Under the pieces are notes generated by a model. The model was not told where the DNA came from. It saw only the letters and a program-made list of their open reading frames with translations, and searched no databases. A program made the position numbers and the translations under genes. Source: Conexibacter sp. S30A1 (lineage in GTDB: Bacteria; Actinomycetota; Thermoleophilia; Solirubrobacterales; Solirubrobacteraceae). Taken from it: DNA of 64,000 nt. The stretch lies in assembly GCF_023330665.1 (NCBI RefSeq), contig NZ_CP097127.1, positions 806,001 through 870,000 of the forward strand, written 5' to 3'. Below, piece by piece: positions 1 through 64,000 of this stretch. The stretch's first letter is position 1. Every line of letters begins with the position of its first letter.

Positions 1-222
1 AACTCGGCAAAATCGCCCCGTAACTTCGGGATAAGGGGCGCCCCAGTAGGGTGAAGCACTTCGCGTGTGGAGCCCGAGAGGGCCGCAGTGAATAGGTTCA
101 AGCGACTGTTTACCAAAAACACAGGTCTCTGCTAAGTCGAAAGACGACGTATAGGGGCTGACGCCTGCCCGGTGCCGGAAGGTTACGTGGAGGTGTTAGG
201 GGCAACCCGAAGCACCGAAACT

Positions 223-1057
<835 letters not shown>

Positions 1058-1311
1058 CGACTTGAACGCTGTCTCAACGAGGGGCTCGGTGAAATTGCAG
1101 TCTCGGTGAAGATGCCGAGTACCCGCGGCTAGACGGAAAGACCCCGTGAACCTTTACTACAACTTGGTATTGGGGTTCGATGCATCTCGCTCAGGATAGG
1201 TGGGAGGCTTAGAAGCACCGGCTGCGGCTGGTGTGGAGCCATCCTTGAGATACCACCCTTGGTGTATTGGATCTCTAACCGCACGCCGTGAATCCGGGTG
1301 CGGGACAGTGA

Positions 1312-1344
<33 letters not shown>

Positions 1345-1568
1345 CAAAATGTAACGGAGGCGCGCAAAGGTTCCCTCAGCACGGTCGGAAATCGTGCGTA
1401 GAGTGTAAAGGCAGCAAGGGAGCTTGACTGCGAGACAGACATGTCGAGCAGGTACGAAAGTAGGCCTTAGTGATCCGGCGGTAGCAAGTGGAAGCGCCGT
1501 CGCTCAACGGACAAAAGGTACTCCGGGGATAACAGGCTTATCGGGCCCAAGAGTCCACATCGACGGCC

Positions 1569-1610
<42 letters not shown>

Positions 1611-1614
1611 TAGT

Positions 1615-1697
<83 letters not shown>

Positions 1698-1816
1698 TGC
1701 CGTGGGCGTTGGAGAGTTGAGAGGATTCGTCCCTAGTACGAGAGGACCGGGATGAACGCACCTCTGGTGTATCAGTTGTCGTGCTAACGGCACTGCTGAT
1801 TAGCTACGTGCGGATC

Positions 1817-1849
<33 letters not shown>

Positions 1850-2050
1850 GGCCTCAAGATGAGCTCTCCCATCCACTAGATGGAGTAAGACCCCTGGTAG
1901 ACCACCAGGTTGATAGGCCAGATCTGGAAGGGTGGTAACACCCGTAGGAGACTGGTACTAATGGGTCGAGGGCTTGACGGTATTTTGATACCCGTACATT
2001 GGCGCTGTGTAGTTTTGAAGGCCCGCGAGGGGCCCGGTCTCTCGCCACTT

Positions 2051-2167
2051 TCCGGTGGCTATGGCGAGGGGGAAACACCTCTTCCCTTTCCGAACAGAGA
2101 AGTTAAGCCCCTCAGCGCCGATGGTACTTGGCTTGAAAGGGCCTGGGAGAGTAGGTCGCCGCCGGTT
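2051..2167 (+). rRNA. 5S ribosomal RNA
   Basis: About 117 nt lying 70 nt after the 23S 3' end. It contains the conserved CCGAACAGAGAAGTTAAGCC block (near 2090-2109) and a closing stem formed by TCCGGTGGC at the 5' end and GCCGCCGG at the 3' end. Position and length are typical for the last gene of a bacterial rrn operon. The ends are set by the terminal stem and may be off by 1-3 nt. Confidence 0.93.
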
Positions 2168-2183
2168 TCTTTAGGTGTCGCGC

Positions 2184-2213
2184 GAGCCGCCTGACCGAAA
2201 GGTTGGGCGGCTC
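2184..2213 (+). terminator. Terminator-like hairpin after the rrn operon
   Basis: GAGCCGCC at 2184-2191 pairs with GGCGGCTC at 2206-2213, with an inner GACC/GGTT pairing around GAAA. It lies 17 nt after 5S rRNA and ahead of the next gene. There is no T tract, which is common in high-GC genomes. Confidence 0.7.
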
Positions 2214-2283
2214 TGCTGCGTTCGGGATATGATGCCCGCGGAGCCAGCCGAGCTTCGCGACCCACATCCAACCCGACCGCGAG

Positions 2284-2835
2284 GTGCTGCGGTTCGCCGG
2301 CGGACATCTCGTCCGCGAGGCCTGCGTCGGCGGTGAGCTGCGCTCGCGCGCGACGGCCATTGTGGGAAGCACACTCAGCGAGCTCGCCGACTTCTGCGAT
2401 GTGGATCTGGACGCAAACCTCGATTTCGGCCACGACGCGCCCGCTGTGGGTGACCGGACGCGTCCGATCCAGTTCGATCAGGTGGCGGCCGAGGCGCTGC
2501 TGCGGTGGTACCAGATCGGGGCGGCTGCGCTTGACCAGGTCATCACCGTGGCCAGTGATTGCTCACCGGTCCAGCTCTGGCCCGAACACTTCGATGTGGC
2601 CATTGACCTGCGCACCGCGGGTGGGCGCTGCAACCTCGGGGCGGCGCCGGCCGATGCCTTCTCGCCGCAGCCGTATCTGTACGTCGGGCCGCACGGTGCC
2701 GATCGACCGGGCGAGCAGGCCTACTGGAACGTCACGTTTGGCGCGCTGCTCGGCGCCGAGTTGGTGCTCGCCGACCCGGATCCGGTGGCGGCGGCGGTCA
2801 GCTTCTTCGCGCAGGGCCTGCGATTGCTCGGCTGA
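2284..2835 (+). CDS. Conserved hypothetical protein, 183 aa
   Basis: I do not recognise a named family. The protein is soluble, acidic and Trp/Tyr-containing. Its C-terminal half (PQPYLYVGPHG ... YWNVTFGALLGAELV ... AVSFFAQGL) looks like a folded domain of an actinobacterial hypothetical family. The start is GTG 2284; the frame is open back to a TGA at 2230 and contains no ATG, so no better start exists. It is the first gene after the rrn operon. Its 3' end overlaps the convergent GNAT gene by 38 nt. Codon use is typical of the neighbours, supporting a real gene. Confidence 0.65.
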   Translation: MLRFAGGHLVREACVGGELRSRATAIVGSTLSELADFCDVDLDANLDFGHDAPAVGDRTRPIQFDQVAAEALLRWYQIGAAALDQVITVASDCSPVQLWPEHFDVAIDLRTAGGRCNLGAAPADAFSPQPYLYVGPHGADRPGEQAYWNVTFGALLGAELVLADPDPVAAAVSFFAQGLRLLG

Positions 2836-3370
2836 GCGGTTCCGGCGCCGACTCCAGCCGGTACACGCTCACCGGCACACCGGGCGGGGAGACGGTGTTG
2901 AACGCAAACTCCATTCCCAGGTGGCCCGCGACAGCGAGTGATGCGTGGTTGTCGGGATGGATGCGTGCCGTGAGCTCCGTGGCGCCGAGCGCGGTGAACG
3001 CGTCGCTGGCGACCGCGAGCGCGGCCTCGGTGCTGTAACCGTGCCCCCAGTGCGCCGGTGAAAGCCACCAGCCGATCTCATACTCGTCAGGTGAGAGCCC
3101 GGGCGTGCCCTCGCCCATCAGGTTCAGCGCGAGCAGCCCGATGTCATCACCGCTGCTCAGCTGTGAGACCACGCGCCAGCCGAAGCCGTGCTGCTGCCAG
3201 TGCTTGATGGCCGCGTCAGCGACGGCGATCGCCTTCATCGCGCTCCACGTGCGACCGTCTGAGATGTAGCGCGTGACGCGCGGGATCGAGCTCAGCGCAG
3301 ACAGCAGCGCCACGTCATCGGCGGACCACGGCCGGAGCAGCAGCCGCTCGGTTTGCAGCACGTGCGCCAC
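2798..3370 (-). CDS. GNAT family N-acetyltransferase (RimJ/RimL-like)
   Basis: From GTG 3370 the product is 190 aa, the normal size for a single GNAT domain. It begins AHVLQTERLLLRPWSADD, the usual beta1-alpha1 start of RimJ/RimL-type enzymes. The acetyl-CoA region WWLSPAHWGHGYSTEAA fits motif A, followed by ELTARIHPDNHASLAVAGHLGM. Such enzymes acetylate protein N-termini or small amines; the substrate cannot be read from sequence. The frame stays open upstream to 3535, but those residues are Thr/Ser-rich and look non-coding. GTG 3388 is an alternative start. It converges on and slightly overlaps the preceding hypothetical gene. Confidence 0.8.
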   Translation of the reverse strand: MAHVLQTERLLLRPWSADDVALLSALSSIPRVTRYISDGRTWSAMKAIAVADAAIKHWQQHGFGWRVVSQLSSGDDIGLLALNLMGEGTPGLSPDEYEIGWWLSPAHWGHGYSTEAALAVASDAFTALGATELTARIHPDNHASLAVAGHLGMEFAFNTVSPPGVPVSVYRLESAPEPLSRAIAGPARRS

Positions 3371-3554
3371 GCCGGGCAATGTTAGGACGCCGCGCAGGCG
3401 CGATCGCGCAGCCGGCGCTCGCACGCTTGCGGTAGTAGTCCACGTCCGCGTAGAGCCTGTCGCCGTCAACCACGTAGTCGTAGTCCCCGAGCAGCATGTC
3501 GTCGATCGCGTCGCTGATTCTGAGAAGGAGCCCACCTAGGCGAGAACAGAACAT
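3315..3554 (-). CDS. Possible small ORF starting inside a LexA-type box
   Basis: A 79-codon frame starts at ATG 3554. Its first 45 residues look protein-like (RISDAIDDMLLGDYDYVVDGDRL and YADVDYYRKR). The remainder is Ala/Arg-rich and overlaps the start of the GNAT gene in another frame, as if the original gene were truncated or frameshifted. There is no recognisable domain. It is listed because the stretch 3390-3550 is otherwise unexplained and because a palindromic GAAC-N4-GTTC site covers its ATG. It could be an SOS peptide, a gene remnant or chance. Confidence 0.25.
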   Translation of the reverse strand: MFCSRLGGLLLRISDAIDDMLLGDYDYVVDGDRLYADVDYYRKRASAGCAIAPARRPNIARRGARAANRAAAAPAVVRR

Positions 3555-3561
3555 ATGTTCG
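3548..3561. promoter_or_regulatory. Candidate LexA (SOS) box
   Basis: GAACATATGTTC at 3549-3560 is a perfect palindrome with the GAAC-N4-GTTC core of Gram-positive and actinobacterial LexA sites; one of the two flanking bases (G3561) also fits. A TATGCT-like -10 hexamer lies just upstream in the minus direction (3563-3568). A second such core precedes dinB in this window, which supports the reading. Binding itself is inferred. Confidence 0.4.
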
Positions 3562-3620
3562 TAGCATAGGTTCGGGCTCGGACGGAACCGCCGGCGGGGC
3601 CCAGGACGCGGACGACAGCG

Positions 3621-4718
3621 CTAGCCGAGTGCTGCCCAGGCTTCGTGCTTGGTGTGGATCCGGTCCACCACCGCTGCGGTGAACTCGGTCGTCCCCGCCG
3701 AGCCTGACAGGTCAAAGGTCTTCACGCCGGCGGCGACGGCCTCGAGTGCGGATTCGTAAATCGCGCGCGAGGCGCGTTCTGCGTGCGCGCCGTAGCGGTC
3801 CGCGGCGTGGTGCATCACAGCGCCGCAGGCGAGGATCATCGCAAGCGGGTTGGCGATGTCCTTGCCCTGCAGTGCGGGCGCGGTGCCGTGCGGGGCCTCG
3901 GCCATCGCGACCGTCGTGTTGTAGTCATCGTCAAAGGCCAGCAGCACCGACTCGGCGCCCGCGATCGACCCGAACATCGGCAGCACGAGGTCAGACAGGC
4001 AATCACCGTCGCGGTTGAGCGCCGGGATCACGAGCGTCTTATCGGTTGCGCCCGAGAGCAGCCCGGCATAGGTCGCGTCGATCAGCACGGGCTTGTAGTC
4101 GACGTCTGGGTGACGCGCGGCGGCGGCGTCCATCTCCTCCTTGAGCATGCCCTCGTAGATGGCCGACACCGTCCATTTGGGGCCGCCGTAGACGCGCGCA
4201 TCCAGGCGCTCGGCGGTCCTGAAGGCGTACTCGGAGACGGCGCGGCAGGTTGAGCGCGTGATCCGCTCCTCACGGTAGGCGACCTCATCCGGGGCGTCCG
4301 GTGTGCCTTCGCGCCACTGCTTGGCCCCGTAGGCGTCCTCCACGGCCATGCGCACCACCGAGATCGGGTAGTAGACACCGGCCATCGGCGCGACCCCGGG
4401 CAGCCGCCGTCCGGTCCGCACGATCACCTTGCCGCCGATGCCCTCGCGGACGATCGCGTTGGGGGTGCCGACATCCTCGCGCCCCTCCGGTGTGATCGTC
4501 GCAGCCTTGATGCCCAGTCCAGCCGCCCGCATTGCCGCCGCGGCGTCGTGGACGACGCCGTTCTGGGTCGCACGCCGGTTGCCGAGCGAGAGGTCGTAGC
4601 GCTCAAGCTCGACCGGAAAGCCGAGCAGATCCGGGTCGAGCACCCTGAGCGCCTGCTCGAGCAGCTCCTGGCCGGTCTCATCGCCCTCCAGCACCACAAT
4701 CCTGATCGCGTCGGTCAT
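3621..4718 (-). CDS. Isocitrate/isopropylmalate dehydrogenase family protein
   Basis: This 365-aa NAD(P)-dependent beta-decarboxylating dehydrogenase contains the N-terminal IRIVVLEGDETGQELLEQAL, a substrate-loop tyrosine region (VYGGPKWTVSAIYEGML), the metal-binding NRDGDCLSDLVLPMFGSI and the cofactor segment EAPHGTAPALQGKDIANP. This combination fits the isocitrate dehydrogenase side better than LeuB, but substrate cannot be settled by eye. It would oxidise isocitrate to 2-oxoglutarate in the TCA cycle. It starts at ATG 4718, 148 nt after the HD gene on the same strand, and ends about 60 nt before the SOS-box region. The length is normal. Confidence 0.85.
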   Translation of the reverse strand: MTDAIRIVVLEGDETGQELLEQALRVLDPDLLGFPVELERYDLSLGNRRATQNGVVHDAAAAMRAAGLGIKAATITPEGREDVGTPNAIVREGIGGKVIVRTGRRLPGVAPMAGVYYPISVVRMAVEDAYGAKQWREGTPDAPDEVAYREERITRSTCRAVSEYAFRTAERLDARVYGGPKWTVSAIYEGMLKEEMDAAAARHPDVDYKPVLIDATYAGLLSGATDKTLVIPALNRDGDCLSDLVLPMFGSIAGAESVLLAFDDDYNTTVAMAEAPHGTAPALQGKDIANPLAMILACGAVMHHAADRYGAHAERASRAIYESALEAVAAGVKTFDLSGSAGTTEFTAAVVDRIHTKHEAWAALG

Positions 4719-4829
4719 CGCCCGTCACAATAGCCCAGCGACCCGATCGTTGCTGTCTGTTATCGCGTACGGCTGTTCAGGACCGCAACTCCGCGGAGTT
4801 TCAACGGTGAAACAGCACACGGCTGGGGC

Positions 4830-4879
4830 GCCCCAGCGCTGGAACCTCCGTGCTGCTCAACGCTGCTCAGCGCTGGGGC
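4830..4879. terminator. Inverted repeat at the end of the HD gene
   Basis: GCCCCAGCGCTG at 4830-4841 is perfectly complementary to CAGCGCTGGGGC at 4868-4879, with a 26-nt spacer that includes the HD gene stop codon (4867-4869). It probably terminates HD transcription or forms a processing hairpin before the dehydrogenase gene. There is no T tract. Confidence 0.4.
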
Positions 4880-5469
4880 ACGAGCGACGGCGAGACCTGC
4901 TCAAGCGCCGCGATCACCCGCGCGACGTGCTCGTCAAAGTCGACGCCCAGCGCGTCGGCACCGGCGGTCAGCTGCTGGCGATCCACGGCGGCGGCAAAGC
5001 TCGGCTGCTTCATCTTCTTCCTGACCGACTTGGGGCTCATGCCGGCCAGTCCCTCGGGCCGGACGTAGGCGACCGCCAGCACGAAGCCCGAGAGCTCATC
5101 GACCGCGTACAGCGCCCGTTCCAGCTGCGTCTCGCGGGTTATGCCGAGGTAATCGGCGTGCGAGCCGACCGCGCGGATCAGCTCCTCCGGGTAGCCACGG
5201 CGCCGGAGCTCCTCCATTGCGACGCGCGGATGCCCGGTACTCAGGTCCGGGTGCCGTTCGTAGTCCAGGTCGTGCAGGAGTCCTGTCAGGCCCCAGAGCT
5301 CAGGATCGGCTTCAAAGTGCTCTGCGTAGGCGCGCATCGCCGCCTCGACGGCCAGCATGTGGCGGCGCAGCGAGTCGCTCTCGGTCCACTCGCAGACCAG
5401 CGCCCAGGCCGCCTCGCGGGCGTCCTGCGCGGACTGCGGCAGCGTGCCAGACGTGGTCTCGGCGTCCAT
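4867..5469 (-). CDS. HD domain-containing phosphohydrolase-like protein
   Basis: 200 aa. A metal-binding HD domain is visible: RRHM supplies the first His (about residue 36), LLHDLDYE the HD pair (about 67-68), and YAVDELSGF a final Asp. The pattern GLTGLLHDLDYERHP is typical of small HD proteins related to predicted nucleotide or phosphate-ester hydrolases. The real substrate is unknown. The ATG at 5469 lies 21 nt from the divergent murA start, so the two promoters must overlap each other or the coding sequence. The C-terminus SPSLVPQR ends inside an inverted repeat. Confidence 0.8.
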   Translation of the reverse strand: MDAETTSGTLPQSAQDAREAAWALVCEWTESDSLRRHMLAVEAAMRAYAEHFEADPELWGLTGLLHDLDYERHPDLSTGHPRVAMEELRRRGYPEELIRAVGSHADYLGITRETQLERALYAVDELSGFVLAVAYVRPEGLAGMSPKSVRKKMKQPSFAAAVDRQQLTAGADALGVDFDEHVARVIAALEQVSPSLVPQR

Positions 5470-5490
5470 GCCGTTACCTTACTGGTAGCC

Positions 5491-6792
5491 ATGGAAAAGT
5501 TCGTGATCGAAGGCGGCGCGCCGCTGTCAGGCACCGTCATACCGGCTGGCAACAAGAACGGGGCGCTGCCGATCCTCGCCGCCACGCTGCTGACCGACGA
5601 GGATGTGACGCTGCGCAACATCCCGCGCATCAAGGACGTGGACGCGATGCTCGCGCTGCTGGCATCGCTCGGCGCCGCGGTCACGTGGAGCAGCGGCGGC
5701 GAGGTGCGCGTCAACACCGGCGCCGTCAGCCGCACCAGCGTCGACCGCGAGCTCGGTGAGCGCATCCGCGCCTCCTTCCTGCTGGCCGGCCCGCTACTTG
5801 CGCGCTTCGGCCGCGCCGAGATGCCACCGCCAGGTGGTGACGTGATCGGGCGCCGGCGCCTTGACCCCCACTTCGATGCGATGCGGGCACTCGGTGCCGA
5901 CGTTGAGGTCGGCGCCAACATCCGCCTGACGGCGCCCGCCGGCGGCCTTGCGCCCTGCGACTTTCTGATGGACGAGCCCTCCGTGATGGCGACCGAGAAC
6001 GCGCTGCTGGCAGCCGCGCTGACGCCCGGCACATCCGTGATCCGCAACGCCGCCTCCGAGCCGCACGTGCAGGATCTGGCGCGGATGCTGATCAAGATGG
6101 GCGCTCAGATCGAGGGGATCGGCTCAAACGTGATGATGGTCACCGGCCGCGACCGGCTGCACGGCTGCGAGCACACGATCGCCCCCGATCACATCGAGAT
6201 CGGCTCGTTCATGGCGCTGGCCGGGGTCACCGGTGGCGAGCTCACGATCAAGGACACCGTGCCGGAGGACCTGCGCATGATCAGGCTGGTGTTCGAGCGG
6301 CTCGGCCTGAAGAGCACCATGATCGGCAATGACGTGCACGTCCCGGGCAACCAGCACCTGGTCATCCAGAGCGACGCGGGCGGCTACACGCCGAAGGTCC
6401 AGGACGGCCCCTGGCCGGCGCTGCCAGCCGACCTCACCAGCGTTGTTGTGGCGCTCGCCACCCAGGCCGAGGGCTCGGTGATCATCCATGAGTGGATGTT
6501 TGAGAGCCGACTGGTGTTCACCGACAAGCTGCAGCTGATGGGCGCCGCGATCACGATCTGCGACCCACATCGAGCGATCGTGGTGGGCCCACGCAGGCTT
6601 CGCGGCCAGCGCGTGGAGTCCCCCGATATCCGTGCCGGCATGGCGATGCTGATCGCGGCGCTGTGCGCGCAGGGCATAACCGAGATCGGCAACATCCGCC
6701 AGATCGACCGCGGCTACGAGCGGATCGACGAGCGTCTGCGTGCGCTCGGGGCGCGGATCACGCGCGTTGAGGACAACAGCATCCGCGGCTGA
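5491..6792 (+). CDS. murA: UDP-N-acetylglucosamine 1-carboxyvinyltransferase, Asp-type
   Basis: 433 aa, normal MurA length. It transfers enolpyruvate from PEP to UDP-GlcNAc, the first committed cytoplasmic step of peptidoglycan synthesis. The N-terminal GGAPLSGTVIPAGNKNGALPILAATLL holds the conserved Lys/Asn. The loop PPPGGDVIGRRRLDPH has Asp117 where most MurA enzymes have the PEP-attacking Cys115, as in Mycobacterium and Chlamydia; this is known to give intrinsic fosfomycin insensitivity. The start is ATG 5491. The frame is open far upstream, but that part is antisense to the HD gene. hisZ begins at the very next base after the stop, so murA probably heads the his operon transcript. Confidence 0.96.
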   Translation: MEKFVIEGGAPLSGTVIPAGNKNGALPILAATLLTDEDVTLRNIPRIKDVDAMLALLASLGAAVTWSSGGEVRVNTGAVSRTSVDRELGERIRASFLLAGPLLARFGRAEMPPPGGDVIGRRRLDPHFDAMRALGADVEVGANIRLTAPAGGLAPCDFLMDEPSVMATENALLAAALTPGTSVIRNAASEPHVQDLARMLIKMGAQIEGIGSNVMMVTGRDRLHGCEHTIAPDHIEIGSFMALAGVTGGELTIKDTVPEDLRMIRLVFERLGLKSTMIGNDVHVPGNQHLVIQSDAGGYTPKVQDGPWPALPADLTSVVVALATQAEGSVIIHEWMFESRLVFTDKLQLMGAAITICDPHRAIVVGPRRLRGQRVESPDIRAGMAMLIAALCAQGITEIGNIRQIDRGYERIDERLRALGARITRVEDNSIRG

Positions 6793-7767
6793 ATGAGCGT
6801 GGTCGACCGCACCCCCACCGGCACCCGCGACGTGCTGCCTGACGAGATGCGCGAGCTGCGCGCGCTGATGGCGCGCATGCGCGAGGTCTTTGAACGCGGC
6901 GGCTACGGCGAGGTTTACACGCCTGCGCTCGAGTACGAGCGCACGTTCACGCGCGGCGAGGCCTCCCGCACGAGCTCTCCGTACCGGCTCTTCGACGAGC
7001 ACGGCAACGTGCTGGTGCTGCGCTCGGACATGACCATCCCGATCGCGCGGATGGTCGCAAGCCGCTTCAGGACGGCTCCGACGCCATTGCGCTTCTGCTA
7101 CTTCGCGCACATCTTTCAGGGCGTCCGACCGCGCCGCGGCCAGTCGCGGGAACTGCTGCAGGCGGGCGTGGAGTTGATCGGCGCGCCGGGGCCCGACGGC
7201 ACGGTCGAAGCGCTAACGCTGCTCTGCGACGCGCTGGAGGCGGCCGGGCTCGAGAGCTTCAAGGTCGGGTTGGGTGATGTCACCCTCTACCCGACGCTCC
7301 TGCGCTCGCTTGGCGTCGGCGATGAGGACAGCGACACGATCCTCGCCGAACTCGCGCTGGGTGACTTCGTCGGCGTCGCGCGCGAGCTCGCGCGCCTGCG
7401 TCTGCGCGAGGCCGACGCCGAGCTGCTGCTGCGCGTACCGCGCATGCGCGGCGGCAGCGAGCTGCTCGAGGGACTCGACGGACCGCTGCATGACGCGGGC
7501 ACCGGTATGCGCGAGCTGCTCGGCATGCTCGAGCCACGGACCGCGCGCCGGGTGATCTTCGACTTCGGCCTGGTGCACAACCTCGGCTACTACACCGGCG
7601 CCATCTTCCAGGTCTACGACCCCGCCTACGGCATGCCACTGGGTGGTGGCGGGCGCTACGACGACCTGCTCGGCGACTTTGGCCGCCCGTTGCCGGCCGT
7701 CGGTTTCGGTCTTGATGTCGAGCGCGTGCACATTGCGCTGCGGGCCGAGGAGCGCAGGCGTGGCTGA
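6793..7767 (+). CDS. hisZ: ATP phosphoribosyltransferase regulatory subunit HisZ
   Basis: This 324-aa histidyl-tRNA synthetase-like paralogue lacks the anticodon-binding domain. Class II features are TPTGTRDVLPDE at the start, LRSDMTIPIARMVASR (motif 2 region), QGVRPRRGQSRELLQAGVELIG, and GGGGRYDDLLGDFG near the end. HisZ pairs with the catalytic short-form HisG to make an active, histidine-inhibited ATP phosphoribosyltransferase, the first step of histidine synthesis. The match is strengthened by the short hisG directly downstream, which overlaps by 8 nt. The ATG at 6793 abuts the murA stop. Confidence 0.93.
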   Translation: MSVVDRTPTGTRDVLPDEMRELRALMARMREVFERGGYGEVYTPALEYERTFTRGEASRTSSPYRLFDEHGNVLVLRSDMTIPIARMVASRFRTAPTPLRFCYFAHIFQGVRPRRGQSRELLQAGVELIGAPGPDGTVEALTLLCDALEAAGLESFKVGLGDVTLYPTLLRSLGVGDEDSDTILAELALGDFVGVARELARLRLREADAELLLRVPRMRGGSELLEGLDGPLHDAGTGMRELLGMLEPRTARRVIFDFGLVHNLGYYTGAIFQVYDPAYGMPLGGGGRYDDLLGDFGRPLPAVGFGLDVERVHIALRAEERRRG

Positions 7768-8401
7768 AACCCCTGCGAGCCTCGGTCTGCGGCTGGCCGT
7801 CCCGCGCGGCGCTCTGCTTGGGGAGACGCTTGATCTGCTGGACAGCATCGGCATCGACTCAAGCGCCGTGCGCGAGAACGACCGGCGGCTGCTGTTCGCC
7901 GACGTTGGCATCATCACCATGCGCCCCTCGGACGTGCCGACCTATGTGGAGGCGGGCGCGGCCGACGTCGGCATCACCGGCAAGGACGTGCTGATGGAGC
8001 AGGCGGAGCGGGCGATCTACGAGCTCGCCGATCTCGGTTACGGTCGCTGCACGATGGTCGTGGCCTCGCAGGCGGGGGAGGACCCCGCGGCGGACGCGCT
8101 GCGCAGGCTCGGGGTGGTGCGGATCGCGACCAAGTACCCGCGGATCGCCACCCGCCACTTTCACGAGAGCGGCAGGCAGGCCGAGATCGTCGAGGTCAAG
8201 GGGTCGGTGGAGCTGGCGCCGCTAACCGGCCTCGTGGACGCGATCGTCGACCTGACCGCGACCGGGACCACGCTGCGCGAAAATGGGCTGGTGGTGCGCG
8301 AGCAGATCGCCGAGTGCACCGCCCGCCTGATCGCAAACCCGGTCGCCGACAAGCTCAGGGCCAGGGCGATCGACACGCTCGTCTCGAGGATCTCCGGCTG
8401 A
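7760..8401 (+). CDS. hisG: ATP phosphoribosyltransferase, short form
   Basis: 213 aa. It catalyses condensation of ATP and PRPP, the committed step of histidine biosynthesis. Family landmarks are LAVPRGALLGETLDLL, the ADVGITGKDVLME substrate-binding stretch, and the PRPP loop DLTATGTTLRENGL. The long-form C-terminal regulatory ACT-like domain is absent, matching the presence of HisZ. GTG 7760 is chosen because it gives the conserved N-terminus and an 8-nt overlap with hisZ; further upstream the frame is only a hisZ shadow. Its TGA overlaps the hisD ATG by one base. Confidence 0.95.
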   Translation: MAETPASLGLRLAVPRGALLGETLDLLDSIGIDSSAVRENDRRLLFADVGIITMRPSDVPTYVEAGAADVGITGKDVLMEQAERAIYELADLGYGRCTMVVASQAGEDPAADALRRLGVVRIATKYPRIATRHFHESGRQAEIVEVKGSVELAPLTGLVDAIVDLTATGTTLRENGLVVREQIAECTARLIANPVADKLRARAIDTLVSRISG

Positions 8402-9657
8402 TGTTGGCGGCGCTGAGCGAATTTGACGGACAGCCGGCCGCGCTCGCCCAGCAGCTGCGCGCGCTGGTGCCGGACGGCGACTCGGTCGCAGCGGCGGTCG
8501 CTGAGATCCTCGCCGACGTGCGCTCAGGCGGTGAACGGGCCGTACGCCACCACACCCGGCTTCACGACACCCGCGGCGCCGATCCCAAGCCGCTGCGCGT
8601 CACACGCAGCGAGCTCGCACAGGCCCGCGCGGAGCTTGACCCAGAGGTCGCCGCCGGCATCGAGCTGGCGATCACAAATGTCGGGCAGGTTGCGCGCGCA
8701 GCCCTGCACGCGGACCGCCGCGTCGACTTTGGCGGCCACAGCGTGACCGTGCGCGAGACCCCGGTGCACCGGGCCGCGGTGTACGTGCCAGGGGGGCGCG
8801 CACCCTACCCGAGCACCGTGGTGATGGGTGTTGCGACCGCGCGCGCGGCTGGCGTTCAGACGGTCGCGGTGTGCAGCCCGCCCGGCCCCGACGGGGATCT
8901 GAACCCCGCCATCCTTGCCGCCTGCGAGCTGGCCGGCGCGGACGAGGTCTACCGCATGGGTGGCGCCCAGGGAGTCGCCGCGCTCGCCTACGGCACCGAG
9001 CAGATCGAGCCGGTGGACGTGATCGTGGGGCCCGGCAACCTCTACGTGCAGGAGGCCAAGCGACAGCTCTCGGGAATCGTTGGGATCGACTCCTTCGCGG
9101 GCCCGAGCGACATGCTCGCGATCGTCGACCCGCAGTACCCGCTCGAACCGCTGGCGCTCGACCTCCTGGCCCAGGCCGAGCATGGCGCCGGCACGATCGT
9201 CGTGGCTGTCTGCCCCGACGCCGCGCTGCTTGACGCGCTGGCCGAGCGCCTGGCCGCAGAGCCGCTTGCGACCGACGCGGTCTGCCGGCTGGTGCACGCG
9301 CCGACATACGAGCTTGCGCTGGCGATCGCGGAGGCGTTTGCACCCGAACACCTGGAGTTGCTCGGCCCGCTGGCCGAGCAACTCGCCCCACGCATCACCC
9401 GCTCCGGCTGCGTCTTCATCGGCACCGGCACCGCCTTCGGGGACTATGTCGCCGGCTCAAATCACACGCTGCCGACCGGCGGCGCGGCGCGCTTTGCCTC
9501 AACGCTCGGGCCCCACCACTTCCGCCGCGTCTTCACCGAGGTCCGCATCGAGCAGCCGCGCGCGCTCGCGCAGGCCGCCGCGCCACTCGCGCGCGCCGAG
9601 GGCTTCGAGTACCACGCGCGCTCGATGGAGGCAAGAATCGGGGAGAATCAGAGCTGA
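8401..9657 (+). CDS. hisD: Histidinol dehydrogenase
   Basis: 418 aa. It oxidises L-histidinol to L-histidine in two NAD-dependent steps with one zinc ion. Recognisable blocks are AVYVPGGRAPYPSTVVMG, GPGNLYVQEAKRQL, DSFAGPSDMLAI and the catalytic FAPEHLEL (Glu-His pair), with SNHTLPTGGAARF near the end. The start is ATG 8401, sharing one base with the hisG stop; the frame is open further upstream only as a shadow of hisG. It is translationally coupled on both sides, and hisB starts at the last base of its stop. Confidence 0.96.
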   Translation: MLAALSEFDGQPAALAQQLRALVPDGDSVAAAVAEILADVRSGGERAVRHHTRLHDTRGADPKPLRVTRSELAQARAELDPEVAAGIELAITNVGQVARAALHADRRVDFGGHSVTVRETPVHRAAVYVPGGRAPYPSTVVMGVATARAAGVQTVAVCSPPGPDGDLNPAILAACELAGADEVYRMGGAQGVAALAYGTEQIEPVDVIVGPGNLYVQEAKRQLSGIVGIDSFAGPSDMLAIVDPQYPLEPLALDLLAQAEHGAGTIVVAVCPDAALLDALAERLAAEPLATDAVCRLVHAPTYELALAIAEAFAPEHLELLGPLAEQLAPRITRSGCVFIGTGTAFGDYVAGSNHTLPTGGAARFASTLGPHHFRRVFTEVRIEQPRALAQAAAPLARAEGFEYHARSMEARIGENQS

Positions 9658-10247
9658 TGACCCGCACAGGCACGGTTGACAGGCGCACCGGCGAGACCGA
9701 GGTGCATGTGACGCTGACGCTCGACGGCACCGGCGCCGGGCGCCGGAACACCGGCGTGGGCTTCCTTGATCACATGCTCGACTTGCTCGCGCGCCACGGT
9801 CGCCTCGACCTCGAGGTCGAGGCGAGCGGGGACCTTGAGACCGGCGCCCACCACACGGTCGAGGACGTCGGCATCTGCATCGGCCAGGCACTCGACCAGG
9901 CCCTGGGCGACCGCAGCGGGATCACCCGCTACGGGTCGGCCACGGTGCCGATGGACGAGGCCCGGGCGCTGTGCGCGATCGACATCTCCGGGCGCGGCCT
10001 GCTGGCCTTTGAGGCGGAGCTGCCGCCGGGCGCGATCGGCAACTTCGACCACGAGCTGGTGGAGGAGTTCCTGCGGGCCCTGGCCACCAACGCGAAGCTC
10101 ACCTTGCACTCAAGCGTCCAGGCCGGAACCAACGCCCACCACGTGATCGAGGCGGTGTTCAAAGCGCTGGCGCGGGCGCTGCGCGCAGCCGCGACGATCG
10201 ACCCCAGCGAGCAGGGCGTGCCCAGCACCAAGGGCACCCTCAGTTGA
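9657..10247 (+). CDS. hisB: Imidazoleglycerol-phosphate dehydratase
   Basis: 196 aa, the size of a monofunctional enzyme. It dehydrates imidazole glycerol phosphate to imidazole acetol phosphate. The metal-binding His/Glu clusters are visible: GVGFLDHMLDLLARHG and TGAHHTVEDVGICIGQAL in the first half, FDHELVEEFLRALA and GTNAHHVIEAVFKALARALR in the second, reflecting the internal duplication of the fold. The ATG at 9657 overlaps the hisD stop (TGATG), and its own TGA overlaps the hisH TTG start. No phosphatase domain is fused. Confidence 0.96.
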   Translation: MTRTGTVDRRTGETEVHVTLTLDGTGAGRRNTGVGFLDHMLDLLARHGRLDLEVEASGDLETGAHHTVEDVGICIGQALDQALGDRSGITRYGSATVPMDEARALCAIDISGRGLLAFEAELPPGAIGNFDHELVEEFLRALATNAKLTLHSSVQAGTNAHHVIEAVFKALARALRAAATIDPSEQGVPSTKGTLS

Positions 10248-10921
10248 GCGCCAGCCCGGTGCCGGCTGCCGACGCGCCGCGGATCGCGGTCGTCGACTAC
10301 GACATGGGCAACCGGCGCTCGGTGGAGAAGGCGCTTGCGCATGTCGGCGCACAAACCGTGCTGACCCGCGACCCGCAGACACTCGCGGATGCGGACGCGC
10401 TCGTGCTGCCCGGTGTCGGTGCCTTCCCCAGTGGTGCCTCGAGCCTGCGCCGTTACGGCCTCGACGTGCTGCTGCGCGAGCGGGTGAGCGCCGGCACGCC
10501 GCTGCTCGGCATCTGCCTTGGTATGCAGCTTCTGTTTGACTCCTCCGACGAGCTGGGCGTGGAGACCCCCGGCCTGGGGCTGGTGCCCGGTCGGGTGCGG
10601 GCCCTGCGTGCAGGCGGGCTGCGGCTGCCGCACATCGGCTGGAGCGATGTGCGGATCGAGCGGCCATCGCCGCTCAGCTCGCGCCTGCCGGCAACCGGCG
10701 CGCCCTTCTATCACGTGCACTCCTACGTGGCCGAGCCGGCTCGCGAGCAGGACGTGGTGGGCACAGCGGAGTACGGCGAGCGCTTCGCGACGCTGGTCGC
10801 TCACGGCCAGGTGTACGGCACGCAGTTTCACCCCGAGAAGTCCTCGCGCGACGGCCTCTCTCTGCTGGCGGCCTTCGCCGCGCTGGCACGGGATCGCCGC
10901 GTCCAGGCGGTGAGCGCGTGA
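10244..10921 (+). CDS. hisH: Imidazole glycerol phosphate synthase, glutaminase subunit
   Basis: 225 aa. This class I glutamine amidotransferase supplies ammonia to HisF. The nucleophile elbow LLGICLGMQLLFDSS carries the catalytic Cys, and GTQFHPEKSS near the C-terminus provides His and Glu. The N-terminus IAVVDYDMGNRRSVEKALAHVG is typical. The most likely start is TTG 10244, giving a TTGA overlap with hisB; GTG 10259 is an alternative that removes five non-conserved residues. hisF lies one gene further on, so both subunits of the synthase come from the same operon. Confidence 0.95.
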   Translation: MSASPVPAADAPRIAVVDYDMGNRRSVEKALAHVGAQTVLTRDPQTLADADALVLPGVGAFPSGASSLRRYGLDVLLRERVSAGTPLLGICLGMQLLFDSSDELGVETPGLGLVPGRVRALRAGGLRLPHIGWSDVRIERPSPLSSRLPATGAPFYHVHSYVAEPAREQDVVGTAEYGERFATLVAHGQVYGTQFHPEKSSRDGLSLLAAFAALARDRRVQAVSA

Positions 10922-11657
10922 TCCTGCTGCCGGCCATCGACATCCTCGACGGCAAGGCCGTGCGCCTCGCGCGCGGGGACTTCGCGCAGCAAACCACCTA
11001 TGACTCAGACCCGCTCGAGGCCGCGCGGCGCTGGGTCCATGACGGTGCCAGGACGCTGCACATCGTCGACCTCGACGGCGCCCGCACCGGCACGCCCGCC
11101 AACCTCCAGCACGTCGAGCGGATCACGCGAACGCTCGAGGTGCCCGTGCAGCTGGGTGGCGGCCTGCGCACCCTGGCGGCGCTCGAGGCCGCCGCTTCAA
11201 GCGGCGCCGCGCGCCTGATCGTCGGCACCGCCGCGCTGCGCGACCACGAGTTTCTGGAGCAGGCGCTGGCGCGCTACGGGGAGCGGCTGGTCGTCTCGCT
11301 GGACGCGCGCGGCGGCCGGCTTGCCGCGGCCGGTTGGACCGAGGACACCGAGCTGCAGGCAACGGCGGTGCGCGACGAGTTGCAGCGCCGCGGCGTGCGC
11401 CGCTTCGTCTTCTCGAGCATCGAGCGTGACGGCATGCTGAGCGGCCCCGACATCGACGGCGCACGAGCCTTTGCGGACGGTCTCCAGGGGAGCTTCGTCT
11501 ACTCCGGCGGGATCGGCGAGCTGGCTGACCTGGCGGCGGTGGCCGAGCTTCGGCTAGCCGAGATCGAAGGGGTGATCGTCGGCAGGGCGATCTATGAGCG
11601 GCGCTTCGGCGTGGGGGAGGCGCAGCAGCTGCTGGACGCCGCGGCGGGGGACGGCTG

Positions 11658-11658
<1 letters not shown>
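10918..11658 (+). CDS. hisA: ProFAR isomerase HisA (TIM barrel)
   Basis: 246 aa. It isomerises ProFAR to PRFAR by an Amadori rearrangement. The N-terminal catalytic Asp sits in [19 protein letters not shown]. Phosphate-binding turns appear at VQLGGGLRT and FVYSGGIGE, and the repeat half-barrel structure is evident. Actinobacteria often use a bifunctional HisA/PriA that also does the TrpF reaction; no separate trpF is visible here, and bifunctionality cannot be decided by eye. The start is GTG 10918 with a 4-nt overlap with hisH. Confidence 0.94.
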
Positions 11659-12419
<761 letters not shown>

Positions 12420-12422
12420 GAT

Positions 12423-12467
12423 GGCCCTGGCGCAGTCACCGCGCGCTGCGGTGACTGCGCCAGGGCC
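12423..12467. terminator. Perfect 20-bp hairpin closing the his operon
   Basis: The arm 12423-12442 is perfectly complementary to 12448-12467, with a 5-nt loop. It lies between hisF (+) and the Cys-rich small gene (-), so it can serve both convergent transcripts. The arms contain CGCAGTCACC and GGTGACTGCG. There is no strong T tract. Confidence 0.85.
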
Positions 12468-12489
12468 TCCTCAGTGATCCGAGAAGCCG

Positions 12490-12738
12490 CTAAGCGGCTT
12501 CTTCCACGTAACCGGCCGCTGCGCAAGCATCGCAGTACGCGGCGGGCGGAACGCGGGGCTCGTAGCAGCCGGGACGGCAGCAGGTCGAAGACCGCTTGGG
12601 GCGGCCCCTACCAATGCGGGCGGCCGCGGCATCCTTGAGCTCCTCACGCATGCGGTCAAGCTCGGCCGCGTGCGTGGCGCAGAAGCGGCGGCCCTTTACG
12701 GCCGGCTCCTGGCAGTGACTTCCACTTCGACAACGCAT
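12490..12738 (-). CDS. Small Cys-rich, probable zinc-binding protein (82 aa)
   Basis: Starting at ATG 12738, the product has two similar halves. The first is HCQEPAVKGRRFCATHAAEL and the second GCYEPRVPPAAYCDACAAAG. Both place a Cys before a Glu-Pro step and end in CxxH or CxxC, so two small treble-clef-like metal sites are plausible. Between them lies GRGRPKR, a basic AT-hook-like stretch. This suggests a nucleic-acid-binding role, but no family is recognised. The frame is open 34 codons further upstream, overlapping the divergent GNAT promoter; that extension looks non-coding. The divergent GNAT start is 61 nt away. Confidence 0.65.
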   Translation of the reverse strand: MRCRSGSHCQEPAVKGRRFCATHAAELDRMREELKDAAAARIGRGRPKRSSTCCRPGCYEPRVPPAAYCDACAAAGYVEEAA

Positions 12739-12799
12739 AGGCTGAAGATTGTAACATCTGGGCCTTGAATTTGCAGGCTTTCTGCGTCGCGGACCGGCT

Positions 12800-13645
12800 G
12801 TGAGCACCCATATCCGCAGCCTCGTGTGGAGCACCGACATAGACGTGCTCGCTGCCGATCACGAGCTGATCCGCCGTCACGGCTACTGGTTTGTGCGCTC
12901 GCCGAGCAACCCAACCTACTGGTGGGGCAACCTGCTGCTGTTCGACGCGCCGCCGCAGTCCGGCGACGGTGCGCGCTGGCAAACGCTCTTCGCACGGGAG
13001 TTCGCTGCTCACCCGGAGGTCAGGCACTGCACGGTTGCCTGGGACCGCACCGACGGTGAGCTCGGCGCCTCCATGGGCGAGCTGGTGGCCAGGGGCTTTG
13101 AGCTCGAGCGGACCGCCGGGCTGATCGCCACGCCCACCAGCCTGCGCGAGCATCCCCGTGCCAACCGTGAGGCGCAGGTCCGCGCGCTTGACCCGGACGC
13201 CGATGAGGAGCTGTGGGCGGCGGTGATCGGCGTGCAGATGGCCACGGCTGAGGAGTTCGAGCTCGGCGCGGCCGACGATCGTGACTACCACCTCGCCTTT
13301 CGGCGCGGCCGCCAGCGGGCCCTGCGCGAGCTCTTCCGCGCCGGACGGGGTGGCTGGTACGTGGCCTTGATCGACGGTCAGGTGGCCGGCTCGCTCGGCA
13401 TCGTGGTCACGCAGGGACGTGCCCGCTACCAGACCGTCGACACGGTGGCGGCCTTCCGGCGCCTGGGCGTCGCCAGCCGCCTGGTCCATGCCGCCGCGCA
13501 GTCCGAGCTTGCCCGGCAGCGGATCGATCACCTCGTGATCGCTGCCGACCCCGACTACCACGCCCTGGGCCTGTACGAGAGCCTCGGCTTCACGCGTGTG
13601 GAGGAGGTCGTCGGCGCCCTGCGCAAGCCCGGGCCCGCGGCGTGA
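12800..13645 (+). CDS. GNAT family N-acetyltransferase, two-part (281 aa)
   Basis: The N-terminal half (about 1-125) begins THIRSLVWSTDIDVLAADHELIRRHGYW and looks like a degenerate GNAT-like or accessory domain. The C-terminal half has the standard acetyl-CoA fold: GGWYVALIDGQVAGSLGIVV, then YQTVDTVAAFRRLGVASRLVHAAAQ (motif A with the R-x-x-G-x-A loop), then IAADPDYHALGLYESLGFTRVEE. The substrate is unknown. GTG 12800 is the first start giving a sensible N-terminus. The gene is monocistronic and divergent from the Cys-rich small gene. Confidence 0.8.
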   Translation: MSTHIRSLVWSTDIDVLAADHELIRRHGYWFVRSPSNPTYWWGNLLLFDAPPQSGDGARWQTLFAREFAAHPEVRHCTVAWDRTDGELGASMGELVARGFELERTAGLIATPTSLREHPRANREAQVRALDPDADEELWAAVIGVQMATAEEFELGAADDRDYHLAFRRGRQRALRELFRAGRGGWYVALIDGQVAGSLGIVVTQGRARYQTVDTVAAFRRLGVASRLVHAAAQSELARQRIDHLVIAADPDYHALGLYESLGFTRVEEVVGALRKPGPAA

Positions 13646-13670
13646 GTCGCTGACGGCACGGCGAGGGCTG

Positions 13671-14978
13671 CTATCTGGCTGGCACGAACTTGTAGAGCAC
13701 GTAGTCGCCCATCAGGAAGAGCGCCCCCGGCTCGGCGATCACCGTCGTGTAGGAGCCGTGCGGGAAGTAGAAGACCTGCTTGCCCGTGCGGGCGTCAAAG
13801 CCGTAGCTGCCGCGTACGTACACGGTCGAGACGTAGACGGTGTGACCCACGACGGTCGCGGAGCCAGAGATCGCGCTGCCGACCGACGCGGACCAGTCGA
13901 TCCCACCGGTGGCGGCGTTGATCGCGTAGAGGTCACCGTCATAGGAGCCGATGTAGACGGTCTGGCCGAGCCCGGGAATATCAGCCACCGCCGGCCCCGA
14001 GTAGACGTAGCCGCCCAGCGAGTCCGACCACAGCTGCGCGCCGCTGGTGGCCGAGAACGCGAAGGCGCTGCCGTCGTTATTGCCGACGTACGCACGGCCG
14101 TAGGCAACCGCTGGAGTGGAGTAGAACTGGCCGCCGGGGCTCTGGGCCCAGACCTCGCGGCCGGTCCTGGCGTTGACCGCGTAGAAGCTGCCGGCGTAGT
14201 TACCGAAGTAGAGGTTGCCGTGCCAGTAGGCGGGACCGGCCTTGATCGAACCGCCTGTCTGAAAGGTCCAGTTGACCGCGCCGGTCCGCACGTTGAGCGA
14301 TGTGAGCGTGCCCGCCTGATCGCCGAAGTACACGGAGTTGCCGACGATCACGGGGGAGGACTCGCTGCCGCTCGGTACCGGATAGCTCCAGAGCGTCCGG
14401 CCGCTGAGCATCGAGACGGCGGCCGCCTCGCCGCCGACCGCCCCGATCGTGCTGCCGGTCAGCGACAGCACCGAGACCACCATCAGCCTGTGTCTCACGT
14501 CCAGTGCCGGCGTTGAGGCCGACAGACCGCAGCCGTGGCAGCTGCCCATGTGCTTCTCCCAGATCAGCTGGCCGGTGCGGATGTTCACGCGCTTGACGGT
14601 GGCGCCGTCATCCATGTAGTAGAGGTTGTTGCGCCAGATCACCGGCGGAAACTCGAGCAGCGCGTTGCGCCCGAGCTTCCAGGCCAGCCGCAGCGGTGGA
14701 TGCAGTGTCGGCCGCGCCGCGAAGTCACGGGTCCTGGTGGCGTGACCACCGTAGAACGGCAGCGTGAAGTTGTCGACCGGAGGCTTCACCGGTGTGGACG
14801 TGGTGGTGGTCGGCGGCGGGGCGGCGGCCGACGAGGTGGTGGTCGTCGCTTGGGCGGCGGGCCTGGCGTGCGCCCGGTGGCCCCCGGCAGCAAAGCCGTA
14901 GACGACCGCTGCCACGGCGAGTGCCGCGGCGGCGACGCCGGCAGCAAGGCGCAGAGAACCGAGCTGGAGAAAGCGCAT
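13671..14978 (-). CDS. Membrane-anchored PQQ-type beta-propeller protein, copy 1
   Basis: 435 aa. An N-terminal transmembrane or signal-anchor segment spans about residues 9-30. A low-complexity Thr/Pro linker follows (about 40-68), then an extracytoplasmic propeller with repeated blades of the form LYFGNYAGSFYAVNARTGREVW (BamB/PQQ-like repeats). A conserved insert, GSCHGCGLSAS, carries Cys147 and Cys150, probably a disulfide or metal or haem-contact site. No PQQ-dehydrogenase active site is seen, so a structural or binding role is more likely than catalysis. A close paralogue lies 1 kb away on the same strand, separated by decayed sequence, suggesting tandem duplication. Confidence 0.82.
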   Translation of the reverse strand: MRFLQLGSLRLAAGVAAAALAVAAVVYGFAAGGHRAHARPAAQATTTTSSAAAPPPTTTTSTPVKPPVDNFTLPFYGGHATRTRDFAARPTLHPPLRLAWKLGRNALLEFPPVIWRNNLYYMDDGATVKRVNIRTGQLIWEKHMGSCHGCGLSASTPALDVRHRLMVVSVLSLTGSTIGAVGGEAAAVSMLSGRTLWSYPVPSGSESSPVIVGNSVYFGDQAGTLTSLNVRTGAVNWTFQTGGSIKAGPAYWHGNLYFGNYAGSFYAVNARTGREVWAQSPGGQFYSTPAVAYGRAYVGNNDGSAFAFSATSGAQLWSDSLGGYVYSGPAVADIPGLGQTVYIGSYDGDLYAINAATGGIDWSASVGSAISGSATVVGHTVYVSTVYVRGSYGFDARTGKQVFYFPHGSYTTVIAEPGALFLMGDYVLYKFVPAR

Positions 14979-15000
14979 CCGCGACCAGCCTACCCGTCTT

Positions 15001-15433
15001 GAAGCCGCCTCACACCCGCTGCGAAGGCTGTGCTGGCGAGGGACCGACGTGGGCAGCTGCGTGATGCTGTCGTGCTCGCCTCGCAGGCGCTTCGAGACCT
15101 GTGGCTGGGCGAGGTCGGGTACGGCGATAAGCCGGCCACCCGTACCTAAAAGGTATGCGTCAACGCGACGGGCCAGTCATGTGTCCATCCGCCTGAGATC
15201 ATCGTGAGCCGCGCTGCGAGTCTCCCCAGGGGGTTGATCATCTCCACCAAGACCTCACAGACGCAGGCGCTGGCAGCTACAAAAGCACCCTGGCACGCGC
15301 TCTGGGGTCCGCCGGTGGGCGCCGCGAATGGCAGCAGGAGCGCTTTTGGACGGCCTCCTGGTCGCGGCTCAGACCGTTCGCGGCGTGGACTCGAGCGGGT
15401 CAACTTGCCGGTCTCGAAGGCCGATAGGAAAGT
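15001..15433. other. Intergenic stretch with no recognisable gene
   Basis: About 430 nt between the first propeller gene and the truncated GAF-GGDEF gene. Short open frames on both strands do not resemble proteins. I see no tRNA or clear terminator. Together with the two broken genes downstream, it looks like eroded sequence between the two propeller paralogues. Confidence 0.5.
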
Positions 15434-15775
15434 ATGACTGGCCTCTCCCCACGCCGGATGCTCGCGATCATCGAGACACAGAGCGAGATTGCCTCCGCTG
15501 GGCTGGCGCTCGACGAGGTGATGGCGCTCGTCGTCTCACGTGCGCAGGCGATCACCGGTGCGGCGGCTGCGGTGGTGGAGCTAATCGAGGGTGAGGAGAT
15601 GGTGTATCACGCGGTCAGCGGCTCGGCCGAAGGGTTCCGCGGTGTCGGACTGTCCTGGGGCCTGGCCGCGTTGGCCGGCGATGATCCGGACACCGTGGTG
15701 TTGAGGGCCGACGCGGCGCTCTACGACGCCAAGCGGCGTCGGGGCCGGCGTACCGGTGCGATGCCCCGCGCCTGA
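15434..15775 (+). pseudogene. GAF-GGDEF diguanylate cyclase with internal deletion
   Basis: The 113-codon frame begins like a GAF sensor domain (MLAIIETQSEIASAGL, then VMALVVSRAQAITGAAAAVVEL and EEMVYHAVSGSAEGFRGVGLS). At about residue 77 it jumps directly to the C-terminal end of a GGDEF domain (DTVVLRADAALYDAKRRRGRR). The rest of GAF, the linker and the GGDEF active-site motif are missing, which fits an in-frame deletion of several hundred bases. It cannot make c-di-GMP. It could still be expressed as a GAF stub from ATG 15434. Confidence 0.75.
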
Positions 15776-15819
15776 CGCTCGTCTCGCGTTGGGAGCAGCG
15801 CCGCGAGCCCGGCACGAAC

Positions 15820-15922
15820 GAGATCGCGTTGGTCGCTCATCGCGCAGGCCATCGTCGAAGGCTTGCCGGTCATCACCGCCGACCAGCGCTTTCGCGCCCA
15901 CGGCATCCAACTTCGGTGGTAA
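15820..15922 (+). pseudogene. C-terminal remnant of a VapC-type PIN toxin
   Basis: The frame ending at TAA 15920-15922 reads SLIAQAIVEGLPVITADQRF then RAHGIQLRW, the standard last helix-strand of a PIN domain (LIAxxxxxGLPxxTADxxF). No N-terminal PIN aspartates occur upstream, so this is only the tail of a lost toxin gene. It overlaps the region right after the truncated GGDEF gene. Confidence 0.7.
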
Positions 15923-15960
15923 CGAGGTCCGCCCGCTGCCGGCGAGCGGCGCACCGGCAG

Positions 15961-17244
15961 CTACCTGGTGGGCACCAGCTTGTAGAGCACGTAGTCGCCC
16001 ATCAGGATCAGCGAGTTGCGGTCGGCCACCACGGTCGTGTAGCCGCCATCGGGGAAGTAGAAGTCCTTCTTGCCGGTGGTCGCGTTGTAGCCGTAGCTGC
16101 CCTTCTGGTAGACGGTCGAGACGTACACCTGGTCGTTGACGACCGTTGCCGAGCCGGAGATCGCCGGGTTGGCGCCGCCGGTGTAGGAGGCCCAGTCGGT
16201 CGCGCCGGTGCGCGCGTTGAGCGCGTAGAGGTAGCCGTCGTAGGAGCCGATGTAGACGGTCGGGCCGAGGCCCGGGACGGTGGCCACCGCGGGCCCGGAG
16301 TAGACGTAGCCACCGAGCGTGCGCGTCCAGGCCGGCGTGCCGTTGTTCGCCTGGAAGGAGTAGGCCGCACCGTTGTTGTTGCCGACGTACACGCGGCCGA
16401 AGGCGAGCGCCGGGGTGGAGTAGAACTGTCCGCCGGGGCTCTGCGCCCAGACCTGCTTTCCGGTTTTGGCGTTGACCGCGTAGAAGCTGCCGGCGTAGTT
16501 GCCGAAGTACAGGTTCCCGTCGTAGTAGGTGGGACCGGCCTTGATCGCCCCGCCGGTGGGGAAGGTCCAGTTGACCTTGCCCGTGAGCACGTTGAGCGAG
16601 TGGAGCGTGCCGGCCTGATCGCCGAAGTAGACGGAGTTGCCCACCACCATCGGCGATGACTCCGTGCCGCTCGGCACCGGGTAGCGCCAGAGCGTCTTGC
16701 CGCTCAGCATCGAGACCGCCGCCTCCTCGCCGCCCACCGCGCCGATCGTGCTGCCGGCCACCGACAGCACCGAGACGAACAGGAGCTTGTGCTTGACGTC
16801 CAGGGCCGGGGTGGAGGCCGACAGGCCGCAGCCGTGGCAGCTGCCCATGTGCTTCTCCCAGATCAGCTTGCCGGTGTGCAGGTTGATGCGCTTGACGGTC
16901 GCGCCGTCGTCGATGTAGTAGCCGTTGTTACCCCAGATCGAGAGCGGGAACTCAAGCAGCGCGTTGCCACCCAGCCGCCAGGCGATCTTGAACGGCGGCG
17001 CCACGTTGGCGTTGGCGGTGAAGTCGCGCAGGCGCGTCTGTCCGCCGCCGTAGAACGGCACCAGCAGCTGCTTGGTCTTCGGGGCCGCAGGCGTGTTTGT
17101 CGTCGGCGTGAACGCCGCCTTGGTGTTGACCGTATTGGTCGGCTTGCCGAGCTCGTGCACCGCGTAGGCGCCGACCGCGACCGCGACCAGCACCAGCAAT
17201 CCGGCCATCAGCCAGGTCCCGCGATTTGACCTCGGTAGATGCAT
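15961..17244 (-). CDS. Membrane-anchored PQQ-type beta-propeller protein, copy 2
   Basis: 427 aa, co-linear over almost its whole length with the protein at 13671-14978. It has a membrane segment at about residues 11-30, a Thr/Pro linker, then propeller blades such as LYFGNYAGSFYAVNAKTGKQVW and TVYIGSYDGYLYALNARTG. The same GSCHGCGLSAS insert is present (Cys136 and Cys139), so the Cys pair is under selection. Linker and N-terminus diverge strongly while the propeller is conserved. Function is unknown; an extracytoplasmic scaffold or binding protein is likely. The ATG at 17244 is only 37 nt from the divergent nucleotidyltransferase gene start. Confidence 0.82.
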   Translation of the reverse strand: MHLPRSNRGTWLMAGLLVLVAVAVGAYAVHELGKPTNTVNTKAAFTPTTNTPAAPKTKQLLVPFYGGGQTRLRDFTANANVAPPFKIAWRLGGNALLEFPLSIWGNNGYYIDDGATVKRINLHTGKLIWEKHMGSCHGCGLSASTPALDVKHKLLFVSVLSVAGSTIGAVGGEEAAVSMLSGKTLWRYPVPSGTESSPMVVGNSVYFGDQAGTLHSLNVLTGKVNWTFPTGGAIKAGPTYYDGNLYFGNYAGSFYAVNAKTGKQVWAQSPGGQFYSTPALAFGRVYVGNNNGAAYSFQANNGTPAWTRTLGGYVYSGPAVATVPGLGPTVYIGSYDGYLYALNARTGATDWASYTGGANPAISGSATVVNDQVYVSTVYQKGSYGYNATTGKKDFYFPDGGYTTVVADRNSLILMGDYVLYKLVPTR

Positions 17245-17280
17245 CGGGCACGGAGAGTAGCCGTAAGCGAAGATGAACCC

Positions 17281-18540
17281 GTGCAGATCCCGCCCGCGAG
17301 CCCGGTCACGACACCGATCGCGCCGACACTACGTGAGCGCGTGGCCGCCCTCGCGCCCGCGGCAAAGCTCGTTGACGCGGGCGCAAGGGCAGGTATCGCC
17401 GCCTACCTGGTGGGGGGCACGGTGCGCGATCTGCTGCTCGACCGCGAGCCGCTCGACATCGACGTGGCCGTGGACGGCGAGCCCGATCGTCTGGTCGCGC
17501 TGCTCGACGCCGTCGAGCTGAACGCTGAGGCCCCCACACCGACACGCTTTCAGACGCTGGCGCTCGAACTCTGCGGCGCCCGCGTTGACATCGCCCGCAC
17601 ACGCAGCGAGCGCTACCCGCACCCGGGGGCGCTGCCGGAGATCGCACCAGCCGGGATCGAGGTCGACCTGTGGCGGCGTGACTTCAGCGTCAACGCGATC
17701 GCGGTGGGGCTGAGCGGCCCGTACACCGGCGCGCTGCTGGCACTGCCGGGCGCGCTTGAGAGCCTGGCCGCGCGCCGGCTGGCGGTCCTGCACGATCAGA
17801 GCTTCATCGACGACCCCACGCGGCTGCTGCGGCTCGCGCGCTACGCCGCGCGGCTGAGATTCCAGCCCGAGGCGCACACCCGTGCGCTTGCCAGCGAAGC
17901 GATCGCCGCCGGCGCGCTAAAGACCCTGAGCGGACCCCGGCTCGGCAATGAGCTGCGTCTGCTGGCGGCCGAACAGGAGCCGCTTGCGGCCTTCGCCGCC
18001 GCAGCCGAGTTGGGGCTGCCCTGGACGCTCGACCGCAGCCGGGCCGCAAGGGCGCTTGAGCTGCTGCCCCCCGACGGCAGGGGCGACCTGCTCGTGCTCG
18101 CCGCCAGCTTCAGCCAGCAGCCGTACAGCGCCGACGCACGCTCGCTTAAAGCGACGCTCGACCACCTCGGCTTCAACGCCAACGAGCGCGAGCGCATCGT
18201 GCAGACCGCGGGCCGGGCGCCCGCGCTGGCTGCGCGCCTCGCAGCCGCGCGCAGCGGTGCGGAGATCGCCGCGGCCGTCGCGGGTTCGCCGGTCGAGGCG
18301 GTGGCGCTCGCGGCGACGCTGTCGGGCGAGACGCAGGCGCGCAGTTGGCTCGCCGACCTGCGCCATCGCGCGCTTGCGATCAGCGGCGATGATCTGATCG
18401 CGCACGGCATCCCTGAGGGCCCGGCGGTCGGCGCGGGGCTCGCCGCCGCCAGGGCGGGGCTCTTTGACGGCCTGGCCGACAGCGGGCGGGCACAGCTCGA
18501 GCTGGCGCTGCGGGCCGCGTCCGCGCAGCGCCAGCGGTAG
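17281..18540 (+). CDS. Poly(A) polymerase/CCA tRNA nucleotidyltransferase family protein
   Basis: 419 aa from GTG 17281. The class II nucleotidyltransferase head is clear: AYLVGGTVRDLLLDREPLDIDVAVDG holds the GG-x-VRD loop and DxD metal ligands. DFSVNAIAVGL and the FIDDPTRLLRLARYAARLRF tRNA-binding helix follow. The C-terminal half is Ala-rich helical, with an HD-like region replaced. The enzyme either adds CCA to tRNA 3' ends or is a related adenylyltransferase; the family is certain and the exact product less so. An upstream in-frame start at 17239 would overlap the divergent propeller gene. pgeF starts 9 nt downstream. Confidence 0.88.
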   Translation: MQIPPASPVTTPIAPTLRERVAALAPAAKLVDAGARAGIAAYLVGGTVRDLLLDREPLDIDVAVDGEPDRLVALLDAVELNAEAPTPTRFQTLALELCGARVDIARTRSERYPHPGALPEIAPAGIEVDLWRRDFSVNAIAVGLSGPYTGALLALPGALESLAARRLAVLHDQSFIDDPTRLLRLARYAARLRFQPEAHTRALASEAIAAGALKTLSGPRLGNELRLLAAEQEPLAAFAAAAELGLPWTLDRSRAARALELLPPDGRGDLLVLAASFSQQPYSADARSLKATLDHLGFNANERERIVQTAGRAPALAARLAAARSGAEIAAAVAGSPVEAVALAATLSGETQARSWLADLRHRALAISGDDLIAHGIPEGPAVGAGLAAARAGLFDGLADSGRAQLELALRAASAQRQR

Positions 18541-18549
18541 CCTCAAACC

Positions 18550-19218
18550 ATGCAGCTGAGCTCCCCGTTTGAGGACTGGGAAGGACAGATCGCCGTGGAG
18601 CTCCCGGGCGCACGCGCGCTCTTCACCACCCGCAGCTGGGGCGACGCGCGCGACGGACAGACGGAGCTCGCCGCCAGGCTCGGCGTGCGCCTCGCCCGCC
18701 CCCAGCAGGTGCACGGCAGCACCGTGCTGGTCGCTGGCGACCCCGAGCAGGTCGCCAAGACGCAGGCCGACGCGGTCATCACCACCTCGCCCGGGGTCGC
18801 ACCGACGGTGCTGACCGCAGATTGCCTGCCGATCGTGATCAGCACGCCCGGCGCCGTCGCGGCCGTGCACGCCGGCTGGCGTGGACTCGCCGAGGGCGTG
18901 ATCGCAAACGCCGTGGCGGCTCTGCGGCGCCTGCGCGGCGGCGTGCTCAGCGCCGCGATCGGCCCGGGCGCTGGCGCCTGCTGTTACGAGGTCGACGAGG
19001 ACCTGCACCGGCGCTTCAACGCACGCAGCCAGGACTTCCGCGCAGGGCGCAACCTGGACCTCAAGGCGATCGCCCGGGTGCAGCTGATGGAGGCGGGGGT
19101 GGCGCGCGTGCACGACTGTGACATCTGCACGATCTGCGCGCAGCCGCAGCTCTGCTTCTCCTACCGGCGCGACGGACCCGAAACGGGCCGTAACGCGGCG
19201 ATCGCATGGTTGAGCTGA
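18550..19218 (+). CDS. pgeF: Multicopper-type laccase-domain protein (YfiH/LACC1 family)
   Basis: 222 aa. The family includes purine nucleoside phosphorylase/adenosine deaminase-type enzymes and the peptidoglycan editing factor PgeF. Zinc-binding and active-site signatures are RPQQVHGSTVLV (His), LTADCLPIVI (Cys), AVAAVHAGWRGLAEGV (His) and IGPGAGACCYEV. It ends with HDCDICTICAQPQLCFSYRR, a common tail. It starts at ATG 18550 and its 3' end overlaps yggS by 13 nt. Association with yggS-sepF, as in Firmicutes ylm clusters, fits a cell-envelope housekeeping role. Confidence 0.9.
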   Translation: MQLSSPFEDWEGQIAVELPGARALFTTRSWGDARDGQTELAARLGVRLARPQQVHGSTVLVAGDPEQVAKTQADAVITTSPGVAPTVLTADCLPIVISTPGAVAAVHAGWRGLAEGVIANAVAALRRLRGGVLSAAIGPGAGACCYEVDEDLHRRFNARSQDFRAGRNLDLKAIARVQLMEAGVARVHDCDICTICAQPQLCFSYRRDGPETGRNAAIAWLS

Positions 19219-19865
19219 TCAGCGGGCTCCGCGCGCAGGACGTGCGGTCAAACCTCGCCGAGGTCCGCGAGCGGCTGTCCGCGGCCGGACGCGACCCTGA
19301 CTCCGTCCAGATCCTGGCGGCGGTCAAGTACCTCCCGGTCGACGAGCTTGACGCGCTCGTGGCCGGCGGCGTCACGCTGGCGGGCGAGAACCGCGCACAG
19401 GACCTCGTGCTGAAGGCACGCGCGCACCCCGAGCTCACCTGGGACTTCATCGGGGCGCTGCAGAGCCGCAAGGTTCCACTGCTGTTGCCGCACGTGCGCT
19501 ACATCCACTCGGTCGCAAGCGACTCGGCGCTCGCCCAGCTGGCCAAGCACGGCAGCTCCCAGACGCGCGTGCTGGTCGAGGTCAACGTCGCCGGCGAGGA
19601 GGGCAAGAGCGGGATTGAGCCGGCGGCGCTGCCGGCCTTCCTCGAGCGCTGTCCGGTACAGGTCGTCGGCCTCATGACGATGCCGCCGCTGGCGGCTGAC
19701 GGGGACGCAAACCGCCGCCACTTCGCGGCGCTGCGCGAGCTCGCGGCAGCGCACAACCTGCATGAGCTGTCGATGGGCACAAGCCAGGATTACGTGGCGG
19801 CAGCGCAGGAGGGCGCGACCATCATTCGCCTCGGCACGCTCCTCTACCGGCGCCACGCGCCATAA
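19206..19865 (+). CDS. PLP homeostasis protein, YggS/PLPBP family
   Basis: 219 aa alanine-racemase-fold protein without the second domain. The PLP-binding Lys is in ILAAVKYLPVDELD, and the signature stretches GENRAQDLVLKA, WDFIGALQSRK, VEVNVAGEEGKSGI and ELSMGTSQDYVAAAQEGATIIRLGTLLY all match the family, including the phosphate-binding tail. It carries PLP and controls vitamin B6 and amino acid homeostasis rather than acting as an enzyme. The ATG at 19206 lies within the end of pgeF, implying coupled translation. It sits upstream of sepF as in many Gram-positives. Confidence 0.93.
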   Translation: MVELISGLRAQDVRSNLAEVRERLSAAGRDPDSVQILAAVKYLPVDELDALVAGGVTLAGENRAQDLVLKARAHPELTWDFIGALQSRKVPLLLPHVRYIHSVASDSALAQLAKHGSSQTRVLVEVNVAGEEGKSGIEPAALPAFLERCPVQVVGLMTMPPLAADGDANRRHFAALRELAAAHNLHELSMGTSQDYVAAAQEGATIIRLGTLLYRRHAP

Positions 19866-19918
19866 TCGGACGGCGCACAGCAGGGAAAACGGACGCTAAC
19901 CCGAACTGAAGGCCAGAC

Positions 19919-20467
19919 ATGGCATTTCGCGACACATGGCATCGAACCCTTGTCTACTTCGGCCTCGCAGAGGAGGACGACGTATACGACGAGGACTTCG
20001 AGCCCTATTCGGAACCGGAGGTCCAGATGCAGGACAACTACCGGGATCGCCCAACCGTGCGCCGGCTGGACACACGCTCGCGCAGGCGCCGCGACGAGTT
20101 TGACGACATCTTCAGCGACGACGTTGGAGAGCATCGGACGACCGTCCTGCGACCGGTTGCGACCCGTCCAAGCCGTGCCACAAGCACCGACGTGCGCGTG
20201 CACTTCGTGGCACCCAAGAACTTCAACGACGCCCAAGACGTGGCCGACAGGTTCAAGGATGCGATCCCCGTGATCCTCAACCTGCAGGGCACCGACTCGG
20301 ATCTGGCCAAACGCCTGATCGACTTCTCAAGCGGCCTCACCTACGCCCTCGACGGCGGCATGGAGCGGATCGCCGACAAGGTCTTCATGCTGACCCCGCA
20401 GAACGTCGAGGTCTCGGCGGACGAGCGCGCGAAGCTGATCGAGAAGGGCTTCTTCAACCAGAGCTAG
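19919..20467 (+). CDS. sepF: Cell division protein SepF
   Basis: 182 aa. SepF tethers FtsZ filaments to the membrane at the division site. It has an N-terminal amphipathic segment (AFRDTWHRTLVYFGLAEEDD) for membrane binding, an acidic and Arg-rich linker, and the C-terminal SepF core VRVHFVAPKNFNDAQDVADRF, then DLAKRLIDFSSGLTYALDGGMERIADKVFMLTP, which binds the FtsZ tail. Genomes of this type lack FtsA and depend on SepF. It follows yggS after 53 nt and is followed by a hairpin, then proC. Confidence 0.95.
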   Translation: MAFRDTWHRTLVYFGLAEEDDVYDEDFEPYSEPEVQMQDNYRDRPTVRRLDTRSRRRRDEFDDIFSDDVGEHRTTVLRPVATRPSRATSTDVRVHFVAPKNFNDAQDVADRFKDAIPVILNLQGTDSDLAKRLIDFSSGLTYALDGGMERIADKVFMLTPQNVEVSADERAKLIEKGFFNQS

Positions 20468-20477
20468 CGCCGTCTGC

Positions 20478-20506
20478 GTGCCGCCGGGCCCGCTGGCCCG
20501 CGGCAC
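20478..20506 (+). terminator. Hairpin after sepF
   Basis: GTGCCGC at 20478-20484 pairs with GCGGCAC at 20500-20506, and GGGCC at 20486-20490 pairs with GGCCC at 20495-20499, leaving one bulged C and a 4-nt loop. It lies 10 nt after the sepF stop and may attenuate read-through into proC. Confidence 0.6.
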
Positions 20507-20547
20507 GGCGACCGCCGGCTTGGGGCGCCGACGGTACGCTTGCGAGC

Positions 20548-21324
20548 GTGAAGGTCGGTCTGATCGGCTCGGGCAACATGGCACGCGCGCTCGCACGTGG
20601 CTGGGGCGAGCCCGTGCTCTGCACCGACAGCGGGTCCGGCAGGGCACAGCAGCTGGTGGACGAGCTCGGCGGTGAGCGCGTGGCCAGCAACCGCGAGCTG
20701 GCGCAGTGCGTCGATGTCGTGATCCTCTGCCACAAGCCCTACCACCTCGAGGAGGTGGCGGCGCAGATCGCCGACGTGGCGCCCGCAGTCGTCTCGGTGC
20801 TCGGTGGCACCGGGACGCAGGCGCTGCAGCGCGCGTACCCTCGCTCTCAGGTCTTTGCGCTGATGCCCAACACCTGCGTCGAGGTCCGCCAGGGGGTCAC
20901 CGTCTACGCGCAACGCGAGCCGGCCGCGGCGGCAGCGCTCGACGCTGCGCTGGAGCGTGAGGTGATCGCGCTGTTCGAACGCGTCGGCAGGGTTGTCTCG
21001 GTGCCCGAGCGCCTGCTCGACATCGCCAGTGCAATCAGCGGCGTGGGGCCCGCATACCAGGCGCTGCTCGCGGAAGCCCAGGTGGATGCGGCCGTGCGCC
21101 GTGGCCTGGGGGCGGAGCTCGCGGCGCAGCTCGTCACCGCGACGATGGCCGGCAGCGCCGCGCTGATCGCAGCGCGCGGCTACGACACCCTGGCGGTCCG
21201 GCGTGAGGTGACCTCACCCGGTGGCTCAACCGCGCGCGGTCTGGCTGCGCTCGAGCGGGCGGGCATCCGTACGGCTTTCCAGGACGCGATCGACGCGGTC
21301 GCAACACCGGTCGGGAAGCGTTGA
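20548..21324 (+). CDS. proC: Pyrroline-5-carboxylate reductase
   Basis: 258 aa. It reduces pyrroline-5-carboxylate to proline with NAD(P)H, the last step of proline synthesis. The N-terminal Rossmann loop is VGLIGSGNMARALARGW. The C-terminal helical dimerisation domain carries AISGVGPAYQALLAEAQVDAAVRRGL and the family signature EVTSPGGSTARGLAALERAGIRTAFQDAI. The start is GTG 20548. The gene sits between sepF and yggT, as in many actinobacterial division clusters, although its role is metabolic. Confidence 0.93.
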   Translation: MKVGLIGSGNMARALARGWGEPVLCTDSGSGRAQQLVDELGGERVASNRELAQCVDVVILCHKPYHLEEVAAQIADVAPAVVSVLGGTGTQALQRAYPRSQVFALMPNTCVEVRQGVTVYAQREPAAAAALDAALEREVIALFERVGRVVSVPERLLDIASAISGVGPAYQALLAEAQVDAAVRRGLGAELAAQLVTATMAGSAALIAARGYDTLAVRREVTSPGGSTARGLAALERAGIRTAFQDAIDAVATPVGKR

Positions 21325-21325
21325 G

Positions 21326-21628
21326 ATGCTGTTGGTCGCAAGCGTCCGGGGCGACGTCGCCAACTACCTCTCCGACCTCTTCGGCGTCTACATCGCGCTG
21401 ATCCTGATCCACGTGCTGGCCAGCTTCGCGTTCTCCTTCGGCCTGCGCCCCGGGTACTCTCGCTGGCTGGACATGGTGCTGAACTTCCTGCGCGAGGTCT
21501 GCGATCCGTACCTGCGGATCTTCAGGCGGATCATCCCGAGCGTGGGCATGATGGACTTCAGCCCGATCATCGCGATCGTCGTGCTCGGAGTGCTAAGCAC
21601 GGTGATCGTCTCGCTGGTCCGTGGCTGA
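21326..21628 (+). CDS. YggT family integral membrane protein
   Basis: 100 aa with two transmembrane segments (about residues 18-38 and 73-97) around the conserved cytoplasmic loop LDMVLNFLREVCDPYLRIFRRIIPSVGMMDFSPII, which is diagnostic for YggT. ATG 21326 is just after the proC stop; the open frame further upstream is a proC shadow. YggT proteins sit in division and osmotic-stress clusters, and the exact role is unknown. Its 3' end overlaps lspA by 8 nt, so the two membrane proteins are probably coupled. Confidence 0.9.
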   Translation: MLLVASVRGDVANYLSDLFGVYIALILIHVLASFAFSFGLRPGYSRWLDMVLNFLREVCDPYLRIFRRIIPSVGMMDFSPIIAIVVLGVLSTVIVSLVRG

Positions 21629-22082
21629 CGCGCCGCGGCGTCGGGCGCTTGGGCGTGCGGCGCTCACGGGCGCGCTGGTGATCGCCGCAGACCAGCTCAC
21701 CAAGCACACGATCGGAACCTCGATCAAGCCCGGTCAGGTGCGCCACATCCTGCCGGGCCTTGACTTCGTCTATGAGCGCAACACGGGTGTGGCCTTCAGC
21801 TTCCTGGCCGGCAGCGGGGCGCTCGTGTACGTGGTGACGATCGTCGTGCTGGCGGGCCTCATCACCTTCCTGATGCGCCGCCCGGCGCAGCGCCTGCTGT
21901 GGCTGCCCACGGGTCTCCTGGTCGGCGGCGCGCTCAGCAACCTCATCGATCGCGTACTGCTCGGCTCTGTGATCGACTTCATCAAGCTGCCGGACTGGCC
22001 GGCGTTCAACGTCGCCGACAGCTGCATCACGGTGGGCGTGGTGATCCTGGTGCTGGTGATCGAACGGAGGGGCGATGGCTGA
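21621..22082 (+). CDS. lspA: Lipoprotein signal peptidase (SPase II)
   Basis: 153 aa with four membrane helices. It cleaves the signal peptide of diacylglyceryl-modified prolipoproteins. Catalytic Asp residues lie in GGALSNLIDRVLLGSVIDFI and FNVADSCITVGVVIL; ERNTGVAFSFL is another family block. The start GTG 21621 overlaps yggT, and its own end overlaps the RluD-type gene by 8 nt. It is the site of globomycin action in the family. The length is usual. Confidence 0.95.
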   Translation: MADAPRRRALGRAALTGALVIAADQLTKHTIGTSIKPGQVRHILPGLDFVYERNTGVAFSFLAGSGALVYVVTIVVLAGLITFLMRRPAQRLLWLPTGLLVGGALSNLIDRVLLGSVIDFIKLPDWPAFNVADSCITVGVVILVLVIERRGDG

Positions 22083-22986
22083 GCTCGAGTGGGAGGGCCT
22101 TGTCGCGGCCGAGGCTGCGGGCCAGCGCCTTGACCAGTTCCTCGCCGAGCCCCTGGGCTCGCGTGCACGGGCGGCACGGCTGATCGCGGCCGGCTTGGTG
22201 TCGGTTGACGGCCGCGAGCTCGCCAAGCGCCACAGCGTCAGGGCGGGCGAGCGGGTCGTCGTGGCGCGCGAGACGCCGGGGCCGGCTGCGGCCAGCGGGC
22301 CGCAGCCGGCACAGTTCGAGGTCGTCTGGGAGGACGAGTGGCTGATCGTGGTCGACAAGCCAGCGGGCGTGGTGGTGCATCCTGCGCGCGGCCACATGAC
22401 CGGCACGCTCGTGCAGGCGCTCGCAGACCGGGCTTCAGGCGGCGAGGACCCGCAGCGGCCAGGGATCGTGCACCGGCTGGACCGGGATACCTCCGGACTG
22501 CTGGTCGTGGCCAAGAGCGATGCGGTCCACCGGCGCCTGAAGGCGATGCTGGCTGACCGGTCACTGCGGCGCGAGTACCTGACCCTGGTTGAGGGGACCC
22601 CGCCGGCGCGCAGTGGGACGATCGAGGCGCCGATCGGCCGTGATCGCCACGACCGGCTGAAGCATTCGGTTGACAGCGACGCGCCGCGGGCTGCGGTCAC
22701 GCACTTTGAGCTGGTCGAGGTGCTGGCGCACGCGGCGCTTTTGCGCGTGCGGCTCGAGACCGGCCGCACCCACCAGATCCGCGTGCACCTGCAGGCGATT
22801 GGCCACCCGGTGATCGGTGACTCCATCTACGGCGGGCCGATGCGCTTTGGCCTGAAGCGTCAGTTCCTGCACGCCGAGCGCCTGGCGTTCACGCACCCCG
22901 CGACCGGTGCGCCGGTGGATGTGCGCGCACCGCTGCCGGGTGACCTCACCGCGGCCCTGGCCGCCGCGCGTGCGGCGCTTTTGTGA
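22075..22986 (+). CDS. RluA-family 23S rRNA pseudouridine synthase (RluD-like)
   Basis: 303 aa. An S4 RNA-binding domain (GQRLDQFLAEPLGSRARAARLIAAGLVSVDG) occupies the first ~70 residues and the catalytic domain the rest. The catalytic Asp is in VHRLDRDTSGLLVVAK. VVDKPAGVVVHPARGH and ETGRTHQIRVHLQAIGHPVIGD are family signatures. RluD modifies helix 69 of 23S rRNA, which is the very hairpin bordering the intron at the start of this window; the exact target here is inferred. ATG 22075 overlaps lspA, so this gene closes the division-cluster run. Confidence 0.92.
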   Translation: MAELEWEGLVAAEAAGQRLDQFLAEPLGSRARAARLIAAGLVSVDGRELAKRHSVRAGERVVVARETPGPAAASGPQPAQFEVVWEDEWLIVVDKPAGVVVHPARGHMTGTLVQALADRASGGEDPQRPGIVHRLDRDTSGLLVVAKSDAVHRRLKAMLADRSLRREYLTLVEGTPPARSGTIEAPIGRDRHDRLKHSVDSDAPRAAVTHFELVEVLAHAALLRVRLETGRTHQIRVHLQAIGHPVIGDSIYGGPMRFGLKRQFLHAERLAFTHPATGAPVDVRAPLPGDLTAALAAARAALL

Positions 22987-23042
22987 ACTACACTGGCGTT
23001 GCTTTCTGCATTCGACCCTCCGTCGGGCCGAGTCGCGCCCTG

Positions 23043-23060
23043 CTCCGGAAAAGTCCGGAG
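23043..23060 (+). promoter_or_regulatory. Hairpin in the rpsB leader
   Basis: CTCCGGA and TCCGGAG form a 7-bp stem with an AAAG tetraloop, 57 nt before the rpsB start. It could be the terminator of the upstream pseudouridine synthase gene or part of an S2 autoregulatory leader. The sequence alone does not decide. Confidence 0.4.
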
Positions 23061-23117
23061 TCGTGACCATGGTTGCCCGGCGGTTGCTATCTCACAGCTA
23101 GACCAAGGGAGTTACAA

Positions 23118-24104
23118 GTGGCTCAGGTGGGCATCAAAGAGCTGCTGGAGGCCGGCGTACATTTCGGCCACCAGACGCGGCGCTGGAACCCGAAGATGCG
23201 GCGCTTCATCTTCGGTGAGCGCGACGGGATCTACATCATCGACCTGGAGCAGACCGAGGAGTTGCTCGCCCAGGCCCAGCAGTTCGCCGCCGACATCGCC
23301 CGTCACGGCGGCGTGGTGATGTTTGTCGGCACCAAGAAGCAGGCGCGCGACGCGATCAAGGAGACGGCCGAGGCCGCGGGCATGCCGTACGTCAACCACC
23401 GCTGGCTCGGTGGCCTGCTGACCAACTTCCAGACGATCTCCGGGCGCATCAAGCGCCTGCACGACCTCGAGCGCTACGAGACCGAGGGCCAGTTGCAACT
23501 GCTGCCCACGCGCGAGCGGATGGCGGCGCAGGCCGACCTCGAGAAGTTGCGCGCGAACCTCGGCGGCGTCAAGAACATGCAGCGCCCACCCGACGCGGTC
23601 TTCGTGATCGACCTGAAGTCCGAGGCGATCGCAGTCCGGGAGGCCCAGTGCCTGCGCATCCCGATCATCGGCCTGGTGGACACCAATTGCGACCCTGAGG
23701 GGATCGATTACGTCATTCCTGGCAATGACGACGCGATCCGTTCCTGCGCCGCGATCACGCGCGCAATCGGTGACTCCGTCGCGGAAGCGCACTCCGTGTT
23801 CCGGGCCGAGCAGGAGGCCGCGCGGCTCGAGCGCGAGCGCCTGGAGGCCGAGGAGCGCGCACGTCGCGAGGCCGAGGAGCGCGCGCGGCGTGAGGCTGAG
23901 GCGCAGGCCGCTGCTGAGGCGCAGGCTGCTGCTGAGGCGCAGGCCGCCGCTGAGGCACAGGCCGCTGCTGAGGCGCAGGCCAAGAGTGAGTCCATGGCTC
24001 AGCCGGCCCCGGAGGCCACGCCTGAGCCAGCTGCAGAGCCCGCTCCCGAACCGGCCGCGGAAGCCACCGCCAGCAAAACTGAGACTGAAGGAGAATCAGA
24101 GTGA
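23118..24104 (+). CDS. rpsB: Ribosomal protein S2 with long Ala/Glu-rich C-terminal tail
   Basis: 328 aa. Residues 1 to about 230 form the S2 fold (VGIKELLEAGVHFGHQTRRWNPKM at the start, MFVGTKKQARDAI, and IPIIGLVDTNCDPEGIDYVIPGNDDA). The last ~95 residues are a charged coiled-coil-like stretch of REAEERAR units, then several near-perfect AEAQAA repeats, then a Pro/Glu/Ala tail. Core S2 is about 240 aa, so this is a large lineage-specific extension. GTG 23118 follows a GGGAG ribosome-binding site (23107-23111). The TGA overlaps the tsf start. Confidence 0.96.
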   Translation: MAQVGIKELLEAGVHFGHQTRRWNPKMRRFIFGERDGIYIIDLEQTEELLAQAQQFAADIARHGGVVMFVGTKKQARDAIKETAEAAGMPYVNHRWLGGLLTNFQTISGRIKRLHDLERYETEGQLQLLPTRERMAAQADLEKLRANLGGVKNMQRPPDAVFVIDLKSEAIAVREAQCLRIPIIGLVDTNCDPEGIDYVIPGNDDAIRSCAAITRAIGDSVAEAHSVFRAEQEAARLERERLEAEERARREAEERARREAEAQAAAEAQAAAEAQAAAEAQAAAEAQAKSESMAQPAPEATPEPAAEPAPEPAAEATASKTETEGESE

Positions 24105-24694
24105 GCGACATCAGCGCCGCCGAGGTCAAGGCCCTGCGCGACCGTACCGGCGCGGGCATGATGGCCTGCAAGAAGGCACTAACCGAAGCACAGGGCGACG
24201 TTGAGAAGGCCGTCGAGCTGCTGCGGGCCCGCGGCGAGGCTCAGGCCGCCAAGCGTGCAGGCAACGACGCGACCGAGGGCACCGTCCAGTCCTACATCCA
24301 CGCCGGCGGCAAGATCGGCTCCCTGGTTGAGGTCAACTGCGAAACCGACTTCGTCGCGCGCAACGACGCCTTCGTCGCGTTTGCCAAGGACCTGGCTCTG
24401 CACGTCGCCGCCAAGCCTGAGATGCTGGCCATCACCGAGGATGAGATCCCCGAGGAGGACCGTACGCGTGAGGTGCGGATCGCCACCGAGCAGGCCGCTG
24501 ATCGGCCTGAGAACGTGCGCGAGCGGATTGTCCAGGGCAAGCTCGACAAGTGGCTCGACGAGGTGGTGCTGATGCGCCAGGAACACGTCAAGTACGAGGG
24601 ACAGACGATCGAGGATCTGCGCGCCAAGCTGTCATCCGACATGGGTGAGAACGTCGTGGTCCGGCGCGTCGCGCGCTTCGCGGTGGGCGAATAG
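24101..24694 (+). CDS. tsf: Elongation factor Ts, short form
   Basis: 197 aa, the compact EF-Ts type with one core subdomain. It exchanges GDP for GTP on EF-Tu. An N-terminal UBA-like helix bundle with VKALRDRTGAGMMACKKALTEAQGDVEKAVELLR is followed by the conserved EVNCETDFVARNDAFVAFAKDLALHVAA signature. The start is GTG 24101, overlapping the rpsB stop by 3 nt, a typical rpsB-tsf pairing that keeps stoichiometry. The pyrH start follows after 12 nt. Confidence 0.96.
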   Translation: MSDISAAEVKALRDRTGAGMMACKKALTEAQGDVEKAVELLRARGEAQAAKRAGNDATEGTVQSYIHAGGKIGSLVEVNCETDFVARNDAFVAFAKDLALHVAAKPEMLAITEDEIPEEDRTREVRIATEQAADRPENVRERIVQGKLDKWLDEVVLMRQEHVKYEGQTIEDLRAKLSSDMGENVVVRRVARFAVGE

Positions 24695-26010
<1,316 letters not shown>

Positions 26011-26012
26011 CG

Positions 26013-26728
<716 letters not shown>

Positions 26729-26729
<1 letters not shown>

Positions 26730-27586
26730 TGCCGGCCCCTCGCCGCGCGTCGACGCCGCCGCGGTCGCGCAAACCCGCAGGCTCAGACTTCCTCGCGCGG
26801 CTTTTGGTCGCGATCCCGGCGGCGGTCATCGCGGTGGCCTTTGTCGACCTTGGCGGCATCGGCTGGACGCTGCTCATGGCGATCCTGGCCTGTGCCTGCC
26901 TGGCGGAGCTCTACCGCATGCTCGCCAGGTGGCGGCCGGTGCCGCTGGTCGGCTTCGCAGTGGCCGTTGGCATGTGCCTGGCCGCGCACTACGGCAGCCT
27001 CAACGACGTCATGGGTGCCGCGCTGGCTTCACTGCCGCTGGTGTTTCTGGCAATGCTCTGGCGTGGACAGGAGGAGGGCGCAGCGGCGACGATCGGCGCC
27101 ACGCTGCTCGGCGTGCTGTGGATCGGCCTGCCGTTCGCGGTGGCGGTGCTCCTGCGCCAGATACCGGGCGGGGTTGGTAAGGGCCTTGTGATCGATGTCG
27201 CGGTCGGCACCTTTGTCGGCGACACGGGCGCCTATCTCGGCGGCCGTCTGTTCGGCCGTCACCCGCTGGCGCCGGCGATCTCGCCCAAGAAGACTGTTGA
27301 GGGACTCGCGATCGGCGCGCTCGCGACCGTCATCGCGATCGTTGTTGCCGGCCTCTACCAGGAGACCTGGCTGCCGCACGGCACGGCGCTGCTGCTCGGC
27401 CTGGCCGTGGCCATCATCGCGCCGATCGGGGATCTGTTTGAGTCGCTCATCAAACGCGACGCCGGCGTGAAGGACGCAGGTGTGTTGTTCGGCGCCCACG
27501 GCGGCGCTCTCGACCGCCTCGACGCGGTCATCTTCACCGTCGTCGTCGGCTACTTCTTCGCCATCCACATCCCGCTGCCACGCTGA
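26729..27586 (+). CDS. cdsA: Phosphatidate cytidylyltransferase
   Basis: 285 aa polytopic membrane enzyme making CDP-diacylglycerol from phosphatidate and CTP, the precursor of all phospholipids. About seven to eight hydrophobic helices are visible. The family signature near the C-terminus is KRDAGVKDAGVLFGAHGGALDRLDAVIF, where the usual PGHGG is replaced by FGAHGG. FVGDTGAYLGGRLFGRHPLAPAISPKKTVEG is the other conserved block. Its product would feed the PgsA homologue encoded 8 kb downstream. ATG 26729 shares a base with the uppS stop. Confidence 0.94.
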
Positions 27587-27591
27587 ACCCG

Positions 27592-28746
27592 ATGCCGCGC
27601 CGCCTCGTGATCCTCGGCTCCACCGGCTCGATCGGGAAGCAGGCGCTGGACGTGGTTGCGCGCAGCGAAGGCAAGCTGGAAGTCATCGGGCTGAGCGCGG
27701 CACGCGACTGGGAACAGCTGCTCGAGCAGGCGGAGCGCTTTGGCGTGAGCCAGATCGCACTGGCCGATCCGGACGCTGCTGCGCGCGCCGCGGGTGCCTG
27801 GCCGCGCGGCGCTGTGATGGGCGGGCCCGACGGCATCGTGGAGCTGGTTACCTCAAGCGGCGCCGACATCGTGCTGAACGCGATCGTCGGCTCTGCCGGA
27901 TTGCTTGCGACGGTCGCCACGCTTGGCGAAGGCATCGACCTGGCGCTCGCCAACAAGGAATCGCTGGTGGTCGGCGGCGAGCTCGTCAATGCGCTCGCTC
28001 AGGCCACCGCGGCCAGGCTGCTGCCCGTCGACTCCGAGCACACGGCGCTGCACCAGCTGATCACCGGCCAACCCGCAGGCACGATCGATCGTCTGCTGCT
28101 GACCGCTTCCGGCGGTCCCTTCCGGGGGCGGACCAGGGCACAGCTTGAAGCTGTGACCGTGGCGCAGGCGCTCGCTCACCCGACCTGGTCGATGGGCGGC
28201 AAGATCACCATCGACTCGGCCACCCTGATGAACAAGGGGCTCGAGCTGATCGAGGCACACCACCTGTTCGGCACGCCGTACGAACAGATCGACGTGGTCG
28301 TTCACCCGCAGTCGATCGTGCACGCCCTGGTCCAGTCCTGTGACGGCGCGACGCTCGCCCACATGGGCTATCCCGACATGCGCGTGGCGATCTCCTATGC
28401 GCTGCATCATCCCGGCCGTGGTGAGCTGCCGATACCAGCGCTGGACCTGGCCGCGCTCGGCGCACTGACCTTCGAAGCGCCGGACACCGAGACCTTCAGC
28501 TGCCTGCGGCTTGCGCGTGAAGCGGGGCTGGCGGGCGGGACGGCACCATGTACGCTCAACGCCGCAAACGAGGTGGCCGTCCACGCGTTCCTGAAGGGCG
28601 AGCTGTCGTTTTTGGCGATCTCCGAGGTGGTGGCGCGGACGCTCGAGCGGCTGCCGCCGGGCGCAGCCGAGTCGTTTGAGGCACTCGCCGCCGCAGACTC
28701 CGAGGCCAGAGCGCTGGCCCGAAGAGTTGCGTCAGAGTTGAGCTGA
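27592..28746 (+). CDS. dxr: 1-deoxy-D-xylulose 5-phosphate reductoisomerase
   Basis: 384 aa. It converts DXP to MEP with NADPH, the second step of the non-mevalonate isoprenoid pathway and the fosmidomycin target. Motifs are ILGSTGSIGKQALDVV (NADPH loop), ALANKESLVVGGELV, LPVDSEHTALHQ (metal Asp/Glu), LTASGGPFRG, HPTWSMGGKITIDSATLMNKGLE and NAANEVAVHAFL. The ATG at 27592 is 5 nt after cdsA. rseP follows, an order (cdsA-dxr-rseP-ispG) common in actinobacteria. All key residues appear intact. Confidence 0.97.
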   Translation: MPRRLVILGSTGSIGKQALDVVARSEGKLEVIGLSAARDWEQLLEQAERFGVSQIALADPDAAARAAGAWPRGAVMGGPDGIVELVTSSGADIVLNAIVGSAGLLATVATLGEGIDLALANKESLVVGGELVNALAQATAARLLPVDSEHTALHQLITGQPAGTIDRLLLTASGGPFRGRTRAQLEAVTVAQALAHPTWSMGGKITIDSATLMNKGLELIEAHHLFGTPYEQIDVVVHPQSIVHALVQSCDGATLAHMGYPDMRVAISYALHHPGRGELPIPALDLAALGALTFEAPDTETFSCLRLAREAGLAGGTAPCTLNAANEVAVHAFLKGELSFLAISEVVARTLERLPPGAAESFEALAAADSEARALARRVASELS

Positions 28747-28780
28747 CGTTGAGGCGCGGCCTGACACACTTCAGAGTCTG

Positions 28781-29887
28781 ATGGCCTACTTTCTCGCCTT
28801 TGTGGGCTTCGTGACGCTGATCGTGTTGCACGAAGCGGGCCACTTCGTTGCGGCCAAGGCGGTCGGGATGCGGGTGGAGCGCTTCTCGCTGTTCTTCGGC
28901 CCGATGTTCGCAAAGCGCCAGATCGGAGAGACCGAGTACGGCATCGGCGTGATCCCGCTGGGCGGCTACGTGAAGATCACCGGCATGACCCCGGGGGAGA
29001 CCTATGAGACCCCCGCGTTCGAGGCGCGAGCCTACGTCAACCAGCCGGTCTGGAAGCGCATCGTGGTGATCTCCGCGGGACCGGCTGTAAACCTCGTGGT
29101 GGCCTTCCTGCTGGCATGGCTGTTCTTTCTTGGGACGCAGGTCCACGTGGCCACAAACGCACACGGCGTGCCGCTGGTCTCCAACGTGGTGGGCGAGATC
29201 ACGGTCGGCAGCCCCGCACAGCGGGTGCTCAAGCTCGGCGACCAGATCGTTTCCGTCGATGGTGTGCACGGCAACGCTCAGCGCATTCGCGCCGCGATCA
29301 GGACCCATACCTGCGCCGGCGACGCCCACGTCAACGGCTGCGCAGCGGTGAAGCCGGTCACGATGGTGATTCGCCGACGGGGCGTGCTCAGGACTGTCCG
29401 GGTGCGTCCACGATGGAACGCCTCAGTGGGCGCAATGCTCGTCGGCTTTGCCTTCGCCTTCAAGACCGCTCCCAACGGCGTGCTCTACTCCGCCGAGCAC
29501 AGCGTCACGTCGCTCTGGCACGTGACCAAGGTGACGGTCAGCGACATCGCACAGCTGTTCAAGGCACGCGAACGCCGACAGCTGCACAGCATCGTGGGCG
29601 CCTACGCGATCACCGCGCAGCAGATCGCCGCTGGCTGGACAAGCGGCGTGGAGGTGATCGCGCTGATCTCGCTGTCGCTGGCGATCATCAACCTGTTCCC
29701 GCTGCTGCCGCTGGACGGCGGGCACATCTTCTGGGCGCTGACGGAGAAGATACGCGGGCGCAAGGTTTCGCTGGTCGTGATGGAGCGAGCGAGCCTGATC
29801 GGCTTTGCGCTGATCGCGCTGCTGCTGGTCATCGGGCTCAGCAACGACATCCACTCGCTCACCGGGTCGGGCTTCGGTCTTCAGTAG
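28781..29887 (+). CDS. Site-2 intramembrane metalloprotease, RseP/Rip1 family
   Basis: 368 aa. The zinc motif HEAGHF lies in the first transmembrane helix (about residue 17) and the third ligand in PLLPLDGGHIFWAL near the C-terminus. A single PDZ domain (about 120-215) sits between, including ITVGSPAQRVLKLGDQIVSVDG. At least four membrane helices are visible. The family cleaves anti-sigma factors and other membrane proteins within the bilayer; the substrate here is unknown. It starts at ATG 28781, 34 nt after dxr. The next gene begins over 100 nt on, so a transcript break is possible. Confidence 0.93.
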   Translation: MAYFLAFVGFVTLIVLHEAGHFVAAKAVGMRVERFSLFFGPMFAKRQIGETEYGIGVIPLGGYVKITGMTPGETYETPAFEARAYVNQPVWKRIVVISAGPAVNLVVAFLLAWLFFLGTQVHVATNAHGVPLVSNVVGEITVGSPAQRVLKLGDQIVSVDGVHGNAQRIRAAIRTHTCAGDAHVNGCAAVKPVTMVIRRRGVLRTVRVRPRWNASVGAMLVGFAFAFKTAPNGVLYSAEHSVTSLWHVTKVTVSDIAQLFKARERRQLHSIVGAYAITAQQIAAGWTSGVEVIALISLSLAIINLFPLLPLDGGHIFWALTEKIRGRKVSLVVMERASLIGFALIALLLVIGLSNDIHSLTGSGFGLQ

Positions 29888-30003
29888 ACCGACCGGGGCC
29901 GCCGACCACCGGCCCGGCGGTTCCTGAGACGTTCATTAGTTTACGCCTGATCTTTACCCCGCGATTACTCGGTTTCCTACGTTGTCAAGAAGCGACGCTC
30001 GAG

Positions 30004-31545
30004 ATGACGCCGGTCATCTCCGTCCGCCGATGCGTGCGCGGCGGTGACGATCGCGCAAGCCAGCACAACCGCCGAGCGGAGCCACCCTTGACCCAACCAG
30101 TGCCAGTCCGACAGACCTCGTACGCCCGCGGGGCGGCGGAGGAAGCCGCGACCGCGCAGACGCCGCCTGCACCGGCGCTCGGGCAGACCGGCCCGCCGGT
30201 GTTCACGCGCACCGAAGTGGAGCAGATCGACCGGCTGCTGCCTTTCATCGCCTACGTCGACGGACAGCTGTCCATCGACGGGGTCAGCGGCGAGCAGCTG
30301 TGGGACGGTCAGCGCTCACTCCTGCTCCACGTCCCCAGCAGGGCGGTGGACAACTACCGCAGCATCAGGGACGCGTTCGCCAAGTACTTCTCCGTATCGG
30401 TGAACTGCGCGATCAAGGCCTGCTACCTGGGCCCGGTGCTCGCGGCGCTCCGTGACGCCGGTGCGGGCGCCGAGATCGCCGGCGAGCTGGAATGGCGGAT
30501 CGCCCGCAGCCTCGGGTTCGCGGCCGATCGCACGATCGTCAACGGCATGTCCCGCCAGGCTGATCATCTGCAGATGCTGCTGTCAGACGAGGGGCTGCTG
30601 ATCGACGTGGACAGCATGGAGGAGGTCCAGCACCTCGAGTGGCATGCGCGGCTCGCGGGCGCCAAGCCCAAGGTGATGGTCAGGGTCAACCCGCTTCCCC
30701 CGGACAGCTTCTTCTCGGAACGCTCCAAGCTCGGCGTTGGCGCGGATGCGGCCTACGAGCTGCTCGAGCATGTGGCGCGCTCCGCCCACCTGGAGCTCTA
30801 CGGTCTGCACGCCCACCAGCTGGTTCGCTGCACGGACCCGGCTCAGTTCGGCGAGATCGCACGCCGGATGGGGGACCTGCGCACGGAGCTGGCCGGCCGT
30901 ACCGGCGGGCGCGTTAGCGCGCTTGACCTGGGCGGTGGGATCGAGGCGCGATATCTGCTGGAGCGAGCGGGCCACAGCATCGCTGACTTCGCGCTGGCGG
31001 CCCGCGACGCGCTGGCCGGATCTGACGGGTTCGAGCTGCTGCTGGAACCGGGCCGCTACGTCTTCGGTGATGCCGCGGTCGTCCTCTCGCGCATCCTGGG
31101 AACAAAGCTCAAGGAGGGGCAGCACTGGCACATAGCCGAGGTCGGAAGCAACCTGCTGCCGCCGACCTCGGACCGCGCCTACCCGCCGCTGCCGCTGCGC
31201 ATTGCCGACGGGACGCCGTGGCGGCGCACGCACATCGCCGACCCGACGCCAACACCAGCACGCCTCTACCTCGATGCGATGCTGCCAGCCGATGTCGCCG
31301 GCGAAGGTATCGCGCTGCTGGGCACCGGCGCCTACACGGCCGTGCGTGCGTCGCTCTGGAACGCTGGGCTGCCGGACATCGGCTTCATCCGAGATGGCGC
31401 CGTCGAGATCGTCTTCGATCGCAAGGCGCAGGACGAGACCTTCCGCGCGCTCTACGGGATCGAGCTGGGGCCCATGGACGCAGAGCTTGAGGAGCCGCAG
31501 GCCGGCGCCGGAGAGCCGCTCCGGGCGCGGCAGGCCTGCCACTAG
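30004..31545 (+). CDS. Fold-type III PLP decarboxylase-like protein
   Basis: 513 aa. Similar in plan to diaminopimelate/ornithine decarboxylases (alanine-racemase barrel plus beta domain). The probable PLP lysine is in FSVSVNCAIKACYLGPVL; glycine and phosphate loops are SALDLGGGIEARYLL and LLEPGRYVFGDAAVVLSRIL; the C-terminal GTGAYTAVRASLWNAGLP matches the usual GAY segment. The catalytic CESxD motif of LysA is not evident, so LysA function is doubtful. A ~75-residue N-terminal low-complexity extension is present. Start: ATG 30004, with TTG 30088 an alternative. It sits between rseP and ispG, 11 nt before the latter. Confidence 0.75.
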   Translation: MTPVISVRRCVRGGDDRASQHNRRAEPPLTQPVPVRQTSYARGAAEEAATAQTPPAPALGQTGPPVFTRTEVEQIDRLLPFIAYVDGQLSIDGVSGEQLWDGQRSLLLHVPSRAVDNYRSIRDAFAKYFSVSVNCAIKACYLGPVLAALRDAGAGAEIAGELEWRIARSLGFAADRTIVNGMSRQADHLQMLLSDEGLLIDVDSMEEVQHLEWHARLAGAKPKVMVRVNPLPPDSFFSERSKLGVGADAAYELLEHVARSAHLELYGLHAHQLVRCTDPAQFGEIARRMGDLRTELAGRTGGRVSALDLGGGIEARYLLERAGHSIADFALAARDALAGSDGFELLLEPGRYVFGDAAVVLSRILGTKLKEGQHWHIAEVGSNLLPPTSDRAYPPLPLRIADGTPWRRTHIADPTPTPARLYLDAMLPADVAGEGIALLGTGAYTAVRASLWNAGLPDIGFIRDGAVEIVFDRKAQDETFRALYGIELGPMDAELEEPQAGAGEPLRARQACH

Positions 31546-31556
31546 ACTGAAGGGCG

Positions 31557-32786
31557 ATGCCCTCGAAAAATCAGATCCACGTCGGCACCGTGCCGATCGG
31601 CGGTGGCGCGCCCGTCGCCGTGCAGACGATGACCAAAACCGAGACGGCCGACATTCAGGCCACGCTGGCGCAGATCAGGCGGGTGGCGGATGCCGGTGCT
31701 GACCTGGTTCGCTGCGCGGTACCGCGCGACAGCGACGCGCAGGCGCTGGCCACGATCGTGCGCGAATCCCCGATCCCGATCGTCGCCGACATTCACTACA
31801 ACTACACGCTGGCGCTCAAGGCCTTCGACGCCGGCGCACACTGCGTGCGCATCAACCCCGGCAACATCGGTGGCCCCGACAAGGTCGCAGCGGTGGTGGC
31901 GCGAGCCAAGGAACTCGGTCGTCCGTTGCGAATCGGAGTCAACTCCGGATCGCTGCCTGAGCATCTGCGCGAGCTCGAGTTCGCTGACCCGGTTGAGGCG
32001 CTGGTCACCGCGGCGGTTGAGTTTGTCGAGCTGATGGAGCGGCTCGAGTTCACCAACTTCAAGGTCTCGATCAAGTCCACCAGTGTGCCCAACACGATCG
32101 CCTCCAACCGCATGCTGGCGCAGCGCATTCCCTACCCGCTGCACATCGGTGTCACCGAGGCCGGCACCAAGTGGTCGGGCTCGCTGAAGTCGGCGGTCGG
32201 ACTTGGCACGCTGCTGGCCGACGGCATCGGCGACACCATCCGGATCTCGCTCTCGACCTTTCAGGCGGAGGAGGAGGTCAAGGTCGCCTGGGAGATCCTC
32301 AAAGCTTTGAAGCTGCGCCGACGCGGACCGGTGCTGATCGCCTGCCCGACCTGCGGACGCCTGCAGTTCGACATGGACACGGTTGTTACCGAGGTTGAGC
32401 GCCGGCTCGAGCAGTACGAGGAGCCGATCGAGGTCTCGGTGCTGGGCTGCGGTGTTAACGGCATCGGCGAGGCCCGCCACGCCGACTTCGGCATCGCGGG
32501 CGCCAAGGACATGGGCGTGATCTACGCCAAGGGCGAGCTGATCCGCAAGGTGCCGACCGCCAGGCTGGTGGACGAGCTGTTTGCCGAGATCGACAAGTAC
32601 TACGCCTCGGGCAAGAAGGTGCTCCGCGACCAGGCAAGCGTCGCCGAAGCCGCACAATGGCTGGCCGAAAACGAGGACGAGACCGCGATGACCCCGGAGC
32701 GCATGGCGGCGCTCGAGGCAGAGGCGGCCAAGCGTGAGGCGCAGTCGCCGGTCAAGGGCCGGCGCTTCACCCGCGCGTCAGCCTGA
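31557..32786 (+). CDS. ispG: 4-hydroxy-3-methylbut-2-enyl diphosphate synthase
   Basis: 409 aa. This [4Fe-4S] enzyme converts MEcPP to HMBPP in the MEP pathway. The TIM-barrel N-half begins VGTVPIGGGAPVAVQTMTKTETAD and contains VADIHYNYTLALKAFDAG and RINPGNIGG. Cluster cysteines are in LIACPTCGRLQFD and VLGCGVNGIGEA. A ~40-residue Glu/Ala-rich tail ending GRRFTRASA is extra. It starts at ATG 31557 and is followed by a bidirectional hairpin shared with sodA. With dxr it gives two MEP steps in one locus. Confidence 0.97.
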   Translation: MPSKNQIHVGTVPIGGGAPVAVQTMTKTETADIQATLAQIRRVADAGADLVRCAVPRDSDAQALATIVRESPIPIVADIHYNYTLALKAFDAGAHCVRINPGNIGGPDKVAAVVARAKELGRPLRIGVNSGSLPEHLRELEFADPVEALVTAAVEFVELMERLEFTNFKVSIKSTSVPNTIASNRMLAQRIPYPLHIGVTEAGTKWSGSLKSAVGLGTLLADGIGDTIRISLSTFQAEEEVKVAWEILKALKLRRRGPVLIACPTCGRLQFDMDTVVTEVERRLEQYEEPIEVSVLGCGVNGIGEARHADFGIAGAKDMGVIYAKGELIRKVPTARLVDELFAEIDKYYASGKKVLRDQASVAEAAQWLAENEDETAMTPERMAALEAEAAKREAQSPVKGRRFTRASA

Positions 32787-32795
32787 TCCGTGTTT

Positions 32796-32832
32796 GTGTG
32801 GTCTGTCGCGCCGGTGGCTCGACAGACCACAC
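32796..32832. terminator. Bidirectional hairpin between ispG and sodA
   Basis: GTGTGGTCTGTCG at 32796-32808 pairs perfectly over 13 bp with CGACAGACCACAC at 32820-32832, with an 11-nt loop. It lies 10 nt after ispG and 10 nt before the end of the convergent sodA gene. Confidence 0.85.
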
Positions 32833-32842
32833 CAGCTCTTCT

Positions 32843-33448
32843 CTAGGAAGCCGCGGCGAAACGCGCTGCCACCGCGTCCCAGTTGACCGTGTTCCACCAC
32901 GCGTCGAGGTAGTCAGGACGGCGGTTCTGGTACTTCAGGTAATAGGCGTGCTCCCAGACGTCGACACCCAAAAGCGGCGTCTGTCCGTCGCTGATCGGGT
33001 TGTCCTGGTTGGGTGTCGAGACGATCGCAAGACCTGAGCCGTCATGCACCAGCCAGGCCCAGCCGGAGCCGAACCGGCCGATGCCTGCTGCCTTGAGCTT
33101 CGCCTGGAAGTCAGCGAAGGATCCGAACGTGGCGCTGATTGCGTCGGCCAGCGCGCCGGTTGGCTCGCCGCCCTTGCCGGGGCCCATCGACTCCCAGAAG
33201 AGGGTGTGGTTGTAGTGTCCGCCGGCGTTGTTGCGCACGGGCGCCTGCTTGTCGGCCGGCAGTGCGCGCAGATTGGTGAGAATCTCCTGCACCGACTTAT
33301 CCGCCCACTCCGTGCCTTCAAGCGCAGCGTTGGCGTTGGCGACGTAGGCACCGTGGTGCTTGTCGTGGTGGATCTCCATCGTCAGCGCGTCGATGTACGG
33401 CTCAAGCGCACCAAAGTCGTAGGGAAGATCGGGTACGGAAAATGCCAT
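32843..33448 (-). CDS. sodA: Superoxide dismutase, Fe/Mn type
   Basis: 201 aa. It dismutates superoxide to oxygen and peroxide. Metal ligands are His in [13 protein letters not shown], His in [15 protein letters not shown], and Asp/His in [37 protein letters not shown] with Gly77-type spacing leans to the Mn or cambialistic type. The start is ATG 33448; the frame is open far upstream but antisense to proS. There is no signal peptide, so it is cytosolic. It stands alone on the minus strand between two plus-strand blocks. Confidence 0.96.
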
Positions 33449-33595
33449 GCTCGCTCCTGTTCTTCGTCGTCTCTCTTGGCAAGAGCTTAGTACTCGGTGC
33501 GATCGGGCTGCGGCGCAGCCCCGACCCTGGCCAGAGCGGCTCAGAGACCCCTGCGCGCAGCGCTCAGCCACGCTCACGGGTACGCTTGCAAGCCG

Positions 33596-35290
33596 ATGCC
33601 ACGCCTCAGCGAGTATCTGCTGCCGACCGAGCGCGAACCGCCAGCCGACGCGGAGGCGCTCAGCCACCGTCTGCTGGTGCGCGCCGGCCTGATCCGGCAG
33701 GTGGGCGCCGGCCTCTGGACCTGGCTGCCGGCCGGCTGGAGAACGCACCAGCGGATCGTGCAGATCATCCGTGAGGAGATGGACGCGATCGGCGGTATGG
33801 AGATGCTGATGCCGATCCTGCAGCCCGCCGAGCTCTGGCGGCGCAGCGGCCGCTACGAGGGTTTCGGAGAAGAGCTGTTCAAGCTCAAGGACCGCAAGGA
33901 CGCCGACATGGTGCTCGCCCCGACCAGCGAGGAGGTGATCACCACGCACGCCGCGACGCTGATCCGCTCCTACCGAGACCTGCCGCGGGTGCTCTACCAC
34001 TTCCAGACCAAGGAGCGCGACGAGCCGCGGCCGCGAGCAGCGGTGCTGCGTTCCCGGGAGTTCGTGATGAAGGACTCCTACAGCTTCGACCGCGACCGCG
34101 AAGGCCTGGACATCTCCTACCAGAAGCATGCCGGCGCCTACGACAGGATCCTCGATCGCTGTGGCCTTGAGTGGTACAGCGTGGAGGCGGACGTCGGAGC
34201 CATGGGCGGGTTCGGCGCTCACGAGTACATGGCGCCCTGTCCGGCGGGCGAGAACGACGTTGTGCTGGCACCCGGCTACGCCGCAAACCTGGAGGTGGCC
34301 CGCGCCGAAGCGCAGCCGGTAGTACTGCCGTCAGCCCCGGCAGCGCCGGAGGAGGTGCAGACGCCCGGGATGACGACGATCACACAGGTGGCAGAGGCTC
34401 TCGGTCTGCCCGAGGGGGCGCTGTTGAAGGCCTATCCGGTGGTGCTGCCCAACGGCTCGCTGACGCTCGTGATGCTGCGCGGCGACCACCGTGTCAACGA
34501 GGTCAAGCTGGCGCTGGCACTCGGCTCGAGCTTCCGCCCAGCCAGCGCAGAGGAGATCGAGCGGCATCTCGGCCCCCCGGGCTCGATCGGGCCGGTCGGG
34601 GTGCAGGTGCCAGTCCTGCTCGACGACGCCGTGGTTGCCGACGGTGGCGGCTACGTGGTGGGTGCCAACCGGCCCGACCGTCATCTTCGCGGGGTGGTTC
34701 CGGGACGGGACTTCGCGTTTGCGCGCGGCGACGTGCGCGCCGTCGTCGCTGGCGACCGGGTTGACGGCCACGAGGTGCGGATCGAGCGCGCGATCGAGGT
34801 TGGCAACATCTTCAAGCTGGGGACCCGTTACAGCGATGTCCTCGGCGCCACCTACCTCGACCGCTCGGGCGTCGCACAGCCCGTGTGGATGGGTTGCTAC
34901 GGCATCGGTCCGGCCCGTATCGCGGCGGCCGCGATCGAGCAGTTCGCCGACGACCGCGGCATCTCCTGGCCGCGATCGATCTCGCCGTTTGCCGTGCATC
35001 TGGTGACGCTCGGGAAGGAGGGCAGCGAGGAGCGAGCGCTCTCCGAGCGCATCTACGCGGAGCTGGTGAGCGCCGGCATCGACACGCTCTATGACGACCG
35101 CGACGCCGGGCCGGGAGAGAAGTTCGCAGACGCCGAGCTGCTTGGCTGTCCGCTGCGGGTGACGGTCGGGCGGCGGACGCTTCAAAGCGGCGAGCTCGAG
35201 GTGCAGGTGCGTCGGGGCCAGGAGCCCCGCGCCCTCCCGCTGGAGGGCGCGGCAGCGGCGATCGCTGAGCTGTGGCGCCACGTGGCCTGA
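33596..35290 (+). CDS. proS: Prolyl-tRNA synthetase, bacterial type with editing insert
   Basis: 564 aa. Class II synthetase charging tRNA-Pro. Motif 1 region is [24 protein letters not shown]; motif 2 is [21 protein letters not shown]; the editing insertion spans about residues 225-385 ([13 protein letters not shown], then [17 protein letters not shown], then [11 protein letters not shown]); motif 3 is [18 protein letters not shown]; the anticodon domain is [13 protein letters not shown] onward. ATG 33596 gives [10 protein letters not shown], the conserved beginning. The end overlaps the pgsA-type gene by 19 nt. Confidence 0.96.
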
Positions 35291-35898
35291 GCTTCAGTCG
35301 CCTGATCGGTCTGGACCGCTCAGGCCCACCTCCGGACCAGGTTCGCGCCGGCGCGCCGCTGCGCCCGTGGACGCTGCCCAATGCGATCGGCTACGTGCGC
35401 CTGGCACTGATCCCCGTGTTTGTGCTGCTGGCGCTCGCAAGCCGGGCGGGGCACAGCCTCAGCGCTGAGGTCGTGTTTGCGGTCGTCGGCTGGGCGGATT
35501 ACCTGGACGGCTTCACCGCGCGGCTTACAGGGCAGTACAGCCGCCTTGGCGCGATGCTCGATCCGATCATTGACCGGCTGCTGGTGGTGGCCGGCATGGC
35601 GGTCGCCTGGGACTTTCGGCTGCTGCCGCGTTGGGCACTGGCGCTGGTGATCGCGCGTGAGCTGACGATCCTGGTGATCAGCCGCTACGGTCTGCGCCGG
35701 GGAGTGGAGATCCGGATCAACTGGGCGGGCCGGATCGGGGTAGCACCGGTGATGGGCGCACCGTTCTTCGCCATGACCGGACCACACTGGCTGGCGGTGA
35801 CGCTCCTGTATGTGGGCATGGCACTGGGACTGCTGGCCCTCGGTCTCTACGTGAGGCGTGGCATCAGACAGCTACGAGAAGGCTCAAGCTCAGATTGA
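35272..35898 (+). CDS. CDP-alcohol phosphatidyltransferase (PgsA-like)
   Basis: 208 aa integral membrane enzyme. The CDP-alcohol phosphotransferase motif is complete at about residues 78-100: YLDGFTARLTGQYSRLGAML then DPIIDR (D-G-x2-A-R-x8-G-x3-D-x3-D). Five to six hydrophobic helices follow. It probably makes phosphatidylglycerophosphate from CDP-diacylglycerol and glycerol-3-phosphate, but PIP synthase-like activity cannot be excluded. No ATG, GTG or TTG occurs between GTG 35272 and the conserved WTLPNAIGYVRLALIP, so the start overlapping proS is the only option. Confidence 0.9.
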   Translation: MAPRGLSFSRLIGLDRSGPPPDQVRAGAPLRPWTLPNAIGYVRLALIPVFVLLALASRAGHSLSAEVVFAVVGWADYLDGFTARLTGQYSRLGAMLDPIIDRLLVVAGMAVAWDFRLLPRWALALVIARELTILVISRYGLRRGVEIRINWAGRIGVAPVMGAPFFAMTGPHWLAVTLLYVGMALGLLALGLYVRRGIRQLREGSSSD

Positions 35899-35978
35899 CC
35901 CTGGGGCAGCGAAGCGTATACTCAGTCCCCCAGAGATCGTCGGCGGCGCCAGCACGGCCGCACGGAGGAGTAGTCGCT

Positions 35979-36272
35979 ATGGAAACTTTCCCGGACCTCG
36001 GCTCGCTCACGGACCAAGAGCTGAAGGACCTCATCGCGGAGATGGAGAACGAGGAGCTTGAGGTTTCCTATCGCCGCCGCCTGCTGCACGGCAAGATCGA
36101 CATTCTCCGCGCCGAACTGGTCAGCCGGCTGCGTCACAAGGACGAGAGCGGTGAGCTTTTGATCAGCGGTGCCGATGTGCAGCGCCTGACCGACATCCTG
36201 AGCGGCACCTACCCGCCACCCGGCGCACTCCCACCGGAGCTCATGGACGACCAGACCCACAAGGCCGGCTGA
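35979..36272 (+). CDS. RsiG-like protein, candidate c-di-GMP-responsive anti-sigma factor
   Basis: 97 aa, helical. The central helix EELEVSYRRRLLHGKIDILR carries E26-x3-S30-x2-R33-x3-H37-x3-D41. This is the c-di-GMP signature E-x3-S-x2-R-x3-Q-x3-D described for the anti-sigma factor RsiG, with His for Gln. One motif copy, as in the homodimeric Rubrobacter type, is present rather than two. A bound c-di-GMP dimer allows RsiG to sequester sigma WhiG. The start is ATG 35979. It is upstream of an FHA and a MerR-type gene. No WhiG sigma gene is in the window. The assignment is by motif only. Confidence 0.7.
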   Translation: METFPDLGSLTDQELKDLIAEMENEELEVSYRRRLLHGKIDILRAELVSRLRHKDESGELLISGADVQRLTDILSGTYPPPGALPPELMDDQTHKAG

Positions 36273-36278
36273 GCGCCC

Positions 36279-36746
36279 GTGGCACTGCATTGTCCAGAGT
36301 GTGGCTTTGCGAACGCCGACGGAGCCAACTATTGCCAGCGCTGCGGGGCGTTCATGCGGACCTCAGAGGCACAGACGACTGACGCCACAGCCTCCTTCAG
36401 AATCTCTGAGACCGGAGAGATCGGAGAGCTCCCGGCCGAATCCGAGGGCGAGCGTGCCGCGATGCTCGTCATCCGCGCTGGTGGTGGGCGAGCCGGTGAG
36501 GCCTTCCCGCTGGCCGGCGAACGGCTGAGCGTCGGGCGACGCCCCGACAGCGACATCTTCCTCGACGACATCACCGTATCCCGTGATCACGCCGTGGTCG
36601 TCAAACGCGGCGATCACTACTACCTGGACGACTGCGGATCGCTCAACGGTACCTACGTCAACCGCAGGCGGATCGACTCGCAACGGCTGAACGACGGCGA
36701 CGAGCTGCAGATCGGCAAGTACAAGCTCGCGTTCCTGGGTCACTGA
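36279..36746 (+). CDS. Zinc-ribbon FHA domain protein (GarA/OdhI-like)
   Basis: 155 aa. The N-terminal zinc ribbon uses C5, C8, C19 and C22 (HCPECGFANADGANYCQRCG). A ~50-residue Thr/Glu-rich linker with the phosphorylatable-looking QTTDATASF follows. The C-terminal FHA domain (about 62-155) holds the phosphothreonine-binding residues in SVGRRPDSDIFLDDITVSRDH and the SLNGTYVN turn. GarA/OdhI homologues bind and inhibit 2-oxoglutarate dehydrogenase and related enzymes when unphosphorylated. GTG 36279 is 6 nt after the RsiG-like stop; the MerR-type gene overlaps its end by one base. Confidence 0.88.
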   Translation: MALHCPECGFANADGANYCQRCGAFMRTSEAQTTDATASFRISETGEIGELPAESEGERAAMLVIRAGGGRAGEAFPLAGERLSVGRRPDSDIFLDDITVSRDHAVVVKRGDHYYLDDCGSLNGTYVNRRRIDSQRLNDGDELQIGKYKLAFLGH

Positions 36747-37501
36747 TGGCGAGCGACCCGCAGGCGATCTCCGTCGAGCTGCCGCAGACGCCAGACCCGG
36801 TCTCCACGCCTGTGCGTGCCAAGGCTGTGACGATCGGCGGCGTGTGCAAGGCGCTCGAGCTGGAGTTCCCCGATATCTCGATCTCAAAGATCCGCTATCT
36901 GGAGGATCAGAAGCTGCTGGCGCCACGCAGGACCCAGGGCGGCTACCGGCTCTACACCCCAGATGACGTCCAGCGGCTGCGAACCATCCTGCGCCTGCAG
37001 CGCGACGAGTTCCTGCCGCTGCGGGTGATCCGCCAGGAGCTGGCGGGCGGACGCAACGAACGTGAGGTCACGCCGGTCAGCGACACGCGCACATTGCGCC
37101 GCGCCTCGGTGAGCCGCGACCCAGGTTCGCTGTATTCGCTCGACGAGGTGGTCGAGGAGACCGGTGCTGAGCCGAAGCTGGTCGCGGAGCTCGTCGAGTT
37201 CGGCGTGATCAAGGGCGAGATCCGGGCGGGCACACGCTACTTTGACGACACCGAACGCGAGATCGTGCGTGCCGTCTCCGAACTCGCGCGCTACGGTGTC
37301 GGCGGACGCAACCTGAGGGTGTTTCGCACCTCCGCTGACCGTGAGGCACAGCTGCTGCAGAGCATCCTCGCGCCGGCGCTGCGCTCACGCAACCCCGAAC
37401 GTCGCAAGGAGGCCGTTGAGGCGCTTGAGAACCTCGCGTCGGTGACGACCCACCTCAAGCATCTGCTGCTGATCCGCGACCTGCGAAAGATTGCCACCTG
37501 A
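36746..37501 (+). CDS. MerR-family regulator, FtsR-like
   Basis: 251 aa. The MerR winged-helix starts late, after ~25 residues: TIGGVCKALELEFPDISISKIRYLEDQKLLAPRRTQGGYRLYTPDDVQRLRTILRLQ. The middle part, LYSLDEVVEETGAEPKLVAELVEFGVIKG, resembles a second HTH half as in FtsR of Corynebacterium, an activator of ftsZ. The C-terminus is a helical dimerisation region. The neighbouring FHA protein supports this reading, since garA/odhI and ftsR are adjacent in many actinobacteria. It starts at ATG 36746, and its targets here are unknown. Confidence 0.82.
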   Translation: MASDPQAISVELPQTPDPVSTPVRAKAVTIGGVCKALELEFPDISISKIRYLEDQKLLAPRRTQGGYRLYTPDDVQRLRTILRLQRDEFLPLRVIRQELAGGRNEREVTPVSDTRTLRRASVSRDPGSLYSLDEVVEETGAEPKLVAELVEFGVIKGEIRAGTRYFDDTEREIVRAVSELARYGVGGRNLRVFRTSADREAQLLQSILAPALRSRNPERRKEAVEALENLASVTTHLKHLLLIRDLRKIAT

Positions 37502-37538
37502 GTCAAACCCCACGCCGGCAGGTCCGCGCGAGGACGGC

Positions 37539-38054
37539 GTGAACCTGCGCAGCTATGTCCGCGACATCCCCGACTTCCCGTCGCCAGGGATCCTGTTTCG
37601 CGACATCACGCCGCTGCTGCTCGATCCACGCGCGCTGGACGCGTCGATCAGCAGGCTGATCAGGTACGCGCGGGACATGGAGGTCGATTACGTGGTGGCC
37701 GCTGAAGCACGCGGGTTCATTCTCGGCGGCGCGCTTGCCCGCGGCCTGCGTGCCGGGTTCGTGCCCGCGCGCAAGCGCGGCAAGCTGCCGCACGAGACGG
37801 TCAGTGCCGAATATGCGCTTGAGTACGGCATTGATGCGCTGGAGATGCATGCCGACGCCTTTGCCGGTGGCGCCCGGGTCCTGATCCACGATGACCTGCT
37901 GGCCACCGGCGGTACCGCAAGAGCGCTCGCAGAGCTGGTCGGCCGCCTTGGTGGAGAGGTGCTCGCATGTCTCTTCCTGGTCGAATTGCGTTCCTTCGAG
38001 GGCCGCCTGGCACTGTCGCAGTACAAGGTGCATTCGCTGATTCAGTACGACTGA
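37539..38054 (+). CDS. apt: Adenine phosphoribosyltransferase
   Basis: 171 aa, the usual length. It salvages adenine to AMP with PRPP. Key blocks are YVRDIPDFPSPGILFRDITPLLLDP, AAEARGFILGGALARGLRAGFVPARKRGKLPHETV and the PRPP loop VLIHDDLLATGGTARALAEL. GTG 37539, with GAGG 9 nt upstream, gives the conserved N-terminus; TTG 37491 would add 16 unlike residues and overlap the MerR-type gene. It converges with the phosphopantetheinyl transferase gene, overlapping by 13 nt. In many genomes apt is near relA/rel; none is seen here. Confidence 0.94.
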   Translation: MNLRSYVRDIPDFPSPGILFRDITPLLLDPRALDASISRLIRYARDMEVDYVVAAEARGFILGGALARGLRAGFVPARKRGKLPHETVSAEYALEYGIDALEMHADAFAGGARVLIHDDLLATGGTARALAELVGRLGGEVLACLFLVELRSFEGRLALSQYKVHSLIQYD

Positions 38055-38530
38055 GACGACCGGTCGGGCCGCTCGTTGAGCGACCAGACGACCCAGGCCA
38101 CATGTTCCGGTGCGACCTGCAGCTCGCTTGCCGACCAGCTGCCGGCGCGCCCGTCGCTCCAGGTCAGCGGTGACTGCAGCCGGCGCGGGTCGTAGGCGAG
38201 CGGATCGCCGAGCGCCTTGGCGAGCGCCTCCTTGCTCGCCCACAGCGAGGTCACGAAGCGCCCGTCGTCCAGCGAATCGGCGAACAGGCCAAGCTCGGTC
38301 GGCGTGCAGATCGACTCCGCAAAGGCGCGATCGCTGGCGCTGACGCGCTCCAGATCGACCCCGACCGGCGTGGTGTGCCACGCGACCAGTGCCAGCGGGG
38401 GTGCGTAGGAGCGTGAGACGAAGGGCGCCCCGCGTGCGCGCCAGTGGGCTCTGGCCACAGACCGCAGTTGTCCGGCGCTCGAGCCGGCTTCAGGTAGGCA
38501 GATCAGCTCGTGACACGGTTGCTGTGGCAC
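38042..38530 (-). CDS. 4'-phosphopantetheinyl transferase superfamily protein
   Basis: 162 aa from GTG 38530. The Sfp/AcpS-type metal and CoA motifs are present: VGVDLERVS (G-x-D-x-E) and SLWASKEALAKALGD (W-x-x-K-E-A). It transfers phosphopantetheine from CoA to a carrier-protein serine. The start lies 10 nt after the stop of the Pls-like synthetase on the same strand, so its likely client is the carrier domain of that synthetase (Ser539). An upstream ATG at 38596 would overlap the synthetase end. It is small compared with Sfp (about 224 aa), so the N-terminal half is shortened. Confidence 0.85.
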   Translation of the reverse strand: MPQQPCHELICLPEAGSSAGQLRSVARAHWRARGAPFVSRSYAPPLALVAWHTTPVGVDLERVSASDRAFAESICTPTELGLFADSLDDGRFVTSLWASKEALAKALGDPLAYDPRRLQSPLTWSDGRAGSWSASELQVAPEHVAWVVWSLNERPDRSSQSY

Positions 38531-38540
38531 GTGCGACCTG

Positions 38541-41500
38541 TCAACGCGGCCCCACCGGCGCGCCGTGCCAGCGCGATCCGGCAGGGAGCTCCTCACCGCG
38601 CATCACAATCGACCTGCCGCCGACAGAGGTTCCATCGCCGATCACCGTGTCGGGCAGCGCCACGCTGCTTGGCCCCAGGCTCGCTCCGGCGCCGATCAGG
38701 ACCGGACCGGTGCTCATCACGCGGTCGTGGAAGAGGTGCGTCTCGACCACTGCACCACGCGCCACGGCGCTCCCGTCGGCGAAGCTCGCCAGATCAAACT
38801 CGGTGGTGTTGAGGTTCTCCACCCACACGTCGCTGCCCACGCGGGCGCCGAGCAGTCGCAGGTACAGCGACATCAGCGGGGTGCCGAGCGCCATGTCCAT
38901 CAGCAACGGCCCGGCGAGTTGCTCCTGGCAGCTGTTGATGATCTCATCGCGCCAGACGTAGAAGGAGAAGAATGGGTGATCGCCAGCGGTGTAGCGCCCC
39001 ATCAGTGCCCACTTCACGACCACGGTGACCAGCACCGCGCCGACGCCCAGCGCCACGAGGATGACGGGCATGGCCACGGCCATCCAGGCCACGCCGAGGT
39101 GACGGTGGATGTCCTCGGCAAGCCCGTAGGCACCGGAGCCAAGTGCGAAGGCGACCGAGCTCGGCAGCATGATGCGAATCACGTCCATCAACCGCCTGGC
39201 TACGCGCAGGCCCAGGGGAGGGTTGATGGTGCGTGCCGGGTCGGCGCACATGGGTCGGCGTGGCAGCTCGAGCGCCGGCGAGCCGAGCCACGATGTGCCC
39301 GGCGCCGGCGCCGGCGGCGCGAGCGTCATCACGCCGATCAGGCTGTCATCGCCGATGGTGCTTCCCGCTTGCAGGATCGCGCTGTTGCCGAGGAATGTCC
39401 GGTCGCCGACCTCTATGGGTGCAACGTAGAGCCAGCCGTCACGAGCGCGCGCGCTGGCAAAGACGACGTCGTCAGCCGCGAAGCTGGCGCTACCGAGGCG
39501 CGTCAGACGGTTGAGGCCAACGACGTTTGAGACCTCGGTGCGTGGGCCCACGGGAATGCCGCAGAGCCTGAGCCAGCGGTTGGTGAAGCTCGATGCGTAC
39601 AGCGGAAAGAGCGCAAAGCGTGACTGCTCCATGATCCGATCTGTCATCCAAAGCGCCCAGGGTGTCGGACCGTTGCCGTGGTGCCAGCCCGGCTTGATCA
39701 GCCGGCCCAGGAGCCGCACGCAGAGTGCCACAGACAGCGCCATGAAGACCGTGAAAAGCAGCGCGAACGCCGGGGAGAGCAGCAGCATGTCGCGCATCAG
39801 CGCAAGCGAGTGCCGTGGGGCACGCTCGACCATCAGCAGCGGCGCCAGACCGGGTGCGGCCGCCAGCAGCGGCAACACCATCTGGGCGATCATCCCGAGC
39901 GCGTAGAGGCGCCGCCACCGTCGTGCGCGCTCAGGTGCGGTCGGTGGTGGTGGGGTCGCCGGCCAGTTCTCGCCAGCCTTTCCGACCTTCCTGCCTGGGG
40001 CGCCTGCCCAGCGCTCACCTGCTGGGACCGTGCCCGTGATCACAGTTCCCGGCTCAACTTCTGAACCGGGTTCGAGGCGCGCGCCTGGCATCAGCAGCGT
40101 GCGCGCGCCGACGCGCGCACCGGCACCGACCGACACCTCACCGATCACCAGCTCGGCGCCTTCAACGTGCCAGCCCAGCATGTCGACGGCACCCTCGACC
40201 GTGGCACCTGGGCCGATCTCGATGAAGGATGCTGCCGACGGCAGCGTTCCGAGCCTCGCGCCGCGCCCGACGCGGTGCCCGAGCAGCCTGGCGTAGCGCG
40301 CAGCCCAGGGGGTACCGGCCAGGCCATCCAGGCGGCAGTGGCCAGCGACGTGCTCGACGAAGCTGACCCTGAAACTGAGCCAGCTGTTGCGCGGATAGCG
40401 TCCCGGTTTCACGCCCCTGAGCAGGACCCTGCTGACCGTGACCGAGATCAGCGCCCGGGTAGCAACGTTTGAGAGCAGCAGCCAGCCACCGATGATCCAT
40501 AGCCACCCGAGCTGCGGTCCAACGTGATACCAGCGGTCAAACGCCAGCACCCCAGCCATCCAGGAGGGCACGTCGATCAGCACCAGGCTCAGATGCAGGA
40601 TCAGTTGCGCGAGGCGCGCGCCGCGGCTGGAGCGAGCTTCGCTGCTGGCCACACTCATCCCAGACTCGCCGAGGTCCTGCAGCCGTGCGGCGAAGGTGCT
40701 GAGTGTCGGGTTGTGGTAGAGGTCTGCGACCGCCACAGCCGGGTAGCGACGCCGCACGGTTGAGATCAGCTTGGCCGCGGCGAGGCTCGTGCCGCCAGCG
40801 GCGAAGAAGTCGGAGTTGGGTCCGAGCGCAACCGGCCCAAGCTGTTCAACCCAACGCTCGCCGACCCAGATCTCGTGCTCACTGAGCACGCTGCCGTCCG
40901 CGCCAACTCCCGCGGCCAAGGCTTGCGTGTCGTCTGAGAGCGGCCATGGCAGCGCGCGACGGTCGACCTTGCCGGCGGTGTTGACCGGCAGTTGCTCAAG
41001 CGCGACGAGCAGTGGCGCCAGACCAGCCGGCAGGCGCTGGGCGACGTGCTGGCGAATTTGGTCGTGGTCACCGTCGGCGACGATGTAACCCACCAGGAGC
41101 TTGTTCCCAGAGCTGCTCTCCCTGGCCACGACGGCCGCCGCACGAACGCCCGGCGCGCTCTGGAGCGCTGCCTCCACCTCGCCCAGCTCGATGCGTCGGC
41201 CGCCGACCTTGACCTGATCGTCGCGCCTGCCTACGAACTCCAGGCCATGTTCACCGATGCGGACGATGTCACCAGTGCGGTATGCGCGCCGCCAGCCCAG
41301 CGCCTCGACACCGGCGTAGCGTGTCGCGTCCAGCTCGGGATCAAGGTAACGGCCAAGGCCGACGCCGGCGATCACCAACTCGCCGCTTTCACCAGGGTCG
41401 ACCGGCCGTTCCCCATCAAGCACGGCCACCTGCCAGCCTTTCAGCGGCCAGCCGATGCTGATCGGCTCGCCGGGGATGATCGGCGCCGCCGTGGAGACGA

Positions 41501-42401
41501 CGGTCGCCTCCGTGGGACCATAGGTGTTCCAAACCTCCCGCCCGGCGGCCAGGCGCCAGCCGAGCTTCTCGGGGCAGGCTTCGCCGCCGAGGATCAGCAG
41601 CCGCACGTTTTGCAGGCAGGACTCATCCCAGAGCGCCGCGAGCGTCGGCACCGTGGAGACGACCGTGATGTGCCGTTCCACAAGCCAACTGCCCAGCTCG
41701 ACGCCGGCACGAACGACCTCCCGCGGGGCGGGCACCAGCGCCGCACCGTGCGCCCAGGCAAGCCACATCTCCTCACAGCTGGCGTCAAAGCCAACCGACA
41801 GGCCGGCCAGGACCCGGTCGCTGGAGTGCACCTCCCAGAGCTTGGACTCGGCCTGCACAAACGCTGCCGCTGAGCGGTGGGTTACGGCCACGCCCTTCGG
41901 CTGGCCGGTCGTGCCGGATGTGAAGATGATCCAGGCGTCATCATCGGCCTGCGGCTCGCCGCACGCGCGGCGCGGCGCGTGAGCTGTCATCTGGATGCTT
42001 GCGTCCATGCCGAGCACGGCACAGGCCTCCGAGCGCTCGAGAATGCTGTTGGCGCGCTCCTGCGGATCGTCGGCGTCGATCGGTACGTAGGCGGCACCGC
42101 AGGCGATGACCGCAAGAATCGCTGCGTAGAGCTCCGCACCGCCGCTGCGCACACGCACCGCCACGCGGTCGCCGCGACCGATGCCGCGCGCCCGCAGGCG
42201 CGCCGCCAGAGAGGCTACGGCGGCGTCCAGCTCCGCATACGAGTAGGTCGCGTCTGGCGCGTCAAGCGCCAAGCGCTCAGGCCAGCGCTCAACCGTGCCC
42301 CTGAAGATCTCAAGCAGCGTCCGCGCGCGCTGCTCGCGACTCGGGTTCCAGGCCCGTTGACGGGCGCTCACAGCTGGGCCAATCGACTGCACTGGTTTCA
42401 C
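38541..42401 (-). CDS. Pls/PosA-type non-ribosomal peptide synthetase with membrane beta-helix modules
   Basis: 1286 aa, the size and layout of epsilon-poly-lysine synthetase-like enzymes. An adenylation domain spans about 25-495 (FTSGTTGQPKGVAVTH, FDASCEEMW, NTYGPTEA, RRDDQVKVGGRRIELGE, NTAGKVDRR with Lys478). The residue matching GrsA position 239 is Glu, usual for cationic amino acids. A carrier domain has Ser539 in FFAAGGTSLAAAK. Three paired-TM plus left-handed beta-helix acyltransferase-like modules end near 800, 1048 and 1286. It would join one amino acid type into a short chain at the membrane. There is no thioesterase. The product (poly-Lys, -Orn, -Dab or a lipid-amino acid) is inferred. 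Confidence 0.88.
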   Translation of the reverse strand: MKPVQSIGPAVSARQRAWNPSREQRARTLLEIFRGTVERWPERLALDAPDATYSYAELDAAVASLAARLRARGIGRGDRVAVRVRSGGAELYAAILAVIACGAAYVPIDADDPQERANSILERSEACAVLGMDASIQMTAHAPRRACGEPQADDDAWIIFTSGTTGQPKGVAVTHRSAAAFVQAESKLWEVHSSDRVLAGLSVGFDASCEEMWLAWAHGAALVPAPREVVRAGVELGSWLVERHITVVSTVPTLAALWDESCLQNVRLLILGGEACPEKLGWRLAAGREVWNTYGPTEATVVSTAAPIIPGEPISIGWPLKGWQVAVLDGERPVDPGESGELVIAGVGLGRYLDPELDATRYAGVEALGWRRAYRTGDIVRIGEHGLEFVGRRDDQVKVGGRRIELGEVEAALQSAPGVRAAAVVARESSSGNKLLVGYIVADGDHDQIRQHVAQRLPAGLAPLLVALEQLPVNTAGKVDRRALPWPLSDDTQALAAGVGADGSVLSEHEIWVGERWVEQLGPVALGPNSDFFAAGGTSLAAAKLISTVRRRYPAVAVADLYHNPTLSTFAARLQDLGESGMSVASSEARSSRGARLAQLILHLSLVLIDVPSWMAGVLAFDRWYHVGPQLGWLWIIGGWLLLSNVATRALISVTVSRVLLRGVKPGRYPRNSWLSFRVSFVEHVAGHCRLDGLAGTPWAARYARLLGHRVGRGARLGTLPSAASFIEIGPGATVEGAVDMLGWHVEGAELVIGEVSVGAGARVGARTLLMPGARLEPGSEVEPGTVITGTVPAGERWAGAPGRKVGKAGENWPATPPPPTAPERARRWRRLYALGMIAQMVLPLLAAAPGLAPLLMVERAPRHSLALMRDMLLLSPAFALLFTVFMALSVALCVRLLGRLIKPGWHHGNGPTPWALWMTDRIMEQSRFALFPLYASSFTNRWLRLCGIPVGPRTEVSNVVGLNRLTRLGSASFAADDVVFASARARDGWLYVAPIEVGDRTFLGNSAILQAGSTIGDDSLIGVMTLAPPAPAPGTSWLGSPALELPRRPMCADPARTINPPLGLRVARRLMDVIRIMLPSSVAFALGSGAYGLAEDIHRHLGVAWMAVAMPVILVALGVGAVLVTVVVKWALMGRYTAGDHPFFSFYVWRDEIINSCQEQLAGPLLMDMALGTPLMSLYLRLLGARVGSDVWVENLNTTEFDLASFADGSAVARGAVVETHLFHDRVMSTGPVLIGAGASLGPSSVALPDTVIGDGTSVGGRSIVMRGEELPAGSRWHGAPVGPR

Positions 42402-42526
42402 GCTGGTGGCCTCCTGGGGTCCGTCCGTAGGTCTGGGAGCTTGCAGCTAAGCTGGTCAGCACGAAGCCCTGATAAGCGGCCTGTTAGGACTTCGTTACCA
42501 GGTGTTTTTACACAGGTTGTATTAAC
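42402..42526. promoter_or_regulatory. Upstream region of the Pls-like gene, interrupted by an IS
   Basis: 125 nt remain between the Pls-like ATG (42401) and the IS left end. The rest of the original ~175-nt divergent promoter region lies beyond the IS, before the thioesterase at 44154. The segment GGTGTTTTTACACAGG near 42500 is unusually AT-rich for this DNA and could be promoter material. No clear -35/-10 pair is assigned. Confidence 0.4.
42522..42526. repeat. Target site duplication TTAAC, left copy
   Basis: TTAAC directly precedes the left inverted repeat and occurs again at 44099-44103 directly after the right one, the signature of a transposition event. Confidence 0.8.
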
Positions 42527-44098
42527 CTCGGGTTTCGCACTTTTGGGCCTGTAGCGGCATAGCGGCGTAGCAGGTGGTGGTGGACGGGGCCGTGGCGGGC
42601 TGGTGTGGCCTGTTGGCGCGGTGTCGGGGAAGGAGCATCGGCGGCTTGCGCGAAAGCGGTTGCTGTCAACATAACCCGTCCGTCGCGGCCAAGGGGAGGC
42701 ACGCTGCGCGGCTTCTCTTGGAGGCTGCCGCCGATGCTCTGCGTCCCATCTTCGCTGAACGAGCTGCTTGTCCTGTTTGAGTCGTGTTTCACCCGTCCCA
42801 CGTTTGAGACGTTCCGGGGGGTGTTGGTCGGTCAGGTCTCGCAGACCTCTCTGCGGTGCGTGACCGGGATGCTGACAGGCTCAAGGCTGTCGGGGGTGTG
42901 GCATCACGCGCGTTGCCACCGGTTCTTCGCCAATGCCCGCTGGTCCGTGGACGAGCTCGGGTTACGGCTCGCCTGCCTGATCGTTGAGCGGTTCACAGAA
43001 CCGGGTGCGAGCGTGCTGGTCGCGGTCGACGACACGCTCCTGAAACGCAGGGGACGCCGGATCCACGGCACCTTCTGGCATCACGACGCGACCGCCAACA
43101 GCCGCTCAGGCTCGGTCGCGTGGGGGAACAACTGGATCGTGGCCGGGATCTGTGTCAAGCTGCCGTTCCTGCAGCGCACCGTATGTTTGCCGGTCCTGTT
43201 CCGGCTCTGGCAGCCGCGGCGCGAACAGTTCGTCAAGCAGCACAAGCCCGATCCTGAGCGGCCCGGGAAGGTCAAGCTGGCCAGGGCGATGGTCTGCCTG
43301 CTCGCCAAACGGCTGCCGGATCGCCAGATCAACGTGGTCGGTGACAGCGCCTACATCAGCCAGGCGTGGCGTGCTGCACCCAAGCGGGTGACGATCACAT
43401 CGAGGCTGCGTAGCAACGCGGTGATCTACGCCCCTGCGCCGCCGCGCACCGGCAAACGCGGCCGGCCACGCAAATGGGGCAAACAGCTTGAAAGCCTTCA
43501 ACAGATCGCAGCCGACCCCGCCACCGAATGGGTAAAGACGACCGTCAGGCGCTACAGCAAAACCGAGACGCTCGAGCTGGCTGAGATCAACTGCCTGTGG
43601 GAGCCGCTCGGCGCCGAAACCCCGGTCCGTGTGATCCTCGTCAAAGACGACACCAAGCCGTGCGGCTACCAGATCGCGCTGATCACCACCGACCTTCACG
43701 CCACCGCCGCGCAGATCGTCGAACGCTACGCAGACCGCTGGCCGATCGAAGTCGCCTTCCAGGACGGCAAAGAACTGTTCGGCGTCGGTGATGCCCGCAA
43801 CCGGACCGAGAAAGCCGTGCAACGGACCGTCCCATTCCAGTTCTTGGCGATGGACCTCACGATCATCTGGTACGCGCTCTACGGACATCACCCCGACATC
43901 GTCACAGAGCATCGCGCCCGCGCCCCCTGGTATGTCTCCAAGACCACCCCATCATTCCAGGACATGCTCGCCAAGCTACGACGAGTGATCATCGCCACCC
44001 AATTTCAACCCGAACAGGCCCGAACCCCCACAACCCAGGAAATCAACCAAGTCCAGCAAGCATGGGCAGCCGCCGGCCTATGAACTGCGAAACCCGAG
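42527..44098. mobile_element. Complete insertion sequence, IS701-like (1572 bp)
   Basis: Terminal inverted repeats start CTCGGGTTTCGCA at 42527-42539 and are matched by TGCGAAACCCGAG at 44086-44098. A 5-bp duplication TTAAC flanks the element. A single intact DDE transposase fills it. The TTAA-containing target fits IS701-type preference; a 5-bp duplication is also reported in a sub-branch of that family. Matching TIRs, duplication and an uninterrupted gene indicate a recent insertion. It separates the Pls-like gene from the thioesterase. Confidence 0.9.
42734..44083 (+). CDS. DDE transposase (IS701-like)
   Basis: 449 aa from ATG 42734. The N-terminal block PTFETFRGVLVGQVSQTSLRCVTGML resembles the DNA-binding region of IS701-type enzymes. 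The catalytic triad candidates are Asp in VLVAVDDTLLKRRGRRIHG, Asp in INVVGDSAYISQAW, and Glu in WPIEVAFQDGKELFGVGDARNR. The frame is open upstream to 42605, and a longer N-terminus is possible, but it looks Arg/Ala-rich and non-native. The stop at 44083 lies 15 nt inside the right end. No frameshift is seen, so the enzyme is probably functional. Confidence 0.9.
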   Translation: MLCVPSSLNELLVLFESCFTRPTFETFRGVLVGQVSQTSLRCVTGMLTGSRLSGVWHHARCHRFFANARWSVDELGLRLACLIVERFTEPGASVLVAVDDTLLKRRGRRIHGTFWHHDATANSRSGSVAWGNNWIVAGICVKLPFLQRTVCLPVLFRLWQPRREQFVKQHKPDPERPGKVKLARAMVCLLAKRLPDRQINVVGDSAYISQAWRAAPKRVTITSRLRSNAVIYAPAPPRTGKRGRPRKWGKQLESLQQIAADPATEWVKTTVRRYSKTETLELAEINCLWEPLGAETPVRVILVKDDTKPCGYQIALITTDLHATAAQIVERYADRWPIEVAFQDGKELFGVGDARNRTEKAVQRTVPFQFLAMDLTIIWYALYGHHPDIVTEHRARAPWYVSKTTPSFQDMLAKLRRVIIATQFQPEQARTPTTQEINQVQQAWAAAGL

Positions 44099-44103
44099 TT
44101 AAC
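44099..44103. repeat. Target site duplication TTAAC, right copy
   Basis: Second copy of the 5-bp direct repeat flanking the insertion sequence. Confidence 0.8.
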
Positions 44104-44153
44104 CTAAAGGTGCCCCCAGGGGCGCCTGCGGACCGGTTTATCCACGACCCGTT

Positions 44154-44600
44154 ATGGTGCGCGAGGTGCCGGACCTGCCCTTCAGCTCAAGCAGCGGCTT
44201 TGATGCCTTCTACGGGCTCGAGTTCCTCGAGCTCGGGCCGGAACGGGCACGTGGGCAGCTCCTCGTGCGGCCCGAGCACCTGCAGCCCTTTGGCCTCGTG
44301 CACGGCGGCGTTTATGCCGCGATGGCTGAGGGCCTGACGTCGTTCTCGACAGCCTCGGTCATGCTCGAGCGCGGATTCGCTGCCAGCGGGCTCTCAAATC
44401 ACACGAGCTTTCTGCGGCCGATCACCGCAGGCACCGTCCACGCCTTGGCCACCCGCAGGCATGCAGGGCGAACGACATGGGTCTGGGAAGTCGAGCTGGC
44501 CGACGATGCGGACAGACTGTGCGCGATCTCGCGGGTGACGATCGCCGTGCGCCCGCTTGGACCAGACGACGCACGAGCGCTAGCCGATGCGACTGTGTGA
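44154..44600 (+). CDS. PaaI-type hotdog thioesterase
   Basis: 148 aa. The hotdog fold signature LQPFGLVHGGVYAAMAEGLTS carries the HGG turn and the catalytic-helix Glu. SNHTSFLRPITAGTVHALATRRHAGRTTWVWEVEL follows as in PaaI/YbgC-like thioesterases. It would hydrolyse an acyl- or aryl-CoA; the substrate is unknown. It starts at ATG 44154, only 50 nt from the IS insertion, so its native promoter region has been split. A palindrome covers the stop codon and probably ends the transcript. Confidence 0.85.
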   Translation: MVREVPDLPFSSSSGFDAFYGLEFLELGPERARGQLLVRPEHLQPFGLVHGGVYAAMAEGLTSFSTASVMLERGFAASGLSNHTSFLRPITAGTVHALATRRHAGRTTWVWEVELADDADRLCAISRVTIAVRPLGPDDARALADATV

Positions 44601-44608
44601 TCACAGTC
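44591..44608. terminator. Palindrome at the thioesterase stop codon
   Basis: GACTGTG at 44591-44597 pairs with CACAGTC at 44602-44608 around TGAT, and it includes the TGA stop. A short hairpin or possibly an operator. It precedes the riboswitch region. Confidence 0.45.
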
Positions 44609-44661
44609 ACACACGCACCCGCTCGCTTATGCAAACCTGCCGGACGTCATAAATCGACCTG

Positions 44662-44852
44662 CCGAATCGTCTGCGCTCGGTGCGCGGGCGAGCGGGGGAA
44701 CCAATGTCCGCCAGCCAGCCTGGCCTGGCCGGACGGGGGCGAATCGGATGCGGGCAACCTGCCCACAGCATCCGTAGCGCAGAGCACACACGCCACGCGT
44801 GCGTGATGCTCACCGCGAGCCCGTCAGCTAACCCCGTAGGCGCCTGTCGATA
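44662..44852 (+). promoter_or_regulatory. Probable c-di-AMP riboswitch (ydaO/yuaA type)
   Basis: The 190 nt before the RlpA-like gene hold the hallmark order of ydaO-class RNA: GCCGAATC (44661-44668), GCGGGGGAACCAATGTCCG (44692-44710), GGGGGCGAATCGG (44735-44747), and GTCAGCTAACCCCGTAGGCG (44823-44842). Two similar halves give the known pseudo-two-fold pocket binding two c-di-AMP. In actinobacteria this class usually controls wall hydrolases and RlpA or Rpf-type proteins; binding normally turns expression off. It ends 25 nt before the ATG. Confidence 0.85.
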
Positions 44853-44876
44853 ACGCAAAAGGGGGGCCCTCACCGT

Positions 44877-45605
44877 ATGAGAGCCAAAACTGACAGGGGC
44901 ACGCTCCGCGTGCTGAGATCCGTTGTGTTGGCGCTGGTCGCGCTGACCCTTGCTGGCGGCCTCGCGGTGGGCTCTGCACGCGCGCTGGCTGCCGTCACGC
45001 CCGCTGGCCAGCACTCCGCAGCGGCAAGGCGCAGGCCGCGAGGCCGGCGAGCAGAGCACTCGCTCCGCTCGGCGCTGCGCGTTGCCCGGCGCGATCTGGC
45101 TGCGCCTTCCGGGACCGTACTCGTGGTCCGCGGGGTGCTGAAACCGGCCCGTCCGGGTGCCCGCGTCCGCCTTATCGCCCGCGCTGGCCGCGCCTGGCGG
45201 ACAGTCGGCTATGCGCGAACACGGCGCAGCGGCCACTTCGGCATCCGCTACCGGCTACACGGGACCGGCGAGAGCGCCATCAGGGTGGCGTTCGCCGGCA
45301 GTCGCTTCGCACGCCCAGCCTCAGCCCTCGCGGGGAGCATCATGGTGCTCACGCCGGCCGTCGCCTCTTGGTATGACGATGCCGGAAGCACCGCGTGCGG
45401 GTTTCACGCGCGCTACGGCATAGCCAGCCGCACGCTTCCCTGTGGCACGCACGTGACGCTCTCCTACGGCGGGCGGACGGTCGTCGCAACCGTCGACGAC
45501 CGTGGCCCCTATATATACGGGCGCACGTTTGACCTGAACCAGAACACAGCCGGCTACCTCGGGATGTGGGGCGTGGCCCGTGTGTACTCCTGTGTGAGCG
45601 CCTGA
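44877..45605 (+). CDS. Secreted RlpA-like double-psi beta-barrel protein
   Basis: 242 aa. A signal peptide covers residues 1 to about 40 (LRSVVLALVALTLAGGLAVGSARALA). A ~110-residue basic middle region precedes a C-terminal RlpA/DPBB domain: ASWYDDAGSTACGFHARYGIASRTLPCGTHVTLSYGG, then TVVATVDDRGPYIYGRTFDLN and TAGYLGMWGVARV. The catalytic-type Asp of RlpA lytic transglycosylases appears in VDDRGPY and FDLN. It probably acts on or binds peptidoglycan outside the membrane. Expression is likely set by the c-di-AMP riboswitch directly upstream. ATG 44877 follows an AAGGGGGG ribosome-binding stretch. Confidence 0.88.
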   Translation: MRAKTDRGTLRVLRSVVLALVALTLAGGLAVGSARALAAVTPAGQHSAAARRRPRGRRAEHSLRSALRVARRDLAAPSGTVLVVRGVLKPARPGARVRLIARAGRAWRTVGYARTRRSGHFGIRYRLHGTGESAIRVAFAGSRFARPASALAGSIMVLTPAVASWYDDAGSTACGFHARYGIASRTLPCGTHVTLSYGGRTVVATVDDRGPYIYGRTFDLNQNTAGYLGMWGVARVYSCVSA

Positions 45606-45691
45606 AGCGGAGGCTCGGTGCGCGCTCCAACGAGCGTCGAGCCTGTCAGCTGCGCCTCATGGCCGGTGATCGCCCGCCGATACGCACAACA

Positions 45692-47170
45692 ATGCCAAGC
45701 AGACTCCTGACCCCGTTCGTGGCGCTACTCATCTGTCTCGCGGCACCTCCGGCGGTATCGGCTGCCACCCCGAACCGCTCGCCCCGACGCGACTCCAGAG
45801 CGCGCAGCGGCTCCGGCAGCGTCTTCTTCTCGAGCCCGGTCTACCGGGCGAACGAGAACGCCGGCCAGTTTGCGGTGACGGTCGAGCGCACCGGCAACCT
45901 CAGCAAGCCCGAGACGTTCTACTACGGCGTCACAAACCTGGGGTCTGAGGCCGGTAACAACTTCGACAAGGTGCCCAACACCAGGGCCCAGTTCGCTTCG
46001 GGTCAGAGCACCTTCACGTTCGAGGTGACGATCAACGACCAGGGCATCAACGGACCCATGCGGACCGCCCGAGCCTATCTGTTTGGCGCGAGCCAGCAAC
46101 CGCTCGGTTCACCCAGTCAGGCGACGATCGACCTGCTGCAGAACGATCCGCTCGCTGCCCGCGACCCGGCCAACCCGCTCGGCTACCCACAGGCGCCGAC
46201 CGACGGTGATCCGTTGCAGTACGTGCAGTGGTATGTGTTCGGCCCGCAGTCCCCGGCCGGGGTGGCGATGACCAAGCTCGGCGCCAGCGACGCCGCCTGG
46301 AGCAGCGCGCTGCACAAGATCGCCTACACGCCGGGGTCTGGAACCTACCGCTTCTGGATGTGGAACCACCCGACATCCACCCTGGCCGCCACGGTGGAGA
46401 GGTATCTGGCTGACGCGGAGCAGGCCCAGCCCAACACGACCGTGCCACTCAGCACGTACTCGCTCGTCCACGGCAGCTGCGAGAACCCGAACGCGATCAG
46501 GCGCCGCTTCGAGAGCTGGATCACCCAGCTCGCAGACGGGATCGGCAACTTCCGGGTCGTCCTCTACCTGGAGGAGGACTCGCTGATGGAGACCCACTGC
46601 CTGACCCACAGCCAGATCAAGACACGCCTACAGGAGCTTGCGTTTGCGGTCAGGGCGCTCTCGCGCGACCCGCATGCGCTGGTCTACATGGACGCGGGCG
46701 CCCCCGACGGCTGGAGCTCTCCGCGCCGCATGGCCTCCTATCTCAGACAGGCCGACATCGCCCAGGCGCAGGGGTTCTTCGTCAACGCCACCCATTACGA
46801 CTGGACCACCAGCGACATTCACTACGGTCAGGAGATCGCCCGGCTGACCGGCGGCAAGCACTTCATCGTTCAGACCGACGACAACGGCCGCGGCCCACTG
46901 GTTCCCAAGGATCGCGCTTTGAACGGCAACGAGGATCTCTGCAACCCGCCCGGCCGCGGCATGGGTCCCCTGAGTTGGAACACGGGCTATGAGTACGTCG
47001 ACGGCCTGCTGTGGTTCAACAATCCCGGAAACTCAGACGGTACCTGTGGCGCAGGCGATCCGCCGATCGCGCAGTTCTGGCCCGCCTACGCGGTTGGTCT
47101 CGTTCAGCGCGCCACAAACCAGGTGACTGGCCCGCACTTTGACCTTTTGAAGTCCGCGACCAACCAGTAG
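45692..47170 (+). CDS. Secreted Calx-beta plus glycoside hydrolase family 6 protein
   Basis: 492 aa. The signal peptide is residues 1-24 (LLTPFVALLICLAAPPAVSA). A Calx-beta-like domain spans about 42-150 (VFFSSPVYRANENAGQFAVTVERTGNLSKP, then QFASGQSTFTFEVTIND). A GH6 barrel follows to the end: LYLEEDSLMETHC, VYMDAGAPDGWSS, FIVQTDDNGRGPL, CNPPGRGMGP and LLWFNNPGNSDGTC. The usual DRDC acid motif reads HGSC, although EEDSL keeps an Asp. Substrate is probably a beta-1,4-glucan or related polymer. ATG 45692 best fits the signal peptide. It lies 86 nt after the RlpA-like gene. Confidence 0.85.
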   Translation: MPSRLLTPFVALLICLAAPPAVSAATPNRSPRRDSRARSGSGSVFFSSPVYRANENAGQFAVTVERTGNLSKPETFYYGVTNLGSEAGNNFDKVPNTRAQFASGQSTFTFEVTINDQGINGPMRTARAYLFGASQQPLGSPSQATIDLLQNDPLAARDPANPLGYPQAPTDGDPLQYVQWYVFGPQSPAGVAMTKLGASDAAWSSALHKIAYTPGSGTYRFWMWNHPTSTLAATVERYLADAEQAQPNTTVPLSTYSLVHGSCENPNAIRRRFESWITQLADGIGNFRVVLYLEEDSLMETHCLTHSQIKTRLQELAFAVRALSRDPHALVYMDAGAPDGWSSPRRMASYLRQADIAQAQGFFVNATHYDWTTSDIHYGQEIARLTGGKHFIVQTDDNGRGPLVPKDRALNGNEDLCNPPGRGMGPLSWNTGYEYVDGLLWFNNPGNSDGTCGAGDPPIAQFWPAYAVGLVQRATNQVTGPHFDLLKSATNQ

Positions 47171-47184
47171 TCAAGGCGCATGTT

Positions 47185-47228
47185 GCGCGGGTCCCGGACA
47201 GAACATCTGTTCTGTCCGGGACCCGCGC
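47185..47228. promoter_or_regulatory. 21-bp perfect inverted repeat containing a LexA-type box before dinB
   Basis: The arm 47185-47205 pairs perfectly with 47208-47228 around a 2-nt centre. The centre reads CAGAACATCTGTTCTG, a GAAC-N4-GTTC core like that of Gram-positive LexA. It lies 12 nt before the dinB ATG and 14 nt after the GH6 stop. The long GC-rich stem could also terminate GH6 transcription. An SOS operator is the likelier role because dinB is a classic LexA target. Confidence 0.65.
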
Positions 47229-47240
47229 TTGCATGTGGGT

Positions 47241-48296
47241 ATGAGCGCGCGCTGCGTAGCCCACATCGACATGGACGCCTTCTACGTCTCTGTTGAACTG
47301 CGACGACGCCCCGAGTTGCGGGGCAAGCCCGTGATAGTCGCCGGGCGCGGCCCGCGGGCGGTCGTCACCACGGCCTCCTACGAGGCTCGCCGCTACGGGG
47401 TCGGATCAGCGATTCCCGTGTCTGTGGCGCGGCGCCTGTGCCCGCAGGCGACCCTCGTCGCTCCGGACTTCGCACACTACCGCGCCGTATCAGCGCAGGT
47501 GATGGGGATCATCCGCAGCCACGTGGAGACGGTGGAGGTTGTCGGGCTGGATGAGGCCTATCTGGACCTGACTGATCTCCCTGCCCCCAAGGCGTGCATG
47601 CGCCTGGTCCTCACCGAGATCGCCGAGCGCACGGGCCTCTCGGCCTCCGTGGGTATTGGTCCCAACAAGCTGGTCGCGAAGGTGGCCTCGGACGCCGAGA
47701 AACCGCGCGGCTTTCTGGTCCTGACTCGCAGGGAAGCCTGCGAGCGCTTTGCCGCCTCCTCCTGCCGGTTGATCCCGGGGATCGGCGAACGGACCGCAGA
47801 GCGCCTTGGGCTGCTCGGCGTGCGGACCGTCGCCGAGCTCGCCGGGGCCGATCCAGGGCTGCTGCGCGGCGAATTCAGCTCGTGGACGACGGCACACCTG
47901 CAGGCGCTCGCCCGCTTCGAGCACGACGGCGCTGTGACGCAGGAGCGCAAGGTCGTCTCCGAGTCGCGCGAGCGCACCTTTGACCGTGACATCAGCGACC
48001 GCATCGAGCTCGAGGCCTCGCTCGCAACCCTGGTGGATGAGCTTTGCGAAGCGCTCTCAGACCAGCGGCGCAGCGGCCGGACGGTCGCGATCAAGGTGCG
48101 GCTCGCTGATTTCACGACGCATACGCGCGCCCAGACGCTGGCGATACCGGTGCGCCAGCGTGAGGACGTGGGCCGAGTCGCGCTTGCGCTCCTGCGAGCG
48201 TTTACGCCAGCGCGGCCGGTCAGACTGCTGGGGGTCAGGGTCGCCGGTCTGGCCAGCGATCACGCGGCCGCAGAGCAGCTTGCGCTGACCCTGTGA
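47241..48296 (+). CDS. dinB: DNA polymerase IV (Y family)
   Basis: 351 aa translesion polymerase. The catalytic palm has AHIDMDAFYVSVELRRRPELRGKPVIV (first Asp), then TASYEARRYGVGSAIPV and VGLDEAYLDLTD (Asp-Glu pair). The thumb has the helix-hairpin-helix LIPGIGERTAERLGLLGV. The C-terminal little-finger domain ends with LRVAGLASD-like text. ATG 47241 follows GTGGGT. It is less processive and error-prone. An upstream in-frame TTG at 47229 is inside the inverted repeat and unlikely. Regulation by LexA is inferred from the upstream box. No C-terminal beta-clamp QLxLF is obvious except QLALTL. Confidence 0.95.
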   Translation: MSARCVAHIDMDAFYVSVELRRRPELRGKPVIVAGRGPRAVVTTASYEARRYGVGSAIPVSVARRLCPQATLVAPDFAHYRAVSAQVMGIIRSHVETVEVVGLDEAYLDLTDLPAPKACMRLVLTEIAERTGLSASVGIGPNKLVAKVASDAEKPRGFLVLTRREACERFAASSCRLIPGIGERTAERLGLLGVRTVAELAGADPGLLRGEFSSWTTAHLQALARFEHDGAVTQERKVVSESRERTFDRDISDRIELEASLATLVDELCEALSDQRRSGRTVAIKVRLADFTTHTRAQTLAIPVRQREDVGRVALALLRAFTPARPVRLLGVRVAGLASDHAAAEQLALTL

Positions 48297-48315
48297 GACA
48301 TACGCGTGGGAGGCG

Positions 48316-49050
48316 TCAGTAGAGCGCCGAGGCCAGCCGCCGCCGCGCTGAGCGCGCGAGCTCGCTGCCGGCACCCAGCTCGTCGAGGACGCCGACAACC
48401 ACCTTGCGGATCTCGTCACGGGCGCCGTTTGCCTGCGGCAGCGCCTCGATCAGCAGGTCGATGCCACGCTCGGTGTCGTGTTGGTCGAGTGCCGCGAAGG
48501 CCTCCTGCAGCCTGGGGTCGGCCTGGCGCTCGAGCGAGATGCGAGCACTGAGGCCGTCCGCGGCGAAGCTGCCCGTGACGTTCGCGAGCAGCTTGGCGGC
48601 CTCGTCGTGCTGCCCGCGAGCGAGCAGCAGACGCGCGAGCGGCAGCGCCGCGTCGGCCCGGCCAGGCTCAAGCTCAAGTGCTTGGCGCAGCGATGCTTCA
48701 TCGCCCTTGGCCACGAGTCCGTCTGCCTGCGAGGGCACCAGCTCGTTGACAAAGCGCTCCACCGCCGGTGCCGGCAGCGCGCCTGTGAACTCGGACACGA
48801 CCGCGCCGTTCTTGAACGCCTTGACGGCCGGGATGCCCTGGATGCGGTATTGGGCCGCCAGGTTCTGGTTGGCGTCGGTGTCGACCTTCACGAGCTCGAC
48901 CTTGCCGGCGTGCTGGGCCACCGCCCGTTCGAGCACCGGTCCGAGCTGGCGGCATGGTGCACACCACTCAGCCCAGAAGTCGACGACCACCGGAATCTGC
49001 TTTGAGCGCTCGATCACCGCGCTTGCGAATGTCTGCTCTGTCACGTCCAT
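48316..49050 (-). CDS. Thioredoxin-TPR protein, CnoX/YbbN-like
   Basis: 244 aa. The N-terminal thioredoxin domain (1-105) holds VVVDFWAEWCAPCRQLGPVLE with an intact CxxC, and IQGIPAVKAFKNG with the cis-Pro. The C-terminal ~130 residues are tetratricopeptide-like helices (ALELEPGRADAALPLARLLLARGQHDEAAKLL). CnoX-type proteins hold clients for chaperones; the CxxC here suggests thiol activity is retained. The start is ATG 49050, leaving a 26-nt gap to the divergent hydrolase gene. It converges on dinB with 19 nt between stops. Confidence 0.9.
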   Translation of the reverse strand: MDVTEQTFASAVIERSKQIPVVVDFWAEWCAPCRQLGPVLERAVAQHAGKVELVKVDTDANQNLAAQYRIQGIPAVKAFKNGAVVSEFTGALPAPAVERFVNELVPSQADGLVAKGDEASLRQALELEPGRADAALPLARLLLARGQHDEAAKLLANVTGSFAADGLSARISLERQADPRLQEAFAALDQHDTERGIDLLIEALPQANGARDEIRKVVVGVLDELGAGSELARSARRRLASALY

Positions 49051-49076
49051 CGGTTCTTGATCCTAGAGTCTCGTTT

Positions 49077-49916
49077 ATGGCTACTGAATTCAGCGTAGAA
49101 CACGACGGCGTGACGCTGCATGGCGAGCAGGCGGGAGCCGGCGTACCGGTATTGCTGCTCCACGGGCTGACGGCAACACGCCGCTACGTCGTGATGGGCT
49201 CGCGGCTGCTGGAGCGCAGTGGGCACCGGGTGATCGCATACGACGCACGCGGCCACGGGCGCTCGTCGCCGGCCCCATCTCCAGACGCCTACGGCTACGA
49301 GCTGCTGGCTGGCGATGCGCTCGCGATCATGGACTCCCTCGGCATCGGCCAGGCCGTCCTGGCCGGCGCATCGATGGGCGCCCACACACTGCTGAACCTC
49401 GCGCTGAAAAATCCTGAGCGAGTCGCCGGGATCGTCGTGATCACGCCCGCCTACAGCGGTGATGAGGCGCTTGAGCGCAGCCGCTTGGCGCGTTGGGACA
49501 AGCTGGCTGAGGGCCTGCGACATGGCGGCGTCGACGGCTTCCTCGCCGCCTTTGGCACCCCACCCGGCAGTCCCGAGTTCGCGCGCACGGTCCTCACTGT
49601 GACCCGCCAGCGTCTCAGCCAGCACCAGCACCCGGAGGCGCTCGCCGACGCGCTTTCGTCGGTGCCGCGCTCGCGGCCATTCGCCAGCCTCGCTGACCTG
49701 GAGCACCTGGATCTGCCAGCGGCAGTCGTCGTCTCAAGCGACGAAGCCGACCCGGAGCATCCCGAGGCGCTCGGCCGCGCGTACGCGGCGGCGATTCCGG
49801 GTGCGCGACTGATAACCGACCCGCCGGGCAGATCTCCTGTCGCCTGGCAGGGCAGCCAGCTCTCTCAAATCATCGCCGAAGTGGCGGCCGAGACGGCCCT
49901 CGCTCAGCGCTCCTGA
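49077..49916 (+). CDS. Alpha/beta-fold hydrolase
   Basis: 279 aa. The oxyanion-loop sequence is VLLLHGLTATRRY, the nucleophile elbow GASMGAHTLL (Ser, G-x-S-x-G), and YDARGHGRSSP is a typical strand-4 loop. A cap region follows (about 140-200). The His is hard to place: the terminal region around VAWQGSQLSQII lacks a clear one, so activity is uncertain. The start is ATG 49077; upstream open frame is antisense to the thioredoxin gene. The substrate is unknown. Confidence 0.85.
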   Translation: MATEFSVEHDGVTLHGEQAGAGVPVLLLHGLTATRRYVVMGSRLLERSGHRVIAYDARGHGRSSPAPSPDAYGYELLAGDALAIMDSLGIGQAVLAGASMGAHTLLNLALKNPERVAGIVVITPAYSGDEALERSRLARWDKLAEGLRHGGVDGFLAAFGTPPGSPEFARTVLTVTRQRLSQHQHPEALADALSSVPRSRPFASLADLEHLDLPAAVVVSSDEADPEHPEALGRAYAAAIPGARLITDPPGRSPVAWQGSQLSQIIAEVAAETALAQRS

Positions 49917-49959
49917 GCAGCAACGCCGCGACCCGGTGCCACGTGATCGCGGCACAAGC

Positions 49960-50233
49960 CCACGGTTATAGCTCAGACGTGGCTCCAGATGCGCCCGAGT
50001 CCAGCGGCTACCGCTGTAATGCGAATGGCTGCCATAACTCAGTGGCATAGCTATCTTCGTTGCGCCATATAGCCAAATGCCATAGGTGGCTATAGCCGCT
50101 TCTGATGGGCGCTACAACGTCGGATACGGGGTCAACGGCAAACGACATACGGTCATAAACAGCTGTAAACGTCTGTAACGGGCTCAAAACTGCCCTATGA
50201 GAGCCCGGTAGCTCCATAATCTCGTCCACAACG
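49960..50233. promoter_or_regulatory. Repeat-rich AT-elevated upstream region of the HTH gene
   Basis: This 317-nt gap before the HTH gene is AT-richer than its neighbours and full of short related sites: the palindrome GGCTATAGCC at 50088-50097, TGCCA-N8-TGGCA at 50030-50047, GCCATAGGTGGC at 50079-50090, GCCATATAGCC and GGCATAGCTAT, plus TGTAAACG/TGTAACGG at 50165-50180. Clustered variants of one motif ahead of a regulator suggest autoregulatory operators. Confidence 0.5.
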
Positions 50234-50701
50234 ATGGCTCAGCAGTTACTTTCAGCCCAGCAGGCCGCCGAGATCCTCGGCCTACAGGTGCGCACCGTGC
50301 GTGAGTACGTGCGGCAGGGGCGGCTGCCGGGCGTCCGCATCGGCAAGCAATACCGGATCGCGCGTGCGGACCTCGAGGCGTTCAGCGGCGTTGAGCCGGA
50401 GGCGGGGGAGGTGGCACGCGAGGGCGAGAATCGCAGGCGCTCAGCTGAGAAGGCCGCGACCACGGTCGAGGTTTCAGCCGTGGTTCAGGTGACAAATCTG
50501 GCGCCGGAGACGTGCACACGCCTGGAGCGAACGCTTGCAGCAGCCGCGGGCGCTGCCGTCGGGGGCGAAGACGGCACGCCGCTGCTGCGAGTCGAGCCGG
50601 TCTACGACGCTGCGCGTTCGCGGCTCAGCATCGTGATCGTCGGCGGCGGCGCGCAGACGGCACAGCTGTTGCGCATCATCGACGCGTTCGCCGACCGGTG
50701 A
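50234..50701 (+). CDS. Excisionase/MerR-like helix-turn-helix regulator
   Basis: 155 aa. The N-terminus is a compact winged helix of the excisionase/BldC type: LLSAQQAAEILGLQVRTVREYVRQGRLPGVRIGKQYRIARADLEAFSG. A Glu/Arg linker follows (about 55-75). The C-terminal ~80 residues (TVEVSAVVQVTNLAPETCTRLERTLAAAAG, then LSIVIVGGGAQTAQLLRIIDAFADR) resemble a small ligand or dimerisation domain and are not recognised. No integrase is near. The start is ATG 50234. Repeats upstream suggest it binds its own promoter. Confidence 0.8.
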   Translation: MAQQLLSAQQAAEILGLQVRTVREYVRQGRLPGVRIGKQYRIARADLEAFSGVEPEAGEVAREGENRRRSAEKAATTVEVSAVVQVTNLAPETCTRLERTLAAAAGAAVGGEDGTPLLRVEPVYDAARSRLSIVIVGGGAQTAQLLRIIDAFADR

Positions 50702-50768
50702 TCAGTTCGGCGAGGCTGCGCTCGCCTGGACGCGCTGCTGCGGCCACAGGTGAGCGCGGAAACGAGAC

Positions 50769-51161
50769 TCAGGACGCCTCAGGCCAGAAGTCTTCCTGGA
50801 CCATCTCGCCGTCGTTCTCATGGTGAGGACCGAAGACGAGCAGCTCCAGGCCCTCGGGACCGGCCTCAAAGGCACGCAGCACCGAGGGCGCAACGCGCAG
50901 CGCGTCCAGACGCGCAAGCGGCCTAACCTCGCCGTCCAGCACCGCCGAACCCGAGCCGCCGACCACGACGTAGACCTCCTCGGCCTGCTTGTGCCGGTGT
51001 GCAAAGCCCTGTCGGCGTCCCGGATGGATGTGGTGGTAGGCCAGGCCGGTGTCCTGCGCCTGCAGCGCTTCACGGGGGAAGCGCGCCTCCTGGATCTCGG
51101 TCATGCCGAAGCCGACCGCTGCGTCGGGAACTTCCTGAATGTTGACGATCGTGTAGCTCAT
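50769..51161 (-). CDS. Cupin domain protein
   Basis: 130 aa single-cupin protein. Motif 1 reads YHHIHPGRRQGFAHRHKQAEEVYVVVGGSG, giving the His/His/Glu metal ligands, and motif 2 covers APSVLRAFEAGPEGLELLVFG without an obvious ligand His until PHHEND. Such small cupins bind metals and act as isomerases, dioxygenases or sensors; no specific role can be assigned. ATG 51161 gives MSYTIVNIQEV, matching the usual start; an ATG three codons earlier is also possible. It converges with the HTH gene. Confidence 0.85.
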   Translation of the reverse strand: MSYTIVNIQEVPDAAVGFGMTEIQEARFPREALQAQDTGLAYHHIHPGRRQGFAHRHKQAEEVYVVVGGSGSAVLDGEVRPLARLDALRVAPSVLRAFEAGPEGLELLVFGPHHENDGEMVQEDFWPEAS

Positions 51162-51609
51162 GATCCCCACAGTCTAGGGGCCGCACCGATCGGACCATGA
51201 TCCTTCGGCCGCACACACGGCGCAGCATTTCGCCATGACCACGTCACCTGTGGCGGTGTGCTTCGGTTGGGTTGCGCTCACCATGCATTGGGGGACAGCG
51301 TCGCTGCGGCGCAGCCATCGCTGCGCGCCAACCCGTGATCGCAAGTGGAGAGTTCTCGTGATCCTTGGCATTGCTCAAGCGGCACGTGCCGACACGTCGG
51401 GCACCAACTCGTCGTGGGCCAGATCGCCCAGGCTGCCGCGACCCACAGCGGTCCCTCCGGTGGCAGGGATGGTCGCCAACTGGGCTCATTCTGACGCCGG
51501 TCTGCTTTGCAGGTGAACAAGCGCGGCCCGGCCGCGAGAGCAGCCACCGTGCCCTATGAGCACGGCGCTCGGCTCACGACCTGGAACGCTCTATCACACG
51601 CGTTACGCT
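51162..51609. other. Intergenic region without a convincing gene
   Basis: About 450 nt. A 34-codon minus-strand frame (TTG near 51482 to 51380) reads ATIPATGGTAVGRGSLGDLA and could be the tail of a lost gene. A short Cys-rich frame (MAKCCAVCAAEG) sits at 51174-51236. Neither is supported enough to call. It marks the left edge of the toxin-antitoxin cluster. Confidence 0.4.
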
Positions 51610-51909
51610 GTGCGGGTGCGTAACGAGATAAGTCCAGATGGGCGGGGACGGCTGCTGTTACCGAAGGATGCCCGTGCGGTCCTGGGTGTGCTGGAGGGCG
51701 GAAACGTCGCCGTTGAGTTGCGCTCTGACGGTTCCGTACTGCTGCGCCATGCGGGTAAGGCCGAGGCTGAGTCAGCCGCCCGCGCGATCGACGCACTCCG
51801 CGGGTCGATGAAGGGCGACGGCCCGTCGGTCTCCGAGTTCCTTGCCGGCCGCCGGCGGGAGGCAAAGCTCGAGGACGAGCAGGAGGCGCGGCTTGCCAGT
51901 GGTGCTTGA
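51610..51909 (+). CDS. AbrB/MazE-type antitoxin
   Basis: 99 aa from GTG 51610 (GTG 51616 also possible). The swapped-hairpin DNA-binding domain is visible: VRNEISPDGRGRLLLPKDARAVLGVLEGGNVAVEL. A helical tail (SVSEFLAGRRREAKLEDEQEARLASGA) would wrap the toxin. The downstream toxin, overlapping its 3' end, is cut to 23 codons, so this antitoxin is an orphan. It may still repress nearby TA promoters. Confidence 0.75.
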   Translation: MRVRNEISPDGRGRLLLPKDARAVLGVLEGGNVAVELRSDGSVLLRHAGKAEAESAARAIDALRGSMKGDGPSVSEFLAGRRREAKLEDEQEARLASGA

Positions 51910-51970
51910 CGCCAGTGCCGTTCTCGCACTGCTGCGGGCCGAGGCGACACGACTCTCCGAGAGGCGGTAG
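51899..51970 (+). pseudogene. Truncated VapC toxin, N-terminus only
   Basis: The frame beginning at GTG 51899 reads VVLDASAVLALLRAEATRLSERR then stop. VVLDASAVLALL is the exact first strand-helix of a PIN domain with its first catalytic Asp. Only 23 codons survive. It overlaps the AbrB-type antitoxin in the usual toxin position. Confidence 0.75.
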
Positions 51971-52003
51971 CTGCGCGGCACGAGCATCGAGGTCCGTGGC
52001 CGG

Positions 52004-52185
52004 ATGTTCCTAGTTGACACACGGTGCGTATTCGAGATGGTCGTCGGTACCCGTGGGGCTGAGCCGCTACGGGAGCGTCTCGCCCGCCGGTCGGGACTGG
52101 GCCGCGCCACATCTGGTGGATGCGGAGGTCTTCAGCGTCATCCTTGAGAGGCTTCAGCTATTGAGCGAGCCCTCGACGACGAGCG
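52004..52185 (+). pseudogene. Frameshifted VapC fragment
   Basis: ATG 52004 starts MFLVDTRCVFEMVVGTRGAE, then PLRERLARRSGL, a PIN N-terminus in which the usual DASAVVE reads DTRCVFE. After about 52100 the reading frame shifts by +1 and continues AAPHLVDAEVFSVILERL, the standard second PIN segment with its Glu. The C-terminal third is missing. A dead toxin gene. Confidence 0.7.
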
Positions 52186-52283
52186 CCGCAATCGGAAAGG
52201 GTGAGCACGGGTGGGACGATGATCCGGATCGCCGGGTCAGAGAACAGCGGCGTATCGACGCCGGACGGATTGGGTGGCTGAGC

Positions 52284-52677
52284 CTGAGTGTCCTGCTCGA
52301 CACCACGGTGCTGATCGACCTGCTCCGCGGCCGAGCGCAGGCCATTGAGCGGCTCGCAGCGTTACGTCAGCACGGCGAGCCGCTGTTCACCACCGCGATC
52401 AACGTCGAGCAGGTTCATCGTGGCATCAGGTCCGCCGAACGAGCCGCCGTCAACAGACTGTTCGCCGGGCGTCGGATCGCACCGGATCAGCCATGCGGAG
52501 GGCGTCCGGGCCGGTGAGTGGCGCCGTGAGCATGCAGCCATCGGCATCACGCTTGCGCATGCGGACTGCCTGATCGCAGCTGCCGCTGTCGCTCTGGGCG
52601 TCCCGCTGGCAACTGACAACCCCACGGCTTTCGCGATGGCAGAGGTGCAGGTGCAGCATTGGGCGGTCGGCATCTGA
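52284..52677 (+). pseudogene. VapC toxin with one frameshift
   Basis: From 52284 the frame reads LSVLLDTTVLIDLLRGRAQAI, then EPLFTTAINVEQVHRGIRSAERAAVNRLFAGRRIAP, then breaks. Near 52485 the frame shifts and continues AEGVRAGEWRREHAAIGITL, then AHADCLIAAAAVALGVPLATDN. Together they make one complete PIN domain with all acidic residues, so a single indel inactivated it. The first codon of the conserved N-terminus is CTG, not ATG or GTG. The preceding WDDDPDRRVREQRRIDAGRIGW looks like the tail of its antitoxin. Confidence 0.75.
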
Positions 52678-52762
52678 CCCTCGCGGGCGGGGGCCAGATC
52701 GCTGCTCGCAATGCTCGATAATGCATATTATGTCTCGCATCGACACGCGGGGAGTCTCATCG

Positions 52763-53188
52763 TCAGCTGACTGCAGGCGGCGGGACGGGCCTTACGTCCA
52801 GCCCTGGAACGCCCGCGAAGTCGCGGGTGTTGCTCGTGTACAGCGGCAAGTTATACGCGAGAGCTGACGCTGCGATCAGCGCGTCATAGGACCGTGCCGC
52901 GCTCGCGCGGCCGCTCTGCGCGAGCGCCGCGCGCACAAGCCCAAACTGGCGGGCGCACTCGCTGGTGAACGGCAGCGCGTCGAAGTCGAGCTCGGCGCGC
53001 TGCAAATGCCGCTGACGCTTGGCACGCTCGACGAGGTCGTCGGTTGCGAGCGGGCCGGCGGTGAGCTCGGCGAGGGTGATCGCCGAAATGAGCGGCTCTT
53101 CCGGAAGATCCTCGGGCTGCAGATCCCCGAGGTAGATCACGGTATTCGTGTCAAGGAGCCCGACTTGCGGGCGTTCAGCGATTGCCAT
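52763..53188 (-). CDS. VapC-type PIN domain toxin
   Basis: 141 aa RNase toxin. Catalytic acids: Asp in VGLLDTNTVIYLGDL, Glu in ISAITLAELTAGPLATDDL, Asp in AARSYDALIAASALAYNLPLYTSNTRDF. The start ATG overlaps the antitoxin stop (ATGA), the classic TA arrangement. It appears intact, and the conserved NTRDF end is present. VapC enzymes cut tRNA or rRNA; the target is unknown. A decayed near-copy lies at 55164-55371. Confidence 0.88.
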   Translation of the reverse strand: MAIAERPQVGLLDTNTVIYLGDLQPEDLPEEPLISAITLAELTAGPLATDDLVERAKRQRHLQRAELDFDALPFTSECARQFGLVRAALAQSGRASAARSYDALIAASALAYNLPLYTSNTRDFAGVPGLDVRPVPPPAVS

Positions 53189-53442
53189 CAGAGCGAGCCG
53201 TCGAGCATGGCGTCGATTTCGGCCTTCATCCGGTCTGGGTCAACCCGTCCAATGCCCCGGCGGCGCGATATCAGCTCCTGGGCCGTGAGGCGCGGCCGCG
53301 GCGGCGTGGAGAGCGGCCGCAGCTCCGCGACCGGCTTGCCCGCCGAGGTGATGGTGAGCGTCTCCCCTGCTTGTACCCGTGCGAGGACTTGGCTGCCGTT
53401 GTTTCGAAGCTCTCGAACAGCGATCGTCGCACTCACGTACAC
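53188..53442 (-). CDS. Phd/YefM-type antitoxin
   Basis: 84 aa. The Phd fold N-terminus is clear: ATIAVRELRNNGSQVLARVQAGETLTITSAGKPVAELRPL. The C-terminal helical tail (LISRRRGIGRVDPDRMKAEIDAMLDG) would block the PIN active site. It starts at ATG 53442, only a few nt from the palindrome TACACAAGTGTA, which is probably its autoregulatory operator. It is coupled to the following toxin. Confidence 0.88.
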   Translation of the reverse strand: MYVSATIAVRELRNNGSQVLARVQAGETLTITSAGKPVAELRPLSTPPRPRLTAQELISRRRGIGRVDPDRMKAEIDAMLDGSL

Positions 53443-53449
53443 AAGTGTA
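53438..53449. promoter_or_regulatory. Palindrome at the vapBC start, probable operator
   Basis: TACACAAGTGTA is a perfect 5-bp inverted repeat with a 2-nt centre, overlapping the antitoxin start codon (53440-53442). Phd-type antitoxins bind such palindromes to repress their operon. A diverged half (AGTGTAGC) occurs ahead of the related antitoxin at 55079. Confidence 0.6.
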
Positions 53450-53616
53450 TCACGCCCGTAGCCGCTGGCGCCGTGCGTCGGCTATGGCACGGCAGCCGGC
53501 GACGCTGCCACGAACGTGTGGTCGCTCACACAAGCGTGCTGTCATTTGAATGACGCTTTGTGTTTGCCGGGAACGAGCTGGCGTCGTTTTCTCGACGGTT
53601 CGCACGCCCTCTGTCA
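53443..53616. other. Short intergenic region between two vapBC loci
   Basis: 174 nt. The only structure seen is the operator at its left edge and an AT-richer stretch (TCATTTGAATGACGC at 53543-53557, containing TCATT/AATGA). No gene is supported. Confidence 0.4.
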
Positions 53617-54048
53617 TCACTGCCGTGCCGCGTCAAGCGAGCCGCGAGGTGCTAACCACTCCACGGACTGTCCGGTGATCGCCGCGATGCGGTCGTAGTC
53701 TTCGTCGTAATGCAGAACTGTCATGCCCGCCGCCTCCATGGCCGCGGCAATCAGCAGTTCCGGATGGCGGACTGATCGCTGATGAAGCCCACCACGTGCG
53801 GCGAGTCCGCCGCACAACGCCAGAGCTCGATCCCAAGCGTCCACCTCCAGGCGACACTCCGGTAAGGCGTTGAGCTCTGCGCTGAGGGTCGCGAACTCAT
53901 CCGCGGTGCGCGCGCTGTAGAGAAGTTCGAGCTTGGCCATGGCACAGACCGCGATCTCCACGGCGACGACTTCCTCGTCGAAGCGCGCCCGGATGGCGCC
54001 GCCGACAGCCCGCGTCCAGACCCAGGCGCTCGTGTCGGCAAGTCTCAA
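53617..54048 (-). CDS. VapC-type PIN domain toxin
   Basis: 143 aa. MRLADTSAWVWTRAVGG carries the first Asp; VCAMAKLELLYSARTADEF the Glu; HPELLIAAAMEAAGMTVLHYDEDYDRIAAITGQ the last acidic residues. The DTSAW start and HYDxDYDxIA end are typical of the mycobacterial-type VapC subgroup that cleaves tRNA or 23S rRNA. The ATG at 54048 overlaps the antitoxin stop by 4 nt. It appears intact. Confidence 0.88.
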   Translation of the reverse strand: MRLADTSAWVWTRAVGGAIRARFDEEVVAVEIAVCAMAKLELLYSARTADEFATLSAELNALPECRLEVDAWDRALALCGGLAARGGLHQRSVRHPELLIAAAMEAAGMTVLHYDEDYDRIAAITGQSVEWLAPRGSLDAARQ

Positions 54049-54269
54049 CGCGTGACCGACCTGGACGCCCGCAGGGCGCCCAGAGCCCCTGGCGTGAGGT
54101 CTGGAAAGTCGCGCTGCGCCAAACGCGCCCTTGCGTCACGGTTGACGACTGCTCTCAGCGCCGCGTGGACGGTGTCCGTCGTGCGAGTCGTGCCCAGCAC
54201 GAGCGCCGCGGCATCGACCAAGTCAGCCTCGAGATTGATGTTCGTACGCTTGATCGCAGCTCGTCCCAT
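54045..54269 (-). CDS. VapB-type ribbon-helix-helix antitoxin
   Basis: 74 aa from ATG 54269. The RHH half is RTNINLEADLVDAAALVLGTTRTTDTVHAALRAVV; the tail (DARARLAQRDFPDLTPGALGAL) would contact the toxin. The frame is open to 54425, but the additional residues are unlike an antitoxin. It is coupled to the VapC downstream. Confidence 0.82.
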   Translation of the reverse strand: MGRAAIKRTNINLEADLVDAAALVLGTTRTTDTVHAALRAVVNRDARARLAQRDFPDLTPGALGALRASRSVTR

Positions 54270-54429
54270 GCCGCAACTCTGCACCATTCGTGATGCTCGC
54301 GATACACCTGGGACGCCGCGTTCAATCCACACCAAGATATGCATACAGCTCTCCGGCGCTGAGGCGCGGCCGCGCCAGCATCGAGAAGGGCCGCGGCCAC
54401 GCGATGGCAGCTGGCGTGAGCGCAAGATG

Positions 54430-54834
54430 TCACTGCGCGGGCCAGGTGGTGTCGCCCGGCGCTAGGACCTTGAGGGCATTAGCTTCAGCAGCCTCGCGCA
54501 TCCTGACGTCATAGATCAACGCAACGTCGACCTCGAGCCGGAGTGCCGCAGTGATGTGTAGAGCGTCCAGTGACCGCAGGCTCCTTCCGGGCAGCAGGCC
54601 GGCGTGCGTGTAAACGGAGCGCGGCAGCGCGTGCAGGGTCACACGGTCGAGGAGAATGGAAACAGCCACACCGGGGATGTCCTCGCGGCAGGCGAGGCGA
54701 CGCAGTTCCGTTTCGAGCAGATCGGTTCCTACAAGCTCGACATCAGCTCGACCACAGAACTCGCGCAGGACTTCCGATTCCGACTCGCGCTTGAGGAGCT
54801 TCGCCGCCGCACTCGTGTCGAGGTACGCCCTCAG
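54430..54834 (-). CDS. VapC-type PIN toxin, apparent CTG start
   Basis: 134 aa without internal stops: RAYLDTSAAAKLLKRESESE (first Asp), LVGTDLLETELRRLACRE (Glu), RSLRSLDALHITAALRLEVDVALIYDVRM (Asp) and the tail EANALKVLAPG. All four PIN acidic positions are present. The only start that fits is CTG 54834-54832, which overlaps the antitoxin TGA as CTGA, where ATGA or GTGA is normal. The next standard start, GTG 54669, would delete half the domain. Either CTG is used weakly or the toxin was silenced by a start-codon mutation. Confidence 0.75.
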   Translation of the reverse strand: MRAYLDTSAAAKLLKRESESEVLREFCGRADVELVGTDLLETELRRLACREDIPGVAVSILLDRVTLHALPRSVYTHAGLLPGRSLRSLDALHITAALRLEVDVALIYDVRMREAAEANALKVLAPGDTTWPAQ

Positions 54835-55079
54835 CGGTCGCCTCGCAGGTCCGCGAGCGCGTCCAGCACGTTCCCCGGTCGGTCGTAGAGCGGCACGGCG
54901 TCAAAGCCGCGCGCAGTAGCCGCGCGGGTCACGGGCAGCTCCGGCTCAGTCTCTGAAGCCGGGCTGATCCGGGCGACCACAGAACCGTTGTTGGTGACCA
55001 ACATCGACTCCCCCGCCGCGACGTCGCGCAATACGGCGCCGGACTCGTTGCGCAGCTGCCGATGCGTGATTGTCCGCAT
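54831..55079 (-). CDS. Phd/YefM-type antitoxin
   Basis: 82 aa from ATG 55079. MRTITHRQLRNESGAVLRDVAAGESMLVTNNGSVVARISPA is the Phd/YefM DNA-binding fold. The tail (AATARGFDAVPLYDRPGNVLDALADLRGDR) is typical of partners of this VapC subgroup. The frame is open much further upstream through a decayed toxin. It overlaps the CTG-start toxin. Confidence 0.85.
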   Translation of the reverse strand: MRTITHRQLRNESGAVLRDVAAGESMLVTNNGSVVARISPASETEPELPVTRAATARGFDAVPLYDRPGNVLDALADLRGDR

Positions 55080-55163
55080 CGCGCAAGTGTAGCACCACCG
55101 TAGCACGTGCGCCGCCAGCAGGTGTGAGCGCTCGGGTCCAGTGATCGTCAGCTCACGGCGGAT

Positions 55164-55371
55164 GGACCGACAGACCAGCGGCGGGTTGTACGCGAGCGCT
55201 GACGCGGCCATGCGGCCGTCGGACGGTGTCGCCGGCGCCTTGGCAGGTTCGAGCAGATCGTCGGTGGCAAGTGGACGCGATGTGAGCTCGGCGAGGTGAT
55301 CCAGGAGAATGACGCTTGCACCGCAAGAGCTGTTCGTCGACGGGGAACTCGACCCGAGGCGGTTCGGCCAT
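55164..55371 (-). pseudogene. Decayed VapC related to the 52763-53188 toxin
   Basis: The minus strand reads NSSCGASVILLDHLAELTSR, then PLATDDLLEPAKAPA and MAASALAYNPPLVCRS. These align with ISAITLAELTAGPLATDDLVERAK and LIAASALAYNLPLYTS of the intact toxin 2 kb away, with a central deletion and frame loss. A possible degraded beginning, MAEPPRVEFPVDEQLL, lies in another frame at 55371. A dead duplicate. Confidence 0.7.
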
Positions 55372-55500
55372 CGCCAGCGCTGGTTGGCCGCGTCAGCCTC
55401 GTCTTCGTTCAGGTGGTTACAAGCATGAATCTCGCAACCGCCGACCCCTCTGAGTGCGTATCCAGGACATCCTGTCCCCTTCTCTGGAGGAACTCTCACG

Positions 55501-56130
55501 ATGTCCATTCGTAAGCGCCTCGTCCGTACCGTCGCCGTGGTATGCGCCCTGTCTCCGGCCCTGCTCGCGCTGGCGCCGGCGGGCGCCAGCGCGCGCGAGC
55601 GGCCCCACTTTGGCCGTCCGCAGACACCCACGACATTCGGTTATACGTCGCTGACGCTCAACCAGAGCACCGCCAGCACGCTCACAACACTCGGCCTCAC
55701 AGTCACGCCGATCGCGCCGGCCAGCGGGGGCTGGAACGGTGCCGTCGACTTTCCGATCACCAACCCGTTCTTCAGCGCGCTGGGCACCGGCCAGATCGAC
55801 CACTCCGGCGGGATCGCGATCAGCAACGGCCAGACCACCGTTGATCTCGAAAACTTCGACATCAACATCGTCAGCCAGACGCTGAGCGCTGATGTTTCGG
55901 TCGTCAACGGCTCGACGACCAGCTCAGATGGCCGCGTGACCATCGTCAACCTGAGCTTCGCCGGCTCGTCGCTGCGCTTCGGCTTTGGCGGGATCGTGCT
56001 CGGCCCGGTCACGGCGACGCTCAACAGCACCGCGACTGGTCTGCTGGGCAACACATTTGGCTCCACGACCGTCTCAGCGCTTCCAAGCCTGCCGCTCGGC
56101 ACGGCAACCGTGAACTATCGCCTGTTCTGA
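55501..56130 (+). CDS. Secreted beta-rich protein of unknown function
   Basis: 209 aa. The signal peptide is clear (residues 1 to about 32, TVAVVCALSPALLALAPAGASA). The mature part is Ser/Thr/Gly-rich with alternating hydrophobic residues (TSLTLNQSTASTLTTLGLTVTPIAP, then GGIAISNGQTTVDLENFDINI), typical of an extracellular beta-sandwich. It resembles HtaA-like or surface-exposed actinobacterial hypotheticals, but no family is sure. ATG 55501 follows a good GGAGG ribosome-binding site at 55485-55489. It has no cysteines after the signal and no anchor, so it is probably released. Confidence 0.75.
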   Translation: MSIRKRLVRTVAVVCALSPALLALAPAGASARERPHFGRPQTPTTFGYTSLTLNQSTASTLTTLGLTVTPIAPASGGWNGAVDFPITNPFFSALGTGQIDHSGGIAISNGQTTVDLENFDINIVSQTLSADVSVVNGSTTSSDGRVTIVNLSFAGSSLRFGFGGIVLGPVTATLNSTATGLLGNTFGSTTVSALPSLPLGTATVNYRLF

Positions 56131-56341
56131 CCGGCCGCTGATCACCCGGAGCTGGTGGCGGTGCCGCTTGCGCCCCCACCAGCTCCGATCGCCGACACGC
56201 GATCATGATGCCAAAGTGCCTTCGCGTACTGCGGTCGAGCTAGCTCGGGCAGAGGTGTCGCCTATGAGATGGGCCGCGGGCAGTAAAATTGCAATTGCAG
56301 CGTCGCCAACAGGTAGCGTTAGCGACCGATCCGACCTCGCC

Positions 56342-57019
56342 GTGAGCATCTCCAACCTCAACCCGCTCGAGAAGACAAGCCTGCGTGACCGGGTGGCAAC
56401 CGCCCTGCGCGCGGCGATCATGGCCGGCGAGATGGAGCCAGGCGTGATCTACTCGGCGCCGTCGCTGGGCGAGCGTTTCGGCGTCTCGGCAACGCCGGTG
56501 CGCGAGGCGATGATCGACCTGGTGCGCGAGGGCCTGGTGGAGACGGTGGCCAACAAGGGCTTCCGGGTGACGGACATGACCCAGGCGGACTTTGACGAGA
56601 TCATTGAGATCCGACTGCTGCTTGAGCCGCCGGTGCTACGCCAGGTGACAGCGCTCATCCCGGAGCGGGACTTTGATCATCTGCGGCGCCTGGCGCAGAG
56701 GATCGTCGACCGGGCGGCGGACGGCGACCTGGTGGAGTTCATGGCGGCCGACAGCGTCTTTCACCTGGCGCTGATCGCCTACGCCAACAACCACCGGCTT
56801 GAAGCGCTGATCGCCGACCTGCGGGCCCACGCGCGTCTCTACGGCCTCGACACGCTGCGGCGCAACGGGACCCTCATGGATGTGGCCCGCTCGCACATCA
56901 CGATCGTGGATACGCTGCGGACCCGCGATGGCGCAGCCGCCGAGCGGCTGCTCGCAGATCACATTCGTGACACGCGCAGGCAGATGGCCAAAGAGGCGCT
57001 CACGCTGGCCGCCACCTGA
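56342..57019 (+). CDS. GntR/FadR-family regulator with FCD domain
   Basis: 225 aa from GTG 56342. The winged helix is LRDRVATALRAAIMAGEMEPGVIYSAPSLGERFGVSATPVREAMIDLVREGLVETVANKGFRV. The FCD ligand domain follows, with DFDEIIEIRLLLEPPVLRQ, ADSVFHLALIAYANN (His) and RSHITIVDTLR (His), probable metal/acid ligands. It converges on the hydroxyproline operon and is the natural candidate regulator. The frame is open to 56168, but the conserved start is near 56342. Effector inferred: a pathway intermediate. Confidence 0.88.
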   Translation: MSISNLNPLEKTSLRDRVATALRAAIMAGEMEPGVIYSAPSLGERFGVSATPVREAMIDLVREGLVETVANKGFRVTDMTQADFDEIIEIRLLLEPPVLRQVTALIPERDFDHLRRLAQRIVDRAADGDLVEFMAADSVFHLALIAYANNHRLEALIADLRAHARLYGLDTLRRNGTLMDVARSHITIVDTLRTRDGAAAERLLADHIRDTRRQMAKEALTLAAT

Positions 57020-57029
57020 CCGCCGCCGG

Positions 57030-58502
57030 TCAGTGCTCCAGCAGCGATCCGAGCCGTATCGGGGCGCAGGGAAACTGCTTGGCGAGCGGCCGCAGGTCCT
57101 CGGCGTTCAGCTGTCGTGCCTGGCCGGCGGCCGCGAGCGTCGCGGTGGCAAAGCCGCACACATGGCCCTGGCACCACCCCATCCCGCAGCGTGTGAGGAG
57201 CTTAAGCGTACGCGCGTCAGTGGCAGCCAGATCGCTCGTGGCCTCACTGACCTGGGCGTAGGCGACCTCTTCACAGCGGCAGACGAGCGTCTCTGGCGTG
57301 AGCCACTCAGACCAGCGCGGCGGCACCGGATGTGAGCGCTGCATCGCCACCGCGAAGGCGCGCAGGCGCCGGATCTCCCGCCTGAGCGCGCGCACGCGCG
57401 AGCGCTCGAGATGGGTGGCGTCTGCGGCGGCTATGCCTGCCAGTTCCCCCTCAGCCAGCGCGAGTTGGGCGCCACCGACGCCGGTTGCCTCGCCGGCGAT
57501 GTAGAGACCGGCAACCGTGCTCTGCTGCTCTTCGTCGACGACCGCAACCAGGGACTGATCCACATCGACACGGGTCTCGGCGCCGGCAGCGCTCACGAGC
57601 TCGAGCGCCGGAGTAAAGCCCCACCCGAGCGCCACCAGATCCACGTCGAGACTCTCAGAGCTCTCCCGCAGGCGCCCGTCGGACCCAAGCCGACCAAGCT
57701 TCACCGCCCCAACCTGCTCGCCGGAGCTGTCGGCCTCGATCCGCATCACCACCGTGCCGGTCCGGTATGGGACTCGGGCGCGCGCAAGCGACCACCCGTA
57801 GGAGGCAGCTTCGGCGAACTTGGAGGGCGTACGCGCGACGGTGGGCAGATGCCTACCCCAGTTGCCTATGCGGCTTGCTTCACAGACCGCCACCACCCGG
57901 GCGCCGTTGCGCGCCAGCTGCTCTGCCACTGGCAGCAGGAACGGACCCGTGCCGGCGACGACGGCGCGTTTGCCTGCGAGCGTCCGTTGGCCCTTGAGCA
58001 GCGCCTGAACGCCGCCCGCCGCCATGACGCCCGGTAGGTCCCAGCCGGGGATCGGAAGCTGGCGGTCATAGCACCCGGGACACAGGATCAAACGATCAGC
58101 ACGAACCGTGCGTGGCATGCGGTCGTCCGGCGCTCCACAGGTGGGCGCCAGGTGCAGCGTCCAGTCCGGCTCTCCTGCGTCCGAACCGGGCGGCTCGATG
58201 AACCACACCTGCGTGGCCGCAACATGGACGGCTGCGCCCGTCTGACGGTGGCGTCGGATGCGCTCGTTGAGCGCTTCAAAGACCTCCCAGTCACGGTGGC
58301 CCACGTGGTCGTGGGGACCTGCGCTCGACACGTTGGCGTGGCGCCAGTACTGACCGCCTAGTTGCGCGCCTGCGTCGATCAGCACGACGCGCCTGCCCAA
58401 CCTCGCGGCCGCCGCCGTGGCGGCCAAACCGGCCGGACCGCCACCGACCACGGCGACGTCGTATGCCGGCTGTTTGGCGACGCCAGAGCGTTGCACGCTC
58501 AC
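57030..58502 (-). CDS. FAD/NAD(P)-dependent oxidoreductase, hydroxyproline dehydrogenase subunit (HcnB-like)
   Basis: 490 aa. An N-terminal FAD loop (VAVVGGGPAGLAATAAAARLGRRVVLIDAG) and a second nucleotide loop (KRAVVAGTGPFLLPVAEQLARNG) are present. The C-terminus has a BFD-like [2Fe-2S] site: LVCRCEEV then CGMGWCQGHVC. With the small ferredoxin-like and the DadA-like genes it makes the three-subunit cis-4-hydroxy-D-proline dehydrogenase. GTG-like start overlap with the next gene is 4 nt. It is last in the operon. Confidence 0.88.
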   Translation of the reverse strand: MSVQRSGVAKQPAYDVAVVGGGPAGLAATAAAARLGRRVVLIDAGAQLGGQYWRHANVSSAGPHDHVGHRDWEVFEALNERIRRHRQTGAAVHVAATQVWFIEPPGSDAGEPDWTLHLAPTCGAPDDRMPRTVRADRLILCPGCYDRQLPIPGWDLPGVMAAGGVQALLKGQRTLAGKRAVVAGTGPFLLPVAEQLARNGARVVAVCEASRIGNWGRHLPTVARTPSKFAEAASYGWSLARARVPYRTGTVVMRIEADSSGEQVGAVKLGRLGSDGRLRESSESLDVDLVALGWGFTPALELVSAAGAETRVDVDQSLVAVVDEEQQSTVAGLYIAGEATGVGGAQLALAEGELAGIAAADATHLERSRVRALRREIRRLRAFAVAMQRSHPVPPRWSEWLTPETLVCRCEEVAYAQVSEATSDLAATDARTLKLLTRCGMGWCQGHVCGFATATLAAAGQARQLNAEDLRPLAKQFPCAPIRLGSLLEH

Positions 58503-58843
58503 GCGACGCCACCGTCGGTCGTGGGCGTGAGTTCAGACCCGGTTGAGGTCAGCTGCATCCCGTCACTGGCGGGCAGCAGGCAGGCACGCAGGTTCGGAAC
58601 ACCGTCTGCGGTGATCAGGCAGTCGTAGCAGATGCCGATACCGCAGAACAGGCCACGCGGGCGGCCGCCGTGACGTGTCCGGCGCCAGGATCTGATCCCG
58701 GCCTCGGTGAGCGCCGCCCCCACAGACTGGCCGGCACGGGCGGTCAGCTCACGTCCGTCAAGCGTGAGATGGATCGTTGCCGGCACGCCCGGCACAGGAA
58801 CCTCAGGGACCATGGAACCCGCCTGACGATCAAGCTCACTCAT
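58499..58843 (-). CDS. [2Fe-2S] subunit of hydroxyproline dehydrogenase (HcnA-like)
   Basis: 114 aa. A plant-type ferredoxin-like fold with cluster cysteines in GLFCGIGICYDCLITADG and RACLLP. ATIHLTLDGRELTARAGQSVGAALTEAGIR is the beta-grasp start. It carries electrons between the two flavin subunits. It overlaps both neighbours by 4 nt, implying stoichiometric synthesis. The start is ATG 58843. Confidence 0.88.
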   Translation of the reverse strand: MSELDRQAGSMVPEVPVPGVPATIHLTLDGRELTARAGQSVGAALTEAGIRSWRRTRHGGRPRGLFCGIGICYDCLITADGVPNLRACLLPASDGMQLTSTGSELTPTTDGGVA

Positions 58844-60057
58844 GCCGGCGCCACGGCCTCAAACCGCGCGGGCGAAAACGGAGCCAGGTCCATGTCGGTG
58901 CCCTCCCCCGCCATCGCCTGGCTGATCAGCTTGGCTGTGCCGACCGACAACCCGATACCGGCGCCCTCGTGCCCGGTCGCGTGCCACAGCCCCTTGAGGC
59001 GTGTGTCAGGTCCCACCACCGGCAGGTGATCTGGCGAGTAGGGGCGAAAGCCGGCGTAGCTGCGCAGCAGTGTCACTCCCGCCAGTCGCGGGAACAGCTC
59101 GAGCGCCGCGCTTGCGATCGCGCGCAGGACCGGAAGCGAGACACGGCGCTCAAAGCCGACGTGTTCACGCGAGGAGCCGATCAGGATGGTTCCTGCCTTG
59201 GTGCCCTCAATCACCGCTGAGACCTCGAGGCCAAGGTGCTCGGATTGCGTGGAGGCAACGTACTCGCCCGCGTAGACCTTGTGGTTGATGGTCGGTGGCA
59301 GCGGCTCGGTGACAAGGACAAAGCCTCGCCGCGGCCGGATCGGCAGATCGACACCGGCCATCGTCGCGATCTCTCCTGCCCACGGACCTGCCGCATTGAT
59401 CACCTGCTCGCAGGCGAGCGTGCCCTGCGAGGTCTGGACGGCCACAACGCGCCGGCTCTCAGTGCTGGCCTGTACCTCGAAGCCGGTGACGTTCACGCCG
59501 GTCGAGACCACGGCCCCCGCGGCTCGCGCCAGTCTGAGCAGATGGGCGGTGAGCAGCATCGGCTGGACCTGCGCATCCTGCGGATAGTGGACAGCCGCGG
59601 CAAGCCCCCTGCGGATGTGTGGCTCGTGGTCGGTAACCGCGTCCGGCTCCACGTCGCGTGCATCCACCCCACGCTGCCGTTGCTCAGCCGCCAGCGTGCG
59701 CAGAGCCCGGCCGGCCTGCGCACTTGTGGCGACCACCAGGCCGCCCTTGGACTCGAACTCCCAGAGCTCGCCGTACTGCGCAAGCTCCTGCTCCCACAGC
59801 GCGCGCGAGTACAGCGCCAGCTCGAGCTCCGGGCCCGAGACCTTGTCAGAGACCAGCAGGTTCCCCTCCCCCGCGCTGCTCGAGCCCGCGGCCACCGCGC
59901 CACGTTCAACGACGTGTACAGCGAAGCCCTTGCGAGTCAGAAAATAAGCGCAGGCGGCGCCGACGGCACCGGCGCCGATCACAACGACGTCGGCGGGCCG
60001 GCCGGCGGAGCCTCGTCGCGGCGCGATCGCGCCGCCTGTGCGGGTCGCATGCGTCAA
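58840..60057 (-). CDS. FAD-dependent amine oxidase subunit of hydroxyproline dehydrogenase (DadA/HcnC-like)
   Basis: 405 aa of the D-amino acid oxidase fold. The FAD loop is DVVVIGAGAVGAACAYFLTRKGFAVHVVERG, and AGSSSAGEGNLLVSDKVSG follows the flavin. FRPYSPDHLPVVGPDTRLKGLWHATGHEGAGIGLSVGTAKL is the conserved C-terminal block. It oxidises cis-4-hydroxy-D-proline to the pyrroline. It overlaps the epimerase gene by 4 nt. Confidence 0.9.
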   Translation of the reverse strand: MTHATRTGGAIAPRRGSAGRPADVVVIGAGAVGAACAYFLTRKGFAVHVVERGAVAAGSSSAGEGNLLVSDKVSGPELELALYSRALWEQELAQYGELWEFESKGGLVVATSAQAGRALRTLAAEQRQRGVDARDVEPDAVTDHEPHIRRGLAAAVHYPQDAQVQPMLLTAHLLRLARAAGAVVSTGVNVTGFEVQASTESRRVVAVQTSQGTLACEQVINAAGPWAGEIATMAGVDLPIRPRRGFVLVTEPLPPTINHKVYAGEYVASTQSEHLGLEVSAVIEGTKAGTILIGSSREHVGFERRVSLPVLRAIASAALELFPRLAGVTLLRSYAGFRPYSPDHLPVVGPDTRLKGLWHATGHEGAGIGLSVGTAKLISQAMAGEGTDMDLAPFSPARFEAVAPA

Positions 60058-61070
60058 AGCAGAAATCCGGCGGGAAACGGGTCTGCTGGATCGAGCATGT
60101 ACTGACCCATGCCGGTGATCCAGGCACGCCCCCGCACGGTCGGGATCACAGCTTTGACAGTCGTGCGGTCCGCGGCCTCAAGCTCGCACTCCTCGACCAG
60201 CTCGCCGGTGAAGGTCGAACCGATGTAGGACTCGTTGACAAACGGCTGGTGCAGGCCCAACTCTCCACGCGCATGCAGCTGTGCCATCCGGGCACTCGTG
60301 CCGGTGCCACAGGGCGAGCGGTCAAACCACCCTGGATGGATCACCATCGCGTGACGTGAGTGGCGGGCGTCAGACCCCGGTGCCTGCATGTAGACGTGGT
60401 GACAGCCCCTTATGTCGCTACGTGAGGGGTGCACCGGCGGCGCCTGGGTGTTGATCGCGTCCATGATCGCCAGGCCGGCGTCGAGCAGGCGCTGTTTGGC
60501 TGCACGCTCAAACGGTATGCCGAGTGAATCGAGCGTGACGATCGCGTAGAAGTTCCCGCCAAAGGCCATGTCGTAGCCAACCGTCCCAAACCCGTTCACA
60601 TCAACCTGCTGATCCAGGGCGACGCTGAAGGACGGCACGTTGCGGATGCGGACAGACTCGGCGTGCCCATCACGCACCTCCACCTCGGCGATCACCAGAC
60701 CGGCGGGGGTATCCAACCTGATGACCGTCAGGGGCTCGAGCACTTGCACCATGCCCGTCTCGACGAGCACCGTCGCAGTGCCGATCGTGCCGTGACCGCA
60801 CATCGGCAGCAGTCCCGAGACCTCGATGAACAACACGCCGAAGTCCGCGTCGGAGCGCGTCGGTGGCTGCAGGATCGCGCCCGACATGGCGGCGTGTCCG
60901 CGCGGCTCATACATGAGCAGCGTCCGCAGCGCATCGCTGTGCTCGATGAACCACAGGCGCCGTTGCGCCATGGTCTCGCCCGGAATCGTGCCAACCCCAC
61001 CGGTGATCACGCGGGTCGGCATGCCCTCCGTGTGCGAGTCGACTGCCTGGATGACGCGGGTCGCTCGCAT
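60054..61070 (-). CDS. 4-hydroxyproline 2-epimerase (proline racemase family)
   Basis: 338 aa. The two catalytic cysteines are Cys91 in LLPMCGHGTIG and Cys254 in RSPCGTGTSARMAQLHARGE, so it is a racemase/epimerase rather than a trans-3-hydroxyproline dehydratase, which has Ser/Thr in place of the first. It inverts trans-4-hydroxy-L-proline to cis-4-hydroxy-D-proline. VDSHTEGMPTRVITGG and YEPRGHAAMSGAI are family blocks. The flanking dehydrogenase and deaminase genes fix the substrate. The start is ATG 61070. Confidence 0.92.
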   Translation of the reverse strand: MRATRVIQAVDSHTEGMPTRVITGGVGTIPGETMAQRRLWFIEHSDALRTLLMYEPRGHAAMSGAILQPPTRSDADFGVLFIEVSGLLPMCGHGTIGTATVLVETGMVQVLEPLTVIRLDTPAGLVIAEVEVRDGHAESVRIRNVPSFSVALDQQVDVNGFGTVGYDMAFGGNFYAIVTLDSLGIPFERAAKQRLLDAGLAIMDAINTQAPPVHPSRSDIRGCHHVYMQAPGSDARHSRHAMVIHPGWFDRSPCGTGTSARMAQLHARGELGLHQPFVNESYIGSTFTGELVEECELEAADRTTVKAVIPTVRGRAWITGMGQYMLDPADPFPAGFLL

Positions 61071-61078
61071 GCTCGCGA

Positions 61079-62548
61079 CTAACGGCCGCCCTCGGCGGCC
61101 AGCTGTGGGCGCCCGTCGACCAGACGCGATACCACCGGCTCGTCGCCAAGCTCCGTCGGCAACAGCTCAACCGGGAAACCCTGAAACGCCACGGGCCGGG
61201 TGAACCGGTCAATCGCGGCCGTCCCAACCGAGGTCGTCCCCGGGGCGGTCGTAGCCGGATACGGGCCGCCATGCTGCTGCGCGTAGGTGACCGATACGCC
61301 TGTCGACCACTGGTTCCAAAGCAGTCGCCCAGCCTTTGTGATGAGGATCGCCGCAAGCTCGCGTGCAAGCTCCTCGTCGGCCTCGGCCGCCAGCGTCGCG
61401 GTCAGCTGGCCGTCGAGCCCGGCGGCGAGTTCGAGCAGCTGCTCGTTGCTGTCGTACTGGACGATCAGCACGGTCGGTCCGAAGCACTCGTTCAGCAGCG
61501 ACTCGCGGTCCGCCGCGACGGCGTCCGCGGTCGTGAGCAGCACCGTTGGCGCGGGAGGATCACTCAGCGCGCCGTCGCCCTCGTTGAGCACCTCAACCGA
61601 CGGGTGCTCACGCAGCCGTCGCTCGCCCCTGAGGTAGAGCTGGGTTATCCGGTCGTTGAGCAGCGGCGCCGCGGAGGGAAGCTCAAGCGCCCGCAGCGCC
61701 TCTACCAATCCCGACCCAGCGGGTGCGAACACCACACCGGGCTTGGTGCAGAACTGACCGGCCCCAAGCGTGAAGGAGCCGATCAGTCCCTCGGCGATCG
61801 CGCCGGCGCGCGCGGCGTCCGCCGCAGGCGTCACGAACACGGGGTTCACCGAGCCAAGCTCTCCGTAGAAGGGGATCGGCTCCGGTCGTGCGGCGGCGAT
61901 GTCATAGAGCGCGCGACCGCCGGCCAGCGAGCCGGTGAATGCCGCAGCCTTGACAAGCGGGTGACGCAGCGCAGTCACGCCGGCCTGCTCCCCGAAGATC
62001 ACCTGAAAGGTTCCGCCCGGGGCCCCCGCCTGCTCGAGCGCCTCGGCCACAAGCTCACCAGTCCGGGCCGAGAGCCGCGGATGCCCGGGGTGCGCCTTGA
62101 GCACCACGGTGCACCCCGCCGCGAGCGCCGCGGCGCTGTCGCCACCGGCAACCGAGAACGCGAACGGGAAGTTCGAGGCGGCAAACACGACCACGGGACC
62201 GACCGGCACCCGCAACCTGCGGATCTCAGGCCTTGGCCCCATCGGCCAGTCGGGCTCGGCATGGTCGACCCGGACGTCCAGATAGGCGCCGTCTGAGATT
62301 GTGTCGGCGAGCAGCCGCAGCTGGAAGGTGGTGCGAACGAGCTCCGAGCGCAGTCGCGGCTCGCCGAGGTGCGTTTCGGCGATCGCCAGGGGCACAAGCT
62401 CGTCGGCCGCCGCGTCGAGTCGTGCGGCGGCCGCGCGCATGGCCTCGGCGCGGCGCTCGCGCGTGAACCCCGACCACTGCGTCCAAGCCGCCTGCGATCG
62501 TTCCAGGGCCGCGTCTACTTCCTGCTGCGGGGTGTCAAGCACTTGCAT
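61079..62548 (-). CDS. 2,5-dioxopentanoate (alpha-ketoglutaric semialdehyde) dehydrogenase
   Basis: 489 aa aldehyde dehydrogenase. Catalytic Cys is in LGAGQFCTKPGVVFAPAG; the Glu in PIPFYGELGSVNPVFV; the NAD-binding KAAAFTGSLAGGRALYDIAA is typical. The GQFCTKPG and ELGSxNPVFV patterns match the hydroxyproline or sugar-acid KGSA dehydrogenases, which oxidise the semialdehyde to 2-oxoglutarate. It is the last enzymatic step of this pathway. It begins at ATG 62548 and lies 8 nt before the epimerase gene. Confidence 0.9.
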   Translation of the reverse strand: MQVLDTPQQEVDAALERSQAAWTQWSGFTRERRAEAMRAAAARLDAAADELVPLAIAETHLGEPRLRSELVRTTFQLRLLADTISDGAYLDVRVDHAEPDWPMGPRPEIRRLRVPVGPVVVFAASNFPFAFSVAGGDSAAALAAGCTVVLKAHPGHPRLSARTGELVAEALEQAGAPGGTFQVIFGEQAGVTALRHPLVKAAAFTGSLAGGRALYDIAAARPEPIPFYGELGSVNPVFVTPAADAARAGAIAEGLIGSFTLGAGQFCTKPGVVFAPAGSGLVEALRALELPSAAPLLNDRITQLYLRGERRLREHPSVEVLNEGDGALSDPPAPTVLLTTADAVAADRESLLNECFGPTVLIVQYDSNEQLLELAAGLDGQLTATLAAEADEELARELAAILITKAGRLLWNQWSTGVSVTYAQQHGGPYPATTAPGTTSVGTAAIDRFTRPVAFQGFPVELLPTELGDEPVVSRLVDGRPQLAAEGGR

Positions 62549-62627
62549 CTCCTCTGGTTGCGAACTCTCCGGGACGGCCGTAGCTGAGCCTGTTTGAGCA
62601 CGGCGGCTTGCCTTCTGAGGCTACCTG

Positions 62628-63536
62628 TCAGTGGTAGCCCTTGGCGAGCGCGGCCTCGGTGTCGCGCCGAATCCGGGCCTGCACCTCGGGCGGCAGCGGA
62701 CCGCGTGGGGGTCGGCACACACCGCCCTTGCGCCCGGCGATGTCCATGGAGAGCTTGATCGCCTGCACGAACTCCGTCTGCGAGTCCCAACGGAGCAGTG
62801 AGTGCAGGTCGCGGTAGATGGTGAGCGCCTCACCCAAGGCTGTGGCGTCAGCCGAGGTGATGAGCGCATACAGGTGCGTGGTGGTTGCCGGCAGCGCGTT
62901 GGTGTAGCCGGCGATCCAGCCGACGGCGCCGGCGAGTCCGAGCTCGAGCAGCACGTCGTCGGCGCCGATCAGTAGGTCCAGATCGGGCGCCAGCTCAGCG
63001 ATCTGGTAAGCACGCCGGACGTCGCCAGAGAACTCCTTGACCGCGGTGATCAGGCCCTCGCTGCGAAGCTCAGCCAGCAGCTCCGGCGAGAGGTCCACCT
63101 TCGTGTCGTGCGGGTTGTTGTAGGCGACGACCGGCAGGCCCACCTCAGCCGCAGCGCGGTAGTGGGCGATCACGGTGTCGCGATCCGCTCGGTAGCTGTT
63201 CGGCGGCAGCAGCAACACCGACTGGGCACCGGCCTGCGCAGCCTGCTCGATCCAGCGCGAAACCTCGAGTGCGCCGTACGCAGCGACCCCCGGCATGACA
63301 CCGAAGCCATCACCGCCCGCCTGGACAGCGACCTCCACGACCCGCGCGCGCTCCTCCGGCGTGAGCGTCTGATACTCGCCCAGCGATCCGTTCGGGCAGA
63401 CACCGTCCACGCCCATCTGTGCCTGCCACCGCACGTGTTCGCCATAGGCGTCAAAGTCGACGCTCAGATCGTCGTTGAAGGGCAGCGCGGTGGCGGTGTA
63501 GACGCCGCGCCACGGCGCGTCATGTGGGATCGTCAT
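62628..63536 (-). CDS. DapA-family pyrroline-4-hydroxy-2-carboxylate deaminase
   Basis: 302 aa TIM barrel of the dihydrodipicolinate synthase family. The Schiff-base Lys is in GLITAVKEFSGDVRRAYQIA, the phosphate/carboxylate loop in GVCPNGSLGEYQTLTPEER, and the usual Tyr in VVAYNNPHDTKVDL. In hydroxyproline operons this enzyme deaminates pyrroline-4-hydroxy-2-carboxylate to alpha-ketoglutaric semialdehyde. Function is assigned by context, since DapA homologues do several reactions. ATG 63536 is the first gene of the operon. Confidence 0.88.
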   Translation of the reverse strand: MTIPHDAPWRGVYTATALPFNDDLSVDFDAYGEHVRWQAQMGVDGVCPNGSLGEYQTLTPEERARVVEVAVQAGGDGFGVMPGVAAYGALEVSRWIEQAAQAGAQSVLLLPPNSYRADRDTVIAHYRAAAEVGLPVVAYNNPHDTKVDLSPELLAELRSEGLITAVKEFSGDVRRAYQIAELAPDLDLLIGADDVLLELGLAGAVGWIAGYTNALPATTTHLYALITSADATALGEALTIYRDLHSLLRWDSQTEFVQAIKLSMDIAGRKGGVCRPPRGPLPPEVQARIRRDTEAALAKGYH

Positions 63537-63653
63537 TGCTGTCTCCTCGTCCGGTCAAAGCGGCCGGACGGCCTGGTTCTCGATATATACCATTTCACAT
63601 GTTACCGCGAGTGAGGGCTCTCATAGCTCGTCTCCGTTAACACTGAGGTCCGG
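63537..63653 (-). promoter_or_regulatory. Probable promoter region of the hydroxyproline operon
   Basis: 117 nt between the deaminase start and the ABC gene end. On the minus strand it reads GAAATGGTATATATCGAG (63597-63580), an AT-rich island with a TATATA-like -10, in otherwise GC-rich DNA. GGTATATA may also form part of a GntR-type operator. It suggests the operon has its own start, separate from the transporter gene. Confidence 0.5.
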
Positions 63654-64000
63654 TCAACTGGTTTTCAGGGCGGTCGGCACACTGCCGAGATAGGCCTCAG
63701 CGACCCGCTCGTCGCTCGCCAGCGAGGTCGCATCACCCGATAGGACGACCCTCCCCTGCGCAAGCACGTACGCGCGGCTGGCGATCTCGAGCGCGAGGGC
63801 GACGTTCTGCTCGACCAGCAGCACGGTTGTACCGGTGCGGGCGATGTCACCGAGCAGGTCATACACCGTGTCGATCTTCTGCGGGTCGAGGCCCAGGGAG
63901 GGCTCGTCGACCATCAGCAGGCGGGGTTTGGTCATCATCGCCCGAGCGATCGCAAGCGCCTGCTGCTCGCCGCCAGACATCTTCCCGGCCAGCTCGCCGA
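63654..64000 (-). CDS. Branched-chain amino acid type ABC transporter ATPase (LivF-like), partial
   Basis: The 3' 115 codons are in the window; the gene runs off the right edge. It has the signature KMSGGEQQALAIARAM, Walker B LLMVDEPSLGLDP, the switch-His-type substitution in VLLVEQNVALAL, and YVLAQGRVVLSGDA. This is the LivF half of a HAAT uptake system. Its closeness to the hydroxyproline operon suggests it imports hydroxyproline or a related amino acid, but this is inference. It is complete at the C-terminus (TALKTS). Confidence 0.88.
   Translation of the reverse strand, partial: GELAGKMSGGEQQALAIARAMMTKPRLLMVDEPSLGLDPQKIDTVYDLLGDIARTGTTVLLVEQNVALALEIASRAYVLAQGRVVLSGDATSLASDERVAEAYLGSVPTALKTS

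What the first reader, a model, noticed from the sequence alone, without database searches (positions are those of the whole stretch)
38042..42401. Pls/PosA-like membrane synthetase with its own phosphopantetheinyl transferase
The A-T-(TM-beta-helix)x3 layout is that of poly-cationic amino acid synthetases. Glu at the position matching GrsA 239 points to a basic amino acid. A dedicated short PPTase 10 nt downstream makes a self-contained two-gene module. The product in this lineage is not known to me.
Basis: partly seen in the sequence, partly recalled or inferred. Interest (0 to 1): 0.7.

Follow-up and report, generated by a model that had tools for sequence, protein, structure and literature searches.

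The report
Polylysine synthetase with dedicated mini activator
This bacterium carries a complete enzyme of the kind that makes the antimicrobial polymer epsilon-polylysine, followed directly by a small helper enzyme that probably switches it on; the polymer enzyme is ordinary, but the shortened helper, found with it in related genomes, looks new.

Summary
42401-38541 (-) encodes an intact 1286-aa A-T-(TM/beta-helix)x3 protein that passes the NCBIfam Pls/PosA model (513 bits, cut-off 423). 38530-38042 (-), 10 nt further on, encodes a 162-aa phosphopantetheinyl transferase (PPTase). The A-domain code, DAESIGTVVK, equals that of Streptomyces albulus epsilon-poly-L-lysine synthetase, including the five residues holding Lys-AMP in 7WEW. 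Best reading: an epsilon-polylysine synthetase.

The new part is the PPTase: Sfp-like in fold, but shorter, without the SHS motif. Its profile hits 18 of 399 genomes of the class, all among the 20 with a Pls-family gene, and stands directly downstream of 19 of 21 such genes. Of 396 genomes of the phylum only this one has it. Known operons pair pls with a peptidase instead; no M1 peptidase was found here. Eleven of 76 other loci have an ordinary PPTase 1.2-2.6 kb away, so PPTase clustering alone is not unique. No activity was tested. The synthetase is a new member; the module is a modest new variant.

The parts
38541..42401 (-). Pls/PosA-family synthetase gene, 1286 aa, GTG start, SD AGGAGG at 42415-42410; predicted epsilon-poly-L-lysine synthetase
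40968..42302 (-). Adenylation domain (residues 34-478); code D206 A207 E210 S249 I270 G272 T293 V301 V302 K478
40680..40865 (-). Thiolation (carrier) domain, residues 513-574; phosphopantetheine site Ser539 in GGTS
38553..40610 (-). TIGR02353 terminal domain, residues 598-1283: three repeats of membrane helices plus beta-helix
38042..38530 (-). Compact Sfp-like phosphopantetheinyl transferase, 162 aa: SRSY stretch where ordinary Sfp-type enzymes have SHS, DLE metal motif, WASKEA

Best explanation
The two genes form an epsilon-poly-L-lysine production module. The small PPTase moves a 4'-phosphopantetheine arm from CoA to Ser539 of the synthetase's carrier domain (inferred). The A domain adenylates L-lysine and loads it on that arm (predicted from an identical pocket). 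The membrane-bound triple beta-helix domain then joins lysines through their epsilon-amino groups and releases a cationic polymer (inferred from characterised Pls). The PPTase is a compact Sfp-like enzyme that descends with the synthetase and probably serves it, while the genome's other PPTase serves the two fatty-acid carrier proteins (inferred).
For: TIGR02353 above cut-off. Best solved structure is the Pls A domain 7WEW, E 2.8e-160. Ten-residue code identical to Pls and shared by 91 of 101 aligned rows, the query included (L004 and L149 are one gene). The residues that hold Lys-AMP in 7WEW (D213, E217, S256, T301, K495 in Pls numbering) match D206, E210, S249, T293, K478 by the alignment. 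Of 245 columns invariant in 75 actinobacterial Pls rows the window keeps 217; the 28 departures spare the code and Ser539. The mini-PPTase profile hits 18 of 399 class genomes, all among the 20 with a Pls-family gene. The profile was built from 19 of these very copies plus two others, so the hits follow by construction; the test is that 0 of the 379 genomes without a Pls hit have it (Fisher p 2.7e-29 ignores this and relatedness). 19 of 21 Pls-family genes have it directly downstream on the same strand. Linked Pls form one clade, support 0.997. D59, E61, K100, E101 are invariant in 21 rows. The model (pLDDT 88.8) matches Sfp best. The own genome has 3 PP-binding domains, two beside fatty-acid genes plus Pls, and 2 PPTases. 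A Corynebacterium Pls 51% identical to Streptomyces Pls made epsilon-polylysine in S. coelicolor (PMC8117764, results section read).
Against: Nothing was assayed. Terminal-domain identity to the actinobacterial Pls rows outside the class is only 35-43%, and 28 of 245 otherwise invariant columns differ, so polymer length or linkage could differ. The other PPTase in the genome could also load Pls. The mini-PPTase lacks the SHS motif of ordinary Sfp-type enzymes. L003, the 91% relative, lies in an incomplete genome in which no mini-PPTase was found; its pls runs off the contig before the PPTase position. No M1 peptidase was found, unlike known pls operons. An IS701 element sits 127 bp upstream. 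The Corynebacterium gene gave no detectable polymer in its native host or in C. glutamicum, only in S. coelicolor under the S. albulus promoter, so a correct gene need not mean a producing strain. Genome completeness is 93.8%, so absences are not absolute.
Confidence: 0.82

Rival explanations
1. Synthetase of another cationic polymer (delta-polyornithine, gamma-poly-DAB, beta-poly-Dap or epsilon-poly-beta-lysine).
For: Same family and same Glu at position 3; the family makes several polymers (PMC10522769).
Against: Position 2 is Ala, as in lysine enzymes; PosA has Met, the Dap/Dab enzymes Phe, and the beta-lysine code is DGESISVVNK. All ten residues equal those of Pls.
Confidence: 0.08
2. The PPTase is a general or decayed enzyme that merely sits next to pls and does not serve it.
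For: Short N-terminal part and no SHS motif; a second, ordinary-looking PPTase exists in the genome.
Against: D59, E61, K100, E101 invariant in 21 rows; no copy in any of 379 class genomes without a Pls hit; in one of three same-genus genomes looked at without pls, the flanking genes abut with neither pls nor the PPTase.
Confidence: 0.12
3. The module is silenced or altered in expression in this strain because an IS701 element entered the intergenic region upstream of pls.
For: IS701 transposase at 42605-44083; the 91%-identical relative L003 lacks it.
Against: Both ORFs and the ribosome-binding site are intact, and 127 bp of the original upstream DNA remain.
Confidence: 0.2

Closest known systems
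epsilon-Poly-L-lysine synthetase Pls, Streptomyces albulus (A domain PDB 7WEW)
   Same: Ten-residue code and Lys-contact residues; same layout and terminal-domain family (layout of Pls)
   Different: In S. albulus pls overlaps pldII, a polylysine degradase, by 4 bp (PMC4361855 passages); here pls is followed by a PPTase, and no M1 peptidase was found in the genome
PosA, delta-poly-L-ornithine synthetase of Acinetobacter baumannii
   Same: Family and three-fold TM/beta-helix terminal domain (PMC10522769)
   Different: PosA code DMEHNGTVSK, prefers ornithine, single-gene operon
Sfp-type PPTases (Sfp, PDB 1QR0 and 4MRT)
   Same: Best fold match, E 6.5e-8; D-x-E and W-x-x-K-E motifs
   Different: 162 aa against 225-228 aa; profile position 40 aligns with Sfp 88, so about 48 fewer residues before it; no SHS motif
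In-cluster dedicated PPTases of type II polyketide clusters (Gra-ORF32, JadM)
   Same: A PPTase gene kept in the cluster of its client (PMC9813960 passages)
   Different: Sfp-type of usual size with an extra Arg/Pro-rich N terminus; aromatic polyketide clients

Membership tests
Pls/PosA cationic homopolyamino acid synthetases (TIGR02353) | Terminal domain above the curated cut-off | tested here: met
   513.1 bits against 423.1
Pls/PosA cationic homopolyamino acid synthetases (TIGR02353) | A-T followed by three membrane-helix/beta-helix repeats, no C or TE domain | tested here: met
   hydropathy found 5 of 6 TM peaks
Pls/PosA cationic homopolyamino acid synthetases (TIGR02353) | Asp and Glu at code positions 1 and 3 | tested here: met
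   D206, E210; criterion from PMC10522769
epsilon-Poly-L-lysine synthetase | Lysine pocket identical to Pls | tested here: met
   DAESIGTVVK; contact residues identical
epsilon-Poly-L-lysine synthetase | Makes epsilon-linked polylysine | not testable with these tools
   Needs expression and mass spectrometry
epsilon-Poly-L-lysine synthetase | Operon with a peptidase gene (usual in described cases, not required) | tested here: not met
   Downstream gene is a PPTase; Peptidase_M1 0 hits in the own genome. That PldII is an M1 enzyme is recalled; M1 genes stand beside pls in L017 and L040
Sfp-type PPTase | ACPS superfamily domain | tested here: met
   PF01648 in 21 of 21 members
Sfp-type PPTase | Pseudodimer of about 230 aa with two similar halves | tested here: not met
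   162 aa; one strand and one helix before E37-43; size criterion from PMC9813960
Sfp-type PPTase | SHS motif | tested here: not met
   Aligned with three ordinary PPTases carrying LSHS, the window reads SRSY; that SHS is typical of the type is recalled
AcpS-type PPTase | About 120 aa, closest to AcpS | tested here: inconclusive
   162 aa; best folds are Sfp-type and AcpS chains rank 33 and below, but AcpS chains score best by sequence profile

The most novel reading that the evidence does not exclude
The PPTase is a class-specific miniature Sfp-like enzyme that shed much of its N-terminal half, lost the SHS motif in favour of an invariant Arg-x-Tyr, and became tied to, and selective for, the carrier domain of a membrane polylysine synthetase, insulated from fatty-acid carrier proteins.
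Probability: 0.45. Interest if true: 0.5.

Novelty: new variant of a known kind. Interest (0 to 1): 0.36.

Why it matters
It adds a lineage of predicted polylysine producers with a ready two-gene expression cassette. If the mini-PPTase is active and selective it would be a small orthogonal activation and labelling tool, and a test of how much of the Sfp fold is needed. It also raises the question of how these cells avoid their own polymer without the peptidase found beside pls elsewhere.

Tried and rejected
Rejected: a non-basic or unknown A-domain substrate (code identical to Pls). Rejected: a PPTase directly behind Pls as a general property of Pls loci. A generic PPTase profile (21 seeds found by motif among 31 loci, 8 of the seeds being mini-PPTases) found a hit in 11 of 76 other loci (L007-L082), none closer than 1.18 kb. 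Of the 76, L014 has no downstream flank and six more have less than 3 kb, so 75 were informative for direct adjacency and fewer for distance. L014 itself is of the class: its genome's mini-PPTase lies on another contig. Rejected: orphan mini-PPTase copies. The one extra copy (G236) lies at a contig end, so a pls gene beyond it cannot be excluded.

Corrected on checking: my first reading that Arg40 replaces the SHS histidine is not borne out. In one search the window's SRSY stands over LSHS of ordinary PPTases, so Ser41 falls on the His and Arg40 one place before; the Sfp alignment leaves the exact column open.

Led nowhere: a first profile run gave no table because its pipe closed early, rerun; the second structure aligner was not on the machine. 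Literature searches for a Pls-linked PPTase showed none in their listings; these are capped lists of open-licence papers, and most listed papers were not opened.

Rows dropped: the tree left out L139, L090, L156, L157 (divergent or fragments) and L149 (same gene as L004), keeping 96; its rows outside the class are the best-scoring 80 of more than 589 relatives, all found by close-relative patterns. Alignment A1 has 21 of 22 PPTases (L149 equals L004). Alignment A3 used every second row, 39 of 78 prepared, plus the window. One search was given 38 of the 80 loci and searched 36. Ten downstream ORFs from ten loci were scanned with Pfam: 2 M1 peptidases, 1 DUF6882, 1 PPTase, 6 without a hit, so several were probably not the true genes. 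Only 3 same-genus genomes without pls were looked at for the empty site: one shows it, one has 1.6 kb of other DNA there, one lacks the 4HBT gene beside apt.

Full report
What is there. On the minus strand, 42401-38541 encodes a 1286-residue protein with an AGGAGG ribosome-binding site 8 nt before its GTG start. Ten bases after its stop codon a second gene starts, 38530-38042, 162 residues. Pfam finds AMP-binding, AMP-binding_C, PP-binding and hexapeptide domains in the first and the ACPS superfamily in the second. NCBIfam names residues 598-1283 the Pls/PosA terminal domain, 513.1 bits against a cut-off of 423.1.

Substrate. [quoted passage not shown] Placing the GrsA positions on the sequence (the GrsA motif positions are recalled, not fetched) gives DAESIGTVVK: D206 A207 E210 S249 I270 G272 T293 V301 V302 K478. 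The same ten residues stand in 7WEW by the alignment, and in 91 of 101 aligned rows including the query. The other ten are DAESVGTVVK in 2, DAESIGTVIK in 2, one with three gaps, one divergent (L140), one not alignable (L139) and three fragments. A review passage lists D213, E217, S256, T301 and K495 as the residues that hold Lys-AMP in 7WEW (PMC11253843 passages); all five are identical here. PosA (ornithine) has DMEHNGTVSK, the beta-lysine enzyme DGESISVVNK, and Dap/Dab enzymes have Phe at position 2 (PMC10522769: abstract, passages and sections 6, 10, 11, 13). The window therefore reads as a lysine enzyme.

Terminal domain. AlphaFold2 on residues 591-1286 with 40 rows gives pLDDT 88.6 and pTM 0.89: three repeats of long helices, then a beta-helix, as described for the PosA model. 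Foldseek finds mostly hexapeptide acetyltransferases over part of the model; the best 50 have TM-scores of at most 0.16 by query length, so no solved structure covers the whole. Of 245 columns invariant in 75 actinobacterial Pls rows the window departs at 28, outside the code and Ser539. Identity of this domain to rows outside the class is 35-43%.

PPTase. The 21 related proteins share 27 invariant columns, among them R40, Y42, D59, E61, W97, K100, E101, G108, D109. Group II PPTases bind magnesium through Asp-Xxx-Glu (PMC4103896 abstract); reading D59-L60-E61 and E101 as metal and catalytic residues is mine. The AlphaFold2 model (4 rows, pLDDT 88.8, pTM 0.85) matches Sfp best, E 6.5e-8. By sequence profile, AcpS chains score better than Sfp, so the Sfp-like call rests on the fold. 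Profile position 40 aligns with Sfp 88, about 48 residues more before this point in Sfp. Against three ordinary PPTases of the class with LSHS, the window reads SRSY at the same place: the histidine is gone, and an invariant Arg and Tyr stand beside its column. The own genome's ordinary PPTase is 203 aa.

Distribution. In 399 genomes drawn from the class, 20 hold a Pls-family gene at E <= 1e-60, 21 genes in all since G387 has two and G276 and G166 are split over contigs. The mini-PPTase profile hits 18 of the 399, 20 copies, none in a genome without such a gene. Because the profile was made from 19 of these copies and two others, those hits are expected; the informative part is the silence of the other genomes. 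Nineteen of the 21 genes have the mini-PPTase directly downstream on the same strand; over the 22 aligned rows its conserved part begins between -10 and 308 nt from the Pls stop. The exceptions are G358, with divergent code DFEVLSVVSK, and G285, described among the things noticed. In 396 genomes of the phylum only the window's own has it at E <= 1e-15. L005 and L006 also have it; L003's incomplete genome shows none, and its pls is cut by the contig end. Of 76 other loci (L007-L082), 11 have an ordinary PPTase 1.2-2.6 kb downstream, 10 of them on the opposite strand. Linked Pls form one clade, support 0.997, 20 tips, no intruder among 96 rows; two of these tips (L003, L014) are cut off before the PPTase position. 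The class is not named by the tools; a Solirubrobacterales title on L005 suggests Thermoleophilia, which is inference.

Genome setting. The own genome has two PPTases, this one and a 203-aa one with NLSHS, and three PP-binding domains: Pls and two small carrier proteins beside fatty-acid genes (gene names are my reading of the translations). No M1 peptidase was found; the control search rang in 8 of 14 genomes. Pfam finds an M1 peptidase beside pls in L017 and L040; S. albulus has pls-pldII (PMC4361855 passages) and Corynebacterium variabile pls with a peptidase gene (PMC8117764 results section). The order 4HBT-pls-PPTase-apt-ftsR is kept in L153 and L154, while other class loci showed none of these flanking genes beside pls. 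In L207 of the same genus 4HBT and apt lie about 90 bases apart with neither gene between, so there the pair is absent as a unit; two other same-genus genomes gave no such clean site.

Judgement. The synthetase is a new member of a well-described family, with a predicted known product. The paired compact PPTase is a real, conserved variant that I did not find described (searches named in Tried and rejected). Shown: sequences, code, models, co-occurrence. Inferred: activity, dedication, export, product. A Corynebacterium relative made polymer only under a Streptomyces promoter in S. coelicolor, so production by this strain is not implied.

Noticed in passing
42605-44083 (+): IS701-family transposase in the intergenic region upstream of pls, leaving 127 bp; the 91%-identical relative L003 lacks it.
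   Followed up: partly
L139 5474-10258 (+), PPTase frame 4870-5592 (+): A Pls-like protein with permuted order T - terminal domain - A, an A-domain code without Glu (DIWQSTASDK), and a PPTase gene of another type directly upstream in an overlapping frame. Possibly a different product class.
   Followed up: partly
L140 8849-12991 (-): Divergent same-genus Pls homologue with code DFEVLSVVSK and no adjacent PPTase; Phe at position 2 recalls Dap/Dab enzymes.
   Followed up: no
L020, L027, L029, L032, L036, L040, L060, L066, L068, L073, L074: Ordinary PPTase 1.2-2.6 kb downstream of pls in these 11 loci, mostly Arthrobacter and related genera, 10 of 11 on the opposite strand; a possible second, independent pls-PPTase association.
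   Followed up: partly
L004 / L149: A contig titled 'Chlamydiae bacterium' appears to be the same contig as one of G387, a genome of the window's own family (same length 12994, identical PPTase and same hit places); the title is probably wrong.
   Followed up: partly
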